In this document: positions 1-64,000 of the stretch, one piece after another
How positions within the stretch are numbered: position 1 is the first letter of the stretch
Layout: each line of letters begins with the position of its first letter
Assembly (NCBI GenBank): GCA_905182155.1
Contig: CAJJAX010000011.1
Coordinates: 1 to 64,000 of the forward strand
Direction of reading: 5' to 3'
Length of the DNA: 64,000 nt
Source of the DNA: an uncultured Pseudomonadales bacterium
GTDB lineage: Bacteria > Pseudomonadota > Gammaproteobacteria > Pseudomonadales > Azotimanducaceae
Position numbers and translations under genes: made by a program
Notes under the pieces: generated by a model
The model's database searches: none
The model's input: only the letters and a program-made list of their open reading frames with translations
What the model was told of the DNA's origin: nothing

Positions 1-285
1 TAGGCTGTCGGCATCGAATGTCAGCTTGAATACCGGGCGCATTAGATAAAATAGCGCCTCTTCGATAAAAAAGCCGTGGTGGGCGTCAGCGCAGTCGTTT
101 AACCATTGTCGAGAAGGCCCAAACGTCCCGCCTCAGAATGAACAGAGACTGGACCGGCTTTACCCCGTTCACCGCACAAAGCCCGCCCGCAATCGCCAAG
201 TACCGGATAATCGCTTTCTTGGCCCCACTCTGATCAGGTAACCTTGAACATCACGTCGTAACGAACCGCGCTCGGTGGGCTAATC

Positions 286-969
286 ATGAATCAAGATGAA
301 ATAAAACGTCTCCTTGGAGCCGCAGCGGCTGACTATATTGATCCCTGGTTACAGGTCGATGCCTATATCGGCGTCGGAACCGGCTCCACGGCAAACCATT
401 TCATAGATGCCTTGGCAAGCGTGCGACATCGGTTCGCGGGCGCCGTGGCAAGCTCCATCGCATCGGCAGACCGACTTCGATCCCATGGCATTACCGTCGT
501 GGAACTCAATGACGTGTCGTATCTGACGGTTTACGTTGATGGGGCCGATGAAATCTGTCCAGAATTCAGCATGATCAAAGGCGGCGGGGCCGCCCTCACT
601 CGCGAGAAAATTGTGGCCAGCGCAGCAGATCAGTTTGTCTGCATTGCCGACAGCAGCAAATGGGTCGAGCAGTTGGGGGCTTTCCCGCTTCCCATCGAGG
701 TCATTCCAATGGCGCGCTCTTTGGTCGCTCGACAGTTGGTGGGCCTCGGCGGGACCCCCGTGCTGCGTGAAAACATCAAAACCGACAATGGTAACGAAAT
801 CTTGGATGTCCACGACCTCAACATTACCGATCCTGCTCAACTTGAAGCCCAGATTAATCAAATCGCCGGGGTCGTGACCAACGGCCTCTTTGCCAAGCGG
901 CCGGCCGACGTGCTCTTAATGGATGTCGATGGCGTTGTGGGGACCCAACGGCGACCGGTCAAGACCTAA
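286..969 (+). CDS. rpiA: Ribose-5-phosphate isomerase A
   Basis: Interconverts ribose-5-phosphate and ribulose-5-phosphate in the cytosolic pentose phosphate pathway. The 227-residue product has the usual length for RpiA. The substrate loop GTGSTANHF is at residues 31-39, VDGADE at 84-89 and IKGGG at 97-101. The catalytic set known from the E. coli enzyme (D81, D84, K94, E103) is matched here by D85, D88, K98 and E107. The ATG follows a stop-rich leader in which I saw no strong promoter. The gene is monocistronic and faces fba. The transketolase gene tkt, of the same pathway, lies about 3 kb away on the other strand. The frame is intact with no composition anomaly. Confidence 0.97.
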
Positions 970-986
970 AGCCGCGCATCAGCGAA

Positions 987-1085
987 ATGATGGCCTTACA
1001 CCCACGAAAGACCCATAAGCCCCTAGCTCGGACTATCTTGGGGCTCACGGTTCTGGTTCTAGGAACCCTCGCCGCGATAGTTTAA
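987..1085 (+). CDS. Possible 32-residue membrane peptide or broken gene start
   Basis: A short frame just after rpiA starts with two methionines, followed by a basic stretch (HPRKTHKPLAR) and a single hydrophobic helix of about 17 residues (ILGLTVLVLGTLAAIV) before a TAA. This is the layout of a signal anchor. It could be a small membrane peptide or the start of a secreted protein whose remainder is lost. The DNA downstream to about 1300 has no open continuation. No clear ribosome-binding site precedes it. I do not recognise a family. Confidence 0.2.
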   Translation: MMALHPRKTHKPLARTILGLTVLVLGTLAAIV

Positions 1086-1521
1086 AACGGGGTGCACGGA
1101 CGTCGGGTGACGCGGCGAGCCCAAGCATCATTGAACGATTGCCGCGGTGACAACGGCAGTGGCCGACCCGGTTGCAATTGCCGCCGAGGTTGACCCTCAC
1201 TGACCTCAAACGACCCATTGGCAACAGCCGAAGCCCGCGTGCGTCAACCGCCATCGCTTGAAAACATTCTGAACAACCAACCAAGGTAGACAAACCCACT
1301 CAGATCACTTCAACGCCGAAGCCCGTTTGAGTTTCAGGCAAGCATTTCCAATAAAAATGCGGCAGATTCAGGTGCTGCCGTCAGCAAACATCATCAGACG
1401 CTAACGCACGCGATTAAACGCGCTTGATCAAACGCGCTCGATCAAGACCGCTAAAGCGGCGCCATGGGTCACGGCTTGACCCGTCAGGCTTTGATCCGCG
1501 CGCCATTAAGCCGACCCAGGC
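1086..1521. other. Non-coding gap between rpiA and fba
   Basis: This stretch of about 435 bases separates the convergent rpiA and fba genes. No frame in it looks like a real gene; an 84-codon minus-strand frame at 1045-1299 has no recognisable protein character. Its last part holds short repeats and hairpins, listed separately. It may contain a decayed gene, since short fragments read plausibly before hitting stops, but nothing can be named. Confidence 0.5.
1416..1482. repeat. Tandem 14-bp repeat and small hairpins downstream of fba
   Basis: AAACGCGCTTGATC at 1416-1429 is followed directly by AAACGCGCTCGATC at 1430-1443, with a more diverged copy just before. CTTGATC and GATCAAG in this block can pair. 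Two further hairpins follow: CCGCT/AGCGG near 1449-1460 and GGGTCA/TGACCC at 1466-1482. They sit between the convergent ends of rpiA and fba, so a role in transcription termination is possible, but there is no T-run. Confidence 0.35.
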
Positions 1522-2538
1522 TTACCCGTAATGATCGGCCATCGCCTCAAGCGACAGGGGTTTGATCTTTGAGGCGTTACCGGCTGTGCCAAAGTCCTCG
1601 TATCGGGCTTTGACAATGCCCTTCATCGCGACCATCGATGCCGCCAGATATTTTCTGGGATCGAACTCGGCGGGGTGTTCGGCTAAAAACTGTCGGATTG
1701 CACCGGTTGAGGCAAGCCTTAGATCGGTGTCGATGTTGATCTTACGAACACCATGTCGAATCCCTTCCTGAATCTCAGAGACCGGGACCCCATAGGTTTC
1801 CGGAATCTCACCGCCAAACGCATTAATCACCTTAAGCCACTCTTGGGGCACGCTGGATGAACCATGCATCACCAAATGCGTGTTCGGAATTTTTTGATGG
1901 ATGGCTTTGATTCGCTCGATGTCCAAAATATCGCCCGTTGGCGGGCGCGAAAATTTATAAGCGCCGTGACTGGTGCCAATCGCAATGGCCAACGCATCGC
2001 AATGGGTTTGTTGAATAAAATCCGCCGCTTGATCTGGATCGGTTAGCATTTGCGCCATCGACAAGGTGCCGCTAGCGCCGGTGCCACCTTCTTCTCCGGC
2101 CTCGCCTGTTTCAAGCGAACCAAGACATCCGAGCTCGCCTTCAACCGTGACCCCGCAAGCGTGCGCCATGGCAACGGTTTGTTGGGTGACCAACACATTG
2201 TACTCATAGGATGCCGGCGTTTTTACATTCTCAGCAAGTCCTTCATTCATGATGACATCAATGGCTTTCAAGGCAATCGCGGAGCCGACTGGATGGCCGG
2301 ATGCAGTGAACCCATGCGGGAATTCCTCAATCGCCGCCAAAATCAAATGACGTAAAAAATTACTGCCCGCATACTTCCTAGCGCCGGCCGAGGCCTGCAC
2401 AATCACTGGGCTATCGGTTTCATCCGCGCTCTCCATAATCGCGCGAATCTGTTCAAGGTTATTGACATTAAAGGCTGGCACGCCGTATTCATGCTCCGCT
2501 GCATGATCCAATAGTTGCCGCATGCTCACTAAAGCCAT
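1522..2538 (-). CDS. fba: Class II fructose-bisphosphate aldolase with a foreign central segment
   Basis: The family cleaves fructose-1,6-bisphosphate to DHAP and glyceraldehyde-3-phosphate. Both ends match the Pseudomonas-type class II enzyme: [12 protein letters not shown] near the N-terminus, [39 protein letters not shown] and [17 protein letters not shown]. However, the expected segment after EEFPH is missing. That segment carries MHQDHG, with the catalytic Asp and a zinc-ligand His, and MMDGSL. In its place are about 30 residues starting [15 protein letters not shown], which resemble class III PLP aminotransferases. The replacement is in frame, so the 338-residue ORF stays open. As read, the protein could not bind zinc normally. 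It lies 4 nt downstream of pgk. A chimeric assembly is the likely cause. Confidence 0.9.
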
Positions 2539-2542
2539 CGCT

Positions 2543-3750
2543 TTACTCCTGTTTTGACTGACGGTTAATCAATTGGTCCTGCGCAACCCTCGCTTCAAGC
2601 GCGGCGATGGCTGGCAAGGTTTTACCTTCTACAAATTCGAGAAATGCGCCACCGCCGGTTGAGATATAACTGATACTCTCCGTGACGCCAAAGGTATCGA
2701 TGGCTGCCAGCGTATCGCCGCCCCCAGCCAATGAAAAGGCGGTGCTCGCCGCAATGGCCTCGGTCAGCGCGCGGGTGCCCCCGGCGAAGGCTTCAAACTC
2801 AAAGACGCCCAGCGGGCCATTCCAAATAATCGTGGCGGCCCCTTGAATCATCGGCAACACCGCCGCCATGGTCTGCGGCCCTAAATCAAGAATCATGTCC
2901 TCATCAAGAACCGCATCCACCGCTTTCACCACCGCTTGCGCGCTGGCATCCAATCGATCACTCACCACCACATCAATCACCTGCGGCACGTGGACCCGAG
3001 CGCTGATGCGCTTGGCGGCATCAACCAGCGCGGGCTCATATAGAGACCGTCCCACCCCATGGCCGGATGCCGCAATAAAGGTATTCGCAATACCGCCGCC
3101 GACGATTAAAGTGTCCACTTTTTGACTGAGCGCCTCAAGCACTTCGAGCTTCGTTGAGACTTTACTCCCCCCGACAATCGCAACAACCGGTGATTTAGGT
3201 TCCGCCAGAGCCTTGGACAGTGCCGACAGCTCGGCGGCCAGTAAGGGTCCAACACAGACCGCTGGTGCATATTGGGCAACACCCGCCGTTGAAGCCTGCG
3301 CTCGATGGGCGGTGCCAAAGGCGTCCATCACAAACACGTCGCACAGTGCTGCGTAGCGTTTCGCCAGCGCGTCGTCGTTTTGGCCTTCGCCAATATTCAT
3401 GCGCACGTTTTCTAACAGCGTCACGCTCGCGGCATTTTGTTGATTAGGCGCGTCATTCCCTAAGGCACCAGTGGCACCGATTGGCCCAGCAATTGTTCAA
3501 GAACTTTAGCCACCGGCGCCAAACTAACCTCAGTCTGATCCTGCAACGCAACGCCTTCCTTGGGACGACCTAGATGCGACATAACCATCACCTGCGCACC
3601 GTGCGCCAAGGCATACTGCAAGGTCGGCAAGGCTGCGCGAATGCGGGCGTCACTGGTCACCCGCCCGTCGTTCATCGGCACATTCAAATCCTGACGGATG
3701 AGCAGGCGCTTCCCAGAAATGTCCAGATCCGAAAGGATTGGCAGCTTCAT
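2543..3750 (-). CDS. pgk: Phosphoglycerate kinase (one frameshift as read)
   Basis: Transfers phosphate from 1,3-bisphosphoglycerate to ADP in glycolysis. The N-terminal part starts at ATG 3750 (MKLPILSDL) and shows DLNVP and MVMSHLGRP. The frame then breaks near 3461-3466, where it hits TAG at CTGGTGCCTTAG. The rest continues in another frame with [53 protein letters not shown] and the nucleotide loop [11 protein letters not shown]. One base restores a protein of about 402 residues, near the family length of about 387. The start is 1 nt after the tkt stop and fba follows by 4 nt, so the three form one operon. The gapB/epd gene often found between tkt and pgk in relatives is absent. Confidence 0.93.
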
Positions 3751-3751
3751 C

Positions 3752-5742
3752 TCAGAACAGGGCCTTAACCGACGCCACAATATTGTCTGCGCTAAACCCA
3801 AAGTGGGCGAGCACATCGGGACCGGGGCCGGACTCACCAAAGCGGTCTAAGCTCACGACCGCGCCATCCAGTCCCACCCACTTCCGCCAATAGTCGCCAT
3901 GCCCTGCTTCCACAGCCACTCGAATTCGCATTTCTTGCGGTAAAACCTGTTGCTGGTAGCTTGCGGATTGGGCCGCAAACACCTCGGCGCAGGGCATCGA
4001 CACCAACCGGGTCGGCTGGCCGCCAGCGGTTAAGGTCAGCGCGGCCTGGCGTGCGATCTCGACTTCAGAGCCCGTTGCAATGAGGATCGCGACAGGGGTC
4101 GTCGCCGGCTCAAACAGAATATAGCCGCCCTGGTCGATGGCCTTGAACTGCTCGGCATCCCGATCTTGGTGCGCCAGATTCTGTCTTGATAACACCAAAG
4201 CCGTTGGACCCGACCGGCGCTCGATCGCGGCTTGCCAAGCGCTCACGGTCTCAACCGTATCGCACGGTCGCCATACTTGCAGGTTCGGCGTGGTTCTCAA
4301 ATTGGTCAGCTGCTCAACCGGTTGATGGGTCGGACCATCTTCACCAAGACCAATGGAGTCGTGGGTATACACAAAGATACTTTGCTGCTTCATTATGGCA
4401 GCCATGCGTACCGCGTTACGCGCATATTCCATGAACATCAGGAAGGTGGCACCATAATTGATAAACCCGCCGTGTAGGGCGATCCCATTCATCATAGCGC
4501 TCATACCAAATTCACGAACACCGTAGTAAATGTAGTTGCCATTAGCATTATCAGCGCTGATATCTTTGGATCCAGACCAAATCGTCAGATTAGATCCCGC
4601 TAAATCGGCCGAACCGCCAAGTAATTCCGGCAGAAGCGGCCCAAAGGCATTCAAACAGTTTTGTGATGCCTTACGAGAAGCTATCTTTTCCATTTTTGCT
4701 TGGCACTCAGCGATATAAGCATCGGCTTTATCACTGAAATCTTCTGGAAGCTGACCACTGGTGCGTCTTTCAAACTCAACGGCTAAATCGGGGAACTCAG
4801 CGCGATAAGCATCTAACTGCTTATTCCACTCTGATTGGGCGGAGGCGCCGTTGGCCTGAGCATTCCAACCTTCATAGAGATCATTAGGGATCTCAAATGG
4901 GGCATGACTCCATCCCAACTGCTCGCGCGCTAACACAATTTCGTCAGCACCCAAGGGCGCGCCATGGCAATCTTCTTTGCCCTGCTTGTTTGGAGAGCCA
5001 AAACCAATAATTGTTTTACAGCAAATCAGGGTAGGTTTGTTTGGCTCACCTCTTGCAACTTCTATCGCTGCCTTAATAGCATTGCTGTCATGGCCATCTA
5101 CATTGGCAATAACTTGCCAGCCGTATGCTTCAAAACGAGCCGGCGTATCATCGCTAAACCAACCTTCGACCTCGCCATCAATAGAGATGCCGTTGTCGTC
5201 ATAAAATGCGGTTAACTTGCCTATTTTTAAAGTCCCAGCCAAAGAACATACTTCGTGAGAGATACCTTCCATCAGGCAACCATCACCGACAAAGACGTAA
5301 GTAAAGTGATCAATAATATTGAATTCGTCGCGGTTAAAGCGCACCGACAATATCTGCTCCGCAATAGCCATTCCAACAGCATTGGCAAAGCCCTGACCCA
5401 GTGGTCCGGTTGTCGTCTCGACACCAGGGGTCTCACCATACTCAGGATGCCCGGCGGTTATCGAACCCAACTGCCTGAAATTTCGCAGATCATCCATCGA
5501 CAGGTCATAACCTGTCAGAGTGAAGCAGGGAATAAAGCAACATGGAACCATGGCCATTGGACAGCACGAAGCGGTCTCGATTCAGCCAACCTGGGTTTGC
5601 GGGGTTGTGGCGTAAAATATCGTCCATAGGACTTCGGCATATCGGCCATGCCCATGGGGGCGCCAGGATGCCCACTCCCTGCTTTTTGGACTGCATCCAT
5701 CGATAGCGCACGCACTGCATTGGCAATCTTGGTTCCGTTCAT
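3752..5742 (-). CDS. tkt: Transketolase (N-terminal frameshifts as read)
   Basis: Thiamine-diphosphate enzyme that moves two-carbon units in the pentose phosphate and Calvin-type cycles. The start at 5742 gives [34 protein letters not shown]. Frame changes follow near 5640 (before AEVLW), near 5612 (before [23 protein letters not shown]) and near 5520 (before [14 protein letters not shown]). From there the frame stays open to the end for about 590 residues, with GHPEYG, GPLGQG, the ThDP motif beginning GDGCLMEG and the pyrimidine-domain motif YGVREFGM. The total of about 663 residues is normal. The centre is lower in GC than the 3' end: 40% by count at 4501-4560 against 60% at 3781-3840. It is the first gene of tkt-pgk-fba. 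Confidence 0.92.
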
Positions 5743-5829
5743 AGAAAAACCGGTGCTGAAAAATTCGCTGGTATTCTCTCTTACGCTTACCTAATCATCA
5801 ATGGCAGGACTCTCGCATTGAGCTGATAT

Positions 5830-5856
5830 TTATCATCCGGATGAAGGATTATCATC
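5830..5856. promoter_or_regulatory. Palindrome with direct repeats between divergent tkt and metK
   Basis: A perfect 12-bp palindrome TCATCCGGATGA occupies 5833-5844. TTATCATC occurs at 5830-5837 and again at 5849-5856, 19 bp apart (about two helical turns). The block lies in the 187-bp divergent gap between tkt and metK, where an operator would be expected. ArsR-type SahR regulators of methionine genes are known to use such gaps in proteobacteria, but I cannot assign the factor. I looked for SAM and SAH riboswitch cores here and saw none. Confidence 0.35.
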
Positions 5857-5929
5857 TGAGCTTGCTGGGAAACCATTACCGCGCAAGTAGAATGGCGGAG
5901 CTTTTCAAGCAAACACAAAGGATCAGTCC

Positions 5930-7083
5930 ATGACAGTAACAGCACTTTTACTTCAGAATCCGTCTCAGAAGGCCACCCGGACAAAATGGCCGACCAGATT
6001 TCTGATGCCATTCTTGACGCCATCATCAGTGAAGACAAAGACGCCCGCGTTGCATGCGAAACCATGGTGAAGACCGGTATGGTAATCCTCGCGGTGAAAT
6101 CACGACTGAAGCTTCGGTAGACATTGAAGACATTTGTCGAAACGGTAGTACTTGATATTGGCTACAACAGCTCTGAGGTTGGTTTCGATGGCGCGTCCTG
6201 CGCAGTACTCAACGCCATTGGCAAGCAGTCCCCCGATATTGCGATGGGCGTCGATGAAGGCGAAAACAAGGAGCAGGGCGCCGGTGACCAGGGACTTATG
6301 TTTGGCTATGCGTCCGACGAAACCGATGTGCTCATGCCAGCACCCATCACTACTCGCACCGACTGGTTAAAAACAGGCCGAGGTTCGAAAGTCGGACAAC
6401 TATCTTCTTGCGCCCTGATGCAAAAAGCCAAGTTTCATTCCGATACGATACAATGGTCATCCGTCGGCATTGATGCCGTCGTATTATCCACCCAACATCG
6501 TCCCGATCGTTTCTCTCAAGGACCTTCAAGAAGCGGTCATGGAAGAAATTATCAAGCCCGTGCTGCCAGAAAACTGGCTTCACAGCGATACCAAAGTACT
6601 TTATCAATCCCACCGGTAACTTCGTTATTGGCGGTCCCGGTCGGCGATTGTGGCCTGACGGGTAGAAAGATCATTGTTGATACCTACGGTGGCATGGCGC
6701 GTCATGGCGGCGGTGCTTTCTCCGGGAAGGACCCATCCAAGGTCGATAGGAGCGCAGCTTATGCAGGCCGGTATGTTGCGAAAAATATTGTCGCCGCCGG
6801 ACTCGCAAAGCGCTGCGAGATTCAACTGTCCTACGCCATCGGCGTTGCCGAACCAACTTCCATCAGCGTCAACACGTTTGGCACCGGGCGATCGATGAAA
6901 CTGCAATCGAAGCGCTGTTCAGGGAAGCATTTTGACCTGCGGCCCAAAGGCCTTGTTGAGATGCTTGATCTAAAACGGCCCATTTTTCTGCCCACCGCCA
7001 GTTACGGCCATTTTGGTCGAACGGAAGACTCCTTTACCTGGGAGCGAACCGATCGCGCCGAAGCCCTCGCCAGCGAGGTCTAG
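5930..7083 (+). CDS. metK: S-adenosylmethionine synthetase (many frameshifts as read)
   Basis: Makes SAM from methionine and ATP in the cytosol. The pieces of the protein lie in all three forward frames in the right order: [172 protein letters not shown] and [14 protein letters not shown]. At least six indels are needed to join them. A ribosome-binding AAGGA lies 8 nt before ATG 5930. The span equals the normal length of about 384 residues, so this is a normal gene read badly rather than an old pseudogene. It is followed by metF after 9 nt. Confidence 0.9.
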
Positions 7084-7092
7084 TCAGCAAGC

Positions 7093-7917
7093 ATGTCCAC
7101 ACGACCCATTAGCTTTGAGTTCTCAGCGCCAAAAACCCAGGCCGCTGCCAGCAGCCTGCGGCGCGCCCATGATCGTCTCAAACGATTTGAGCATGAGTTT
7201 GTCAGCGTCACCTATGGCGCCGGCGGCTCAACCCGAGACGGCACCAAGCAAACCGTTTTAGCCCTCAACGATGATGGCGTGGTTGCGGCGCCCCACTTGT
7301 CCTTTGGCGGCGATAACTCGGAGACGATCGAAGACCTTTTAACCGCCTATCAAACGGCGGGCATCCGCCGAATCGTTGCCCTACGCGGCGACCGGCAGTC
7401 AGGGCTCGGAACCCCTAAAATCATTCATGCGGCTGAGCTGGTACGATTTATTCGGGAGAAAACCGGCGACTGGTTCCATATTGACGTGGCGGCCTATCCT
7501 GAGATTCACCCCGAGTCAAAGTCCGTGACCAGCGAGATCACTTTTTTCAAAGAAAAGGTTGATGCTGGCGCCAACGGCGCTATCACCCAATACTTCTACA
7601 GCGCCGCAGCCTACTTCCAGTTTTTAGAGGAATGCACGAAAGCGCAAATTACGATTCCAATCGTGCCCGGCATCATGCCCATCACGAATTTGACCGGCCT
7701 ACAACGCTTCTCCCACATCTGCGGGGCGGACCTACCCCGTTGGTTGGTCAAGCGATTGGAAGATTTTGAGGAGGATGACGCGATCAAAGACTTTGGCGCG
7801 GATGTCGTGACCCGGCTCTGCGAGCAGCTGATTCAGGGCGGCGCCCCGGCCTTGCACTTTTATACCTTGAATCAATCAAAACCCAGTGCGAGGATTCTAG
7901 ACAATCTAGGATTCTGA
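7093..7917 (+). CDS. metF: 5,10-methylenetetrahydrofolate reductase
   Basis: Flavoenzyme that reduces methylene-THF to methyl-THF, the methyl donor for methionine synthesis. The 274-residue TIM-barrel protein shows ISFEFSAPK at the start, VSVTYGAGGSTR, the LRGD motif, AAYPEIHPES, GANGAITQYFY, IPIVPGIMPI and the C-terminal GAPALHFYTLNQ, all typical of MetF. The frame is intact. It follows metK by 9 nt, so the pair probably forms one transcript for methyl-group supply. Relatives often carry ahcY between these two genes; it is missing here. The next gene, rsmE, starts one base after the metF stop. Confidence 0.97.
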   Translation: MSTRPISFEFSAPKTQAAASSLRRAHDRLKRFEHEFVSVTYGAGGSTRDGTKQTVLALNDDGVVAAPHLSFGGDNSETIEDLLTAYQTAGIRRIVALRGDRQSGLGTPKIIHAAELVRFIREKTGDWFHIDVAAYPEIHPESKSVTSEITFFKEKVDAGANGAITQYFYSAAAYFQFLEECTKAQITIPIVPGIMPITNLTGLQRFSHICGADLPRWLVKRLEDFEEDDAIKDFGADVVTRLCEQLIQGGAPALHFYTLNQSKPSARILDNLGF

Positions 7918-7918
7918 T

Positions 7919-8665
7919 ATGCATGTCCCTCGTGTGTTTATTGACACCGCAATCGCGGTCCAGGCAACCGTCAAGCTCGATGGCGCAAAGCACCATCATC
8001 TCCGTAACGTCTTACGACTCAAGCCCGCTGATGCTGTGATCTTGTTTAATGGCCAAGGCGGCGAATATGCCGCTCAGATTGATACCATCACCAAACAAGA
8101 AACATGTTTCACCGCCTTGACATTCAATCCCGTCGATCGTGAAGCGCCGCTGTACACCTGCTTGTTGCAAGGCATCCTCAAACGCGACGCCATGATCAAT
8201 GCCCTGCAGCGTGCAACCGAGCTGGGGGTGAGCAAAATCATTCCGATTCAGACCCAACATTTGAGCGAAAAACGCGCACAACTCGCAGGGCGCTGGAATG
8301 CGTGGCGCGCCGTGATCGAGCAATCGAGTGAGCAGTGCGGCCGGACACAGCTTCCTGAGCTCGCCCCATTAACCGCCTTTGCCGATGCGGTCTCAGCGGC
8401 TCAAAATAGTGCTTTTGATCTTCGGCTTTTGGCCCATGTGGGCGCCTCAGAAGCACAACCCGCACTCGCAACGCCGCCTCAGCGCATCGCGCTTGCGATC
8501 GGCCCAGAAGGCGGTTTTAGCGATCCAGAAGTGACCTTTGCGAGAGCGAACGGATTTATTCCCTATACGCTGGGGTCGAGAATTTTGAGAGCCGAGACCG
8601 CGCCCGCAGCGCTACTGGCGCATCTGCAAACCCGCTTCGGAGAGTTTGCCGAGTGGCAAGCCTAA
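7919..8665 (+). CDS. rsmE: 16S rRNA m3U1498 methyltransferase
   Basis: SPOUT-class methyltransferase that methylates N3 of U1498 in 16S rRNA, using SAM. The 248-residue protein has an N-terminal PUA-like domain (HHLRNVLRLKPADAVILFNGQGGEY) and the C-terminal knot with AIGPEGGFSDPEV and the SAM-loop sequence LGSRILRAETAPAA. Its start is coupled to metF. SAM production by metK directly upstream is a fitting neighbour but not evidence of a special link. The frame is intact. After its stop the same frame continues coding-like for about 45 codons; see the next entry. Confidence 0.96.
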   Translation: MHVPRVFIDTAIAVQATVKLDGAKHHHLRNVLRLKPADAVILFNGQGGEYAAQIDTITKQETCFTALTFNPVDREAPLYTCLLQGILKRDAMINALQRATELGVSKIIPIQTQHLSEKRAQLAGRWNAWRAVIEQSSEQCGRTQLPELAPLTAFADAVSAAQNSAFDLRLLAHVGASEAQPALATPPQRIALAIGPEGGFSDPEVTFARANGFIPYTLGSRILRAETAPAALLAHLQTRFGEFAEWQA

Positions 8666-8872
8666 GGCCATCGCACCACCAAACAGCTCGAAGCCCGCCT
8701 GACGCCTCAACTGAGCGCACGCTTTCGATCAGGTTCGTGCTGTCATTGCCAAAACGTTCGGCTCAATGCCAAAATTTTTAGCGACTTGGATGAACGCCTT
8801 TAGCGCCTGATTGCCAAACACGATATATCGCTACCCGCGCAAGATTATGACCTAACTCAATTCTTGGTTTAA
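8666..8872 (+). pseudogene. Possible gene remnant after rsmE, interrupted by TAG
   Basis: Directly after the rsmE stop, in the same frame, lie 45 sense codons, a TAG at 8801-8803, 22 more codons and a TAA at 8870-8872. The reading includes RSGSCCHCQN and SDLDERL, then RLIAKHDISLPAQDYDL after the TAG. The composition looks protein-like, but no start codon is visible and I know no family for it. It could be a remnant of a small gene or chance. Confidence 0.2.
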
Positions 8873-8901
8873 ACTGCGGCAACCACCCAGAGATTATTGT
8901 C

Positions 8902-9360
8902 ATGGCGCTACATGAAAATCAAAAACTGATCCGCTGCAAGCTGACCGGTACCGGCGGCCAGACTCAAACCCGGCTGGTGGAATTTGAGTTGTTCAAACTC
9001 TGGCAGTTCATGATGCAAAGTAAACACAGTTTCGAGGTCTCAGAGCTCACCATGTGCCTCTGGGTCAATGAAGCAGACTTTAAAGCCAAGCAAAACCTCT
9101 ACGAACGCAGTGGCGAATTGTTAGCCGTTGACAAGCTCACGGTTTCGATTTTCGATCAACGAAACGGCTTTACCCACGTGACCAACCGTTTTGCACTGAC
9201 GAGCGACACCGACCAAGTTAAAAAAATACTGCTGTCCCACGTGCCAAAGGCCCTGGTCGACAGTGAGGACTTCACCTTGGAAATCATGCCGGGCCAAACC
9301 ATCGAAAAAGGACCCATTTCGGGTTTGAGCGAAATCAGCCTAGGCTTGTCGAACGATTGA
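8902..9360 (+). CDS. Conserved-looking hypothetical protein, 152 aa
   Basis: I do not recognise the family. The 152-residue product has no signal peptide and no membrane segment, so it should be cytosolic. It is mixed alpha/beta, with one tryptophan- and phenylalanine-rich patch near residues 33-60 (FELFKLWQFMMQSKHSFEVSELTMCLWV) and an acidic C-terminus ending in SLGLSND. It starts with ATG 9 bases after a weak leader (GAGATTATTGTC). It lies between rsmE and gshB, in the same direction, with about 100 bp to gshB. Codon use matches the neighbours and the frame is intact, which supports a real gene. Confidence 0.7.
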   Translation: MALHENQKLIRCKLTGTGGQTQTRLVEFELFKLWQFMMQSKHSFEVSELTMCLWVNEADFKAKQNLYERSGELLAVDKLTVSIFDQRNGFTHVTNRFALTSDTDQVKKILLSHVPKALVDSEDFTLEIMPGQTIEKGPISGLSEISLGLSND

Positions 9361-9457
9361 GCGGGCAGCGCGACAATCGAGCGGAGGCTAAGCCAGGTTC
9401 GTGTGTCGAGCCGCGAGAACGGGTTACAATGCGTCAGCCTGATCACCGGAGACACCC

Positions 9458-10406
9458 TTGAGCTTACATATCGGGATCGTGATGGACCCCATCGACACGA
9501 TCAACCCTAAAAAAGACAGTACTTTCGCGATGATGCTCGCCGCGGCCCGCAGGGGATGGCGCATTTCGGTGATGACACTGCCTGATCTATCGCTCAGCAA
9601 AAACAAGTTTCGAGCCCGGTATCAAACCATTACCGTTCAAGATGACCCAGCACACTACTATGATGTAGTGAGCGAGCATGAAAGTGGCCCGGAAGCTTTC
9701 GATCTCCTCCTGATGCGCAAAGATCCACCGTTCAATATGGATTACATCTACGCCACCTATCTATTGGAATTTGCAGAACGCGCTGGGGTCCCGGTCTTTA
9801 ACCATCCTGGGAGCATTCGGGATTGCAATGAAAAATTATTTGCCCTGCAGTTTCCCGACTGCATTCCTGACCTGATTGTAACCTCCGACCCCGGTCAACT
9901 GCGCAGCTTCCAGGAAGAACACGGCGACGTGATTTTAAAGCCCTTGGATGGCATGGGCGGCGCCTCTATCTTTCGGGTGAAAGCCGGCGACCCAAACCTG
10001 AGTGTTATCATCGAGACGCTAACTGACCATGGCCGCCAGCAGATAATGGCGCAAAAATTCCTCCCTGAAATTCGCGAAGGCGATACTCGAATCCTACTCA
10101 TCAACGGCGAGCCGGTACCCTTTGGCCTTGCAAGAATCCCATCGGCGGGTGAAACGCGAGGCAACCTCGCCGCCGGCGGCAGTGGTGTGGCCCGGTCCGC
10201 CCACCGACCGAGACCGATGGATCTGCGATCAGGTGGGGCCCGTGCTCCGGGCTAAAGGCCTCGTTTTTGTTGGGATCGACGTCATCGGTGATTACCTCAC
10301 AGAGATCAATGTAACCTGCCCCACCTGTATTCGAGAACTCGATGCCAGCGAAGGACTCGATATCGCGGGCGATTATCTTGACCATCTCACCTCGAGGCTG
10401 CCTTAA
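9458..10406 (+). CDS. gshB: Glutathione synthetase, TTG start (one frameshift as read)
   Basis: ATP-grasp ligase that adds glycine to gamma-glutamylcysteine. The start is TTG, 9 nt after a CGGAGA ribosome-binding site. It gives MSLHIGIVMDPIDTINPKKDSTFAM, which aligns with the E. coli N-terminus, so the TTG is credible. Later motifs include LLMRKDPPFNMDY, FNHPGSIRDCNEKL, ILKPLDGMGGASIF and ARIPSAGETRGNLAAGG. The frame breaks at about 10188, just after the ATP-grasp loop, and resumes with GLVFVGIDVIGDYLTEINVTCPTCIREL. One base restores about 316 residues, the family length. The gene heads gshB-tonB-yqgE-ruvX, an order known from Pseudomonas. Confidence 0.94.
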
Positions 10407-10411
10407 GGCCG

Positions 10412-11203
10412 ATGCGGACCCTGAGCGCCCTAGACTCGGACAAAATGGGCTTTGCGCTCTTTCTGGCCGTCGTCTTACACGGGATGCTGATTTTAGGCGT
10501 CTCTTTCTCACAGGAGCAGTCCAAGACCCCTAGTCGCGTGCTGGACGTGACGCTAACCCTTGCGCCCAGCACCCCTCGGCCAGAGCAGTTTGATTATTTA
10601 TCCGAGCAAAATCAGCAAGGCAAACCCAGAACCCCCAAGCCGGAAGAACGAGCGGCTCTAACGGCGCTATCAGGGCCTGCAGCGAATGATCCGAACCCAG
10701 CGCAAGCTGAACGCAATGCGATAGAACCGATCAGCGCCTTACCAAGGAATACGCAATCAAGCCCCCAAGCGCTCAAGACAGACCTATCGCAGTTCCGGCG
10801 TTCCCAGGATTTTGATGCTCTAGCATCCATTGAACCCAGTCGGGTTCGGCGACTCACCCAGGTCAATGCTGCGGCAAGCCCGGAAGCATTCTATCTGCGC
10901 TCCTGGCAACGCAAGATCGAGGCGATCGGCAACCTGAACTACCCTGAGGCGGCAAGACGTGCGGGCATCTATGGCAATCTCAGAATTCTGGTGGCCATCA
11001 ATGCCAACGGCACATTACAAGACGTTCGAGTACTGCAGAGCAGCGGCGAGCCCATTCTGGATCAGGCCGCACAAAATATCATCCGATTGGCAGAGCCCTT
11101 TCCGCCTTTTTCTGACGCGCTCCTAAAAACCACCGATGTATTAGAGATCGTACGAACTTGGCAGTTCCGTAAAAATGCCCGATCCGTTAACGTGCAGCCA
11201 TGA
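10412..11203 (+). CDS. TonB-family energy transducer
   Basis: Inner-membrane protein that passes proton-motive-force energy to outer-membrane receptors or related envelope machines. The 263-residue product has one N-terminal anchor (MGFALFLAVVLHGMLILGVSF, about residues 11-31), a long proline- and alanine-containing periplasmic linker and a C-terminal TonB domain from about residue 175 (NLNYPEAARRAGIYGNLRILVAI ... VLQSSGEPILDQAAQNIIRLAEPFPPF). No ExbB/ExbD lies nearby. The link gshB-tonB-yqgE-ruvX is that of Pseudomonas PA0406 (TonB3-like), which is tied to twitching motility there; pilT lies just beyond ruvX here. It starts 6 nt after gshB and overlaps yqgE by 4 nt. Confidence 0.88.
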   Translation: MRTLSALDSDKMGFALFLAVVLHGMLILGVSFSQEQSKTPSRVLDVTLTLAPSTPRPEQFDYLSEQNQQGKPRTPKPEERAALTALSGPAANDPNPAQAERNAIEPISALPRNTQSSPQALKTDLSQFRRSQDFDALASIEPSRVRRLTQVNAAASPEAFYLRSWQRKIEAIGNLNYPEAARRAGIYGNLRILVAINANGTLQDVRVLQSSGEPILDQAAQNIIRLAEPFPPFSDALLKTTDVLEIVRTWQFRKNARSVNVQP

Positions 11204-11727
11204 CAGAGCAAGCCATCACCCACAGCATTCTCTTAGCATCCCCCCGGATGCTCGGCGGCTTTTTCGCAGAGACCGTCATCTTCATCCTTGAAAACAATAA
11301 TGAAGGCAGCTTCGGCTTCGTTTTGAACCGGCCGGCTGAAGCGAGATTGTCGGACCTTATGCACGATGCGCCGGAGCCGCTCCAAGGCTCCGCCGTCTTG
11401 CTGGGGGGGCCCGTACAGATCGATCATCTGTTTTTTTTAATTGTAGGGGCCGATGAACCCCCCCCACCGATGCGCATTGCTGAAGATATCAGTGCGGCCA
11501 ATCGCGCGGCCGAAGACCCTTGTCAGCAAGTGCTAGCGGTCCTGGGTTACGCGGGGTGGTCGCCGAAACAGTTAGAATCTGAGATTCAAGCCGATGATTG
11601 GCTCGTGACCAATGCCAACCCGGTTGCGCTGCTGCAAGCGCCGATACCCGAGCGCTACGCGTTCGTAAAACAACAGCTGGGCTTTGATCCGACCCTGCTC
11701 GGGCAAAGCCAGGGCCTGCCGCAATGA
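11200..11727 (+). CDS. yqgE: YqgE/AlgH family protein
   Basis: Small soluble protein of the UPF0301 family; in Pseudomonas the homologue AlgH affects alginate regulation, and its biochemical role is not settled. The 175-residue product carries the family start (ILLASPRMLGGFFAETVIFILENNNEGSFGFVLNRP) and GGPVQIDHLFFLI, followed by the tail region LGYAGWSPKQLESEIQADDWLV. It overlaps tonB by 4 nt (ATGA) and ruvX by 4 nt, showing translational coupling in the operon. Seven consecutive Gs at about 11403-11409 and eight Ts at about 11431-11438 are present without breaking the frame. Confidence 0.95.
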   Translation: MTEQAITHSILLASPRMLGGFFAETVIFILENNNEGSFGFVLNRPAEARLSDLMHDAPEPLQGSAVLLGGPVQIDHLFFLIVGADEPPPPMRIAEDISAANRAAEDPCQQVLAVLGYAGWSPKQLESEIQADDWLVTNANPVALLQAPIPERYAFVKQQLGFDPTLLGQSQGLPQ

Positions 11728-12125
11728 ACGAGGCCCCGATCCTGGCGTTCGACTTCGGGACCCATCATATTGGCGTGGCGGTCGGCCAATGGGTCACGCA
11801 AACCGCAAGCCCTTTAACCATTCTGAAGGCAAAGCAGGGTCAACCCAACTGGCCAACGGTTGCTCATCTAGTGACCACCTGGGAGCCTAGTTTGTTTGTG
11901 GTTGGCCTACCCCTGCATATGAACGATGAGCCTAGCGAGCTGTCCCGCCTAGCAGAAAAATTTGCGCGACGGTTGACCGGTCGGTTTAATCGACCCCATC
12001 AAATGGTGGACGAGCGCCTCAGTAGCATTGAAGCCAAAGGCTTCAGAACCGATGGGCGGGTGGATGATCTATCGGCAGCACTCATACTCGAGACCTGGTT
12101 TAGCCAAGCCAAGCAAACCGATTAA
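11724..12125 (+). CDS. ruvX: YqgF/RuvX family nuclease (pre-16S rRNA nuclease)
   Basis: RNase H-fold nuclease of the RuvX/YqgF family, linked to 5' maturation of 16S rRNA in E. coli and earlier proposed as a Holliday-junction resolvase. The 133-residue protein has the catalytic Asp in AFDFGTHHIGVAVG near the start, VVGLPLHMNDEPSEL, VDERLSSIEA with a conserved acidic residue, and the last Asp in DDLSAALILETW. It is the end of the gshB-tonB-yqgE-ruvX operon, overlapping yqgE by 4 nt. In Pseudomonas pyrR-pyrB follow; here a convergent pilT follows instead. Confidence 0.95.
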   Translation: MNEAPILAFDFGTHHIGVAVGQWVTQTASPLTILKAKQGQPNWPTVAHLVTTWEPSLFVVGLPLHMNDEPSELSRLAEKFARRLTGRFNRPHQMVDERLSSIEAKGFRTDGRVDDLSAALILETWFSQAKQTD

Positions 12126-12144
12126 CCGCCGACGCGTAACGCAC

Positions 12145-12174
12145 CCCCGTTATCGAAAATCGTCCGGGGTTTTT
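12145..12174 (+). terminator. Possible terminator of the gshB-ruvX operon
   Basis: CCCCG at 12145-12149 can pair with CGGGG at 12165-12169, followed by five Ts (12170-12174) on the plus strand. The hairpin lies inside the 3' end of the convergent pilT gene. The 5-bp stem with a 15-nt loop is weak, so the call is tentative. Confidence 0.3.
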
Positions 12175-13186
12175 GCCTTAGCCTGAGCCGCTTCTTTGGT
12201 AATCAAGCCCTTTTTAAGCAGGTCTTTTAGGCATTGATCCAAGGTTTGCATGCCCAGTTGGCCGCCGGTTTGAATGGCTGAATACATCTGAGCGACTTTA
12301 TCTTCGCGAATCAGGTTTCGAATCGCCGGCGTACACATCATAATTTCATGTGCCGCAACCCGGCCACCCCCAACCTTTTTCAGCAAGTTTTGCGAGATGA
12401 CCGCTTGGAGTGATTCCGATAGCATGGACCGCACCATGGATTTCTCTGCCGCTGGAAAAACATCGATGATTCGATCAATGGTTTTCGCAGCCGACGAGGT
12501 GTGCAGCGTGCCAAACACAACGTGGCCGGTTTCAGCGGCTTCCAGTGCAAGCCGGATCGTTTCCATATCACGCATTTCCCCGACCAGGATAATATCCGGA
12601 TCCTCACGCAAGGCCGACCGCAACGCCGCATTAAAGCCCAGGGTATCGCGGTGTACCTCGCGCTGATTCACCAAACTTTTTTTACTTTCATGAACAAATT
12701 CAATCGGATCTTCAATGGTTAAAATATGTTCATACTTGTTGGCATTCACATAATCCATCATCGCCGCAAGGGTGGTACTCTTGCCGGATCCGGTCGGGCC
12801 GGTCACCGTAATCAGCCCACGAGTACTCTGAGCAATTTGACGAAAGATTTCGCCCATCCCCAAATCTTCCATGGTTAACACTTTGGAGGGGATGGTGCGA
12901 AACACACCTGCGGCGCCTCTGTTCTGGTTGAACGCATTGACTCTAAAGCGCGCGATGCCAGGCACTTCAAAGGAAAAGTCTGTCTCGAGAAACTCTTCAT
13001 AGTCCTTACGCTGCTTGTCGTTCATAATCTCGTAGATGAGGCCATAGACTTCTTTCGCATCAAGTGCCGGCACATTAATTTGCCAGTGCATCCGTTTGAG
13101 GCAATTCTCGGCGGTAGCCCAGAAGACAATGGCAAAGCCTTCTCAGCCTGTTTATGGCTAAACGCCAGGAGTTCGGTAATATCCAT
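12150..13186 (-). CDS. pilT: Type IV pilus retraction ATPase PilT (frameshift as read)
   Basis: Hexameric cytoplasmic ATPase that depolymerises type IV pili and drives twitching. ATG 13186 gives MDITELLAFSHKQ. The frame breaks near 13093 and resumes at INVPALDAKEVYGLIYEIMND. Then follow Walker A GPTGSGKSTT, the Asp-box EDPIEFVHESKKSLVNQREV, Walker B ILVGEMRDMETI, the His-box GHVVFGTLHT and the PilT-specific AIRNLIREDKVAQMYSAIQTGG. The span of about 345 residues equals PilT. The usual motif ASDLHLSSG before the break reads AEKALPLSSG, suggesting more errors there. No pilU follows. It diverges from yggS, as in Pseudomonas. Confidence 0.94.
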
Positions 13187-13311
13187 AAAAAGTCCTTGTG
13201 ATCTATCTGAGCCGATTTTCCATGCTTTGGCGGCCGGGCCCATGCCCCGACTTGTTCCTGCATCTTAGTATGCGACAATAGGTTACGCCATCTCGAAACG
13301 ACGTCCAGCCC

Positions 13312-14004
13312 GTGATTCCCGAAAATTTAACCGCCGTTAAGGCCCAAATTCACCAAGCGTGTTTGCGCCATCACCGGGCGCCCGAGGCAGTTCATTTGCT
13401 GGCCGTGTCGAAAACCAAGCCCGTGGCGGCAGTGGCGGCGGCATTGAACGCAGGCCAACGCGACTTTGGCGAAAATTACCTGCAAGATGCGCTGCCAAAG
13501 ATCGCGCAGCTGCCCGAGGCCACCTGGCATTTTATCGGTCAGATTCAGTCCAATAAAACCCGCGATATCGCCGCTCATTTCGATGTCGTTCACGGCTTGG
13601 CCTCTGAGAAAATCGCGCGGCGCCTGAACGATGGACGACCCAAAGATCGCGCGCCCCTTAAAGCCTTCATTCAAGTGAACTTGGTTAATGAAAGCTCAAA
13701 AAACGGCGTGAGTCCACAGGATTTACCCCGCCTTGTTGCCGCGGTTAAAGACTGCCAAAATCTTCAGCTACTTGGCCTGATGGCGATGCCCCCAGCGACC
13801 TTCGACCTTTCAGAACGTCAAACATTTTTTACCCAACTGGCCGTCATTCGAGCACAATTAGCCGACCAATTTAGTCTGCCGCACTTTCAAGATTTGAGTA
13901 TGGGCATGAGTGATGATCTGGAGACCGCAATTGCCTGTGGCGCAACTTGGGTCCGAGTGGGCACCGCGATCTTCGGCGCCCGACAACCCCAAGAGGATGA
14001 CTGA
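13312..14004 (+). CDS. yggS: PLP homeostasis protein (YggS/PROSC family)
   Basis: Binds pyridoxal phosphate without known catalysis and keeps PLP pools balanced. The 230-residue alanine-racemase-like barrel shows the PLP lysine in LLAVSKTKP (K34), FGENYLQDALPK, WHFIGQIQSNK, VNLVNESSKNG, LLGLMAMPP and the phosphate-binding end LSMGMSDDLETAIACGATWVRVGTAIFG. The start is GTG 13312; no ATG is available in this frame. It is the first gene of yggS-proC-yggT-DUF4426-rdgB-hemW, overlapping proC by one base, and is divergent from pilT. Confidence 0.96.
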   Translation: MIPENLTAVKAQIHQACLRHHRAPEAVHLLAVSKTKPVAAVAAALNAGQRDFGENYLQDALPKIAQLPEATWHFIGQIQSNKTRDIAAHFDVVHGLASEKIARRLNDGRPKDRAPLKAFIQVNLVNESSKNGVSPQDLPRLVAAVKDCQNLQLLGLMAMPPATFDLSERQTFFTQLAVIRAQLADQFSLPHFQDLSMGMSDDLETAIACGATWVRVGTAIFGARQPQEDD

Positions 14005-14804
14005 TGGAACAACATTTAACGTTTATCGGCGGTGGTAATATTGCTTTGGCCATCTACGGCGGACTGCTTGAGGCGGGTTATCCGAGCCACCGAATTACCG
14101 TCGCGGATCCCAGTTCCGAGCAAGGTGCGCTCGCCACAAAAATGGGCCTCACCTGGCAAGCGGATAACCAATCCGCAATCAGAGATGCGGATATTGTCAT
14201 GATTTGCGTGAAACCCAATTGGGTTGAAACCGTTTGCCAAGAATTACGGGCCGAGCTTCAGCAGCAAACCCTGGTCAGCGTCGCCGCTGGGGTGACGACC
14301 GAGCAAATCTCTCGGTGGTCGGGTACCGATCGGGTGATTCGCTGTATGCCGAACACCCCCGCCCTAGTCAAAACGGGCATGATGGGCTTATTTTCAAATC
14401 CAGCGGTTGACGCGGCCACCTGTACAGCGGTTGAAAGTTTATTCAACAGCGTGGGTCTCACCGCCTGGTTTGACCAAGAATCAGATCTTGACGCTGTCAC
14501 CGCCATCTCTGGCAGTGGGCCGGCTTACTTTTTTTATCTGATGGAAGCGATGATCTCGGCAGCAGAGTCTTTTGGTATCGCGCCGTCGGTTGCCCGCACC
14601 TTGGTAGTTCAAACGGCATTGGGGGCTGCAAATATGGCGGCGGACTCAGCGCATTCACCGAATGCGTTAAGACGACACGTCACCTCGCCAGGCGGCACCA
14701 CGGAAGCAGCGTGTGACCTGCTAACGAGTGCCGATTTTACGGCGCTGGTGGCTGCTGCCTGCACCGCGGCGAAAGCGCGATCTGAAGCCTTATCTGCCCA
14801 TTAA
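14004..14804 (+). CDS. proC: Pyrroline-5-carboxylate reductase
   Basis: Reduces pyrroline-5-carboxylate to proline with NAD(P)H. The 266-residue protein opens with the Rossmann motif FIGGGNIALAI (residues 7-17) and has IVMICVKPNW, SVAAGVTTEQISRW, RCMPNTPALVKTGM, TAISGSGPAYFFYLMEAM and the C-terminal HVTSPGGTTEAA signature of P5CR. Start and yggS stop overlap by one base (TGATGG), so they are translationally coupled. The pair yggS-proC is common in gammaproteobacteria. The frame is intact with normal composition. Confidence 0.97.
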   Translation: MEQHLTFIGGGNIALAIYGGLLEAGYPSHRITVADPSSEQGALATKMGLTWQADNQSAIRDADIVMICVKPNWVETVCQELRAELQQQTLVSVAAGVTTEQISRWSGTDRVIRCMPNTPALVKTGMMGLFSNPAVDAATCTAVESLFNSVGLTAWFDQESDLDAVTAISGSGPAYFFYLMEAMISAAESFGIAPSVARTLVVQTALGAANMAADSAHSPNALRRHVTSPGGTTEAACDLLTSADFTALVAAACTAAKARSEALSAH

Positions 14805-14828
14805 ACCCCGAAAAACTGGAGATCTACT

Positions 14829-15419
14829 GTGAATTACTTATCTGATGGCGGGATCTTTGTCGTTCAGACCCTCTGTGGTCTGATCGTCTTAGCACTCAAT
14901 TTGCGGTTTTTAATGCAGATCAGCCGCGCCAATTATTACAACCCGATTGCCCAAGGTCTTGTGAAGGCCACCAACCCCCTCATTTCGCCTTTTCGAGCCG
15001 TGTTACCCGTCATTGGACGCATTGATTTGGCCAACCTGATGGCAGCCTGGGTCTGTCAGACGCTCGGCATCGTCTTGACGATGCTACTGGCCACCGGGAC
15101 CCCTTTCATGCCGGTCTATTTACTTTGGTCCGTGGTTGCCATTATTGCCAGTGTGCTGAACCTGTATTTTTTCGCACTATTAATCCTGGTCATTGCCAGT
15201 TGGCTTGCGCCCTACTCGGCAAATCCGGCGCTCGAGCTCGTCCGAGAAATCACCGAACCCATCTGCGCACCGGTCAGGCGCGTCATTCCAGCGTTAGGTG
15301 GGTTAGATTTTTCCATTATCGTCATCTTTATTGGGTTGAGCTTATTAGAGAACAATCTGCTCGTAAGGCCCCTTGCCGCCTTGTTAAATATGCCCCGTGG
15401 GCTCGTTTTTGGGTTTTAG
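14829..15419 (+). CDS. yggT: YggT family integral membrane protein
   Basis: Inner-membrane protein of the YGGT family, role not firmly known; in several bacteria it is tied to osmotic stress or cell division. The 196-residue product is built from two repeats, each with hydrophobic helices and a conserved patch: NPIAQGLVKATNPLISPFRAVLP and the equivalent NPALELVREITEPICAPVRRVIP. At least five membrane segments are visible. The start is GTG 14829, 8 nt after CTGGAGATC, a good ribosome-binding site. In Pseudomonas metX-metW come next; here they are absent and the DUF4426 gene follows at once. Confidence 0.93.
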   Translation: MNYLSDGGIFVVQTLCGLIVLALNLRFLMQISRANYYNPIAQGLVKATNPLISPFRAVLPVIGRIDLANLMAAWVCQTLGIVLTMLLATGTPFMPVYLLWSVVAIIASVLNLYFFALLILVIASWLAPYSANPALELVREITEPICAPVRRVIPALGGLDFSIIVIFIGLSLLENNLLVRPLAALLNMPRGLVFGF

Positions 15420-15426
15420 CAAGGCC

Positions 15427-15843
15427 ATGGCACGCCTTGGCTTACTGCTGAGCTTGAGTTTATGGCTGAGTGGCCCAGCGGTTGCCGAGCAAAAGGTCCA
15501 AGTTGGCGAATTTGAGATTCACTACACGGCCTTTCCGTCGCTGTTGGTTCCGGCAGACACCGCCAGCCTGCACGGGCTAACCCGAGCAGAAAATCGGTTA
15601 CTGCTGAATCTATCGGTGCGCCGAACCGGCAAGCCCGTGCCGGCGGTAGTCACTGGGCAGGTCCTGAACATCTTAAACCAGTCACAGCCCTTGACCTTCT
15701 TTGAGGTCAAGGAGCAAACCGCGATCTACTATCTTGCCGAAGTGGTCAATCAAGAGAAGGATTGGTTACGGTTTACCCTCGAAATCGAATTTTCTAAGGA
15801 TCATCCGCCCTATGTCATCGAGTTCAACCGACAATATTATTGA
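15427..15843 (+). CDS. DUF4426 family exported protein
   Basis: Secreted or periplasmic protein of unknown role. The start chosen is ATG 15427, which gives a Sec signal peptide (MARLGLLLSLSLWLSGPAVAEQ) with likely cleavage after AVA; a longer in-frame start at 15397 would overlap yggT and bury the signal. The mature part has the family features FEIHYTAFPSLLVP and NRLLLNLSVRR and ends in VIEFNRQYY. In Pseudomonas the same family sits between metW and rdgB, which supports the call. It overlaps the start of rdgB by about 30 nt. Confidence 0.88.
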   Translation: MARLGLLLSLSLWLSGPAVAEQKVQVGEFEIHYTAFPSLLVPADTASLHGLTRAENRLLLNLSVRRTGKPVPAVVTGQVLNILNQSQPLTFFEVKEQTAIYYLAEVVNQEKDWLRFTLEIEFSKDHPPYVIEFNRQYY

Positions 15844-16444
15844 GCGACTCGGCCCAAAGGTCGTCATTGCGAGTGGCAATGCCCACAAGATCGAAGAGTT
15901 TCAATCGCTATTAAAGGCCCCTGGCCGCTTTGTGAGTCAACAAGAATTTGGGGTGGACGCCGTGCCAGAAACCGGACAAAGCTTCATTGAAAACGCGCTC
16001 ATCAAGGCCCGCCATGCCGCCCAAGAAACCGGCCTGCCGGCATTAGCCGATGACTCAGGTCTGGTGGTTGCGGCCCTGCATGGCGCGCCGGGGATCTATT
16101 CGGCTCGGTATGCAGGCCCCGCGGCAAGCGATCACGATAACGTTCAGCAACTGCTGCGCGCCTTAAAAGGCCAAACCGATCGGGCTGCTTTTTTTCATGC
16201 GACGATCGTTTTTTTGTTACATGCGGATGACCCGGATCCCGTAATCGCGCAAGGCCGTTGGCATGGGGAGATTCTTGAGCAACCTCGAGGCCGCCAGGGT
16301 TTCGGATATGACCCTCTGTTTTTCGTTGCTAAGCAGAATCAGAGCGCCGCAGAGCTCAGTCAAAAGCAAAAAAACCGACTGAGTCACCGCGGCATCGCGC
16401 TTCGGCAACTGTTATCGCATCTTTCAAAGCGATTCCCAGCGTGA
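15812..16444 (+). CDS. rdgB: dITP/XTP pyrophosphatase
   Basis: Hydrolyses non-canonical purine nucleoside triphosphates (dITP, XTP), protecting DNA. The start at 15812 (MSSSSTDNIIERLG) precedes the Ham1 motif VIASGNAHKIEEFQSLL; the open frame extends further upstream, but that part overlaps DUF4426. Then follow AVPETGQSFIENALIKARHA, LADDSGLVVAALHGAPGIYSARYAG and GFGYDPLF. About 210 residues from this start, slightly longer than the usual 197. It sits directly before hemW, the standard gammaproteobacterial order, and overlaps its GTG start. Confidence 0.94.
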   Translation: MSSSSTDNIIERLGPKVVIASGNAHKIEEFQSLLKAPGRFVSQQEFGVDAVPETGQSFIENALIKARHAAQETGLPALADDSGLVVAALHGAPGIYSARYAGPAASDHDNVQQLLRALKGQTDRAAFFHATIVFLLHADDPDPVIAQGRWHGEILEQPRGRQGFGYDPLFFVAKQNQSAAELSQKQKNRLSHRGIALRQLLSHLSKRFPA

Positions 16445-17590
16445 CCCAACCCGGCTTCGGGTTGTATATCCACATTCCTTGGTGTGTAGAAAAAATGTCC
16501 TTATTGTGATTTTAACGCCCACGCCCTACCCGTATCGCACCAACTGGATCCGGTACTGCAGGCGCGTTATCTCAATCAATTACTCCTCGACTTGGATCAC
16601 GACATCGCAACGTTTGGCATTCAAGCCGAACTCACCAGCGTGTTTTTCGGCGGCGGCACCCCAAGCCTATTATCGCCTCACGGTTTAGGGTTTCTGTTAA
16701 CCGAAATCGATAAACGACTGCCGATTACGGCCACAACAGAATGCACCCTCGAGGCCAACCCTGGCTCGAGCGACCAAGCCAAGTTTGTGGGGTATCGGGC
16801 CGCCGGCATTAACCGGCTCAGCATCGGCGTACAGAGTTTTTCAGATTCTGCCTTGCAGCGGTTAGGCCGAACCCACACCCGTATCGATGCAAGCGCCGCA
16901 ATACAATCGGCGCGGCGCGCGGGCTTTTCCAACATTAACCTTGATTTAATGCATGGCTTACCCGGGCAAACGCCTGAGTCTGCGCTGGCAGATCTCGATC
17001 GCGCCGCCCAGTTTGCCCCGGAACACCTGTCTTGGTATCAGCTCACCATCGAACCCAACACGGTGTTTTACAGCACAAAGCCTGATTTGCCCGTTGAATC
17101 CTTCCTGCAGGCCATCACGGATCAAGGTTTGCAGTGGCTGCGGGATCAGGGCTTTGCGCGTTACGAAATATCGGCCTTTGCACGAGGCGACGCCTTGCAA
17201 TCGAGACACAACTTAACGTACTGGCGGTTTGGTGATTACTTGGGCATCGGCGCTGGCGGCCACGGAAAACTCAGCCACCAGAGCGCCACGCTTGAAATTC
17301 AAAGAACCCAAAAAACCCGGGTGCCCAAGGACTATTTAAAGACACCCAACCGTCGGATTACCCAGGTTCCCAACAAAGAACGCCCCATAGAGTTCCTGAT
17401 GAATGCCTGCCGCTTGGTCGATGGCTTTGCTTTGACTGATTTCGAGCGGACCACTGGCCTTTCCGCAACCGCGCTTGACGGGTTTATCCAACAGGGCACG
17501 CAACAGGGGCTCATAAGCGCGAGCGCTGATCGGGTCACCCCCACCGCGGCAGGCCTTGAATTCTTAGATAGTCTATTGCTGCTCGCCTAA
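16441..17590 (+). CDS. hemW: HemW-type radical SAM heme chaperone (frameshift in an A-run)
   Basis: Radical-SAM protein of the HemN-like family that delivers heme; often annotated as oxygen-independent coproporphyrinogen oxidase. GTG 16441 gives MTQPGFGLYIHIPWCVEK. A run of six As at about 16489-16494 then puts the frame out; removing one A restores CPYCDFNAHALPV, so the cluster motif is CxxxCxxC. The rest is open: VFFGGGTPSLL, TLEANPGS, NRLSIGVQSFSD, INLDLMHGLPGQT, LSWYQLTIEPNT, RYEISAF and IGAGGHGKL. About 382 residues once joined, the family norm. It ends the yggS-to-hemW run and converges on trmB. Confidence 0.93.
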
Positions 17591-17595
17591 GCCCC

Positions 17596-18258
17596 TCAGC
17601 GCGCCCGCGCCGCAAGGTCTGTCACAACATGGCCCAAGCGCTGCCCGCGCCGTTCATACTTGGTTTCAACACGCGCTGGCGCGGCACTCAAACTAAAACT
17701 CGGATGACTTTCAAGGCAGGCTTTAATTTCTTCGGCATAGGGTTGCCAATCCGTTGCAATATGCAGAATGCCACCAGTTTGTAGCTTCTCAGCGGCAGCG
17801 TCTAAAAACAGGGCCGTGATCAGGCGTCTTTTGTGATGTCTTTTCTTGTGCCAAGGGTCGGGGAAAAATATCTGTAAACACGCCAAACTGGCGGCAGGCA
17901 AACTCGGCAGTACGGACCAAACGTCAAGATTGAGCACCCGCAGATTATTGAGCCCCAAGCTCGCCGCTTGGATCATCAAGTGACCGACCCCCGGACCATG
18001 CACCTCAAGCCCGAGGAAATTTCGTTCTGGCGCGTTGGCGGCCATTTCTGCCAAGGAATCTCCCATGCCAAACCCGACTTCAAGCGTTAACGGTTGGGCT
18101 TGTGGGTAAGCCAACTGCGGCGTCCCAAGCAGCGCTTGCTTGAGTTCAAATTGCGGGTAGATCTCTTCAAGACCGCGCCGTTGTCCTTTCGACAATCGGC
18201 CCTGGCGGATGACAAAACTTCGGATTGAGGATCGTTTGGGCTCGGTCGGGGTTGTCAC
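17596..18258 (-). CDS. trmB: tRNA (guanine-N7-)-methyltransferase
   Basis: Methylates G46 of tRNA with SAM. The 220-residue Rossmann methyltransferase has the SAM motif LEVGFGMGDSLAEMA, NFLGLEVHGPGVGHL, and the strong family signature IFFPDPWHKKRHHKRR, with IATDWQPYAEEI near the end and ETKYERRGQRLGH at the C-terminus. The arrangement hemW-trmB with trmB convergent is common in Pseudomonas-like genomes. The frame is intact. The gene lies 15 nt downstream of the DUF423 gene on the same strand. Confidence 0.97.
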   Translation of the reverse strand: MTTPTEPKRSSIRSFVIRQGRLSKGQRRGLEEIYPQFELKQALLGTPQLAYPQAQPLTLEVGFGMGDSLAEMAANAPERNFLGLEVHGPGVGHLMIQAASLGLNNLRVLNLDVWSVLPSLPAASLACLQIFFPDPWHKKRHHKRRLITALFLDAAAEKLQTGGILHIATDWQPYAEEIKACLESHPSFSLSAAPARVETKYERRGQRLGHVVTDLAARAR

Positions 18259-18272
18259 CAGGATTCAGTGCT

Positions 18273-18665
18273 CTAAACCGGGTCGTTTGTCGCGGCTTTC
18301 AGCAAGCCATAAGCCAATGCCAACCAACCTAATATCAACAAAGCCCCACCCACCGGCGTGATCGGGCCTAACCAGCGCCAGCCAAGCAGCGCCAGACCAT
18401 ACAAGCTGCCAGAAAACAGGCAAATCCCCAGTGCAAAGCTCCACGCTGCGGTCAACCAAGGGGTCTTCACGCCGAGTACCAACATCAAGACCCCAACCAG
18501 TAATAACCCAAGACTATGGGTCATTTGATAGTGCACCGCAGTTTCAAAGGTTGCTTGATTGACAAGGGATAGCCGCCCTTTTAGGGCATGCGCGCCAAAG
18601 GCGCCCAAGGCAACAGACGCGGCGGCACTCAAGGCGGCAAACGTCATCAAGGCATTGACCATCAT
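18273..18665 (-). CDS. DUF423 family membrane protein
   Basis: Small inner-membrane protein of unknown function (YgdD-like). The 130-residue sequence has four hydrophobic helices and the family core: AALSAAASVALGAFGAHALKGRLS, FETAVHYQMTHSLGLLLVGVL, ALGICLFSGSLYGLAL and ITPVGGALLILGWLALAYG. The two His residues in AVHYQMTHS are conserved in the family. It lies 3 nt after the rpoH stop in the same direction, so it probably shares rpoH transcripts. Start MMVN offers two adjacent ATGs. Confidence 0.9.
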   Translation of the reverse strand: MMVNALMTFAALSAAASVALGAFGAHALKGRLSLVNQATFETAVHYQMTHSLGLLLVGVLMLVLGVKTPWLTAAWSFALGICLFSGSLYGLALLGWRWLGPITPVGGALLILGWLALAYGLLKAATNDPV

Positions 18666-18668
18666 GAT

Positions 18669-19526
18669 TTACTGAATCTGAATATTAAGTCGGAGTTTTT
18701 TCAACGCCGCTTGTTCAAGCTGGCGAACCCGTTCGGCAGATATGCCATAGTAGACCGCCAATTCCTGGAGCGTGACCTTCGGTTCAATCAACCAGCGCTT
18801 GGTGAGAATGTCTCGGGCACGCTCATCTAATTGCGCTAAGCCCTGACGCAATTGTCCCGTCTCGTCCGAGTGGGTATCCCGGTGCTCAACGATATTCGCA
18901 GGGTCAGAATCGGGTTGCGCCAAAAACTGTGAAGGTGAGGCAATAAAGGCATCTTCATCGTCTCCCTCGGGCAATTCGAAGGATGGATCCTGAGCACTCA
19001 GTCGGCCTTCCATTTGCAAAACGGTTTCAGGTTTGACGCCCAACGCCGCGGCAATATCCTGAACTTCTTGGTGCCTTAACCAACCTAAACGGTTTTTCTG
19101 GCTCCGCAAGTTAAAGAACAACTTCCGCTGAGATTTGGTTGTAGCCACTTTGACCATTCTCCAATTTTTTAAGATATATTCATGAATCTCTGCTTTGATC
19201 CAGTGCACCGCGAAGGAAACCAATCGCACCTGAAATTCTGGATTGAAGCGCTTCACCGCTTTCATCAGGCCAACGTTACCCTCTTGGATTAAATCGGCCT
19301 CAGACAAGCCGTAACCGGAATAACTTCGGGCGATATAAATCACAAATCGTAAATTTGCCAAAACCAATTGCCGGGCTGCCTCGACATCGCCAAAACCATG
19401 CAACCGTTCGGCAAGCTCACGTTCTTCTTCAACCGAGAGCACACTAATCGAGTTTACGGCGCGCACGTAAGCCTCTAGATTAGCGCCAGGGGAGGCGATA
19501 TTGATTGGTATTGGATAAGCGCTCAT
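18669..19526 (-). CDS. rpoH: RNA polymerase sigma-32 factor
   Basis: Heat-shock sigma factor. I chose ATG 19526 (MSAYPIPINIASPGANLEAYVRAVNSI), which aligns with known RpoH starts; an upstream in-frame ATG would add 11 residues. Region 2 reads LVLANLRFVIYIARSYSGYGLSEADLIQEGNVGLMKAV, followed by SFAVHWIKAEIHEYILKNWRMVKVATTKSQRKLFFNLR, the RpoH box that contacts core and FtsH. Region 4 is ILTKRWLIEPKVTLQELAVYYGISAERVRQLEQAALKKLR. About 285 residues, normal. ftsX-ftsE-ftsY lie upstream on the same strand, the classical order. Confidence 0.97.
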   Translation of the reverse strand: MSAYPIPINIASPGANLEAYVRAVNSISVLSVEEERELAERLHGFGDVEAARQLVLANLRFVIYIARSYSGYGLSEADLIQEGNVGLMKAVKRFNPEFQVRLVSFAVHWIKAEIHEYILKNWRMVKVATTKSQRKLFFNLRSQKNRLGWLRHQEVQDIAAALGVKPETVLQMEGRLSAQDPSFELPEGDDEDAFIASPSQFLAQPDSDPANIVEHRDTHSDETGQLRQGLAQLDERARDILTKRWLIEPKVTLQELAVYYGISAERVRQLEQAALKKLRLNIQIQ

Positions 19527-19560
19527 AGTCGATTTAAACCCTTGATTTCGGGGCCGCACA

Positions 19561-19589
19561 GTCTAACATCCGCGCCCATCTGGTGACAA
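19561..19589 (-). promoter_or_regulatory. Candidate sigma-70 promoter of rpoH
   Basis: On the minus strand TTGTCA (19589-19584) and TTAGAC (19566-19561) are separated by 17 bp, in the gap between ftsX and rpoH. The -35 is five of six to consensus and the -10 is four of six. rpoH in relatives has its own promoter in this gap. Confidence 0.45.
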
Positions 19590-19605
19590 TGATACGGTGA
19601 CCGGC

Positions 19606-20574
19606 TTATTTTGGTTGAATTTGCTTCAAATATCGCCAGACCGAGACCCAAGAGCCTAAGATCCCAAGCAACGCACCCAGTGCGAAAAGGGCCATCGATT
19701 CCCCGAAACCCAGCGCCTCTAGGGCAAAATTACTGCGGTAAGACTGAGCGAGACGCTCCACCGGCCCTGAAAGATACAAAAGGCTCAGTTGAACGATCAT
19801 CCAGGCCAGCAGCGCACCGCCAAACCCCAACCAGAAGCCGCGATAGATAAACGGCCGCTGAACAAAGCTGTCTGATCCGCCAAAGAGCTTCGTGATTTCA
19901 ATCTCGGCGCGCTGATTTTCGATGGTTAACCTCAGCGTGTTGCCAATAATCAAAATCACAGCGCCTGAAAAGAGCCCCCCCAAAGCGTAGAGAACCCGCG
20001 CCAAAATACCCAAGATCGCGCTTAATCGCTCAAGCCACGCGGCATCGAAGTTCACTTGGTCAACCCCCGCTTGTCCTTGAATTTGCTGCGCCAGGAGTTT
20101 GATACCGGCCCCATCTCGCTCCCTGGGCACGACTTCAATAATCCCAGGTAGCGGGTTTTCGGAAAAGGCGTTCAGAACATCCCCAAACCCAGAAAGACTC
20201 GAGAACTCCAAAAGCGCCGCTTGTTCTGTGATGAGCCGAACGTCCCGGACCGCCTTTGATGCGCGGAGCCTTTGCAGCAGACCCTGAGCGGTCTCACTGT
20301 CGCTGGGTACCGAGAGATAGACGCTCATTGCCGGCTGAATGACCTGCCGAGTGTCTGCCTCGGATAATGCTCGCAAGGCCAAGCTCAATAGAATCGGTAA
20401 GGACAAGGCAATACCAATCACGAGCCAGGTGATGAGCAATGCCCCGGGCTGAGCAAGCAACGTGGTGAGGGTACTTCGAAACAGCTGCCGATGGTGCCGC
20501 GACCAGGCTTTGAATCGATCCGAGCGATTGATCGGGGTGATTTGGGCGCCGGACCCGGCGGCGGATTCCTTCAT
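19606..20574 (-). CDS. ftsX: Cell division protein FtsX
   Basis: Membrane subunit of the FtsEX complex, which sits at the septum and controls peptidoglycan hydrolases through periplasmic activators. The 322-residue protein has a basic cytoplasmic N-terminus, a first membrane helix (LLITWLVIGIALSLPILLSLAL), a periplasmic domain of about 110 residues and three C-terminal helices, the FtsX permease topology. The motif AEIEITKLFGGSDSFVQRPFIYRGFWLGFGGAL is the FtsX coupling region. It overlaps ftsE by 4 nt. The frame is intact. Confidence 0.96.
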   Translation of the reverse strand: MKESAAGSGAQITPINRSDRFKAWSRHHRQLFRSTLTTLLAQPGALLITWLVIGIALSLPILLSLALRALSEADTRQVIQPAMSVYLSVPSDSETAQGLLQRLRASKAVRDVRLITEQAALLEFSSLSGFGDVLNAFSENPLPGIIEVVPRERDGAGIKLLAQQIQGQAGVDQVNFDAAWLERLSAILGILARVLYALGGLFSGAVILIIGNTLRLTIENQRAEIEITKLFGGSDSFVQRPFIYRGFWLGFGGALLAWMIVQLSLLYLSGPVERLAQSYRSNFALEALGFGESMALFALGALLGILGSWVSVWRYLKQIQPK

Positions 20575-21230
20575 GGCTCGATGACCCGACCGCCTTGGAG
20601 CTGCAAGCGCCGGGCGGGCATTGCCTCAACCAGTTCCAGGTCATGGGTCGCAATCAAGACGGTGACCCCCAACTGACTAAACTGCAAGAATAAGGACATG
20701 ATTTCACGACTCAGATCTGGATCTAAATTTCCAGTAGGTTCATCAGCAAGCAAAAGATTTGGCGCGTTAGCCAAGGCCCTGCAAAAAGCAACCCGTTGCT
20801 GCTCACCACCGGATAGGGTCTCGGGCCAATCACCTTCTCGGCCTGTTAACCCAACTTTGGACAGCGCGGCGCGAACCCGCCGACTAATATCCGCAGGCTT
20901 CATGCCAGCAATCAATAAAGGCAAGGCCACATTGTCGTAGACCCGCCGATCAAACAGCAACTGATGGTTTTGAAAGACCACACCTATGCCCTGTCTTAGG
21001 TCGGGTATTTTACGGGTGGGGAGCCGGCTGATATTTTGCCCGGCAACGTGAACCTGCCCCCTCGAGCTGCGCTCAACCCCGTTGATCAGCTTCAGCAAAG
21101 TCGATTTTCCGGCGCCGGAGGGTCCCGTCAAAAAGACAAACTCACCCGCCTCAACTGAAAAAGAAACATCCGACAGCGCTTCAAAACCATTCGGGTAGCG
21201 CTTGGAGACGTGATCAAAAACCAACATCAA
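20571..21230 (-). CDS. ftsE: Cell division ATP-binding protein FtsE
   Basis: ABC ATPase partner of FtsX. The 219-residue protein has FDHVSKRYPNGFEALSDVSF at the start, Walker A GPSGAGKSTLLKL, the Q-loop VVFQNHQLL, the signature LSGGEQQRVAFCRAL, Walker B LLLADEPTGNLD and the switch His in IATHDLELV. It overlaps both ftsY (upstream) and ftsX (downstream) by 4 nt, so ftsY-ftsE-ftsX is a coupled operon. The frame is intact and the composition matches flanking genes. Confidence 0.97.
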   Translation of the reverse strand: MMLVFDHVSKRYPNGFEALSDVSFSVEAGEFVFLTGPSGAGKSTLLKLINGVERSSRGQVHVAGQNISRLPTRKIPDLRQGIGVVFQNHQLLFDRRVYDNVALPLLIAGMKPADISRRVRAALSKVGLTGREGDWPETLSGGEQQRVAFCRALANAPNLLLADEPTGNLDPDLSREIMSLFLQFSQLGVTVLIATHDLELVEAMPARRLQLQGGRVIEP

Positions 21231-22186
21231 TCTGTCTCTTGTAAAATCGCGTCAACAAACAGTTCCGCATCAAACGGTTTCAAGTCATCCAACCCCTCAC
21301 CCACACCGACAAAGTGAATCGGCAGACCCAAGGCTTCGGTCAGCGCGAACACAACGCCCCCTTTGGCCGTGCCATCCAGCTTGGTCAAAACCAAACCCGA
21401 TACCGCGACATCACTCATAAAAGCTCGGGCCTGGGCAATGGCATTTTGCCCGGTGGTGGCGTCGATCACCAAGAGTACGCTGTGCGGCGCCGTTTCATCT
21501 TGTCGCCGGATCACGCGGACAATTTTTTCAAGTTCTTGCATTAAATTCTTTTTATTTTGCAAACGGCCGGCGGTGTCGGCAATCAACACATCGAACTGCC
21601 TGGATTTGGCCGCGGCCAGCGCGTCAAAGATCACCGACGCACTGTCGGCGCCGGTATGCTGGGCAATCACATCGACCCCGTTCCGCTCACCCCAGGTCTT
21701 GAGCTGTTCAACCGCCGCCGCTCGAAACGTGTCCCCTGCGGCCAGCAGCACCGAACGATTTTGTTGCTTAAAGTAGTGCGCTAACTTACCCGCGGTCGTC
21801 GTCTTGCCCGCACCATTGACCCCCACCATCAGGATCACCTGGGTGCCCGGCCCCGCAAGCGTCAACTCGGACGCCGTGCCCTTGAGTAAAGCCAGTAAAT
21901 GGTCTCGGAGCGCATTTTTCAAAGCCAATGCATCGGCTAGGTCTTTCCGCGCCACCTGCTGGGTTAATCGATCAATCACACCCCGGGTGACCGTGACGCC
22001 AAAGTCGGAGGTAATCAACAAGGTTTCAATCGAATCAAGCAAGGCTTGATCAATGACTTTCGCACCCAAAAACAACGCAGCCACTTGTTCAGAGAAGCCC
22101 CGTCGGGTTTTAGCCAGTCCCTGCTTCAGGCGCGCCAACAATCCCGGCTTGCCTTGGGTGGCCTGATCTGCAACATTGTCCATCAT
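21227..22186 (-). CDS. ftsY: Signal recognition particle receptor FtsY
   Basis: SRP receptor GTPase that docks ribosome-nascent chain complexes at the membrane. The 319-residue product is the NG core with only a short N-terminal extension; the long acidic A domain of E. coli FtsY is absent, as in many bacteria. GTPase motifs: GVNGAGKTTTAGKLA, AAGDTFRAAAVEQL, IADTAGRLQNKKNLMQEL, LTKLDGTAKGG and the closing FVGVGEGLDDLKPFDAELF. Starts at 22186 or 22183 (MM). It is divergent from rsmD, with nearly adjacent starts. Confidence 0.97.
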   Translation of the reverse strand: MMDNVADQATQGKPGLLARLKQGLAKTRRGFSEQVAALFLGAKVIDQALLDSIETLLITSDFGVTVTRGVIDRLTQQVARKDLADALALKNALRDHLLALLKGTASELTLAGPGTQVILMVGVNGAGKTTTAGKLAHYFKQQNRSVLLAAGDTFRAAAVEQLKTWGERNGVDVIAQHTGADSASVIFDALAAAKSRQFDVLIADTAGRLQNKKNLMQELEKIVRVIRRQDETAPHSVLLVIDATTGQNAIAQARAFMSDVAVSGLVLTKLDGTAKGGVVFALTEALGLPIHFVGVGEGLDDLKPFDAELFVDAILQETD

Positions 22187-22189
22187 TCA

Positions 22190-22801
22190 TTGACTCACTT
22201 ATGGTCTAGCCGTTTGCCGAACCCTTCTCAAACTTCAACCCTTCGAATTATCGGTGGTAATTGGCGCGGCCGCAAAGTTTCATTTACCCCAAGGCCCGGG
22301 TTGCGGCCCACACCCGATCGGGTTCGAGAAACGGTGTTTAACTGGCTGCAAGGTAAAGTCGGTGGTCGCCGGAGTCTCGAATTGTTTGCCGGGAGCGGCA
22401 TTTTAAGTCTTGAAGCGCTGTCTCGAGGCGCCGCATCCAGTACAGTTGTTGATTCATCAAAGGCGCTAACCCAACACTTTCGCACAATTTTCAATGACTT
22501 CCAGATCAATTCAACGCAATGCCGTGTTCATCAGCAAGATGCCTTCAAGCTAATTCAAACCAAACCCGTGCAACCCTATCATCTTATCTTTCTTGACCCG
22601 CCTTTCGACACCGCCCGATATTTGGATATTGTCCCCATGTTGCTCAAAAATGAGTTTCTGACCCCGGATGGCTTTCTCTATTTAGAGGCCCCCTCCGCCG
22701 AGGTGATTGCTGAAGTGGCGCATCAAGGGCTCACACTCTACCGGCAAAAGCAGGCAGGGCAGGTTCATTATGCGCTCCTCAATCAAGGATCACTGATTTA
22801 A
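22190..22801 (+). CDS. rsmD: 16S rRNA m2G966 methyltransferase
   Basis: Methylates guanine-966 of 16S rRNA with SAM. Family motifs: TLRIIGGNWRGRKVSF, GLRPTPDRVRETVFNWL, SLELFAGSGILSLEALSRGA and the catalytic LIFLDPPFD. There is no ATG in frame near the family start; TTG at 22190 is the likely initiator, with TTG 22214 as an alternative. The open frame continues upstream to 22046 but that part lies antisense inside ftsY, so I exclude it. ftsY/rsmD divergence is standard in gammaproteobacteria. Confidence 0.93.
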   Translation: MTHLWSSRLPNPSQTSTLRIIGGNWRGRKVSFTPRPGLRPTPDRVRETVFNWLQGKVGGRRSLELFAGSGILSLEALSRGAASSTVVDSSKALTQHFRTIFNDFQINSTQCRVHQQDAFKLIQTKPVQPYHLIFLDPPFDTARYLDIVPMLLKNEFLTPDGFLYLEAPSAEVIAEVAHQGLTLYRQKQAGQVHYALLNQGSLI

Positions 22802-22835
22802 TCCCGCCTCGGGGTGCGGTATTATTTCCGTCTGA

Positions 22836-24133
<1,298 letters not shown>

Positions 24134-24230
24134 AGCGCCCGGGTATCCGTTAGCTCGGTATCAGCTCGAGCGCGTGTGACACTCAAGGGTTTCTGCTACA
24201 TTTTGTCTTTCAAGGATTATCGCACAGCTC

Positions 24231-26207
24231 ATGAGTGAACATTTACTGGGGATCGACACCGGCGGGACCTTCACCGATTTTGCCTACCTACACAACGGCC
24301 AACTGATTACCCACAAACGGCTCTCAACGCCGGATCAACCAGAGCAGGCTATTTTTGAAGGCCTCACGGCCTTGGGACTGGATGCGCTCTGCACCTCTGG
24401 TCAATTAACCATCATTCATGGCACAACGGTCGCAACCAATGCCGCCCTTGAGGGTCGCGGTGCAAAAACCGCCTACCTGTGTAACCAAGGCTTGGGCGAT
24501 CTACTATCGATTGGTCGGCAAAACCGCGCGGACCTTTACAATCTTGCCGCAACGAAAAAAACGCTTACAGTGGATCAAAAAGCAATCTTTGAACTGGCGG
24601 TCCGGCGCAATGCTGCTGGCGAACTGATCACAGCGCTGCAGCCTGAGGCGATCAACGACCTTGAGGCTGCCTTGGAAGACGATCCGCCCGAAGCGCTGGC
24701 GATCAATCTTTTGTTCTCCTTTGTCAACGACACCGAGGAGCAGATCCTGAAAGCCCGATTCGGGCATCGATTCTTTATCAGCTTGTCATCAGAGATTTTG
24801 CCTGAAATGGGCGAGTACGAACGCGGCGTCGCGACTTATCTAAATGCCGCACTTGGGCCGATCATTGCACGCTACCTGGATCGACTCCAAGGAAAAATCG
24901 CACCCAGTCGCCTAACGGTAATGCAATCATCGGGTTTAACCCTTGCAGCGGACCAAGCCGCGGGTCAAGCCGTGCGCTTACTGCTATCAGGCCCCGCAGG
25001 CGGCTTAATCGGTGCGCGCGCGCTGTTAGCACCAAAGCAACTGATGACCTTTGACATGGGTGGGACCTCGACCGATGTGTCCTTGATTCATCGCGAGATA
25101 TCGATCGCAAAAAACATGCAACTCAATGGCTTGCCAATAGCAATCCCTGCAATTGACATCCAAACCATTGGCGCGGGCGGCGGCAGCATCGCTGAAATCG
25201 ATGCCGGCGGGTTGCTAAAAGTCGGTCCCCGCTCCGCCGGCGCGCGACCCGGGCCCGCTTGCTATAACCTCGGCGGCATTATGGCCACCGTCACAGATGC
25301 CAACGTCGTGCTGGGGCGATTACCGGTGAATCAGCCCTTAGCGGGGGGCCTATGGTTAGATTCTGAACAGGCCCATCAGGCCATTGCAAAACTCGGGGCG
25401 TCGCTGAATTTATCGCCGATCGAAACGGCCCAGGGCATCGTGACCCTCGCTAATGAAACCATGGCAGAGGCCCTAAGGCTGATCTCAATTCAAAAAGGGT
25501 TTGATCCAAAGGCCTTTATGCTCTGCTGTTTCGGTGGTGCTGGCGGATTACATCTGTGTGAGTTAGCGGAACGATTGGGGATGAATCAAACGTTGGTCCC
25601 CGCAGATGCGGGCGTCTTTTCAGCCCTCGGTATGCTCGCGGCAACACCGGGCCGAGAACTCACCCGCGCCGTTAATCTGATCGAGCAAGACTGTGATTCC
25701 CAAGACATCCGCAATCGCTTCGATCAAATGTTACGGCAAGCAAGAACCGCGCTCGCAGATGAAGGCGTGGATAACACAACCGTTCATCGATTTTTTGAAC
25801 TTCGATATCAAGGTCAAACTCAAACCCTGAGCGTGCCCTATCAAGACGACCTTCCGGCCGCCTTTACAGACTTTGTGGCGCAACACCAACATCGATATGG
25901 CCATCAACTCGAAGCCAACCTCGAGTTAGTGGCCTTACGGGTCAGAGTTGCCGGCATTCAGCGTTTAAAAACGCCTTTGCCGCCTGCCGTAACGCCCACA
26001 AATTCATCCGATCCGCTTCAAACGAGCCCCGAGGCAACCCGCCAGCAACCCTGGCAAGATCTCATCTCGGGCCACCCTTACGCCGGCCCAATGATTGTGA
26101 CCGCTGACCATACTTGCGTTTGGGTAAAATCCGGCTGGACGCTTGAAAAACTTGAGGCGGGGCATCTGCAACTCAGTCGAGGCGGGGATGCCTTAAATGA
26201 CCGGTAA
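24231..26207 (+). CDS. Hydantoinase A/5-oxoprolinase family protein (orphan HyuA)
   Basis: ASKHA-type ATPase family that hydrolyses cyclic amides such as hydantoins or 5-oxoproline. The N-terminal domain has GIDTGGTFTDFAY (residues 7-19) and IIHGTTVATNAALEGRGAKTAYL. The central domain has LLSGPAGGLIGAR, MTFDMGGTSTDVSLI, the long glycine loop TIGAGGGSIAEID, and GPRSAGARPGPACY. Later comes FMLCCFGGAGGLHLCELA. At 658 residues it is a little shorter than stand-alone HyuA (about 690). The usual HyuB partner is absent and a terminator follows, so the substrate is unknown; a regulatory or repurposed role is possible. Confidence 0.9.
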   Translation: MSEHLLGIDTGGTFTDFAYLHNGQLITHKRLSTPDQPEQAIFEGLTALGLDALCTSGQLTIIHGTTVATNAALEGRGAKTAYLCNQGLGDLLSIGRQNRADLYNLAATKKTLTVDQKAIFELAVRRNAAGELITALQPEAINDLEAALEDDPPEALAINLLFSFVNDTEEQILKARFGHRFFISLSSEILPEMGEYERGVATYLNAALGPIIARYLDRLQGKIAPSRLTVMQSSGLTLAADQAAGQAVRLLLSGPAGGLIGARALLAPKQLMTFDMGGTSTDVSLIHREISIAKNMQLNGLPIAIPAIDIQTIGAGGGSIAEIDAGGLLKVGPRSAGARPGPACYNLGGIMATVTDANVVLGRLPVNQPLAGGLWLDSEQAHQAIAKLGASLNLSPIETAQGIVTLANETMAEALRLISIQKGFDPKAFMLCCFGGAGGLHLCELAERLGMNQTLVPADAGVFSALGMLAATPGRELTRAVNLIEQDCDSQDIRNRFDQMLRQARTALADEGVDNTTVHRFFELRYQGQTQTLSVPYQDDLPAAFTDFVAQHQHRYGHQLEANLELVALRVRVAGIQRLKTPLPPAVTPTNSSDPLQTSPEATRQQPWQDLISGHPYAGPMIVTADHTCVWVKSGWTLEKLEAGHLQLSRGGDALNDR

Positions 26208-26234
26208 AAAAAAGGGCGATTTAATCGCCCTTTT
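26206..26234. terminator. Bidirectional rho-independent terminator
   Basis: GGGCGAT (26214-26220) pairs with ATCGCCC (26224-26230) around a 3-nt loop. Eight As precede and four Ts follow the stem, so it can end both the plus-strand HyuA gene and the minus-strand rpmBG operon. It lies immediately after the HyuA stop. Confidence 0.75.
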
Positions 26235-26249
26235 CCAGTTTTCAGAAGC

Positions 26250-26405
26250 TTATTTAATTTTGGCTTCTTTGTAGATCACATGCTGTCGAACCACTGGATC
26301 AAATTTCTTTACCTCAACCTTATCCGGATGAAGACGTTTATTCTTTGTAGTAGTATAGTAGTGTCCTGTTTCAGCAGAAGATACTAGTTTAATTTTTTCT
26401 CTCAT
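26250..26405 (-). CDS. rpmG: 50S ribosomal protein L33 (low-GC copy)
   Basis: Ribosomal protein L33 of the large subunit, 51 residues. The reading [20 protein letters not shown], then [21 protein letters not shown], is the standard gammaproteobacterial zinc-free L33. A GGGAG ribosome-binding site lies 9 nt before ATG 26405. It follows rpmB as usual. GC here is about 38% by count (26281-26400), well below the roughly 55% of the flanks, and the adjoining rpmB tail is duplicated, so this copy may derive from another gammaproteobacterium. Confidence 0.95.
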
Positions 26406-26415
26406 AAGTTACTCC

Positions 26416-26695
26416 CTATACCTTTTCGCCGCGTCCACGGATTTCTGCTAAAACTTCATCGATCCCTTTCTTATCGACTTCTCAAATCAGCCAGCACTTT
26501 CTCAAGACCCAGCTTATCAATAATCCGCATCCCTTTTACAGAGACTCTGAGTTTCACGAATCGCTTCTCGCTTTCCAGCCAAAAACGATGATCGTGGATA
26601 TTCGGTAAGAATCGACGCCGATTCCTATTGTTCGCGTGAGAGACGTTATTCCCGGTCATCGGGCGCTTCCCAGTTACTTGGCAGACTCTAGACAT
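26416..26695 (-). CDS. rpmB: 50S ribosomal protein L28 with duplicated C-terminal tail
   Basis: Ribosomal protein L28. ATG 26695 gives [20 protein letters not shown], then [20 protein letters not shown] and [17 protein letters not shown], which is almost the complete 78-residue protein. The frame then runs into RSR and a stop at 26471. In another frame the DNA immediately encodes a second version of the same tail, [19 protein letters not shown], ending at 26416-26418. So two L28 C-termini of different sequence stand in a row, with the junction near 26480. The extra N-terminal open frame up to 26752 is leader, not protein. A promoter lies upstream at 26870-26898. Confidence 0.93.
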
Positions 26696-26869
26696 GTTTC
26701 TATCCTTTTCCGAGCGCTCAATTTCAAGCGCCCTACTTTGATTCGTGGGCAAGACTTTTGGGCTTAGGACCCAAAATTCACCACCCTTTACCGCTCTCCA
26801 GCCCGCTTAAACCGCCTTCGTCTCTCCTTTTAGGAAAAACGTGGAAGCTCTTAGACCTCAGAGCGCGAC

Positions 26870-26898
26870 TTTATACCAGAACCCTTAAGATTATTCAA
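26870..26898 (-). promoter_or_regulatory. Sigma-70-like promoter for rpmB-rpmG
   Basis: On the minus strand TTGAAT (26898-26893), a 17-bp spacer and TATAAA (26875-26870) match consensus at nine of twelve positions. It lies about 175 bp upstream of rpmB, giving a leader long enough for ribosomal-protein regulation. Confidence 0.6.
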
Positions 26899-27078
26899 TC
26901 TTGTTGGCCAACAAAGGCTTATCCGCCTGGCCCGTGACGGCGCATCGCTAGGGCTAGATTAAGGCCAGCGGTCGCATTGGCCAGCAAGGCAAGATTGCAA
27001 TCAACCCCAATCGTGCGATCCGCATGCAAAGCGGGTATTATCCCTTTTTTCAACGGGATGCGGTGACATTCGGCCGCT

Positions 27079-28308
27079 ATGATGATGAACAATCCACTCA
27101 TTAGTTTAAAAAACCGACGCATCCTGCTTGGGATCACCGGTGGAATTGCAGCCTATAAGGCGGCAGAACTCACTCGACGGCTACAAGATCAAGGCTGTGA
27201 TGTCAGGGTGATCATGACCCGTTCGGCCACCGAATTTATCACGCCGTTAACCATGCAAGCGCTTTCGACCCATCCGGTCCACCTCGATCTGCTGAATCCG
27301 GATACAGAATCGGTTATGGGCCATATCGAACTGGCGCGCTGGGCGGACCTTATTCTCATTGCGCCAGCTAGTGCTAACTTCATCGCGCGCTTTGCGAGCG
27401 GTCAGGGCGATGACCTGTTAACGACCGTATGCCTCGCAGCGCAATGCCCAGTCGCCGTGGCGCCAGCGATGAATCAGGCCATGTGGTCTAAGCCTGCGAC
27501 CCAGACCAATAGCGCAACACTGCTTCAGCGCGGCGTGCATATCCTCGGTCCAGACGACGGCATTCAGGCTTGCGGCGAAACCGGTGCTGGCCGTCTCATG
27601 GATGTCGATCAACTGATTTTCAGGGTCAGTGAGCTGTTCAACACGGGCCGCATGCAAGGGAAAACGGTGATGATAACCGCTGGCCCGACCCGAGAAGCCA
27701 TCGATCCCGTGCGTTATATCAGCAATCACAGCTCTGGTAAGCAGGGCTACGCCCTAGCCGCCGCCGCCGCGGATGCCGGCGCCCAGGTCATCTTGATTTC
27801 AGGACCCACGCACTTACCGGTGCCCGATCGAGTCGAATTGATCAAGGTGATCTCAGCGCAAGACATGCACGAGGCCGTCCAGGCACGGATCGCTTTGACC
27901 GATGTTTTTATCGGCGTTGCTGCGGTGGCGGACTATCGACCCAAGCTGGTTCAGCAGCATAAGATCAAAAAGGATCAAAATGGCCATCGAACCCTGACGC
28001 TCGAGCTCGTCGAAAATCCTGATGTCATCGCCGAGGTCGCAATGCGGACTGATAAACCGTTTACCATCGGGTTTGCGGCGGAGACCGAACATGTCGAAGC
28101 CTATGCCCGTAAAAAGCTCATCGACAAGAATCTCGACATGATTGTTGCGAATAATGTTGCCAATACCGACATCGGCTTTAATAGCGATGTGAACGCGATC
28201 ACGGTTTACTTTCAAGATCGTGCGGTCGATCTGCCAATGATGTCAAAGCGCGCCCTCTCAGAGCACCTTGTTGAGCTCATTGCACTGCGATTAAGCGAGG
28301 CGTTATGA
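27079..28308 (+). CDS. coaBC: Bifunctional phosphopantothenoylcysteine decarboxylase/synthetase
   Basis: Two consecutive steps of coenzyme A synthesis in one 409-residue polypeptide. The FMN-binding CoaC half has [39 protein letters not shown] and APAMNQAMW; the active-site region includes GETGAGRL. The CoaB half opens [33 protein letters not shown] and has VADYRP and the KIKK motif. Three ATGs lie in a row at 27079-27087. radC, usually between rpmB and this gene in E. coli, is absent. dut overlaps its end by 4 nt. Confidence 0.97.
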
Positions 28309-28745
28309 AGGTTCAAATTAAGCGCTGCCGAGACACGGCGCAATCACCCGATTACGAAACCGTCGGCTCTGCGGGCTTGGACCTTCGAGTCTGCATCGAT
28401 CAGCCGATCACCTTGCAGCCCGGCGCGACGAACCTTTTGCCAACCGGCCTTGCCATCTATCTCTCGGACCCCAATTATGCCGCGATGATCCTACCGCGCT
28501 CCGGGTTGGGTCATAAACACGGCATCGTGCTGGGGAATCTCGTCGGGCTGATTGATTCGGATTACCAAGGCGAGCTCATGATTTCTTGCTGGAACCGAAG
28601 CGAGGCCGCGTTTGAAATACAGCCTTTTGACCGAATCGCGCAACTGGTGATCGTGCCGGTGCTACAGGCTGATTTTGTCTGGGTGGACGAATTTGTTGCC
28701 AGCGACCGCGGTGACAAAGGCTTCGGATCAACCGGTCGAAGCTGA
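28305..28745 (+). CDS. dut: Deoxyuridine 5'-triphosphate nucleotidohydrolase
   Basis: Trimeric dUTPase that keeps uracil out of DNA and supplies dUMP. All five family motifs are present in 146 residues: [45 protein letters not shown] and the C-terminal glycine-rich [12 protein letters not shown]. Start overlaps the coaBC stop by 4 nt, giving translational coupling; coaBC-dut is the standard gammaproteobacterial pair. The frame is intact. algC, which follows in Pseudomonas, is absent; argB comes directly. Confidence 0.98.
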
Positions 28746-28762
28746 TCCATTGGCTTGTGTAA

Positions 28763-30290
<1,528 letters not shown>

Positions 30291-30306
<16 letters not shown>

Positions 30307-30935
30307 CGCGCGCGATAGGCCAGCATTCCTGCTAAATCGACGTCGATCCCAGAATCACGAACATACGCAATAATTTCATCAAAGCACACCAAGCTGTAAA
30401 CCGGGATGTTGAACTGCGCCTGCACTTCCTGAATCGCGCTTTGGGTGCCTTGCTGACCCCGTTCCTGACGATCAATGGCAACGATCACGCCCGCCACCTG
30501 CCCGCCGGCATCGGTAATGAGTTCAATCGATTCCCGAATCGCGGTTCCCGCGGTAATCACATCATCAATGATAAGAACTTTGCCTTTCAGTGGCGCACCA
30601 ACCAGTGTGCCTCCTTCACCGTGAGCTTTCGCTTCTTTGCGATTAAAGCTGTAAGGAATATTTCTTCCAAGACTGTCATTAAGCGCAATTGCTGTTGCAG
30701 TCGCCAAAGGAATTCCTTTGTAAGCAGGGCCAAAAAGGACATCAAACTTAAGCCCACTTGCTTCGATTGCTTTTGCATAGAAAATACCTAATTGTGATAA
30801 ATGACTTCCAGAATTAAATAGTCCTGCGTTAAAAAAATAAGGACTAATTCGACCAGACTTAAGAGTAAATTCACCAAATTTAAGGACACCAGTTGCTAAC
30901 GTAAAATCTACAAAATCCTTTTGATACTGTTCCAT
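30291..30935 (-). CDS. pyrE: Orotate phosphoribosyltransferase, low-GC 5' half
   Basis: Adds orotate to PRPP in pyrimidine synthesis. The 214-residue protein has [50 protein letters not shown] and the PRPP motif [14 protein letters not shown]. The frame is open, but the first half (about 30620-30935) is strongly AT-rich: 30% GC by count over 30781-31020, against above 50% in the 3' half. This change in base use falls inside the gene and continues into the end of rph, so part of the gene may come from another gammaproteobacterium. It follows rph by 14 nt. Confidence 0.96.
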
Positions 30936-30949
30936 TGGTTATTCCTAAA

Positions 30950-31660
30950 CTATGGCTTCATTTTTTGAATTTGAATTAATTCGGCAATCCCTTGCTCTGC
31001 AAATTGAATGATATTATTCATTTCATCTTTTGTAAAAGGCTCTCCTTCAGCGGTCCCTTGAATTTCAATAAAAGCACCCGCCTCCGTCATGACCACATTC
31101 ATATCCGTGTCTGCATTGGCATCTTCAACATATTCCAGGTCCAACATCGGCTGCCCGGCAACCACCCCCACTGAGACCGAGGCAACATGGGTTTTCTCGA
31201 TCACGCTGCTTTTCGGCAACTGATCCAGGGCATCAAACACCGCCACACAAGCGCCCGTGATCGAGGCGGTACGGGTTCCGCCATCGGCCTGGATCACATC
31301 GCAATCCACTTTAATCGTGTACTCACCCATGGTTTCAAGGTTAACCGCGGCCCTTAAGGACCGGCCAATCAAGCGTTGGATCTCTTGGGTTCGCCCAGAC
31401 TGCTTGCCGCGGGCGGCTTCTCGGCCCATCCGCTCATGGGTAGACCGAGGCAGCATACCGTACTCAGCGGTGATCCAACCTTGGCCCTTGCCGCGAAGAA
31501 AAGGCGGCACACCCGACTCCAAAGAGGCGGTACAGATGACTTGGGTGTCGCCGAAGGAGACTAAAACCGAGCCTTCCGCATGCTTATTGTATTGCCTAAC
31601 AATTGAAACCGGCCGCAGCGCATCCAGTTGTCGGTTAAGCGTTCTTATAAATGGAGCCAT
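30950..31660 (-). CDS. rph: Ribonuclease PH, low-GC 3' end
   Basis: Phosphorolytic exoribonuclease that trims tRNA 3' ends. The 236-residue protein has the family core [71 protein letters not shown] and the C-terminal [21 protein letters not shown]. Its last 60 codons are AT-rich (27% GC by count over 30961-31020), forming one block with the start of pyrE, while the N-terminal part has normal GC (57% over 31201-31260). rph-pyrE is a standard operon; yicC diverges upstream. Confidence 0.96.
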
Positions 31661-31730
31661 AAATATCCGAAAAGCGAGAGAGGAAAATCCATTATACTGG
31701 CTTGAATCCTATAAGCGAGAATGCAACCCG

Positions 31731-32573
31731 ATGATCCACAGCATGACGGGCTTTGACCTATCCGAATTCGACAACCTGTCTTGGGAACTTCGGTCGGTAA
31801 ACCACCGCTACCTTGAGCTCAATTTCAGATTACCGGAGGACTGTCGCCACCTCGAGGTTGCGCTCAAAGCCTGCGCCAAAGCCCATCTCACTCGAGGCAA
31901 GATCGACTGCACGCTCAGACGAACAACGGCCGTCCAAGCAGGATTCAATCTCGATCAAACGTTAATCCAAAGCCTTTTAAGCGCAATTAAAACCGTAGAG
32001 ACTAGCAGCCAACGCGCTTTCGACATCAATGGTCTTGACCTGTTGAAGTGGCCAGGCGTCCTGTCGAGCGAAGTGCCTCAAAGTGATGACGACGACATCT
32101 TGATGCATTTTAACACCGCCCTCGATCGCTTTTGCCAAACCCGCGGACGCGAGGGCGATGCCACCAAGATTGCCATTTTAGAAAAGCTAACCCAGTTATC
32201 CCAAACGCTGAATGGACTCAAGCAGGGCACACCCGAAATCATCAAGCGGGCCCAAGCTCGGCTAACAATGCGCGTCGAAGCCTTAGACCTCGCCGCTGAT
32301 TCAGAAAGGATTCATCAAGAAATCGTATTACTCACCAGCAAAGCCGATGTTGATGAGGAAATCGAACGAATTGATGCCCATATAAACGAAGTTCAGCGTT
32401 GCCTTGAAGACGGCGGGCCCGTCGGGCGGCGTCTGGACTTTTTGATGCAGGAGCTCAATCGAGAAGCCAACACCCTGTCTTCGAAGGCCATCGCGGTTGA
32501 GTCCACCTTTGGCGCGGTCGACATGAAGGTCGCCATTGAGCAAATGCGTGAGCAAATCCAAAATCTTGAATAA
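31731..32573 (+). CDS. yicC: YicC family endoribonuclease
   Basis: YicC/YloC family, shown in E. coli and Bacillus relatives to be an endoribonuclease acting on small RNAs and mRNAs. I use ATG 31731 (MIHSMTGFDLSEFDNLSWELRSVNHRYLEL), which matches the family start; the open frame reaches back to 31257 but that part is antisense to rph. The 280 residues include FRLPEDCRHLE and the C-terminal core DVDEEIERIDAHINEV, then GGPVGRRLDFLMQELNREAN and TLSSKA. It is divergent from rph and precedes gmk, the standard order. Confidence 0.95.
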   Translation: MIHSMTGFDLSEFDNLSWELRSVNHRYLELNFRLPEDCRHLEVALKACAKAHLTRGKIDCTLRRTTAVQAGFNLDQTLIQSLLSAIKTVETSSQRAFDINGLDLLKWPGVLSSEVPQSDDDDILMHFNTALDRFCQTRGREGDATKIAILEKLTQLSQTLNGLKQGTPEIIKRAQARLTMRVEALDLAADSERIHQEIVLLTSKADVDEEIERIDAHINEVQRCLEDGGPVGRRLDFLMQELNREANTLSSKAIAVESTFGAVDMKVAIEQMREQIQNLE

Positions 32574-32669
32574 CCAGGCGTCTTGCCAAGTTTGGTTTCG
32601 TTTGCAAGACCGAGTCCCTTCTTTTAGTATCTCGGCCTCTAACCAATCGCGTATAAGTCACTGGCGGCT

Positions 32670-33308
32670 ATGACAACCAAACCGAATATCATCCGGGGCC
32701 AGGTTTTTGTAATCGCGGCCGCATCCGGCACCGGTAAAACAAGCCTGGTCAGCGCCCTCCTGGCGGCAAGCCCCAGCGCCGCAGTCAGCATCTCTCACAC
32801 CACACGGGCGCAACGGCCCAACGAGCAAGATGGTATTAATTACTTTTTTGTGGATCGCGCGCGCTTTGCAGACCTCATAAAGCAAGGGCTCTTTGTTGAA
32901 CATGCCGCGGTCTTTGGCAACCTTTACGGCACCAGCACCGAGGAGGTGGAACGAATCATCAGTACGGGCAAACAGCTCATTCTTGAAATTGATTGGCAAG
33001 GCGCCCAGCAGGTTAAAGCAAAATTACCCGAAGCCAACCTCATATTCATCCTACCGCCAACCCTTGAAACGCTGAAAACCCGTTTATTGGGTCGCGGCCA
33101 AGATGATCTCAAAACCGTCGAGCAACGCTTTAAAGGGGCTCGTGATGAAATCGCGCAATATCACACCTTCGATTACCTCATTGTTAATGACGATTTTCAG
33201 GTTGCGCTCAGCCAACTCAGCGCCATTGTCTTTGAAGACTCAACGCCTTACGAAATAAAGACCCAAGCCACCTTGCACGCTGAACTGATCAAGACGCTCA
33301 CGGCCTAA
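32670..33308 (+). CDS. gmk: Guanylate kinase
   Basis: Phosphorylates GMP to GDP. The 212-residue protein has the P-loop AAASGTGKTSLVSALL (residues 14-29), the GMP-binding TTRAQRPNEQDGINYFFV, EHAAVFGNLYGTS, LILEIDWQGAQQVK and FILPPTLETLKTRLLGRG with DYLIVNDDF. Frame intact. Followed by rpoZ and spoT, the conserved gmk-rpoZ-spoT set that couples guanine nucleotide supply with ppGpp control. A weak stem (GTCTTGC/GCAAGAC) lies between yicC and gmk at 32580-32610. Confidence 0.98.
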   Translation: MTTKPNIIRGQVFVIAAASGTGKTSLVSALLAASPSAAVSISHTTRAQRPNEQDGINYFFVDRARFADLIKQGLFVEHAAVFGNLYGTSTEEVERIISTGKQLILEIDWQGAQQVKAKLPEANLIFILPPTLETLKTRLLGRGQDDLKTVEQRFKGARDEIAQYHTFDYLIVNDDFQVALSQLSAIVFEDSTPYEIKTQATLHAELIKTLTA

Positions 33309-33422
33309 AGCCCCGCGACGCGGCTACTTGCCTGCTTGCAGCTTTGGCGATAAACTGCGCGGCCCAAGTTGTCGTTGCGCGTCATAATCCCGCGCCAAGG
33401 CATGCCCATCAAGGAGAACACC

Positions 33423-33701
33423 ATGGCTCGAGTCACTGTTGAAGACTGTTTAGAAAACGTAGACAACCGTTTCGAGCTTGTCATGGTCGCAAGCAAACGA
33501 GCTCGACAAATTGCAACCGAAGGCAAAGACCCTTTGGTTCCTATTGAGAACGATAAGCCCACGGTCATTGCCTTACGTGAGATTGCTGAGGGCTTGGTCG
33601 GACCTGAGATATTGCTGCAAAAGCCTCGAGAAGAGTTCGAGCCCATGAGCATGGATCTTTTAGCTGAAACCTTCGAAAAAGACCCAACCCCAGAATTCTA
33701 A
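33423..33701 (+). CDS. rpoZ: RNA polymerase omega subunit
   Basis: Smallest core RNA polymerase subunit; helps assembly and forms one ppGpp site. The 92-residue product starts at ATG 33423, 7 nt after AAGGAG, a strong ribosome-binding site. It has [31 protein letters not shown] and [15 protein letters not shown], then the acidic C-terminal tail. An in-frame start at 33369 would lack that ribosome-binding site. Between gmk and spoT as in E. coli. Confidence 0.98.
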
Positions 33702-33803
33702 TGCCGCCTGCAACTGGGGGCTGATCCAGGCCCACCAGTATTTTTTCTCAAGTAATACGAACGCTTGCATCCTATTTTGGGCAATCGTTGGTATAGTCTG
33801 TTG

Positions 33804-35915
33804 ATGCAAACCATCGATACCTTCGCAAGCCAATTGGCAGACTATTTAGCGCCAAATCAGATCGATCAAGTGGTCCGCGCCTACAACTTTGCTGAAGTGG
33901 CCCACACCGGCCAAGTGCGAAAATCTGGTGAAGCCTATATTTTTCATCCAATTGCTGTAGCTAATATATTAACCGAAATGCGCATGGACCATCAGTGTCT
34001 GATGGCAGCTTTATTGCATGATGTGCTTGAAGACACTGGCGTTGCCAAGGATCAACTCGGCGCAGAGTTTGACGAGCAGGTCGCTGAATTAGTCGATGGT
34101 GTCAGCAAACTCAGCAGCATGTTCCAATCAAGAGCGGAAGCCCAGGCTGAAAATTTCCAAAAAATGACCCTGGCGATGGCCAAGGACATCCGGGTGATCT
34201 TGGTTAAGCTTGCCGATCGTCTCCACAACATGAGAACCCTAGGACATTTGGACGGCGACAAACGTCGCCGCATCGCCAAAGAAACCCTCGAGATTTATGC
34301 GCCCATCGCCCTACGCTTGGGCATGAATACCATCCGCATCGAATTTGAAGAACTTGGCTTTCGAGCGCTCTACCCGCTGCGATCCAGCATGATCGAAAAA
34401 GCCGTTCGTCGGGCCCGCGGAAATCGAAAAGAAGTGGTGGGTAAAATTTTGAAATCAATCGAACACTGCCTTGCTCAGGATGAACTGGGGGCGCGGGTGA
34501 TTGGTCGTCAAAAACACCTTTACAGCATCTACGACAAAATGCGGGCAAAGCGAAAGTCGTTTACAGAAATCATGGACGTCTATGCGTTCCGAATCATCGT
34601 GAAAGATGTTGATACCTGTTACCGAACGCTGGGGGCGGTTCACAATTTGTATAAACCCGTCGCGGGTCGGTTTAAAGACTACATCGCGATCCCCAAGGCA
34701 AATGGTTACCAATCCTTGCACACCACCTTGTTCGGAATGCACGGCTTACCAATCGAAATTCAGATTCGAACCGAAGAGATGGAACGATTCGCCAACCAAG
34801 GCATTGCAGGCCATTGGCTTTATAAGAGCCAAGATGACTCGGCATCAACCGGGCACAAGCGCGCGCGCGAATGGATGCAAGGCCTGCTTGAACTCCAGCA
34901 AAGCGCGGGCAACTCTTTGGAGTTTATCGAAAACGTTAAAATCGACCTGTTCCCAGATGAGGTCTATATTTTCAGTCCTTTGGGCGAGATTTACGAGCTG
35001 CCGCAGGGGTCAACCCCGATTGACTTCGCTTATGCCGTACACACAGACATCGGCAGTTCTTGCGTTGCTTGCCGAATTGATCGACGTCTAGCGCCCCTCA
35101 GCACCGCGCTTGAAAGCGGCCAGACCGTCGAAATTATCAGAGCGTCAGGCGCCTTACCCAACCCAGCCTGGCTCAGTTTTGTGGTCACCGGGAAAGCCAG
35201 AAGCGGCATTCGTGGCGCCCTAAAAATGCAACAGTTAAACGAGTCGATTGTCTTAGGAAGGCGCCTGATTGACCGGGCACTCAGCAACCTCAATTCAAGA
35301 ATGAACCTTGTGCCGCCGGACAATATCAAACAGGTTTTAGCCAAAGCCAAGCTCAGCCATTTAGATGATCTGCTGGCCGAAGTCGGACTCGGCAACCAAA
35401 TGGCGAGCGTGGTTGCGCGCCGACTGCTCGAAAATCAATTGGATTTAACCGAGCTGCAAACCCACGACATTGGCCCTTTATCCATTAAAGGCACCGAAGG
35501 GTTGGTGGTGACCTATGCCCGATGCTGTCGTCCGATTCCCGGTGACCCCATCATTGGTCATATCAGTGCCGGTCGCGGCATCGTGATTCATTTGGAATCC
35601 TGCAAAAACATGAGCGAACTGCGCGACAAAAACGAAGAGATCATGTCGGTGCGCTGGGAAGACCATCTCGATCAAGAATTTGCCGTGGAGCTTCGGGTGG
35701 AACTTGAGCACGAAAAAGGGCTGATCGCGGTTTTAGCCTCAACCATCACCAGCAGTCAGGCCAATATTGACCGAATCAGTATTTTAGAGCGCGATGCGCG
35801 TCTGGCGACGGTGAACCTCGTCATCAACGTCAAAGATCGCGTGCACCTTGCTCGGGTCATTCGCAAAGTTCGGCACCTTCACAACATTAATAAAATCGTT
35901 CGCGTTCGAAGTTGA
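33804..35915 (+). CDS. spoT: Bifunctional (p)ppGpp synthetase/hydrolase
   Basis: Controls the stringent-response alarmone. ATG 33804 (MQTIDTFASQLADYLAPNQ) gives about 703 residues, the normal size. The hydrolase domain shows HTGQVRKSGEAYIFHPIAVA, ALLHDVLEDTG with the HD pair, and LVKLADRLHNMRTLG. The synthetase domain has RQKHLYSIYDKM, DVYAFRIIV and GRFKDYIAIPKANGYQSLHT. Then come the TGS domain (DEVYIFSPLGEIYELPQGSTPIDFAYAVHTDIG), a zinc-finger region with YARCCRPIPGDPIIGH, and a C-terminal ACT domain. An extended -10 (TGGTATAGT) lies just upstream near 33789. Its stop overlaps the ridA start by one base. Confidence 0.97.
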   Translation: MQTIDTFASQLADYLAPNQIDQVVRAYNFAEVAHTGQVRKSGEAYIFHPIAVANILTEMRMDHQCLMAALLHDVLEDTGVAKDQLGAEFDEQVAELVDGVSKLSSMFQSRAEAQAENFQKMTLAMAKDIRVILVKLADRLHNMRTLGHLDGDKRRRIAKETLEIYAPIALRLGMNTIRIEFEELGFRALYPLRSSMIEKAVRRARGNRKEVVGKILKSIEHCLAQDELGARVIGRQKHLYSIYDKMRAKRKSFTEIMDVYAFRIIVKDVDTCYRTLGAVHNLYKPVAGRFKDYIAIPKANGYQSLHTTLFGMHGLPIEIQIRTEEMERFANQGIAGHWLYKSQDDSASTGHKRAREWMQGLLELQQSAGNSLEFIENVKIDLFPDEVYIFSPLGEIYELPQGSTPIDFAYAVHTDIGSSCVACRIDRRLAPLSTALESGQTVEIIRASGALPNPAWLSFVVTGKARSGIRGALKMQQLNESIVLGRRLIDRALSNLNSRMNLVPPDNIKQVLAKAKLSHLDDLLAEVGLGNQMASVVARRLLENQLDLTELQTHDIGPLSIKGTEGLVVTYARCCRPIPGDPIIGHISAGRGIVIHLESCKNMSELRDKNEEIMSVRWEDHLDQEFAVELRVELEHEKGLIAVLASTITSSQANIDRISILERDARLATVNLVINVKDRVHLARVIRKVRHLHNINKIVRVRS

Positions 35916-36313
35916 TGGCAACGAAACCCCTTCAAAGCGTGCACACCGATCAGGCACCGGCCGCAATTGGTCCTTATTCTCAAGGCATGCGCTTGGGCGA
36001 TCTTGTTTTTATCAGCGGCCAATTGGGCCTCGACCCTACCACGGGCCTGCTCGTTGGTGAGGATATCGCATCACAAACCCGGCAGATCCTCACCAACCTC
36101 GCAAGTATCGGCAAGGCCGCGGCGGATGGGCCAAGCCAGTTCCTCAAATTAACCCTTTACCTTACAGATCTCGCGGACTTCGAAATCGTTAACACCCTGC
36201 TTAGCGAAACCCTGACCGAGCCGTTTCCTGCTCGTGCGACGGTCGGCGTTGCCGCCTTACCCAAAGGGGCTGCCATCGAGATTGACGCCATTATGGCCTG
36301 CTCGAATGGCTGA
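35915..36313 (+). CDS. ridA: Enamine/imine deaminase RidA
   Basis: Hydrolyses reactive 2-aminoacrylate and related enamines made by PLP enzymes. From ATG 35915 the product is 132 residues with the family pattern APAAIGPYSQGMRLGDLVFISGQLGLDPTTG, LKLTLYLTDLADF and PARATVGVAALPKGAAIEIDAI, including the conserved Arg that binds the carboxylate. The position after spoT and before recG is standard in gammaproteobacteria. It overlaps the recG start by 8 nt. Confidence 0.97.
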   Translation: MATKPLQSVHTDQAPAAIGPYSQGMRLGDLVFISGQLGLDPTTGLLVGEDIASQTRQILTNLASIGKAAADGPSQFLKLTLYLTDLADFEIVNTLLSETLTEPFPARATVGVAALPKGAAIEIDAIMACSNG

Positions 36314-38366
36314 TGCCTTGGGGCAGATCAGTATTGGGGAGCTCAAAGGCATCGGCCCCGCACAAAGCCAGAAGCTCAGTCGCCTGAACCTCTACACGCT
36401 ACAAGACTTGATGCTGCATTTGCCGCACCGATACGAAGACCGAACCCGGGTCACGCCCATTGTTTATTTGGCGCCCGACCATGGCGCCGTGATCGAAGGG
36501 GATGTGGTGCACACCCAGATACAATTTGGCAGGCGGCGCAGTCTAATTGTGACGTTACGGGACGAAACCGGACAAATCGCGATTCGTTTCTTTCATTTCT
36601 CCAAAGCCCAGCAAAAGAGCCTGGAACACCATCGTCGAATTCGTTGCTATGGCGTGCCCCGCCGCGGCGCGACCGGGCTTGAGTTCTACCATCCCCAATA
36701 TACCAATGCTTTAGAAGAACCGCTGGCGAAAACGCTCACGCCGGTGTATCCCATTACCGAGGGGGTTTCGCAAAACCTTCTGCGAAAAATAATTCAGCAA
36801 GGATTAAAGCGCCCGGATCTTGCCCTAGGACTTCCTAGCTTACTGCCAAACCCAGACTATCCCGATTTAATGGATTGCCTAAAGTACGTGCACGCGCCGC
36901 CCCAGGACGCTGATGTGCCGCGCTTAATGACCGGACTCGACCCCCACCAACGGGCGTTGGCCCTGGAAGAGCTCACGGCCCATCAATTGGGCTTGGTGAA
37001 GCTCAAAAGCCAGCTGAGTCAGCGTCAAGCGCCAGCACTCGTTGCCGACCCAGCGCTCGTCACTGCGTTGAACGAACGCCTAGGATTTCAGTTAACCCAA
37101 GCCCAGCATCGAGTGATCGAAGAAATAAACCAAGACCTGGGCAAAGCAACCCCAATGCTGCGCCTGGTTCAGGGCGATGTCGGTTCTGGCAAGACGGTGG
37201 TTGCCGCCATGGCGGCACTGGTTGCGCTCACCGCCGGTCATCAAGTGGCCTTAATGGCGCCAACCGAGATTTTGGCAGAACAACATAACCGATCTTTTTC
37301 AGACTGGCTTGTGCCTCTGGGATTCGCGCCCGTTCTCTTGACCGGCAGCATGAAGGCAAGCCTTAAAAAGCAGCACTTGGCGGATTTGGAATCCGGGTCT
37401 ATTCGATTGCTCATCGGAACCCACGCGCTGTTTCAAGAGGGCGTGTTGTTCGAGCGCCTCGGCTTGATCATTATCGATGAGCAACATCGTTTCGGGGTTA
37501 ACCAACGGATGGCCCTTCGAGATAAGGGTCGCAACAACCAAACCACCCCTCATCAGCTGATCATGACGGCAACGCCAATACCCAGAACCCTCACCATGAC
37601 GCTCTATGCGAGTATGGATTGTTCGGTAATCGATGAGCTGCCCCCCGGACGATCACCCGTGCAAACCAGTGTGCTGGCCAACGCCAAACGCGAGGCCGTG
37701 ATGACCCGCCTTGAAGCCGCCTGCCAAATGGGCGCCCAGGCCTATTGGGTCTGCACCCTGATCGAAGCCTCTGAGGTACTCAATGCCCAAGCGGCAGAGG
37801 CCGTCTTAGCTGAGCTGAGCGCTGCGCTGCCGTCCATTCACATCGCGCTGATTCATGGGAGAATGTCGAACCCTGAGAAATCCGCGATCATGGCGCGATT
37901 CAAAGCGGGCGAGATTCAGATCTTGGTCGCCACCACCGTCATCGAAGTGGGCGTCGATGTGCCCAACGCCAACTTCATGGTGATCGAAAATTCAGAGCGC
38001 CTGGGGCTGACCCAATTGCACCAGCTCCGAGGCCGGGTTGGCCGCGGCGAACAGCAGAGTTATTGCTTGCTGCTTTATCAACCGCCATTGGGGCCTTTAA
38101 GCAAGCAACGCCTTGCTGTGCTTCGGGATTCGCAAGATGGCTTTTATATCGCAGAGCAGGATCTCGCCATTCGGGGCCCAGGGGACATTCTTGGCGAGCG
38201 GCAATCCGGTGAGATTGTATTTAAGATTGCCGACCTTGGCCGAGATGGGGACTTACTGCCGACGGCCAACCTCCTGGCAAATCGAATCGCCCAAAGTTCA
38301 GAGGCTACCACTCAGGCTTTGATGAAACGCTGGATCGGGGCTGTTGAGCGTTACCAACAGGCCTAA
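36306..38366 (+). CDS. recG: ATP-dependent DNA helicase RecG
   Basis: Branch-migrating helicase that regresses stalled forks. ATG 36306 (MADALGQISIGELKGIGPAQ) gives 686 residues, close to 693 in E. coli; the open frame extends upstream into ridA. The wedge domain is N-terminal (LHLPHRYEDRT). Helicase motifs follow: I GDVGSGKTVVAAMA, Ia LMAPTEILAEQH, Ib IGTHALFQEGV, II IDEQHRFGVNQR, III MTATPIPRTL, V VATTVIEVGVDVPNA and VI QLRGRVGRGEQQSYC. The C-terminal ARGPG-like part is LAIRGPGDILGERQSG. Its stop overlaps the convergent symporter stop. Confidence 0.97.
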   Translation: MADALGQISIGELKGIGPAQSQKLSRLNLYTLQDLMLHLPHRYEDRTRVTPIVYLAPDHGAVIEGDVVHTQIQFGRRRSLIVTLRDETGQIAIRFFHFSKAQQKSLEHHRRIRCYGVPRRGATGLEFYHPQYTNALEEPLAKTLTPVYPITEGVSQNLLRKIIQQGLKRPDLALGLPSLLPNPDYPDLMDCLKYVHAPPQDADVPRLMTGLDPHQRALALEELTAHQLGLVKLKSQLSQRQAPALVADPALVTALNERLGFQLTQAQHRVIEEINQDLGKATPMLRLVQGDVGSGKTVVAAMAALVALTAGHQVALMAPTEILAEQHNRSFSDWLVPLGFAPVLLTGSMKASLKKQHLADLESGSIRLLIGTHALFQEGVLFERLGLIIIDEQHRFGVNQRMALRDKGRNNQTTPHQLIMTATPIPRTLTMTLYASMDCSVIDELPPGRSPVQTSVLANAKREAVMTRLEAACQMGAQAYWVCTLIEASEVLNAQAAEAVLAELSAALPSIHIALIHGRMSNPEKSAIMARFKAGEIQILVATTVIEVGVDVPNANFMVIENSERLGLTQLHQLRGRVGRGEQQSYCLLLYQPPLGPLSKQRLAVLRDSQDGFYIAEQDLAIRGPGDILGERQSGEIVFKIADLGRDGDLLPTANLLANRIAQSSEATTQALMKRWIGAVERYQQA

Positions 38367-39648
38367 GACGCGTTGCTTGCAACCGGCGCTTTGGGGGTCT
38401 CTTGCGCAAAAACAGTGTCGTCAAAATCGCCTTCCGAACGGGCGGACGATGCTCGCGATCGTTGCGTCACCCACCACATTCACAACCGTTCGAGACATAT
38501 CAAGCAGTCGGTCAACCCCAATGATCAGGGCAATGCCCTCAACGGGCAGGCCCACTTGCGACAGCACTAAGGCAAGCGTAATCAAACCCACGCCGGGAAC
38601 ACCCGCTGTACCAATCGACGCCATGGTTGCGGTTAAAATGACCATAAGATAACCGCCCAAGCCAATATCAATATTATAAGCCTGGGCAATGAAGACCGTG
38701 GCAACCCCTTGCATGATCGCGGTGCCATCCATATTGATGGTCGCCCCCAACGGCACAACAAAACTGCTGATGCTTTTGCTGACACCCAAACGGGTTTCGA
38801 CCGCCTCTAGGGTCACCGGCAGCGTTGCGCCGCTCGACCGAGGTACTAAAGGCAAAGGCCATAACGGGCAGCAGACGTTTGTAAAAAGTCAGTGGGTTGA
38901 CCCCAACGAGAAATCGGATGAGCAGCGAAAAGGTCACCAAAAAATGCAGCCCTAACACCAATAAAACGCAGAAGAAGTAGGTGATTAAATCGTTGATCGC
39001 GCTGTAGCCTAATTTGGCAAACAACGTAATCATCAGGCAGAAAACACCGATTGGTGCGACCTGCATGAGCATCAGCACGAGCTGCATAATGACTTCGTTC
39101 CAGCGGGTCATTGAGGCCCGGATCAGCTCGCCATGGTTACCGGCTCGAGTCATCGCAATGCCCAACAAAATGGCAAAGACAATAATCTGCAGCATATTGC
39201 CGTCGGCTAACGCCTTGACCGGATTACTCGGGAAGATATTAATGATCACTTGGATCAAAGACGGGCTGTCCTTGGCCGCAAAGGTTGTTGCTTCGGCGAG
39301 GTTAACCCCAAGACCCGGGTTGAGCACATTGGCAACCCCGAGGGCAAGCACAATGGCAAGCGCGGTTGTCATGAGATACAACCCAACGGTCTTTAACCCG
39401 ATGGCCCCCATGTTTCGATGCCCCGCGAGATTACCCGCGCCACACACTAAGGAGACGAAAACCAAGGGCACGACCAGTAATTTCAAACTGGCGATAAACA
39501 CCTGTCCGCCAATGTAGAAAAGACCACTGACCAGATAGGTTTCAATGAAACTGTCAGAATCCAAGGCCATGAAGTGGGTCACCGACCCAATCAAGAATCC
39601 TGCAACCATTGCGATCAGAATATTTCGCGTTAGCTTACTTCGATCCAT
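38363..39648 (-). CDS. Na+/H+-dicarboxylate/glutamate symporter (two frameshifts as read)
   Basis: Inner-membrane DAACS transporter that imports C4-dicarboxylates or acidic amino acids. ATG 39648 opens a basic start and about six helices, with LKLLVVPLVFVSLVCGAG. At about 38849 one extra base breaks the invariant STSSSGATLPVT loop; the next frame runs through VPLGATINMDGTAIMQGVATVFIAQ and VGVDRLLDMSRTVVNVVGDA, the second hairpin and cation site. A second break near 38446 is followed by ARSEGDFDDTVFAQE, the normal C-tail, ending at 38363. About 428 residues once joined. Substrate is not certain; DctA- or GltP-like. It converges on recG with a stop overlap. Confidence 0.9.
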
Positions 39649-39671
39649 AGACCACCCTCAGTTCATATTGA

Positions 39672-39839
39672 TTAATCGATCTCAATCATCTCAAAATCTT
39701 CAATATCTACAAAATCCATATGTTCCAGCAAATCATCTTCAGTAACGTTCCAGGCAGTCCCTGCTGCGATCCCTTCGTCAGGTAAACCCTCTTCTTCATC
39801 ATAGATAAAACCACATACAATACATTGCCACTTCTTCAT
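39672..39839 (-). CDS. Rubredoxin-like protein lacking the second cysteine pair
   Basis: The 55-residue product begins MKKWQCIVCGFIYDEEEG, the first rubredoxin knuckle (CxxCG), and continues PDEGIAAGTAW as in normal rubredoxins. It aligns without gaps to the C-terminus DFEMIEI. The second knuckle, normally CPxCG, reads EHMDF: both cysteines are replaced, so a four-cysteine iron site cannot form. GC is 39% by count over 168 bp, lower than the flanks. A real variant or a scrambled consensus are both possible. It lies between the symporter and the divergent ubiA; rubredoxin near ubiA is known in Pseudomonas. Confidence 0.82.
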   Translation of the reverse strand: MKKWQCIVCGFIYDEEEGLPDEGIAAGTAWNVTEDDLLEHMDFVDIEDFEMIEID

Positions 39840-39955
39840 ATCACCGATCTTCTCAATTAATTAAAAAGGTTTGAGGCGGGGGGTAAAATTGTACGCCCTC
39901 AATTTCCTCAGCTGGGTATACTAACGCATTTGAACCGAGACCTGCATATTCTCGC

Positions 39956-40840
39956 ATGACCTTAAACACGCACTATTTGTCCGATCCCCGATTCAAAGCC
40001 CTGCTCGCTGTCGCGCGGCTGGATAAGCCGGTTGGCACGCTCCTACTCCTCTGGCCGACCCTTGCCGCACTTTGGATTGCCGCGGATGGCTGGCCAGGTT
40101 GGCATTTATTGCTGGTCTTTGTGCTTGGTACCTTTTTAACCCGTTCCGCTGGCTGCGTCATCAACGATATTGCGGATCGGAAATTTGATCTCTTTGTTGA
40201 AAGAACCAAAGATCGCCCCTTGGCCACGGGGCTCATCACAGTTCGTGCGGCGCTCGTGTGGATGAGCTTACTGCTGAGTCTGGCGGCCCTGCTCGTTTTA
40301 ACCACCAATGCGGCGACCATTGCGCTCGCCGCCGTCGGGGCATGCTTTGCCGGTGCGTATCCTTTTATGAAACGCGTGACCAACCTCCCGCAATTGGTTC
40401 TAGGGCTCGCCTTCTCGATGGGGATTCCGATGGCATTCACCGCGGTGACAGGTTCACTCAGCGAGGCCGCCGGTCTTTTGTTCCTAGCCAACTTGGTTTG
40501 GGTCGTCGCGTATGACACCGAGTACGCGATGGTAGACCGAGCCGAAGATCTCGTCATTGGTGTGAAATCAACGGCGATTTTATTTGGCGATCTTGATCGA
40601 TTCATCATTGGGGTATTACAGGCTCTTTTCGTGTTACTGCTCTGTTCTGTTGGTAGCCACTTAGACTTCAGCGGCGTGTATCAAGGCCTACTCGCCGTCA
40701 TCGCTGGCTTATTATGTTATCAGCAGTTTCTGATCCGGGATCAAAGCCGCGAGGGCAGCTTTGCCGCCTTTAAGAACAATCAATGGGTTGGGGGCATCTT
40801 GTTCCTGGCCGTTTTAATTGAGTGCGAGGCAATGCTCTGA
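39956..40840 (+). CDS. ubiA: 4-hydroxybenzoate octaprenyltransferase
   Basis: Membrane prenyltransferase that attaches the polyprenyl tail to 4-hydroxybenzoate in ubiquinone synthesis. The 294-residue protein has RLDKPVGTLLLLWPTLAALW, the first Asp motif CVINDIADRKFD and the second YDTEYAMVDRAEDL with about eight hydrophobic helices. A partial -10 (TATACT, 39917-39922) lies upstream. ubiC is not present. Its stop overlaps the start of the TRAP small subunit by one base, so ubiA and the transporter share an operon, an unusual pairing. Confidence 0.97.
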   Translation: MTLNTHYLSDPRFKALLAVARLDKPVGTLLLLWPTLAALWIAADGWPGWHLLLVFVLGTFLTRSAGCVINDIADRKFDLFVERTKDRPLATGLITVRAALVWMSLLLSLAALLVLTTNAATIALAAVGACFAGAYPFMKRVTNLPQLVLGLAFSMGIPMAFTAVTGSLSEAAGLLFLANLVWVVAYDTEYAMVDRAEDLVIGVKSTAILFGDLDRFIIGVLQALFVLLLCSVGSHLDFSGVYQGLLAVIAGLLCYQQFLIRDQSREGSFAAFKNNQWVGGILFLAVLIECEAML

Positions 40841-41334
40841 TGGAAAAGATCGAAACTATGATCGATCAATTATCGGGCACCATTGGCCGTTTTGTTTCCT
40901 GGTTCATCTTCTTGATGATGCTCATCACCGCTCTGGTGGTCGTCATGCGCTATTTCCTCAATCTAGGATCGATTCCACTACAGGAAACGATTGTCTACTT
41001 GCATGGCAGCCTGATCATGTTGAGCATCGGCTATACCCTTAAAATGAATGGCCATGTTCGGGTTGATGTCGTCAATCGAAACCTGACCGAACGGCAACGC
41101 CATTGGGTTGAAGTGCTGGGCTGGATTTTCTTCCTGCTACCCGTGAGTCTGTTTTTGTTCATCACGAGTTTGCCCTATGTCGCGTTTTCTTGGTCGGTTT
41201 TAGAATCCTCCGGCGCGCCCGGTGGATTGCCCGGGGTCTTTGTTTTAAAAACGTTCATCCCGGTCATGGCGGTCTTATTGTTCCTTCAAGGCTTATCCCA
41301 AGGCTCAAAGGCCATTCGAGCGCTGAGGCGATAA
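40840..41334 (+). CDS. TRAP transporter small permease (DctQ family)
   Basis: Four-helix membrane subunit of a tripartite ATP-independent periplasmic transporter. The 164-residue product from ATG 40840 (MEKIETMIDQLSGTIGRFVSWFIFLMML) has hydrophobic segments at about 14-36, 46-63, 85-108 and 133-152 and the family features VVMRYFLNLGSIPLQETIVYLHGSLIML and NGHVRVDVV. It overlaps the ubiA stop by one base; the large permease follows after 1 nt. Confidence 0.92.
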   Translation: MEKIETMIDQLSGTIGRFVSWFIFLMMLITALVVVMRYFLNLGSIPLQETIVYLHGSLIMLSIGYTLKMNGHVRVDVVNRNLTERQRHWVEVLGWIFFLLPVSLFLFITSLPYVAFSWSVLESSGAPGGLPGVFVLKTFIPVMAVLLFLQGLSQGSKAIRALRR

Positions 41335-41335
41335 T

Positions 41336-42700
41336 ATGGACTACGCCGCCCTGCTGATGTTTCTGGCCGTTTTCGGATTCCTGCTTCTCGGCTATCCGGT
41401 GGCATTGACCCTGGCCGGTACCGCCCTCATCGCAGCAGGCTTTGGCATCCTTGCCGGACATTTCGATTTGGCGTTTCTCTATGCCATGCCCAACCGCCTC
41501 TACGGTATTATGACCAACCAAACGCTGATTGCGGTGCCCTTGTTCGTGCTAATGGGCGTGATCCTCGAGCGCTCCCGAATCGCAGAAGACTTACTCGACG
41601 GGATGACCCGTGCCTTTGGCCGGATGCCAGGCGGGCTTGGGTTGGCGGTCTGCTTAGTCGGGATGATGATGGCGGCCAGCACTGGGATTGTTGGCGCAAC
41701 CGTGGTCACCATGGGCCTCATGGCATTGCCCACGATGTTAGGAGCGCAACTATCCGGCCAGTGTTGCTACGGGCACAATTTGCGCCACAGGCACCTTGGG
41801 CCAGATTATCCCGCCATCGATCGCCTTGGTGCTTCTGGGTGATGTCATTAGCAGCGGTTACCAACAGGCCCAATTGAGTCTGGGTATTTTCAACCCTAAA
41901 TCCCTTTCGGTCGGTGACCTGTTTGCAGGCGCGATTCTGCCTGGCTTTGTCTTAGTAGGATTGTATTGCTTACTCATGCTCACCATCGCCATCGTGAGGC
42001 CGTCGCTGGCGCCAGCAGCGAATCTGCCCAAGGTGCCACTGCGGCAACTTCTGATGAGCGCCTTGCCACCCCTGTCCCTCATCGGCCTTGTTTTAGGTTC
42101 GATTCTTTTTGGCGCCGCAACCCCAACCGAAGCCGCCGGGATCGGGGCGTTAGGGGCCTTCGTTCTAGCATTGGTACGCCGCAGCCTGAGCTTTGCTGAG
42201 TTAAAGTCTGGCCTCGTCTCAACCACTGAAACCACCGCCATGGTGTTCTTTATCCTTATCGGCGCGTCGATGTTTTCACTCGTGTTTCGCGGGTTTGGCG
42301 GCGATGAAGTGGTGGCGCACCTGTTTGATCAGATGCCGGGCGGCGTGACCGGAGCCTTGATCATCGTGATGGTAGTGATTTTCCTACTGGGCTTTATTCT
42401 CGACTTCATCGAGATCACTTTTGTTGTTGTGCCCATTGTCGGCCCCATTCTATTAGCGATGGGAATCGATCCAATTTGGTTGGGCATTATGATTGCCATT
42501 AACTCCAAACCAGTTTCTTAACACCGCCATTTGGCTTCGCCCTGTTTTATCTGCGAGGGGTTGCCAAAGATACCGTCAAAACCGCCGACATCTATCGGGG
42601 GGTCGTCCCCTTTATCGTGATTCAGATCATCTTGCTGCTGACCCTCGCGTGGCAGCCGTGGCTTGCAACCTGGTTGCCAGGAAAGCTTTACGGCGCGTAA
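41336..42700 (+). CDS. TRAP transporter large permease (DctM family, two frameshifts as read)
   Basis: Large membrane subunit of the TRAP transporter, about 11-12 helices. ATG 41336 starts MDYAALLMFLAVFGFLLLGYPVAL, with PLFVLMGVILERSRIAEDLLDG. Near 41757 the frame shifts just before the conserved VATGTICATGTLGQIIPPSI, then continues to FILDFIEITFVVVPIVGPIL. Near 42505 a second shift precedes LQTSFLTPPFGFALFYLRGVAK and the end WQPWLATWLPGKLYGA. About 455 residues when joined. Both shifts fall in the two most conserved blocks. Its last bases overlap the convergent dctP gene. Confidence 0.92.
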
Positions 42701-43800
42701 CCTTCAAGCTTGGCCCGGGTATTGTGAAACGCGCGCTCAGACAGTTCGTTATAATCCATCACACTGCGGCGATAAGCCTGGTAAGACTCAAAGATGCGTT
42801 GATTCAGCGGATCATCGCCGACGAGCGCCTGGACCTTCTCGTCCGAGATCACTTTAAGCGCGGCCAAGACATCATCGGGTAGACGTCGCACCTGAACCTT
42901 GTGCACCTCAACCAGTTCTTTCAACGCCTGGTTATTCCGCGCGGTATATTCAGATAACACATCATTGTTCACCGCAAGTGCGGCATTGCGCAGCATGGCT
43001 TGTAAATCTTTTGGCAGCGTATTGAAGGCTTGCTGATTGATGATGAGCTCAAGGTTTGGCCCGGGCTCTTGCCAGCCGGGGTAATAGTAGTATTTCGCGA
43101 CCTGATGAAAGCCGAGGACCAGATCGTTAAAGGGGCCAACCCATTCTGCCGCATCAATAACGCCGGTTTGCAGGCTGGTGAAGATCTCGCCGGCAGGAAT
43201 ATTCACGGCCGTACCGCCAGCCGCTTCAAAGACTTCGCCGCCCAACCCTGGGATCCGCATCTTGACCCCTTGAAGATCACTGAGAGAATTAATTTCTTTA
43301 TTAAACCAACCCGCCATCTGAGTTCCGGTGTTCCCACCAGAAATCGGGACCAAATTGAAACGCGCATAAAGCTCTTCCCACAAAGCCATGCCGCCGCCAT
43401 GCAAGAGCCAACCGTTCATCTCTTGGGCTGACAGTCCAAAGGGAACTGCCGTAAAAAATTGTGCCGCCGGGACACTGCCCCGCCAGTAATAAGACGCGCC
43501 GTGGCCCATCTGCACCGTCCCCTGGGACACCGCTTCAAAGGTTTCGAGCGCCGGTACAACCTCCCCAGCACCATATACTGTGATATCCAGGCGGCCCCTG
43601 CTCATGACCCGAACCCTTTCGGCGATTTTTTCAGGCGCCATGCCCATCCCCGGAAAGTTTTTCGGCCAGGTGGTCACCATCCGCCACCGATAAATTTTAT
43701 TCAGATCAACCGCGGCCCCTTCTTCGGGCGCAGAAGTGGTTGGCCCACAACTTGCCAAAAACAGGGTGCATATAACGACACTCACCGATAGAAATTTCAT
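42688..43800 (-). CDS. TRAP transporter substrate-binding lipoprotein (DctP family)
   Basis: Periplasmic or lipid-anchored binding subunit. ATG 43800 (MKFLSVSVVICTLFLASCG) gives a short lipoprotein signal with lipobox LASC; a GTG at 43812 is the alternative. The body shows TTWPKNFPGMG, GRLDITVYGAGE, MGHGASYYWRG, LSDLQGVKMRIPGLGGEVF, IPAGEIFTSLQTGVIDAAEWVGPFNDLVLGFHQVAKYYYYPGW and NLELIINQQAF. The Arg/Trp pattern and the tyrosine-rich KYYYYPGW resemble 2-oxo-acid receptors of the TakP type, an inference. It is convergent to its permease genes and overlaps dctM by 13 nt, rather than leading them in one operon. Confidence 0.9.
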   Translation of the reverse strand: MKFLSVSVVICTLFLASCGPTTSAPEEGAAVDLNKIYRWRMVTTWPKNFPGMGMAPEKIAERVRVMSRGRLDITVYGAGEVVPALETFEAVSQGTVQMGHGASYYWRGSVPAAQFFTAVPFGLSAQEMNGWLLHGGGMALWEELYARFNLVPISGGNTGTQMAGWFNKEINSLSDLQGVKMRIPGLGGEVFEAAGGTAVNIPAGEIFTSLQTGVIDAAEWVGPFNDLVLGFHQVAKYYYYPGWQEPGPNLELIINQQAFNTLPKDLQAMLRNAALAVNNDVLSEYTARNNQALKELVEVHKVQVRRLPDDVLAALKVISDEKVQALVGDDPLNQRIFESYQAYRRSVMDYNELSERAFHNTRAKLEGYAP

Positions 43801-43812
43801 GAACGATCTCAC

Positions 43813-45990
43813 TTAAATGGGTTGTAATTTAGCGAACGACAACATCAGCCACTTGGTTCCAACGGCCTCAAATTTAACCTGCACTCGGGCCTGCTGGCCA
43901 TGGCCTTCATAATTCAAGATCACGCCCTCGCCGAACTTCGCATGGCCCACCTTTTGGCCGAGTTGAAATTCAGTGCCCGAGACGTCGCTCGCAACCCGTT
44001 TAACCTGATGGCTGGTTTGATAGGCAGGCCGAACGATCGCCTCGTGGGAGCGCACCTCTTCGATGAGCGTTGCCGGTATTTCCTGCACAAACCGGCTGAC
44101 CCGGTTGTAGCGATCTGTACCATTAAGGCGCCGAGACTCGGCATAGGTTAGGTAAAGCTTTTTCATGGCGCGCGTAACCCCAACATAGCAAAGCCGTCGT
44201 TCTTCTGCCATGCGGCCCGGCTCATCCATGGACATTTGATGGGGAAACAGACCTTCTTCAAGACCGGCCAAAAACACGAGCGGGAACTCCAAGCCTTTGG
44301 CGCTGTGCATGGTCATCATCTGGATACTGTCTTGGTTTGGATCACCTTGCCCGGCGCCAGCCTCTAACGCCGCCTGGCTTAGAAACTCATCCAACAAGGT
44401 CATATCGGGTTGCACCGCGTCGTCAAATAGCGGCACATCATCCGGGTCAAACGTTTGGCCGGCAGTCACCAGTTCCTCTAAGTTTTCAAGCCTGGCCTGA
44501 CCTTTCTCTCCGCCTTCTTTTTCATAAAAGGCCTTCAGGCCGGATGCATCGATAACCTCTTCAATCAGATGAGCTAAGTCGAGGTTTTCCGTTGCAACGT
44601 CTAGATCATCAATCAGACTCAGAAAACCGCTGACGGCGCTGCTCGCCCGGGGTGTTAGTCCGCCCTCGGTTGTAAGCTTCAAAGCCGCCGTCCAAAGCGA
44701 TTGGTTTGATGACCGCGCTGCATCGCGAATAATCTGAATCGATTTATCACCGATGCCTCGGGGCGGCAGGTTCACTACCCGCTCGAAAGCGGCATCACTA
44801 TGGCGCTGACTGAGTAATTTAAGATACGCCAAGGCGGATCGGATTTCTGCCCGTTCAAAAAATCGTTGGCCGCCATAAATTCGGTAGGGCAATTGACTGC
44901 GCAACATCGCTTCTTCCAAAACCCGGGATTGCGCGTTAGAACGATAAAGGATGGCGCAGTCGCGGTAGGCATTGCCCTCGGCAAAAAAGTTCTTGATGCG
45001 CTCAACGATGTAACGCGCCTCATCGATTTCGTTGTAAGCCGCATACAGGGACAATGGATCACCCTGACCCAAATCCGTCCAAAGCGCTTTGCCCAAACGA
45101 TCGGTATTGTGCTCAATCAAGGCGTTGGCCGCATCCAAAATGGTGCCGGTTGAGCGATAATTCTGTTCAAGGCGAATGACTTTTGAGCCTTCAAAACTTG
45201 AATGTTCTCGATTTTTGCGCCCCGCCAACCATAGATCGATTGGTCATCATCCCCAACAGCATATAATGATCCTGCATCACCATTAATTTTTAGCGATCAT
45301 GTATTGTGAAATATTGGTATCTTGAAACTCATCGACCAAAATCGCTTTAAACCGATCCCGATAATGATTGAGCAGCGCTGGCTGCGCCAGCAAGGTCTCG
45401 TGCATCCTAAGCAAGAGCTCAGCAAAGTCGACCATACCGCCGCGGTCGCAGGCCTCCTCATAAGCTCGATAAATCGATAGATGAGTCCGGATATACAAAT
45501 CACCCTCATCTTGAATATGCTGCGGTCGAAGGCCTTCATCCTTCTGGGCATTAATCCACCATACCGCTTGTTTCGCCGGCCATTTTTTATCATCAATCGA
45601 CAGGCTCGAAAGGATCCGCTTAACCAAACGCAGCTGATCATCGGCGTCGATGATTTGAAAATTTTGATCCAAGCCGGCATCCATCCAATGGGCTCTTAAA
45701 AATCGGTGTGCCAGACTATGAAAGGTGCCAACCCACATGCCCCGCAGCGGCATGCCGAGGTGTTCTTCAATTCGAGAACGCATTTCCGCCGCCGCTTTGT
45801 TGGTAAAGGTCACGGCTAAAATGCCAAAAGGCGACAACCCTTGAGTTTGTGCAAGCCACGCGATGCGTTGGGTGAGCACTCGGGTTTTACCGCTGCCAGC
45901 GCCCGCTAAGACGAGCGCGCTGCCTTGCGGCGCGGTGACAGCCGCGCGTTGCTCAGGATTCAACGACTCAAGTATTTCAGTAACATCCAT
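43813..45990 (-). CDS. uvrD: DNA helicase II UvrD (frameshifts at the QSIYGWRGA motif)
   Basis: Superfamily 1 helicase for nucleotide excision and mismatch repair. ATG 45990 gives [21 protein letters not shown] and Walker [15 protein letters not shown], then [22 protein letters not shown] and [12 protein letters not shown]. At VDEFQDTN the frame breaks near 45285. A short AT-rich stretch follows in another frame, reading [29 protein letters not shown] second shift near 45205 leads to [17 protein letters not shown] and the rest, including [40 protein letters not shown] and [22 protein letters not shown]. The C-terminal Tudor-like [11 protein letters not shown] region is typical of UvrD over Rep. 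About 725 residues joined. Confidence 0.93.
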
Positions 45991-46173
45991 AAAAGGGTCC
46001 ATTCCTGGATTGGCGTGCCATTTGCACCATCACAAACCGGCTTTGAAACGAAAGGGCTTGCAAGTTCCAAGTGTAACATTTCGTTCTGGACCCGCGCGGA
46101 TTATGACGTTGCAATTGCCTTGATATCCCCGCTTAGTGATATTCTTGCGTTCTGCCCGTTAAGAAGATTGCCT

Positions 46174-46773
46174 GTGAACTTTGTGAATAAGTGGACGCTG
46201 TCGTTACGCAAGCGAAATAAGAATTTCCTGTTTGATGGTGATGATCAGATTTTCAAATCTGTGATGAAAGATGCCCAGGTCTATGCCGAATATGGTGTGG
46301 GTAAATCCAGTATCTGGGTGTTGCAGAATACAACGGCGCGGGTGCTGGCAGTCGATACCTCCGAGCATTGGATTAATCACGTACGCGCTGAGGCCAAAGC
46401 ATCAGACCGGTTTGATGTCACCTGGGTCGATCTTGGCCCAATCGGTTGGGCAGGCAGACCCAACAACTTCGATCGGCGCACTCAGTTCAAAGACTATGTC
46501 CAATCAGTCTGGTCAAGGGGCGCAGATCCTGACCTTGTTCTGGTTGACGGCCGATTTCGAGTGGCCTGCTTCCTGTATAGCCTCGCCAAAGCAAAGCCAG
46601 GTTGCACCATCTTGTTCGATGATTACACCAATCGACCGAAATACCACTTAGTCGAAGAGTTTATCCAACCAACCGGTTTTTGTGGACGACAGGGTCACTT
46701 CGTTGTGCCCGAGACACTCGATCGGGAAGCCATTCTGGTGGAAGCCGATCGCTTCACGTATGTGATGGACTGA
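46174..46773 (+). CDS. Methyltransferase-like orphan protein
   Basis: About 199 residues from GTG 46174; the open frame reaches back to 45925 but that part is antisense to the start of uvrD. The fold looks like a class I SAM-dependent methyltransferase: AEYGVGKSSIWV as a degenerate motif I, VLAVDTSEHWINHV with an acidic end of strand 2, DPDLVLVDGRFRVACFLYSLAKA and TILFDDYTNRPKY. Similar proteins occur in sugar and surface-polysaccharide settings, but no such genes are near. No signal peptide or membrane segment. Divergent from uvrD with about 180 bp in between. The family is not certain. Confidence 0.72.
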   Translation: MNFVNKWTLSLRKRNKNFLFDGDDQIFKSVMKDAQVYAEYGVGKSSIWVLQNTTARVLAVDTSEHWINHVRAEAKASDRFDVTWVDLGPIGWAGRPNNFDRRTQFKDYVQSVWSRGADPDLVLVDGRFRVACFLYSLAKAKPGCTILFDDYTNRPKYHLVEEFIQPTGFCGRQGHFVVPETLDREAILVEADRFTYVMD

Positions 46774-47008
46774 TGGAAGCTGGATTAATGACCAGACGGA
46801 TCATCGAAATCGTCTAACCCACCAAGGCCCGGCAACCATCTAGGGCAAGGCCGTTGATTGCCTCGAACCGCCCGCAGTCATCACTGCGACGTTTTAACAC
46901 CGAAACCAACCCTTTTTCATGAGGTTGGGCAAAAGGATACCCAGAACAGTACCCACGCCATCGCGCATCCGGTACACTCGCGTTCCTTAAACCCCCTTTC
47001 AAAATTCG

Positions 47009-47028
47009 CTATCCGAGGCTATCCGAGT
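47009..47028. repeat. Perfect 10-bp tandem duplication before a small gene
   Basis: GCTATCCGAG stands twice in a row (47009-47018, 47019-47028), ending one base before ATG 47030. It is either a local slippage duplication or part of a leader. The copies include GAG near the start codon and may serve as a ribosome-binding site. Confidence 0.4.
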
Positions 47029-47029
47029 G

Positions 47030-47209
47030 ATGCACAAAGTCATTTTCAAACACTGGCAAACGGGTGAACGCTTGGAGGTTGTCGGGCGCATAGATCCCCA
47101 ATTAAATCATCCATCATCTGACCGACTGGTGGTGACCAAACCCGATGGGACCTTTGAAGATATCATTAAGACCACGGTGATCGAGCAAACCGAGCTCAGC
47201 ACAAGTTAG
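47030..47209 (+). CDS. Small hypothetical protein, 59 aa
   Basis: The 59-residue product (MHKVIFKHWQTGERLEVVGR, then DPQLNHPSSDRLVVTKPDG and a TFEDIIKTTVIEQTEL end) is hydrophilic with a beta-strand pattern and no membrane segment. GTG 47027 and ATG 47030 are adjacent; I prefer the ATG. The duplicated GCTATCCGAG directly upstream offers a weak ribosome-binding site. GC and codons fit the host. It resembles short beta-hairpin housekeeping proteins but I cannot name a family. It stands alone between the methyltransferase-like gene and a convergent small membrane protein. Confidence 0.55.
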   Translation: MHKVIFKHWQTGERLEVVGRIDPQLNHPSSDRLVVTKPDGTFEDIIKTTVIEQTELSTS

Positions 47210-47334
47210 GGCGTATTGCTCGCAGCGCTCCGGCAGCTGACTTGATTCGTCCACACAGACCCGTAATCCAGCGCTAAGCGTTGCCGCTTGAAAGCGCTAG
47301 CAGGCGGTGCCAGCCAATCGTTGCAGCGCGTTCA

Positions 47335-47463
47335 TTACTCATCCTTGTAGTCTTGATCAAGGATCCCTTTTTCTTTCAGCGTTTTAATCAGTTTTTCTAA
47401 GCGAACGAACGCAACAACGCCCATAAGACCAAAACAAAATGCGGCTGCCGCCAGACCTTCCAT
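47335..47463 (-). CDS. Small single-pass membrane protein, 42 aa
   Basis: The 42-residue reading has a hydrophobic N-terminal helix (MEGLAAAAFCFGLMGVVAFV), then RLEKLIKTLKEKGILDQDYKDE, an amphipathic basic/acidic tail suited to a coiled coil at the membrane face. This layout recurs in small gammaproteobacterial membrane proteins of unknown role. Moderate leader (GGGTACGATT before ATG). Codon use matches the host. It is too short for most gene finders. Confidence 0.5.
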   Translation of the reverse strand: MEGLAAAAFCFGLMGVVAFVRLEKLIKTLKEKGILDQDYKDE

Positions 47464-47707
47464 AATCGTACCCTTTGTATATCGGTTAGTTCTGGGGTCT
47501 AACAAAGATAGAGCCCTGCAACGCCAGGATTTAGATGGTTCGGCTCATTGTCTTCATCTTTGCGATAAGAGACCTTGGCGAGGCAGATTATCAAGCGCTC
47601 AAAAAGAAATTGTTAACGCATCACAATCTTTACAAGAACAATCAGAATTTGTTCCCGGATAAGACCTACTCCACCGTCACCGAGTTGAATTCGTTGTACC
47701 TGTTTCC
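47464..47707. other. AT-rich gap of about 240 bp
   Basis: Between two small minus-strand genes. A plus-strand frame at 47535-47762 is open but overlaps the better supported minus-strand gene at 47708-47878 and lacks a ribosome-binding site. The base composition drops from about 47535 onward. Nothing else is supported. Confidence 0.4.
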
Positions 47708-47878
47708 TTATTTTGTATTTTTAGAAACTTCTAACCAAGTTGCAATCCATAGAACTGAATAAAGAGGAAGGATATGTTCCACTCCAACCCACTCATAAAA
47801 TATCTCCATTGCTACTGTCCCTATAATGAGAACCCCTTGAATTAGTACAAGTGTTTTTAGTGATATATTAAATTTCAT
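47708..47878 (-). CDS. Small low-GC membrane protein, 56 aa
   Basis: The 56-residue product begins MKFNISLKTLVLIQGVLIIG and has two hydrophobic helices (about residues 8-24 and 34-49, around LPLYSVLWIATWLEV) with an acidic link EIFYEWVGVEH. A clear GAGGA lies 7 nt before ATG 47878. GC over 47701-47880 is 32% by count, far below the glmS gene next door, so it is probably foreign or a chimeric join. No family recognised; it could be a small holin-like or unknown membrane peptide. It sits directly downstream of the scrambled glmS end. Confidence 0.5.
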   Translation of the reverse strand: MKFNISLKTLVLIQGVLIIGTVAMEIFYEWVGVEHILPLYSVLWIATWLEVSKNTK

Positions 47879-47908
47879 CTTTAGTCCTCAAAAGCGGTAC
47901 AACCAATT

Positions 47909-49726
47909 TTACTCGACAGTGACTGATTAGATTTCGAGCAGTACATCACTCCTCTTGCCCATGGTAGGCGAGCAATTGCAACGGCAAAACAGAATGGCGA
48001 TTGGCGCAACCATCGGATGCAGGGGCGGCAAGATAATCACTTGGGTATCACTAAAATCCGAAAAATCGGCTTGATGATCGGTAAAGACGTACAGCGCGCC
48101 GCCACGGGCGGCAACTTCTTGCAAATTGGACTTCACTTTTTCCAGCAGCTCATCGGTTGGCGCCACACAAACCACCGGCATCTGCTCGTCTACCAACGCT
48201 AAAGGCCCGTGCTTGAGTTCACCCGCCGGATACCCTTCCGCGTGGATATAGGAAATCTCTTTGAGCTTTAAAGCCCCTTCCATTGCAATGGGGTAATGCA
48301 GGCCCCGACCCAAAAACAAGGCGTGGTCTTTATTAGTAAATTGTTCCGCCCAAGCCTTGACCTGTTCATTAATTTCTAGCGTCTCTTCCAGTCGCATTGG
48401 CAGGTCATGCAGCGCCTGAACGAGCTCGCTTTCGAGTTCGGGTGTTAAACCATGGTATTTTCCGAGCGCCATCGCGAACATCAACAGATCCGCAAGTTGC
48501 GTGGTAAACGCTTTCGTGGACGCCACCCCGATTTCCGTGCCCGCTTCGGTCATGAGGCTTAGATCCGACTCCCGGACCAGCGAACTATTGGGCACATTGC
48601 AAATACAAAGGCTGCCTAAATACCCGAGGGATTTTGATTGCCGCAAGGCTGCTAAGGTGTCTGCCGTCTCACCCGATTGAGACAGGGTCATAAATAACGT
48701 GTTCGGCGCAACCGCGACAGTTCGGTATCGCCATTCGCTTGCGATCTCGACCTGACAGGTCAGCCCGGTTAAGGCCTCAACCCAGTATCTCGCCACCAAA
48801 CCACTGTAATAGCTGGTCCCACATGCAACGATCTGAACCGATTCAGCTTGTTCAAATAATAAGCCCGCTTCAACGCCGAAGGCTTGACTTAAAATAGTCG
48901 TTTTCCCAATGCGACCTTGGAGCGTATTGCGGATGGCTTTGGGCTGCTCGTAAATTTCCTTGAGCATAAAATGCCGGAAAGCCCCTTTGTCGGCCGCATC
49001 ATCGCGCGAATCCAGCGTCACCGCCCGACTCGCGACCGACGTTTCACGACCGCCGAAGATCGACACCTCGCTTCGGGTCAATTCAACCAGCTCGCCCTCT
49101 TCTAAATAAATGAACCGATCGGTGACCGGGCGCAAAGCCTGAGGGTCCGAGGCAATAAAATTCTCACCAATCCCGAGACCCACCACCAGTGGACTACCCT
49201 GACGGGCACCAATGAGTCGATCTGGAAAGTCACGATGCTGAACCGCGATGGCATAGGCACCCTCTAAACGAGTCAACGCCTCGCTGACCCCTTGCCGAAA
49301 ATCACCACAAGCCGCAACCAAATGATGAATCAAATGCGCCATCACTTCGGTATCGGTTTCAGACTCGAAATGATAACCCTGTTCGGTGAGTTCCTGACGA
49401 AGCGCCTCGTGGTTTTCGATGATCCCGTTATGCACTAAAGATACCGCCTCGCAAGACAAGTGCGGGTGGGCGTTGTTTTGAGTGGGCTTGCCGTGGGTTG
49501 CCCACCGAGTATGCGCAATCCCAATGGTCCCGACAGGCGCCGCCGCATGGCAAGTGTCTTTCAGCGCCTGAACTTTGCCAACCGCCCGATAACGCTTAAT
49601 GTGTTGATCGGCATTCATCACCGTCAGCCCGGCGGAATCGTAACCTCGGTATTCCAGTCGCTGCAGCCCTTCTAACAAGATGCCCACAACATTACGTTCG
49701 GCAGCCGCGCCCACAATCCCACACAT
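47909..49726 (-). CDS. glmS: Glutamine-fructose-6-phosphate aminotransferase (scrambled C-terminus)
   Basis: Makes glucosamine-6-phosphate from fructose-6-phosphate and glutamine, first step of UDP-GlcNAc synthesis. The glutaminase domain begins MCGIVGAAAERNVVGILLEGLQRLEYRGYDSAG with the catalytic Cys2, and has HTRWATHGKPTQNNAHPH and NGIIENHE. The SIS domains show ACGTSYYSGLVARYW, SQSGETADTLAAL, GVASTKAFTTQ and EISYIHAEGYPAGELKHGPLALVD. At the end, after HPMVAPI, several small indels scramble the sequence: LPLQLLAYH is readable in a second frame and the invariant final SVTVE reappears in the first frame at 47924-47912 before TAA 47909. It follows glmU by 3 nt. Confidence 0.95.
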
Positions 49727-49729
49727 CGT

Positions 49730-51145
49730 TTAGTCTCCAGCCTTAGGTTGTTTTACTTTTTTCACCAGACCCGGCGCATCAAGCACTTTTTCTGGACGCG
49801 GCCAGTCTTCAATATTGCGCTGGCGACCCCGAGCCACGCCGAGCGCGGCATCCGGAATCGCGCCCGTGATGGTCGACCCAGCGCCGATCGTCGCGCCGCG
49901 CCCGACCGTGATCGGCGCCACTAAGGCCGTGTTCGAGCCGACAAACACCTCATCTTCTAAAATGGTCTGCCATTTATTCACCCCATCGTAATTACAGGTG
50001 ATGGTGCCCGCGCCGATGTTGACCCGGGAGCCGATGGTGGCGTCGCCCAAATAACTTAGATGACTGGCCTTGCTGCCTGGCCCCATCGTGGTTTGCTTTA
50101 CTTCCACAAAATTACCAATGGCGACGCCAGCACCCAAAACCGCGCCCGGCCGCAACCGCGCATAGGGCCCAACCTGGCAATCTTGGGCAAGGCTTGCACC
50201 CTCTAGCGATGAATGGGATTTAATCAGACAGTTGTCCCCAACCTCGCTGTTTTTAATAACACTCCCGGCTTCAACGACAACCCCATCACCAATATGGCAC
50301 GGGCCTTCAAGGACGGTATTCACATCCAGCACCACGTCACGGCCAAAGGTCACAGCGCCTCGAATATCGACTCGAGCCGGATCGAGCATCCGAACGCCCG
50401 CGCGCATTAATTGCTGCGCTTGCCGGCGTTGAAAAAACCGTTCCGCTGCGGCGAGCTGAACCAGGTCATTCACGCCGCTGACGGCTTCGACCTGGTCGGT
50501 CGTAATGGACGCCACGTTTAAGCCCCTTGCCACGGCAATCGAGACGATATCGGTCAGGTAGTACTCACCTTGCTCATTGTGGTTGGTCAATTGCGCTAAC
50601 AGGTCTGGCAACAAGCCTTGGCCGATCTTAAAGATGCCGGAATTGATCTCAGTAATGGCGCGCTCCGCGGGGCTTGTGTCCTTGTCCTCGACAATGCCGA
50701 TGACGCAGCCCGCAGCATCACGCTGAATTCGACCATAGCCTGCTGGATTCGGTAGATGAACCGTAAGCACGGCAACATCCGCAGGATCCTCCAGCAAAGC
50801 CTGCAGGGTTTCTGGCTGCAGAAGCGGCACATCCCCCAAAAGCACCAGAACCGCGGAATCCGCCATAAAAAAGGGTGCCGCCTGTTGCACGGCGTGACCC
50901 GTGCCGAGCTGTTCTTTTTGGACCACCCAATTGAGATCGCCCTGATCTTCGATCGCAGCTTTCAGGGCGGCGTGATCTTCAGAGACGATGAGATGGGTTT
51001 TCACCGACTTCAACGCCCGCGCCGTTGAGACCACGTGGGCGATCATCGGCGTGCCCGCGATCGGCTGCAGCATTTTCGGGATCATCGTCTTCATACGGGT
51101 GCCTTTGCCCGCAGCCAAGACACAAATTTCGAGTGGAGGATTCAT
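49730..51145 (-). CDS. glmU: Bifunctional GlmU (GlcN-1-P acetyltransferase/GlcNAc-1-P uridylyltransferase)
   Basis: Last two steps of UDP-GlcNAc synthesis. The N-terminal uridylyltransferase has ICVLAAGKGTRMKTMIPKML, QLGTGHAVQQA, VLLGDVPLL, GYGRI, IVEDKDTSPAE and EINSGIF. The C-terminal left-handed helix consists of hexapeptide repeats, with GPYARLRPGAVLG, IGNFVEVKQTTMGPGSKASHLSYLGDA and NIGAGTITCNYDGVNKWQT, the acetyl-CoA site. About 471 residues from ATG 51145 (MNPPLE). glmU-glmS after atpC is the standard order. Frame intact. Confidence 0.97.
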   Translation of the reverse strand: MNPPLEICVLAAGKGTRMKTMIPKMLQPIAGTPMIAHVVSTARALKSVKTHLIVSEDHAALKAAIEDQGDLNWVVQKEQLGTGHAVQQAAPFFMADSAVLVLLGDVPLLQPETLQALLEDPADVAVLTVHLPNPAGYGRIQRDAAGCVIGIVEDKDTSPAERAITEINSGIFKIGQGLLPDLLAQLTNHNEQGEYYLTDIVSIAVARGLNVASITTDQVEAVSGVNDLVQLAAAERFFQRRQAQQLMRAGVRMLDPARVDIRGAVTFGRDVVLDVNTVLEGPCHIGDGVVVEAGSVIKNSEVGDNCLIKSHSSLEGASLAQDCQVGPYARLRPGAVLGAGVAIGNFVEVKQTTMGPGSKASHLSYLGDATIGSRVNIGAGTITCNYDGVNKWQTILEDEVFVGSNTALVAPITVGRGATIGAGSTITGAIPDAALGVARGRQRNIEDWPRPEKVLDAPGLVKKVKQPKAGD

Positions 51146-51274
51146 CATGAGAGTTTACCGCGCACGCACCCCCTGAACCACTGCTGTCTGGGCTCTAAAT
51201 TGCGTGTTTTAATTAAATGTTGGCGCGGGTGAATTCAGCGTGGTTTTCATTTCGCCCTTTGGGATTTGCTAGGA

Positions 51275-51703
51275 TCAGATTCTATTTTTCTGTTCTCGCA
51301 TTTTGCGAACGGTTCGCAGCATCGCCGCTTGCTCCTGAAGGTCCGCCGTCACCCGGGCAAAATCCACCTCTGAGCGTTGATCCTTAAGTTCTGCTTGAGC
51401 CTTGCCCTCGGCTTCAGCAGCGGCCGCTTCATCAATGTTATCTGCTCGGATAGCGGTATCGGCTAAAACCGTAATCGAGGTTGGCTGCACTTCAATAAAG
51501 CCGCCGGATGCGAAGAAGATTTCATCTACGCCACCTTCAAGTACCAATCTAATCGGGCCGGGTTTGATGCCGCTCAACAAGGGCGCGTGACCTGGCAGGA
51601 TCCCCAACTCGCCCATGGTGCCGGTCGCCACAACCATCTCAACCAGACCGGAGAAAATTTCCTGCTCTGCGCTAACAATACTGCAATGTACGGAGGTGGC
51701 CAT
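51275..51703 (-). CDS. atpC: ATP synthase F1 epsilon subunit
   Basis: Rotor-stalk subunit that couples gamma to the c-ring and can inhibit ATP hydrolysis. The 142-residue product has the beta-sandwich [44 protein letters not shown] and the C-terminal helices [12 protein letters not shown] with a terminal [12 protein letters not shown]. It is the last gene of the atp operon, 29 nt after atpD. About 126 bp without features separate it from glmU. Frame intact. Confidence 0.96.
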
Positions 51704-51732
51704 ATCTTATCCTTTCTAATCCCGTTACCGGC

Positions 51733-53108
<1,376 letters not shown>

Positions 53109-53149
53109 GTCCGGTTCCTCTTAACTAAACCTTTAAAATTCGTTGGGCT

Positions 53150-54010
53150 TTAAACAGCCGCTGCGCCACTGACAATTTCTGACAGCTCTTGGGTAATCGC
53201 TGCTTGGCGCGCTTTGTTATAAAGCAGTTGTAATTCATCAATCATGTCACCAGCGTTGTCGGTGGCGTTTTTCATTGCTAACATTCTTGCCGCCTGTTCG
53301 CAGGCTTTGTTCTCTACAACACCCTGATAAACTTGGGATTCTATATAGCGAATCAGCAGGCCATCAAGTAATTCTTTGGCATCTGGCTCATAGATATAAT
53401 CCCAGTGATGATTAAGCCGATCATCAGCCGTCGCCGCTAATGGCAACAACTGCTCTACAGTCGGCGACTGTGTCATGGTGTTGACAAATTCATTGCTGAC
53501 GACAAACAGCTTGTCGATACGCCCCTCATCGAAAGAGTCCAACATGACCTTTACGCCACCAATTAAATCAACGGCGTTGGGCTCATCACCAACATCTTGG
53601 CTCGCGGCCAACACTCGGCCGCCATAAGTTCTAAAAAACTGGATCCCTTTGTTACCAATCAAACACAGGTCCGCTTCCACGCCTTGTTCAGCCCACTGCT
53701 TCATATGCGCAATCGTGGCTTTCAAAAGGTTCACGTTCAAACCACCGCAAAGGCCTTTGTCCGTGGTCACAACAATGTAACCCACCCTTGAGACCGCCCG
53801 CTCGCGCATGAACTGATGCGGATACTCACTGGCGGCGTTCGCCATATGGCTGATCACCGATCGAATCTGATCGGAGTAAGGACGCCCTCTCGCCATGCGC
53901 TCTTGGGCTTTCCGCATTTTACTGGCGGCAACCATTTGCATCGCGCGCGTAATCTTCTGCGTGTTTTTAACACTGCCAATTTGTTTTCTGAGCTCTTTTG
54001 CATTCGCCAT
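53150..54010 (-). CDS. atpG: ATP synthase F1 gamma subunit
   Basis: Central rotor shaft of F1. The 286-residue protein has the coiled-coil ends typical of gamma: the N-terminal [38 protein letters not shown] and the C-terminal [69 protein letters not shown] is also present. Lies between atpA and atpD. Frame intact. Confidence 0.97.
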
Positions 54011-54040
54011 AGCGTTCTCTGCTTCGCTGATCGAGGACGA

Positions 54041-55561
54041 TCAGTAGGTTTGAGTCTTCTTAAACGTTTCAATTGCTGACCGCATGGTCGCAACGACCTC
54101 ATCGGTATAGGCGCCTTCGCGATCGACTTGCGCCATAAAGTCGCCGTGCTCTGCGTGCATATAGCTCAGCAACGCCGCTTCGAAATCTAGGACTTTATCG
54201 ACGGCCACGTCTTGTAAAAATCCTTCGTTTGCCGCAAATAAAACAATACCCATTTCAGCAACACTCATAGGAGCGTATTGCTTTTGCTTCATCAACTCAT
54301 TAATTCGTTGAACCACGAGCTAATTGTTTTTGTGTTGCTTCATCTAAATCGGATGCAAATTGAGAGAATGCTTCTAATTCAGCAAATTGAGCAAGTTCTA
54401 GTTTTAATTTACCTGCTACTTTTTTCATCGCTTTTGTTTGGGCTGCTGAACCTACACGTGATACTGAGATACCTACGTTAATAGCTGGACGATCGCCCGA
54501 ATTAAACTATGTCACTTTCCAAAAAGATCTGACCATCGGTAATCGAGATCACGTTGGTTGGCACGAATGCCGAAACGTCACCCGCTTGGGTTTCAATGAT
54601 CGGCAGCGCCGTCAAAGAACCGGACCCGTTGTCTTCGTTCAGCTTAGCTGACCGCTCCAGAAGTCTCGAATCGCGAGTGCAAGTAGAAGACATCACCAGG
54701 ATACGCTTCTCGACCCGGCGGACGACGAAGCAGCAAAGAAATTTGGCGATAGGCCCAGGCTTGCTTGGTTAAATCATCATAAATGATGAGCGCATCTTCC
54801 CCGATGTCTCGGAAGTATTCGCCCATCGTGCAACCTGAGTAGGGCGCGATGTACTGCATGGTTGCAGGATCCGATGCTCCCGCCGCCACCACAATGGTGT
54901 TTTCCATCGCGCCGTGCTCTTCTAACGTCCGCACGACATTGGCAATGGACGAGACCTTCTGGCCAATGGCCACATAAACGCACTTAATGCCAGACTTTTG
55001 CTGGTTAATGATGGCATCAATGGCAATAGCCGTTTTACCGGTCTGCCGATCACCAATAATGAGTTCGCGCTGACCCCGACCCACAGGAATCATCGAGTCG
55101 ATACATTTCAGTCCGGTCTGAACGGGCTGATCAACGTGCTGACGAGCAATCACGCCCGGCGCAACCTTTTCAACGGGCGCAGTTTGCTTGGTGTTAATCG
55201 GACCCTTACCATCGATTGGGTTACCGAGCGCGTCAACAACCCGACCGAGCAATTCCGGCCCCGTTGGCACCTCAAGGATTCGGCCCGTACAGCGTGCTGT
55301 TTGGCCTTCCTTAAGCACTTTGTAGTCGCCCAAAACAACCGCGCCCACTGAGTCGCGTTCTAGGTTCAGTGCGAACCCAAACAAGTTGCCCGGAAATTCG
55401 ATCATTTCCCCATTTTGGACATCCGCTAAGCCGTGAATTCGAACGATCCCATCAGACACACTAACGATCGTGCCTTCGTTTCGGGCTTCAGAGGTCACAT
55501 CGAGCCGTGCAATTCTCTGTTTGATAATTTCACTGATCTCTGAAGGATTCAGTTGTTGCAT
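54041..55561 (-). CDS. atpA: ATP synthase F1 alpha subunit with plastid-like insert
   Basis: Nucleotide-binding structural subunit of F1. ATG 55561 ([20 protein letters not shown]) follows GAGGTGCGAAAC. Host-type sequence includes [69 protein letters not shown] small insertion near 54665 shifts the frame to [33 protein letters not shown]. From 54500 to 54317 the sequence is AT-rich, reads [20 protein letters not shown] in a third frame, and is plastid-like in codon use. The host frame resumes with [20 protein letters not shown]. Total span about 507 residues, near normal 513. Confidence 0.93.
54317..54500 (-). other. Foreign AT-rich patch inside atpA, algal-plastid/cyanobacterial-like
   Basis: About 184 bp encode, with no gap against the family, [18 protein letters not shown], then [19 protein letters not shown] and [18 protein letters not shown]. 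Gammaproteobacterial AtpA reads differently here (for example [18 protein letters not shown]). GC is 36% by count over 54321-54480; all but seven of about 62 codons end in A or T. Both are typical of chloroplast genes and unlike the rest of this window. The reading frame differs from both flanks, so both borders are abrupt joins. Confidence 0.75.
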
Positions 55562-55585
55562 GTTTCGCACCTCAAGAGTTCTAGT

Positions 55586-56128
55586 TTACTGTAGCGTTCC
55601 AGCCAGTTTTTGCAGTTTTCCGCGGACCGAGTCATCAATGACAGTATCTTCGGTTCGGATTACAACACCACCCAGCAGTGAGCTGTCAGTTTCAGTTTCT
55701 AATTCAACGGTTCTTTGCAATCGGCGATTTAACGCTTCTTTGAGTGTTGCTTGTTCGTCATCAGACAACTCATAGGCACTGACAATGGCGACCTCAACCG
55801 TTTTTTCATGATTTGCTTTCAGCACTTCATATTGTTGGGCAATGGTTGCAATCAGCGATAACCGATCGAAATCTGCCAATACTTTGACAAAGTTCGACCC
55901 AGACACTGACAGGTCATCGCCCATTAAATCCGTGAGCCATTGCGCTGTCGCCAACCCGGAATGAGCGGGATTATCGAGCATTCGCTCAACGGCCGGCTCA
56001 ACCACGGCAGCGCTCAACAGCGCTAACATTTTGGACCAGCTCGCCAAACCATCGGTTTCGTCAAGCGCCGTTGAAAAAGCGGCGCGTGCATAGGGCCTAG
56101 CGACCGTTGCTAATTCTGCTTCAGCCAT
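55586..56128 (-). CDS. atpH: ATP synthase F1 delta subunit
   Basis: Peripheral-stalk protein at the top of F1 linking alpha and b. The 180-residue product shows the N-terminal helical bundle ELATVARPYARAAFSTALDE and the C-terminal KTVEVAIVSAYELSDDEQATLKEALNRRL, LLGGVVIRTEDTVIDDSVRGKLQKL. Lies 8 nt after atpF. Frame intact; composition normal. Confidence 0.96.
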   Translation of the reverse strand: MAEAELATVARPYARAAFSTALDETDGLASWSKMLALLSAAVVEPAVERMLDNPAHSGLATAQWLTDLMGDDLSVSGSNFVKVLADFDRLSLIATIAQQYEVLKANHEKTVEVAIVSAYELSDDEQATLKEALNRRLQRTVELETETDSSLLGGVVIRTEDTVIDDSVRGKLQKLAGTLQ

Positions 56129-56136
56129 TGGGTCTC

Positions 56137-56602
56137 CTAAAGCGCTTGTGAGAGCTTCGTTAACATCGCCTCATGCGCCGCCCGATCGATCGACTGCGAC
56201 AAGATTTTCTCGGCGCCTTCAACGGCCAAGTCGGCGCCCACGTAGCGCTTCACGGGCCCGACTGATCTCTTGATCAATCGATTCCTGAGCCCCATCGATG
56301 ATTCGCTTGGCTTCTTCTTTCGCCTGATCTTTGGCTTCATCAATGATCTGATTCGCCCGTCCTCGCGCCTGGGTAATCAATTCACCCGCTTCGCGCTTCG
56401 CGGCTTCAAGCTCATTGGCAGCCGACTCATTGGCTTGCAGAAGCTGTTGCTCGGCTTTCGAAGCATTTTCTAAGCCATCCGCGATCAATTTCTGGCGGGT
56501 TCGCATCATTTCCGTGAGCGGAGGCCAAACGTAGCGCATGCAAAAAACCACAAACATCACAAAAGCAATGAGCTGACCCAACATGGTAAGATTAATATTC
56601 AC
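56137..56602 (-). CDS. atpF: ATP synthase F0 b subunit (one frameshift as read)
   Basis: Peripheral-stalk dimer anchored by one N-terminal helix. ATG 56602 gives [29 protein letters not shown] and then a long heptad coiled coil rich in E, A and K ([30 protein letters not shown]). At about 56255 the frame shifts; the next frame continues [32 protein letters not shown] to the stop. One base restores about 155 residues, the normal 156. Between atpE and atpH. Confidence 0.94.
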
Positions 56603-56639
56603 GCGTCACCTCTTCGATGATCAGTTCTTCGGATAGGAT

Positions 56640-57772
<1,133 letters not shown>

Positions 57773-57978
57773 CTAGCGGTTTCACCGTCAAACCTGCTCT
57801 TGGCGCCTCTGTATCATGCTCAAGGCGTTCAGTGCTCGAAGCATTGACAACCCGTCGGGCTTTACCGGTCACGTGAATCTGTGATGCTGCGTTTGGACCG
57901 ATGCCCATTGGGCCCTAAATTCTTTAAACGTCGATTCCCTGACCTTCTAATCGTGTTCGGCGCTGCATTTCAACACCC

Positions 57979-58020
57979 TATTTGCCGGCTCTAAGACCCT
58001 ATTTGCCGGCTCTAAGACCC
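57979..58020. repeat. Perfect 21-bp tandem duplication at the atpI stop
   Basis: A 21-bp unit starting TATTTGCCGG and ending AAGACCC stands twice, at 57979-57999 and 58000-58020. On the minus strand each copy encodes GLRAGK plus TAG, so the last codons and stop of atpI are repeated right after the gene. It looks like recent slippage or a local assembly duplication. Confidence 0.85.
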
Positions 58021-58358
58021 TGGGCTCGCGTTAATCCAATTCGAGCCCAAATCAATTGGCTCATGACCACGCCAACCAAAAATCCTGGTAACGGCAGCTC
58101 AGGCCAGATTTTCACTAAGGCAATCACGCCCAATCCAAGCAACACCCACTTTACAACCTGCGACCACCAGAGCGCGCCAAACCCCCGGGCGTTTAACACC
58201 ATGCCTTGAGCGGTTGCGGCCGAACCCGCGAGCACTATGCCCGCAACACCAGCCCAAACCGGACGCCACTGGGTGATCACAGCCACCAAAACCATAGCCG
58301 ATAGCAGAACCAAATGCATCGCTAAGGCCGATTTGGCCAAGGCTTGCCACTTAAACAC
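57999..58358 (-). CDS. atpI: ATP synthase protein I
   Basis: Small membrane protein that helps assembly of the c-ring and may aid Mg2+ supply. The 119-residue product has four hydrophobic segments (about 8-28, 33-52, 67-84, 92-108) and a conserved Arg/Gly pattern in NARGFGALWWSQVVKW. The last six codons are duplicated behind the stop. Position at the head of the atp operon, after parB and before atpB, is standard. Sequence is weakly conserved in this family, so the call leans on position and topology. Confidence 0.88.
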   Translation of the reverse strand: MFKWQALAKSALAMHLVLLSAMVLVAVITQWRPVWAGVAGIVLAGSAATAQGMVLNARGFGALWWSQVVKWVLLGLGVIALVKIWPELPLPGFLVGVVMSQLIWARIGLTRAQGLRAGK

Positions 58359-58490
58359 AGCAACCCATCGTCATGCTTTTGGTGCCGCATGACCCACCGA
58401 CCGCCTCAGTTTTCGGCGAGCAGAGTATAGAGAGATTAAGGTCGGCCTTCAACTTTATCCTTGAAGAAATTGCGTTTTTACCGGTATTCG

Positions 58491-59405
58491 TCAATTACGG
58501 TCCTGCTGAGAAAAACCCGCTCGGGTTAAGACCCCTTCGAGCTCATCAAAGGAATTGTAGTCGATAATCAATTGACCTTTGCGCGCCCCTTTCTTTTTGA
58601 GTTTCACGGCTTGCCCAAAATAGTCAGACAATCGGTGCTCCAAGCGCGCCACATCTGCGTCTTTTCGGACGATGACCGCGTCGGGTGTTGGTGAAAGTAG
58701 CCGTTTTACCAGGTTTTCGGTCTGCCTGACGGTGAGCTGCTTGGCCACAATGTGCCGGGCAGCCTGGCCTTGGGCTTCTGGCTCAAGGGTAAGCAATGCT
58801 CTCGCGTGGCCCATTTCCAACTGTCCGCCCGACAGCAGCTCAGCAGCAACGCCGCCCAACTTCGATAGCCGTATGGCATTACTGACAGCCGCTCGACTTT
58901 TACCCACTGCCTCGCCAACTTCCTGATGGGTCAGTGAAAACTCTTCAACCAGGCGGCTTAACGCCAACGCTTCTTCAAGAGGATTGAGGTTTTCACGCTG
59001 AATATTCTCAATCAAGGCCAGTGCCAGCTGGTTTTTCGGCTCGACGGATTTAATCAAACAGGGCACCTGATCAAGGCCTGCAAGCTGGCTTGCGCGCCAA
59101 CGCCGCTCGCCCGCAATCAATTCAAAGCGCTGCGCCTCAAGCTTTCGAACCAGAATCGGCTGCATCACCCCGTGGGTACGAATAGACGCCGCTAACTCTT
59201 CAAGCTTGGTTGCATCAAATTGCCGCCTCGGTTGATACCGACCCGGCTGGATCCATTCTACCGGAATGAGCCGCATTGCTTCCTGACCGGGCTGCGCATC
59301 ATCAATGCTCGAAGAGCTCAATGGCGCGTCGATTTGCCCAGGCCCAGGCGTTGGACCAAGCAATGCATCCAATCCTCGTCCTAACCCTCTCTTCTTACCT
59401 GCCAT
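58491..59405 (-). CDS. parB: Chromosome partitioning protein ParB
   Basis: Centromere-binding CTPase that spreads from parS sites and loads SMC complexes. The 304-residue protein starts MAGKKRGLGRGLDALLG and has the box-II motif LIAGERRWRASQLAGL with the preceding IRTHGVMQPILVRK, LALIENIQRENLNPLEEA and the helix-turn-helix LTHQEVGEAVGKSRAAVSNAIRLSKL. The C-terminal dimerisation part ends with YNSFDELEGVLTRAGFSQQD. 46 nt downstream of parA. Frame intact. I saw no clear parS site nearby. Confidence 0.96.
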   Translation of the reverse strand: MAGKKRGLGRGLDALLGPTPGPGQIDAPLSSSSIDDAQPGQEAMRLIPVEWIQPGRYQPRRQFDATKLEELAASIRTHGVMQPILVRKLEAQRFELIAGERRWRASQLAGLDQVPCLIKSVEPKNQLALALIENIQRENLNPLEEALALSRLVEEFSLTHQEVGEAVGKSRAAVSNAIRLSKLGGVAAELLSGGQLEMGHARALLTLEPEAQGQAARHIVAKQLTVRQTENLVKRLLSPTPDAVIVRKDADVARLEHRLSDYFGQAVKLKKKGARKGQLIIDYNSFDELEGVLTRAGFSQQDRN

Positions 59406-59451
59406 GCTGTTGCTCCCAAGAACGTTCGGCTTGTGAACGTCCTGATACTGA

Positions 59452-60264
59452 TTAATCGGTTTCGATCATTGGATCGGTGATCCCGCGATCGATTGCTGTT
59501 ATTGCGTCCAGTTCTCGTCGAACCAGCTCACCTGCAAGCGCGAGATAGGCCTTGGCCCCAGAAGATGTCGGATCATAGGCAACGATCGGTAATCCATGGC
59601 TCGGTGCCTCGGCCAAGCGCACGTTTCTCGGAATCACAGTTCGATACAGTTTTTCACCAAAGTGCCGCTGTAATTGCTCAGAAACATCTTTCGTCAGGCT
59701 GTTCCGAGGATCAAACATCGTCCTGACAATCCCTTCAATCTGTAAATTTGGATTGAGATGCGCCACCACGCGCTTTATGGTTTCGACCAGCGCAGAAAGC
59801 CCTTCCAGCGCATAATACTCGCATTGCATTGGAATAATCAGGCTCGTAGCCGCGGCCAGCGCATTAATAGTGAGTAAATTCAGCGCCGGCGGACAATCAA
59901 TGACAACATAATCAAATTGGTCGCTGACTCGGCTTAAAGCCGATTTTAAACGATACTCTCGGTCTTCGAGATCGAGCAGATCAATTTCCGCCCCGGTCAG
60001 GTCCGCATTCGCGCCAACGACCCTTAAGCCGCCAGCCCCATCCACCATAACGTTCTGCAGACCCTGATCTAAGACCAGAACGTCATAAACTGATTCGACC
60101 AACGCAGCTTTATCGACCCCGCAACCCATTGTGGCATTCCCTTGGGCATCTAAATCGATGAGCAAAACCCGGCGCCGCATTGCCGCTAAGCACGCCGCCA
60201 AATTTACCGAGGTGGTGGTTTTTCCCACCCCGCCTTTTTGGTTGACCACTGCAAATACTTTCAA
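59452..60264 (-). CDS. parA: Chromosome partitioning ATPase ParA
   Basis: Deviant Walker ATPase that moves ParB-parS complexes. The 270-residue protein has MKVFAVVNQKGGVGKTTTSVNLAACLA, VLLIDLDAQGNATMGCGVD, DYVVIDCPPALNLLTINALAAA, and the C-terminal RNVRLAEAPSHGLPIVAYDPTSSGAKAYLALA. The chain ends with an extra segment of about 10 residues (DRGITDPMIETD). rsmG lies 31 nt upstream. Standard position next to the origin-proximal mnmG-rsmG pair. Frame intact. Confidence 0.97.
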   Translation of the reverse strand: MKVFAVVNQKGGVGKTTTSVNLAACLAAMRRRVLLIDLDAQGNATMGCGVDKAALVESVYDVLVLDQGLQNVMVDGAGGLRVVGANADLTGAEIDLLDLEDREYRLKSALSRVSDQFDYVVIDCPPALNLLTINALAAATSLIIPMQCEYYALEGLSALVETIKRVVAHLNPNLQIEGIVRTMFDPRNSLTKDVSEQLQRHFGEKLYRTVIPRNVRLAEAPSHGLPIVAYDPTSSGAKAYLALAGELVRRELDAITAIDRGITDPMIETD

Positions 60265-60295
60265 CTGTGGCTCCTTGATCGATTGACTCGGTTAT

Positions 60296-60964
60296 TCACT
60301 CGGACTCACCCTTGCTGGGTCGGATCTCGATCAAAAATCGATCCTCATTCAGCCCCGGGACAAACAACGGCCACAGCCTAATGGTTGCTTGCTGAGCCAG
60401 TCGATGCATCACGTCAGCTTCTGGCGACTTACCGAGCATGGCGAGTATAACGCCATCTTCATTCAGCAAGTGTTTTATTGCCGGCACCAGTGTGTCAAGC
60501 GGCTTAAACGCTCGGCAAAGCACTTGATCAACCCCCCCCGGCGGGATGGCTTCGAAACCCGGTCATGAACCACCTTCAGGTTGGTAAGATCCAGCGCCAC
60601 TTTGACCTGGGTTAGAAACCGAGTTTTTTTACTATTGGAATCAACCAAAACAAAGTCATGATTCGGCAAACAGATAGCCAACGGAATCCCCGGCAACCCG
60701 GCACCCGTGCCGACATCCATAATGCGAGCCCCCCGAAACGAACGGCAAAATAACGAGCGAATCCAGCAGGTGGCGGATGACCTGACCTCGATCATCGCGT
60801 ATTGCCGTTAAGTTAAACGCCTTGTTCCACTGCTGAAGCAGCCGGAAATAGCTTAAAAAAGCATTTTCGAGCGCCAACACATCGACCGGTAAACCTGCTG
60901 GCGTCTGACATTGCTCGGCGGCAAAGGCTTGGAGCCCATCCGCAAGTTCGGTTTCTAAGCTCAA
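60296..60964 (-). CDS. rsmG: 16S rRNA m7G527 methyltransferase RsmG (two frameshifts as read)
   Basis: Methylates G527 of 16S rRNA; its loss gives low-level streptomycin resistance. ATG 60964 reads [20 protein letters not shown] and WNKAFNLTAIRDDRGQVIRHLLDSLVILPFV. Near 60735 the frame shifts just before the SAM motif IMDVGTGAGLPGIPLAICLPN, then VDSNSKKTRFLTQVKVAL. Near 60556, before a run of eight Cs (plus strand), it shifts again to QVLCRAFKPLDTLVPAI and the end. About 222 residues joined, normal about 207-215. Overlaps mnmG by 4 nt. Confidence 0.93.
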
Positions 60965-62831
60965 ATGGTGGCTGCGCGCTTGGCTAAGCCGCCCTTGCGT
61001 TTTAAATGAACCAAGAGCAATGAAACTGCGGCTGGGGTTACACCCGAGATTCGGCCCGCCTGTCCAAGGTTCTCAGGCTTTACCTGCGCCAATTTTTGTC
61101 TGACCTCATTCGAAAGACCGGAAATTGTCGAATAATCTAAATCCAACGGGATGGCCAAGCCCTGCTGCGCTTTCAATCTTGAGATTTCTTGCGTTTGCCG
61201 GTCAATATAACCTTGGTATTTGAACTCGATTTCAACTTGTTCAATGACCTCTAATTCAGGCAGCGGGCACGCGGCCGCTGACAACAAATCAGGGAGATTC
61301 ACTTCTGGCCGCTTAATGAGTTCTGATAAACGATATTCCTTGTGCATCGGCTCGTTCAAAACAGCATCAACAGCGCCATTGCCCGGAAATACCAAAGCCG
61401 ATTTCATCTGGCTTTTCAGCACCTCGATCGCTTCCTGCTTTTGTTCGAATGCTTGCCATTGACCATCCGACAGCAACCCAAATTTTCGGCCGATTGCGCA
61501 CAACCGTTGATCGGCATTATCTTGGCGAAGGATAAGCCGATATTCGGCCCGGCTGGTAAACATTCGGTAAGGCTCTTGAGTCCCATTAGTAACTAAATCA
61601 TCGACCATAACGCCAACATAAGCTTGTTTATAATTAGGGGCTGCTGCTCCTTTACCTTTAGGTGTGCGTTTATTCCCGCCATTAGCCCCTGAGAAGCAGC
61701 TTCTTCATAGCCGGTTGTGCCATTAATTTGGCCCGCAAAAAATAGTCCGTTTAAATAAGCCCTTATATCTTGATACTTCAAATCCCTCGGTTCAAAATAA
61801 TCATATTCAATGGCATAGCCAGGCCGGGTGATGTGCGCCGACTCAAACCCGGGAATGCTTTGCAGTAGTGCAACTTGAACATCATAGGGCAGGCTGGTGG
61901 AGATACCGTTTGGATAGAGCTCGTGGGTATTGAGCCCCTCGGGTTCAATGAAGATTTGATGAGACGTTTTATCCGCAAATCGAACGATCTTGTCTTCAAT
62001 GGATGGACAATATCGCGGCCCAATCCCGTCAATCACGCCAGAATACAAAGGCGAGCGATCTAATCCGGCGCGGATAATGTCATGGGTTCGCTCGGTCGTA
62101 TGCGTGATATAACACGGCACCTGCTCCGGATGGTCACCCTCATTTGACCAAAATGACATTTTTGGCGTGGGCAGGTCCCCAGGTTGCGGTGTGAGCGTAC
62201 TAAAATCAACGCTGCGCGCATCAACCCTCGGTGGCGTTCCGGTTTTTAATCGACCCACGGCAAAGGGTAGCTCGCGCAATCGATCGGCTAACCGATTTGA
62301 GGCTGAATCCCCTGCACGCCCGCCACTCTGCTGATTTAAGCCAACATGAATAATGCCGCCCAAAAAGGTGCCAACGGTCAGAATGACCGAGCGGGCCAGA
62401 AAACGCTGTTGCATTTGCGTCACCACGCCAACCACCCGATCGCCTTCAACAATCAAATCATCAACAGATTGTTGAAAAATCCTGAGCCCTGGCTGGTTTT
62501 CCAATCGTGATCGAATAAATTGCTTATACAGCTGCCGATCCGTTTGGGCTCTTGTCGCGCGAACGGCCGGGCCTTTGCGCGCATTCAACACTCTAAAATG
62601 AATCCCTGCCGCATCTGCGGCTTCGGCCATAACCCCACCCAAGGCATCTATTTCTCTCACCAAATGGCTTTTACCGATTCCGCCGATCGCTGGATTGCAG
62701 GACATTTGGCCCAACGTCTCGATATTCTGCGTCACCAACAACGTTTGCGCGCCCATGCGAGCCGCCGCCAAAGCCGCTTCGCTGCCAGCGTGACCCCCAC
62801 CCACAACAATCACATCAAACGTCTCTTGCAA
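60961..62831 (-). CDS. mnmG: tRNA U34 carboxymethylaminomethyl modification protein MnmG (one frameshift as read)
   Basis: FAD-dependent partner of MnmE for cmnm5U34 on tRNA wobble bases. The TTG start at 62831 is 6 nt after GAGGGG; no ATG is available. Motifs: [121 protein letters not shown]. Near 61640 the frame shifts; the next frame continues [41 protein letters not shown] and ends with [15 protein letters not shown]. About 623 residues joined, normal about 629. mnmE is upstream, 301 bp away. Confidence 0.95.
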
Positions 62832-63132
62832 TTCAAACCCCTCGATTTAATGGTTCTTCAAACCCGTCGCAGTTCTTTGTTCGAACCGGCCCGTTGTTCA
62901 GCACGGCCCATTTGATTTGTCTAAAAGCCCGAGTCGCATCAGGTGCTGTCCCGGGACCCACTAAGGCTTTACCCTGACACTTGCTTTTGATTGCCCGAAC
63001 AAGGACTTGTCAATGTTCGCACCACAGCGCCAGAAAAGCCTTTGATTTTTTTGCCCTCACGGCCCGCAAGTGCCGCCGAGGGGGACAATGTTAGGATGCT
63101 TTGACTCAGATCCCAAGCCGCCGGGGTTTTAA
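62832..63132. other. Gap between mnmE and mnmG
   Basis: About 300 bp with no supported gene. In some gammaproteobacteria the replication origin is near mnmG, but I saw no DnaA box (TTATCCACA) here and no AT-rich unwinding stretch; a weak inverted arrangement of TGTTCGAAC-like bases occurs near 62870-62880. The last 20 bp before mnmG hold its ribosome-binding site GAGGGG. Confidence 0.5.
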
Positions 63133-64000
63133 TTACTTGCCGATGCAAAAACTACCAAAAATTTTTCCGAGCAAATCATCGCTGGTCACTTGTCCGGTCA
63201 GTTCGCCAAGGGCCATCTGGGCCAATTTAAGATCTTCGGCCATAAGCTCCCCCGGTAAGCCCGCCAACAAACTCTTTTTTGCCTGAGCCAGGTGTTGCTC
63301 GGCCTCTGTTAACGCAACAATGTGGCGTGTTCTGGCCGAAAACAAAGATTCAGAGTCGTCGCTGACGCCGATCTGACGCTTGATGCCCGCCGTTAGATGA
63401 TGCCAGCCTAGGCCTGTTTTTGCTGAAACGGGAATCACGTTATGATCCGCCTCGAACAAACTGAAAACCTGGCGCTGGGTCGGTTCTGGCAACAAATCCA
63501 TTTTATTCAAAACAATGAGTTGGACTTCTGGCGCCAAAGCATCTTCAAACACCGTTGTCTGCGCTGCGGTTATTTTCTTCTCGATATCCGCGCGGTTTGG
63601 GCTCGAGTGCGTCAAGTTGAGCGCCGTCACATCAACGACCCACAAGCACAGGTCCGCTGTCGCCGCGGTTTGACGAGCGCGATAAATCCCCTCTTGCTCG
63701 ATGGCATCGGTGGCCTGCCGAAGACCGGCTGTATCGGCAATTTGAATCGGGTAACCATCCAGTAATAATTGCTCACGGATCACATCCCGCGTGGTCCCGG
63801 GTATCGCCGTCACAATGGCGCTGTCTTGACCCGAAAATCGGTTCAAGACACTCGACTTACCCGCGTTCGGAGACCCCACAAGCGCAATCGAAAACCCGGA
63901 CTGTAACCTTCGACCCTGTTCGGCCTGTTTTAAAATCTGAGACAATTGGTCTTCAATCCGATTTGTTCGTTCAAGCACAAACGGCTCAGCTAGAAAATCA
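63133..64000 (-). CDS. mnmE: tRNA modification GTPase MnmE (5' end beyond the window)
   Basis: Potassium-activated GTPase that works with MnmG on tRNA U34. The window contains only the C-terminal 289 codons; the open frame runs past position 64000 (DFLAEPFVLERTNRIEDQL). G domain: G1 GSPNAGKSSVLNRFSG, G2 TAIPGTTRDVIREQL, G3 ADTAGLRQATDAIEQEG, G4 VLNKMDLL and the SAK-like PVSAKTGLG. The final FCIGK contains the conserved catalytic Cys motif. The internal helical domain is partly present on both sides of the G domain. Frame intact. Confidence 0.97.
   Translation of the reverse strand, partial: DFLAEPFVLERTNRIEDQLSQILKQAEQGRRLQSGFSIALVGSPNAGKSSVLNRFSGQDSAIVTAIPGTTRDVIREQLLLDGYPIQIADTAGLRQATDAIEQEGIYRARQTAATADLCLWVVDVTALNLTHSSPNRADIEKKITAAQTTVFEDALAPEVQLIVLNKMDLLPEPTQRQVFSLFEADHNVIPVSAKTGLGWHHLTAGIKRQIGVSDDSESLFSARTRHIVALTEAEQHLAQAKKSLLAGLPGELMAEDLKLAQMALGELTGQVTSDDLLGKIFGSFCIGK

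Follow-up and report, generated by a model that had tools for sequence, protein, structure and literature searches.

An in-frame segment of aminotransferase sequence replaces the zinc-site stretch of a class II aldolase gene in a draft Pseudomonadales genome and likely reflects a chimeric assembly

In the draft genome of an uncultured Pseudomonadales bacterium, the class II fructose-bisphosphate aldolase gene fba carries 90 nt of Rhodobacteraceae-type class III aminotransferase sequence in place of the stretch encoding the motifs HQDHG and MMDGS. We consider this segment to be a chimera produced during metagenome assembly or gap filling, not a domain swap, with a probability of about 0.93. The analysis covered positions 1 to 64,000 of contig CAJJAX010000011.1 (64,000 nt, here called the window). 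Two possible explanations had been offered in the original prediction, a chimera of assembly and a genuine domain swap. The chimera is now strongly supported, because all 29 aldolase loci from relatives retain the native stretch, the inserted segment is foreign in type, a word at the left seam occurs in both genes, and the contig is a mosaic; the real swap found no support.

Results

An aminotransferase segment lies inside the aldolase gene. The fba open reading frame (1522 to 2538, minus strand) encodes 338 amino acids, with class II fructose-bisphosphate aldolase sequence on either side of a foreign stretch. The native N-terminal part (2314 to 2538, minus strand) was recognized by Pfam and NCBIfam models and by alignment with relatives, and the native C-terminal part (1522 to 2223, minus strand) by nucleotide alignment with relatives from the same genus. 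From 1527 to 2224, nucleotide identity to four of these relatives (G002, G003, G005, and G011) was 83 to 86%; outside the gap at the segment, the whole protein was 90 to 91% identical to those of four genus relatives. Between the two native parts, the alignment showed 90 nt (30 codons) in the window and 111 nt (37 codons) in relatives, the frame being preserved; the missing 111 nt are those that carry HQDHG and MMDGS in the relatives. Over the foreign segment (2224 to 2313, minus strand), the window differed from the aldolases of six relatives in the genus that were aligned with it; the boundaries of the segment are approximate because the letters at the seams are common to both genes. The swap had been predicted at 2220 to 2315, which was right to within a few bases, and the predicted exchange of a 37-residue stretch bearing the zinc-site motifs for about 30 other residues agrees with the codon counts.

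Domain searches returned both identities. Pfam assigned residues 4 to 320 of the fba protein to F_bP_aldolase (E = 8.9e-74), and a weak match to Aminotran_3 (PF00202) at residues 64 to 122 (E = 0.0086; profile positions 274 to 332 of 403) fell below the cut-off of that model (15.2 versus 30.5 bits). The best NCBIfam aminotransferase model on fba was NF005682 (residues 66 to 111; E = 2.9e-9). With TIGR01521 (FruBisAldo_II_B), fba scored 542.1 bits, above the curated cut-off of 496.35, and the intact aldolase of a relative (L011) scored 629 bits. Compared with the aldolases of this family, fba is alike on both sides of the segment and differs by the absence of the HQDHG and MMDGS stretch. The open reading frame and the F_bP_aldolase and FruBisAldo_II_B matches bear out the original prediction that both joins keep the frame and that the flanks are ordinary aldolase.

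The zinc site is kept in the aldolases of relatives. The motifs HQDHG and MMDGS of class II aldolases include a zinc ligand and a catalytic residue. The segment with both motifs is absent from the fba of the window. A comparison with the fba of relatives, suggested along with the prediction, found it intact in all 29 aldolase loci from the same genus, family, and order, and two solved aldolases, when aligned to a relative, likewise had both motifs. These 29 aldolases (L008 to L036) are the loci returned by a search of 58 genomes rather than all of its matches; the search matched an aldolase in 48 genomes, the host included, and none in 10, among them three incomplete members of the genus (G006, G009, and G010). 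The broken fba was the one aldolase of its family in the draft, and no second aldolase that would make it dispensable was found in this 72.7% complete assembly.

The segment is of Rhodobacteraceae type. The inserted residues correspond to the GFTxSGHPV...ALKAID segment of class III aminotransferases. Among the loci listed, the best match was L113, from a Planktomarina metagenome-assembled genome (MAG), which was identical at 29 of 30 residues and at 73 of 90 nt; the residue match is far beyond chance. The L113 protein belongs to class III aminotransferase subfamily NF004767 (PRK06105; 550 bits versus a cut-off of 517). A pattern made from the segment peptide matched at least 119 stretches, and 80 aminotransferase loci were listed; the segment was identical to these at 20 to 29 of 30 residues, and at 27 or more in 47 of the 80. 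Together with the NF005682 match, these loci confirm the earlier assignment of the segment to a class III aminotransferase, and it did not align better to an aldolase than to an aminotransferase. Titles of the 80 loci name Rhodobacteraceae, individual genera, or, in a few cases, only Rhodobacterales, Alphaproteobacteria, or Pseudomonadota; the genera named in some of the titles are presumably members of Rhodobacteraceae. Compared with the NF004767 aminotransferases, fba has only 30 of approximately 455 residues, and it lacks the whole aminotransferase fold, including the catalytic lysine.

Segment and flanks therefore belong to different taxa: a segment of Rhodobacteraceae type sits inside an fba that is close to those of genus relatives. 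Because none of the 368 other genomes sampled from the class of the host contained the segment (E ≤ 1e-5), and in the host genus a match of 53% occurred in 1 of 14 other genomes, the donor very likely belonged to another class than the host. The host itself is probably a gammaproteobacterium, judging by the solved ATP synthase alpha chains nearest to its own. No exact donor sequence was found among the matches listed, the best nucleotide match being the 73 of 90 above. Two nearer sources were tried and rejected. A peptide search of the draft matched fba alone, so the four class III aminotransferases of the host's own draft are not the source; copying within the window was rejected as well, as no repeats of 30 nt or longer were found there (seed 14).

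The two seams differ. The left seam (2314 to 2334, minus strand; the 5′ side in the direction of the gene) is a 21-nt word encoding AIEEFPH, which is common by chance to the aldolase and many aminotransferases. The peptide stands at the same site in the host aldolase and in many relatives, where it is followed by IPVVMHQDHG. It also stands just before the segment in 34 of the 80 listed aminotransferase loci (EEFPH in 78 of 80), and the exact 21-nt word of the window occurred in one of them (L112, from a Pseudorhodobacter MAG). Seam identities were computed on 77 donor segments from the 80 listed loci, leaving out segments near a locus end or with fewer than 56 of 90 matches. Left of the seam, the median match between these segments and the window was 18 of 24 nt, and it dropped to only 7 of the next 36 nt, which is about chance; the aldolases of 28 relatives matched at 16 to 21 of 24 nt and at 21 to 35 of the next 36.

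At the right seam (2212 to 2223, minus strand; the 3′ side), the aldolase restarts at KTPA and the aminotransferase match is short. The longest exact run across the join was 7 nt among the 77 donor segments, and the aldolases of the 28 relatives matched the window at 7 to 12 of 12 nt. Both joins are clean, and the frame is open throughout. We considered a plain k-mer join at both ends and rejected it, as it fits the left end and not the right; because a right-seam match of at most 7 nt is too short, a step beyond such a join must be assumed. Of the two joins, the right one has the weaker explanation.

The contig is a mosaic. The draft consists of 49 contigs, a number that, together with its completeness of 72.7%, makes it look like a genome binned from a metagenome. 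Comparing the contig with sister species along its length was the most telling check and revealed the mosaic. Over most of the window, the contig is collinear with one stretch of the sister species G003 at 73 to 84% nucleotide identity, and this identity drops abruptly within core genes. When 67 G003 open reading frames were matched in place, 16 were flagged and 11 were kept as frame changes, with o29, o30, o31, o51, and o57 set aside as short or weak; some atpA and atpD rows in this comparison are cross-matches between the two genes. In the first 22 kb, frame changes affected 4 of 26 window genes versus 0 of 26 in G011, 0 of 21 in G002, and 0 of 21 in G005. Foreign-looking runs were defined as those in which the window had at most 45% identity to G003 and every other relative at least 70%. 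By this rule, 10 runs lay in 6 of the 26 window genes of the first 22 kb, fba included, and none was found in the sister-species genes tested over the same span (26 in G011, 21 in G002, and 21 in G005).

Several of these places were examined individually. In pgk, a foreign-looking run accompanied by a frame break (3379 to 3501, minus strand) was 49% identical to G003 in amino acids; the values for three sister species at this site were 78 to 83%, and the run is probably another foreign patch. The N-terminal part of the transketolase gene (4541 to 5724, minus strand) was marked by its identity to G003, which was 50 to 55% in amino acids over 4541 to 5659 and 86% over 3758 to 4540, by a foreign-looking run at 5685 to 5724, and by a frame break near 5600 to 5660. 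No clear source of this stretch was found among 320 other genomes sampled (best match, 72%). An A+T-rich, foreign-looking stretch spans part of pyrE together with the end of the adjacent gene (30564 to 31050, minus strand), with a GC content of 0.372 versus 0.558 in the rest of pyrE. The pyrE part was 63% identical in amino acids to G003, compared with 89% for the rest of the gene; its best match among 320 other genomes sampled (81%) was to G166, from another family of the same class with small genomes. The draft gave 12 matches to tRNA-synt_1, compared with 5 to 6 in each of four sister species, and its class I tRNA-synthetase genes are fragmented.

Further irregularities were observed along the window. 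The atpD gene and the second half of atpA (51736 to 54670) are split over several frames; identity to G003 was 57 to 79% for atpD, 69 to 92% for the second half of atpA, and 99% for the first 300 residues of atpA. In mnmG, positions 61593 to 61811 combine a frame break, a low-identity run, and lower GC. The gene at 41682 to 42503, which we take to encode the large subunit of a TRAP transporter, has two breaks that divide it among frames. At 6055 to 6139, a gene that is presumably metK had a full-length identity to G003 of 62% and a single run at 38%; G011 and G005 were at 90%, and G002 was only partly covered. An alignment gap of 1,170 columns relative to G003 falls at 47175 to 48006, and the adjoining gene, which we assume to be glmS, matches G003 at 579 of 610 residues.

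Discussion

In the account of chimeric nodes in PMC8171044, an assembler working on a multi-species de Bruijn graph can pass between two species through a stretch that both contain. This account of metagenome chimeric contigs predicts conserved genes interrupted by foreign runs, as seen here. The fba case differs in two respects from the chimeras described there: their common sequence comes from evolutionarily similar species, whereas the word in fba is coincidental and joins different gene families, and the fba path goes back to the first species after approximately 90 nt.

We infer both that the join originated in assembly rather than in the cell and which step was responsible. An assembler or gap-filling step may have left the true path at the 21-nt AIEEFPH word, followed approximately 90 nt of reads from a co-occurring Rhodobacteraceae-type aminotransferase, and returned to the aldolase through a short overlap, the frame being kept by a one-in-three accident. 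Seam word, insert, and right overlap (21 + 90 + 7) would add up to approximately 118 nt, about one short read, a length compatible with a foreign read having filled a gap. Among a graph join, gap filling, and consensus patching, we prefer gap filling or patching, short of proof, because a k-mer join fits the left end and not the right.

A laboratory chimera formed before assembly, by template switching during PCR or whole-genome amplification, and then carried into the contig would also be expected to show a shared word at the left seam. However, the template would have had to switch twice, 90 nt apart, and come back to the same gene, and the resulting molecule would have had to be common enough to dominate the consensus. 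A single read misplaced into a gap is the simpler account, and we regard a laboratory origin as highly improbable. Recombination in the cell, real but leaving a nonfunctional gene, would have brought in approximately 90 to 110 bp from a Rhodobacteraceae neighbor through short shared sequence. This would be compatible with joins that are clean and in frame, and short-homology recombination could equally place the left join in a 21-nt shared word. The event would nevertheless have cost the host the sole aldolase of its family found in the incomplete draft, and comparable runs and frame breaks, absent from the sister species tested, are present in several unrelated core genes on this contig. It is not credible that so many core genes recombined independently, and such an origin is very unlikely.

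The open frame through both joins is the only point for a real domain swap that yielded a working hybrid with a new role. The 30 residues gained come from the interior of a class III aminotransferase, motifs conserved in the two solved aldolases and in every one of the 29 relatives are lost, and the contig is mosaic at other places too; a working hybrid thus has almost no probability. We put just as little weight on a natural, expressed aldolase-aminotransferase hybrid that has another function and whose zinc-site segment was replaced by short-homology transfer from a Rhodobacteraceae neighbor. An assembly-level cause, by contrast, accounts for the fba segment, the foreign-looking runs, and the frame breaks together; it is not credible that a living cell would have this many core genes broken and patched.

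The hybrid fba is therefore almost certainly a product of assembly, no new enzyme and not a real feature of the organism. Hybrid genes that stay in frame can slip through the annotation of draft genomes, as fba does by scoring above a curated aldolase cut-off, and such a gene could be mistaken for a new enzyme or for a loss of glycolysis.
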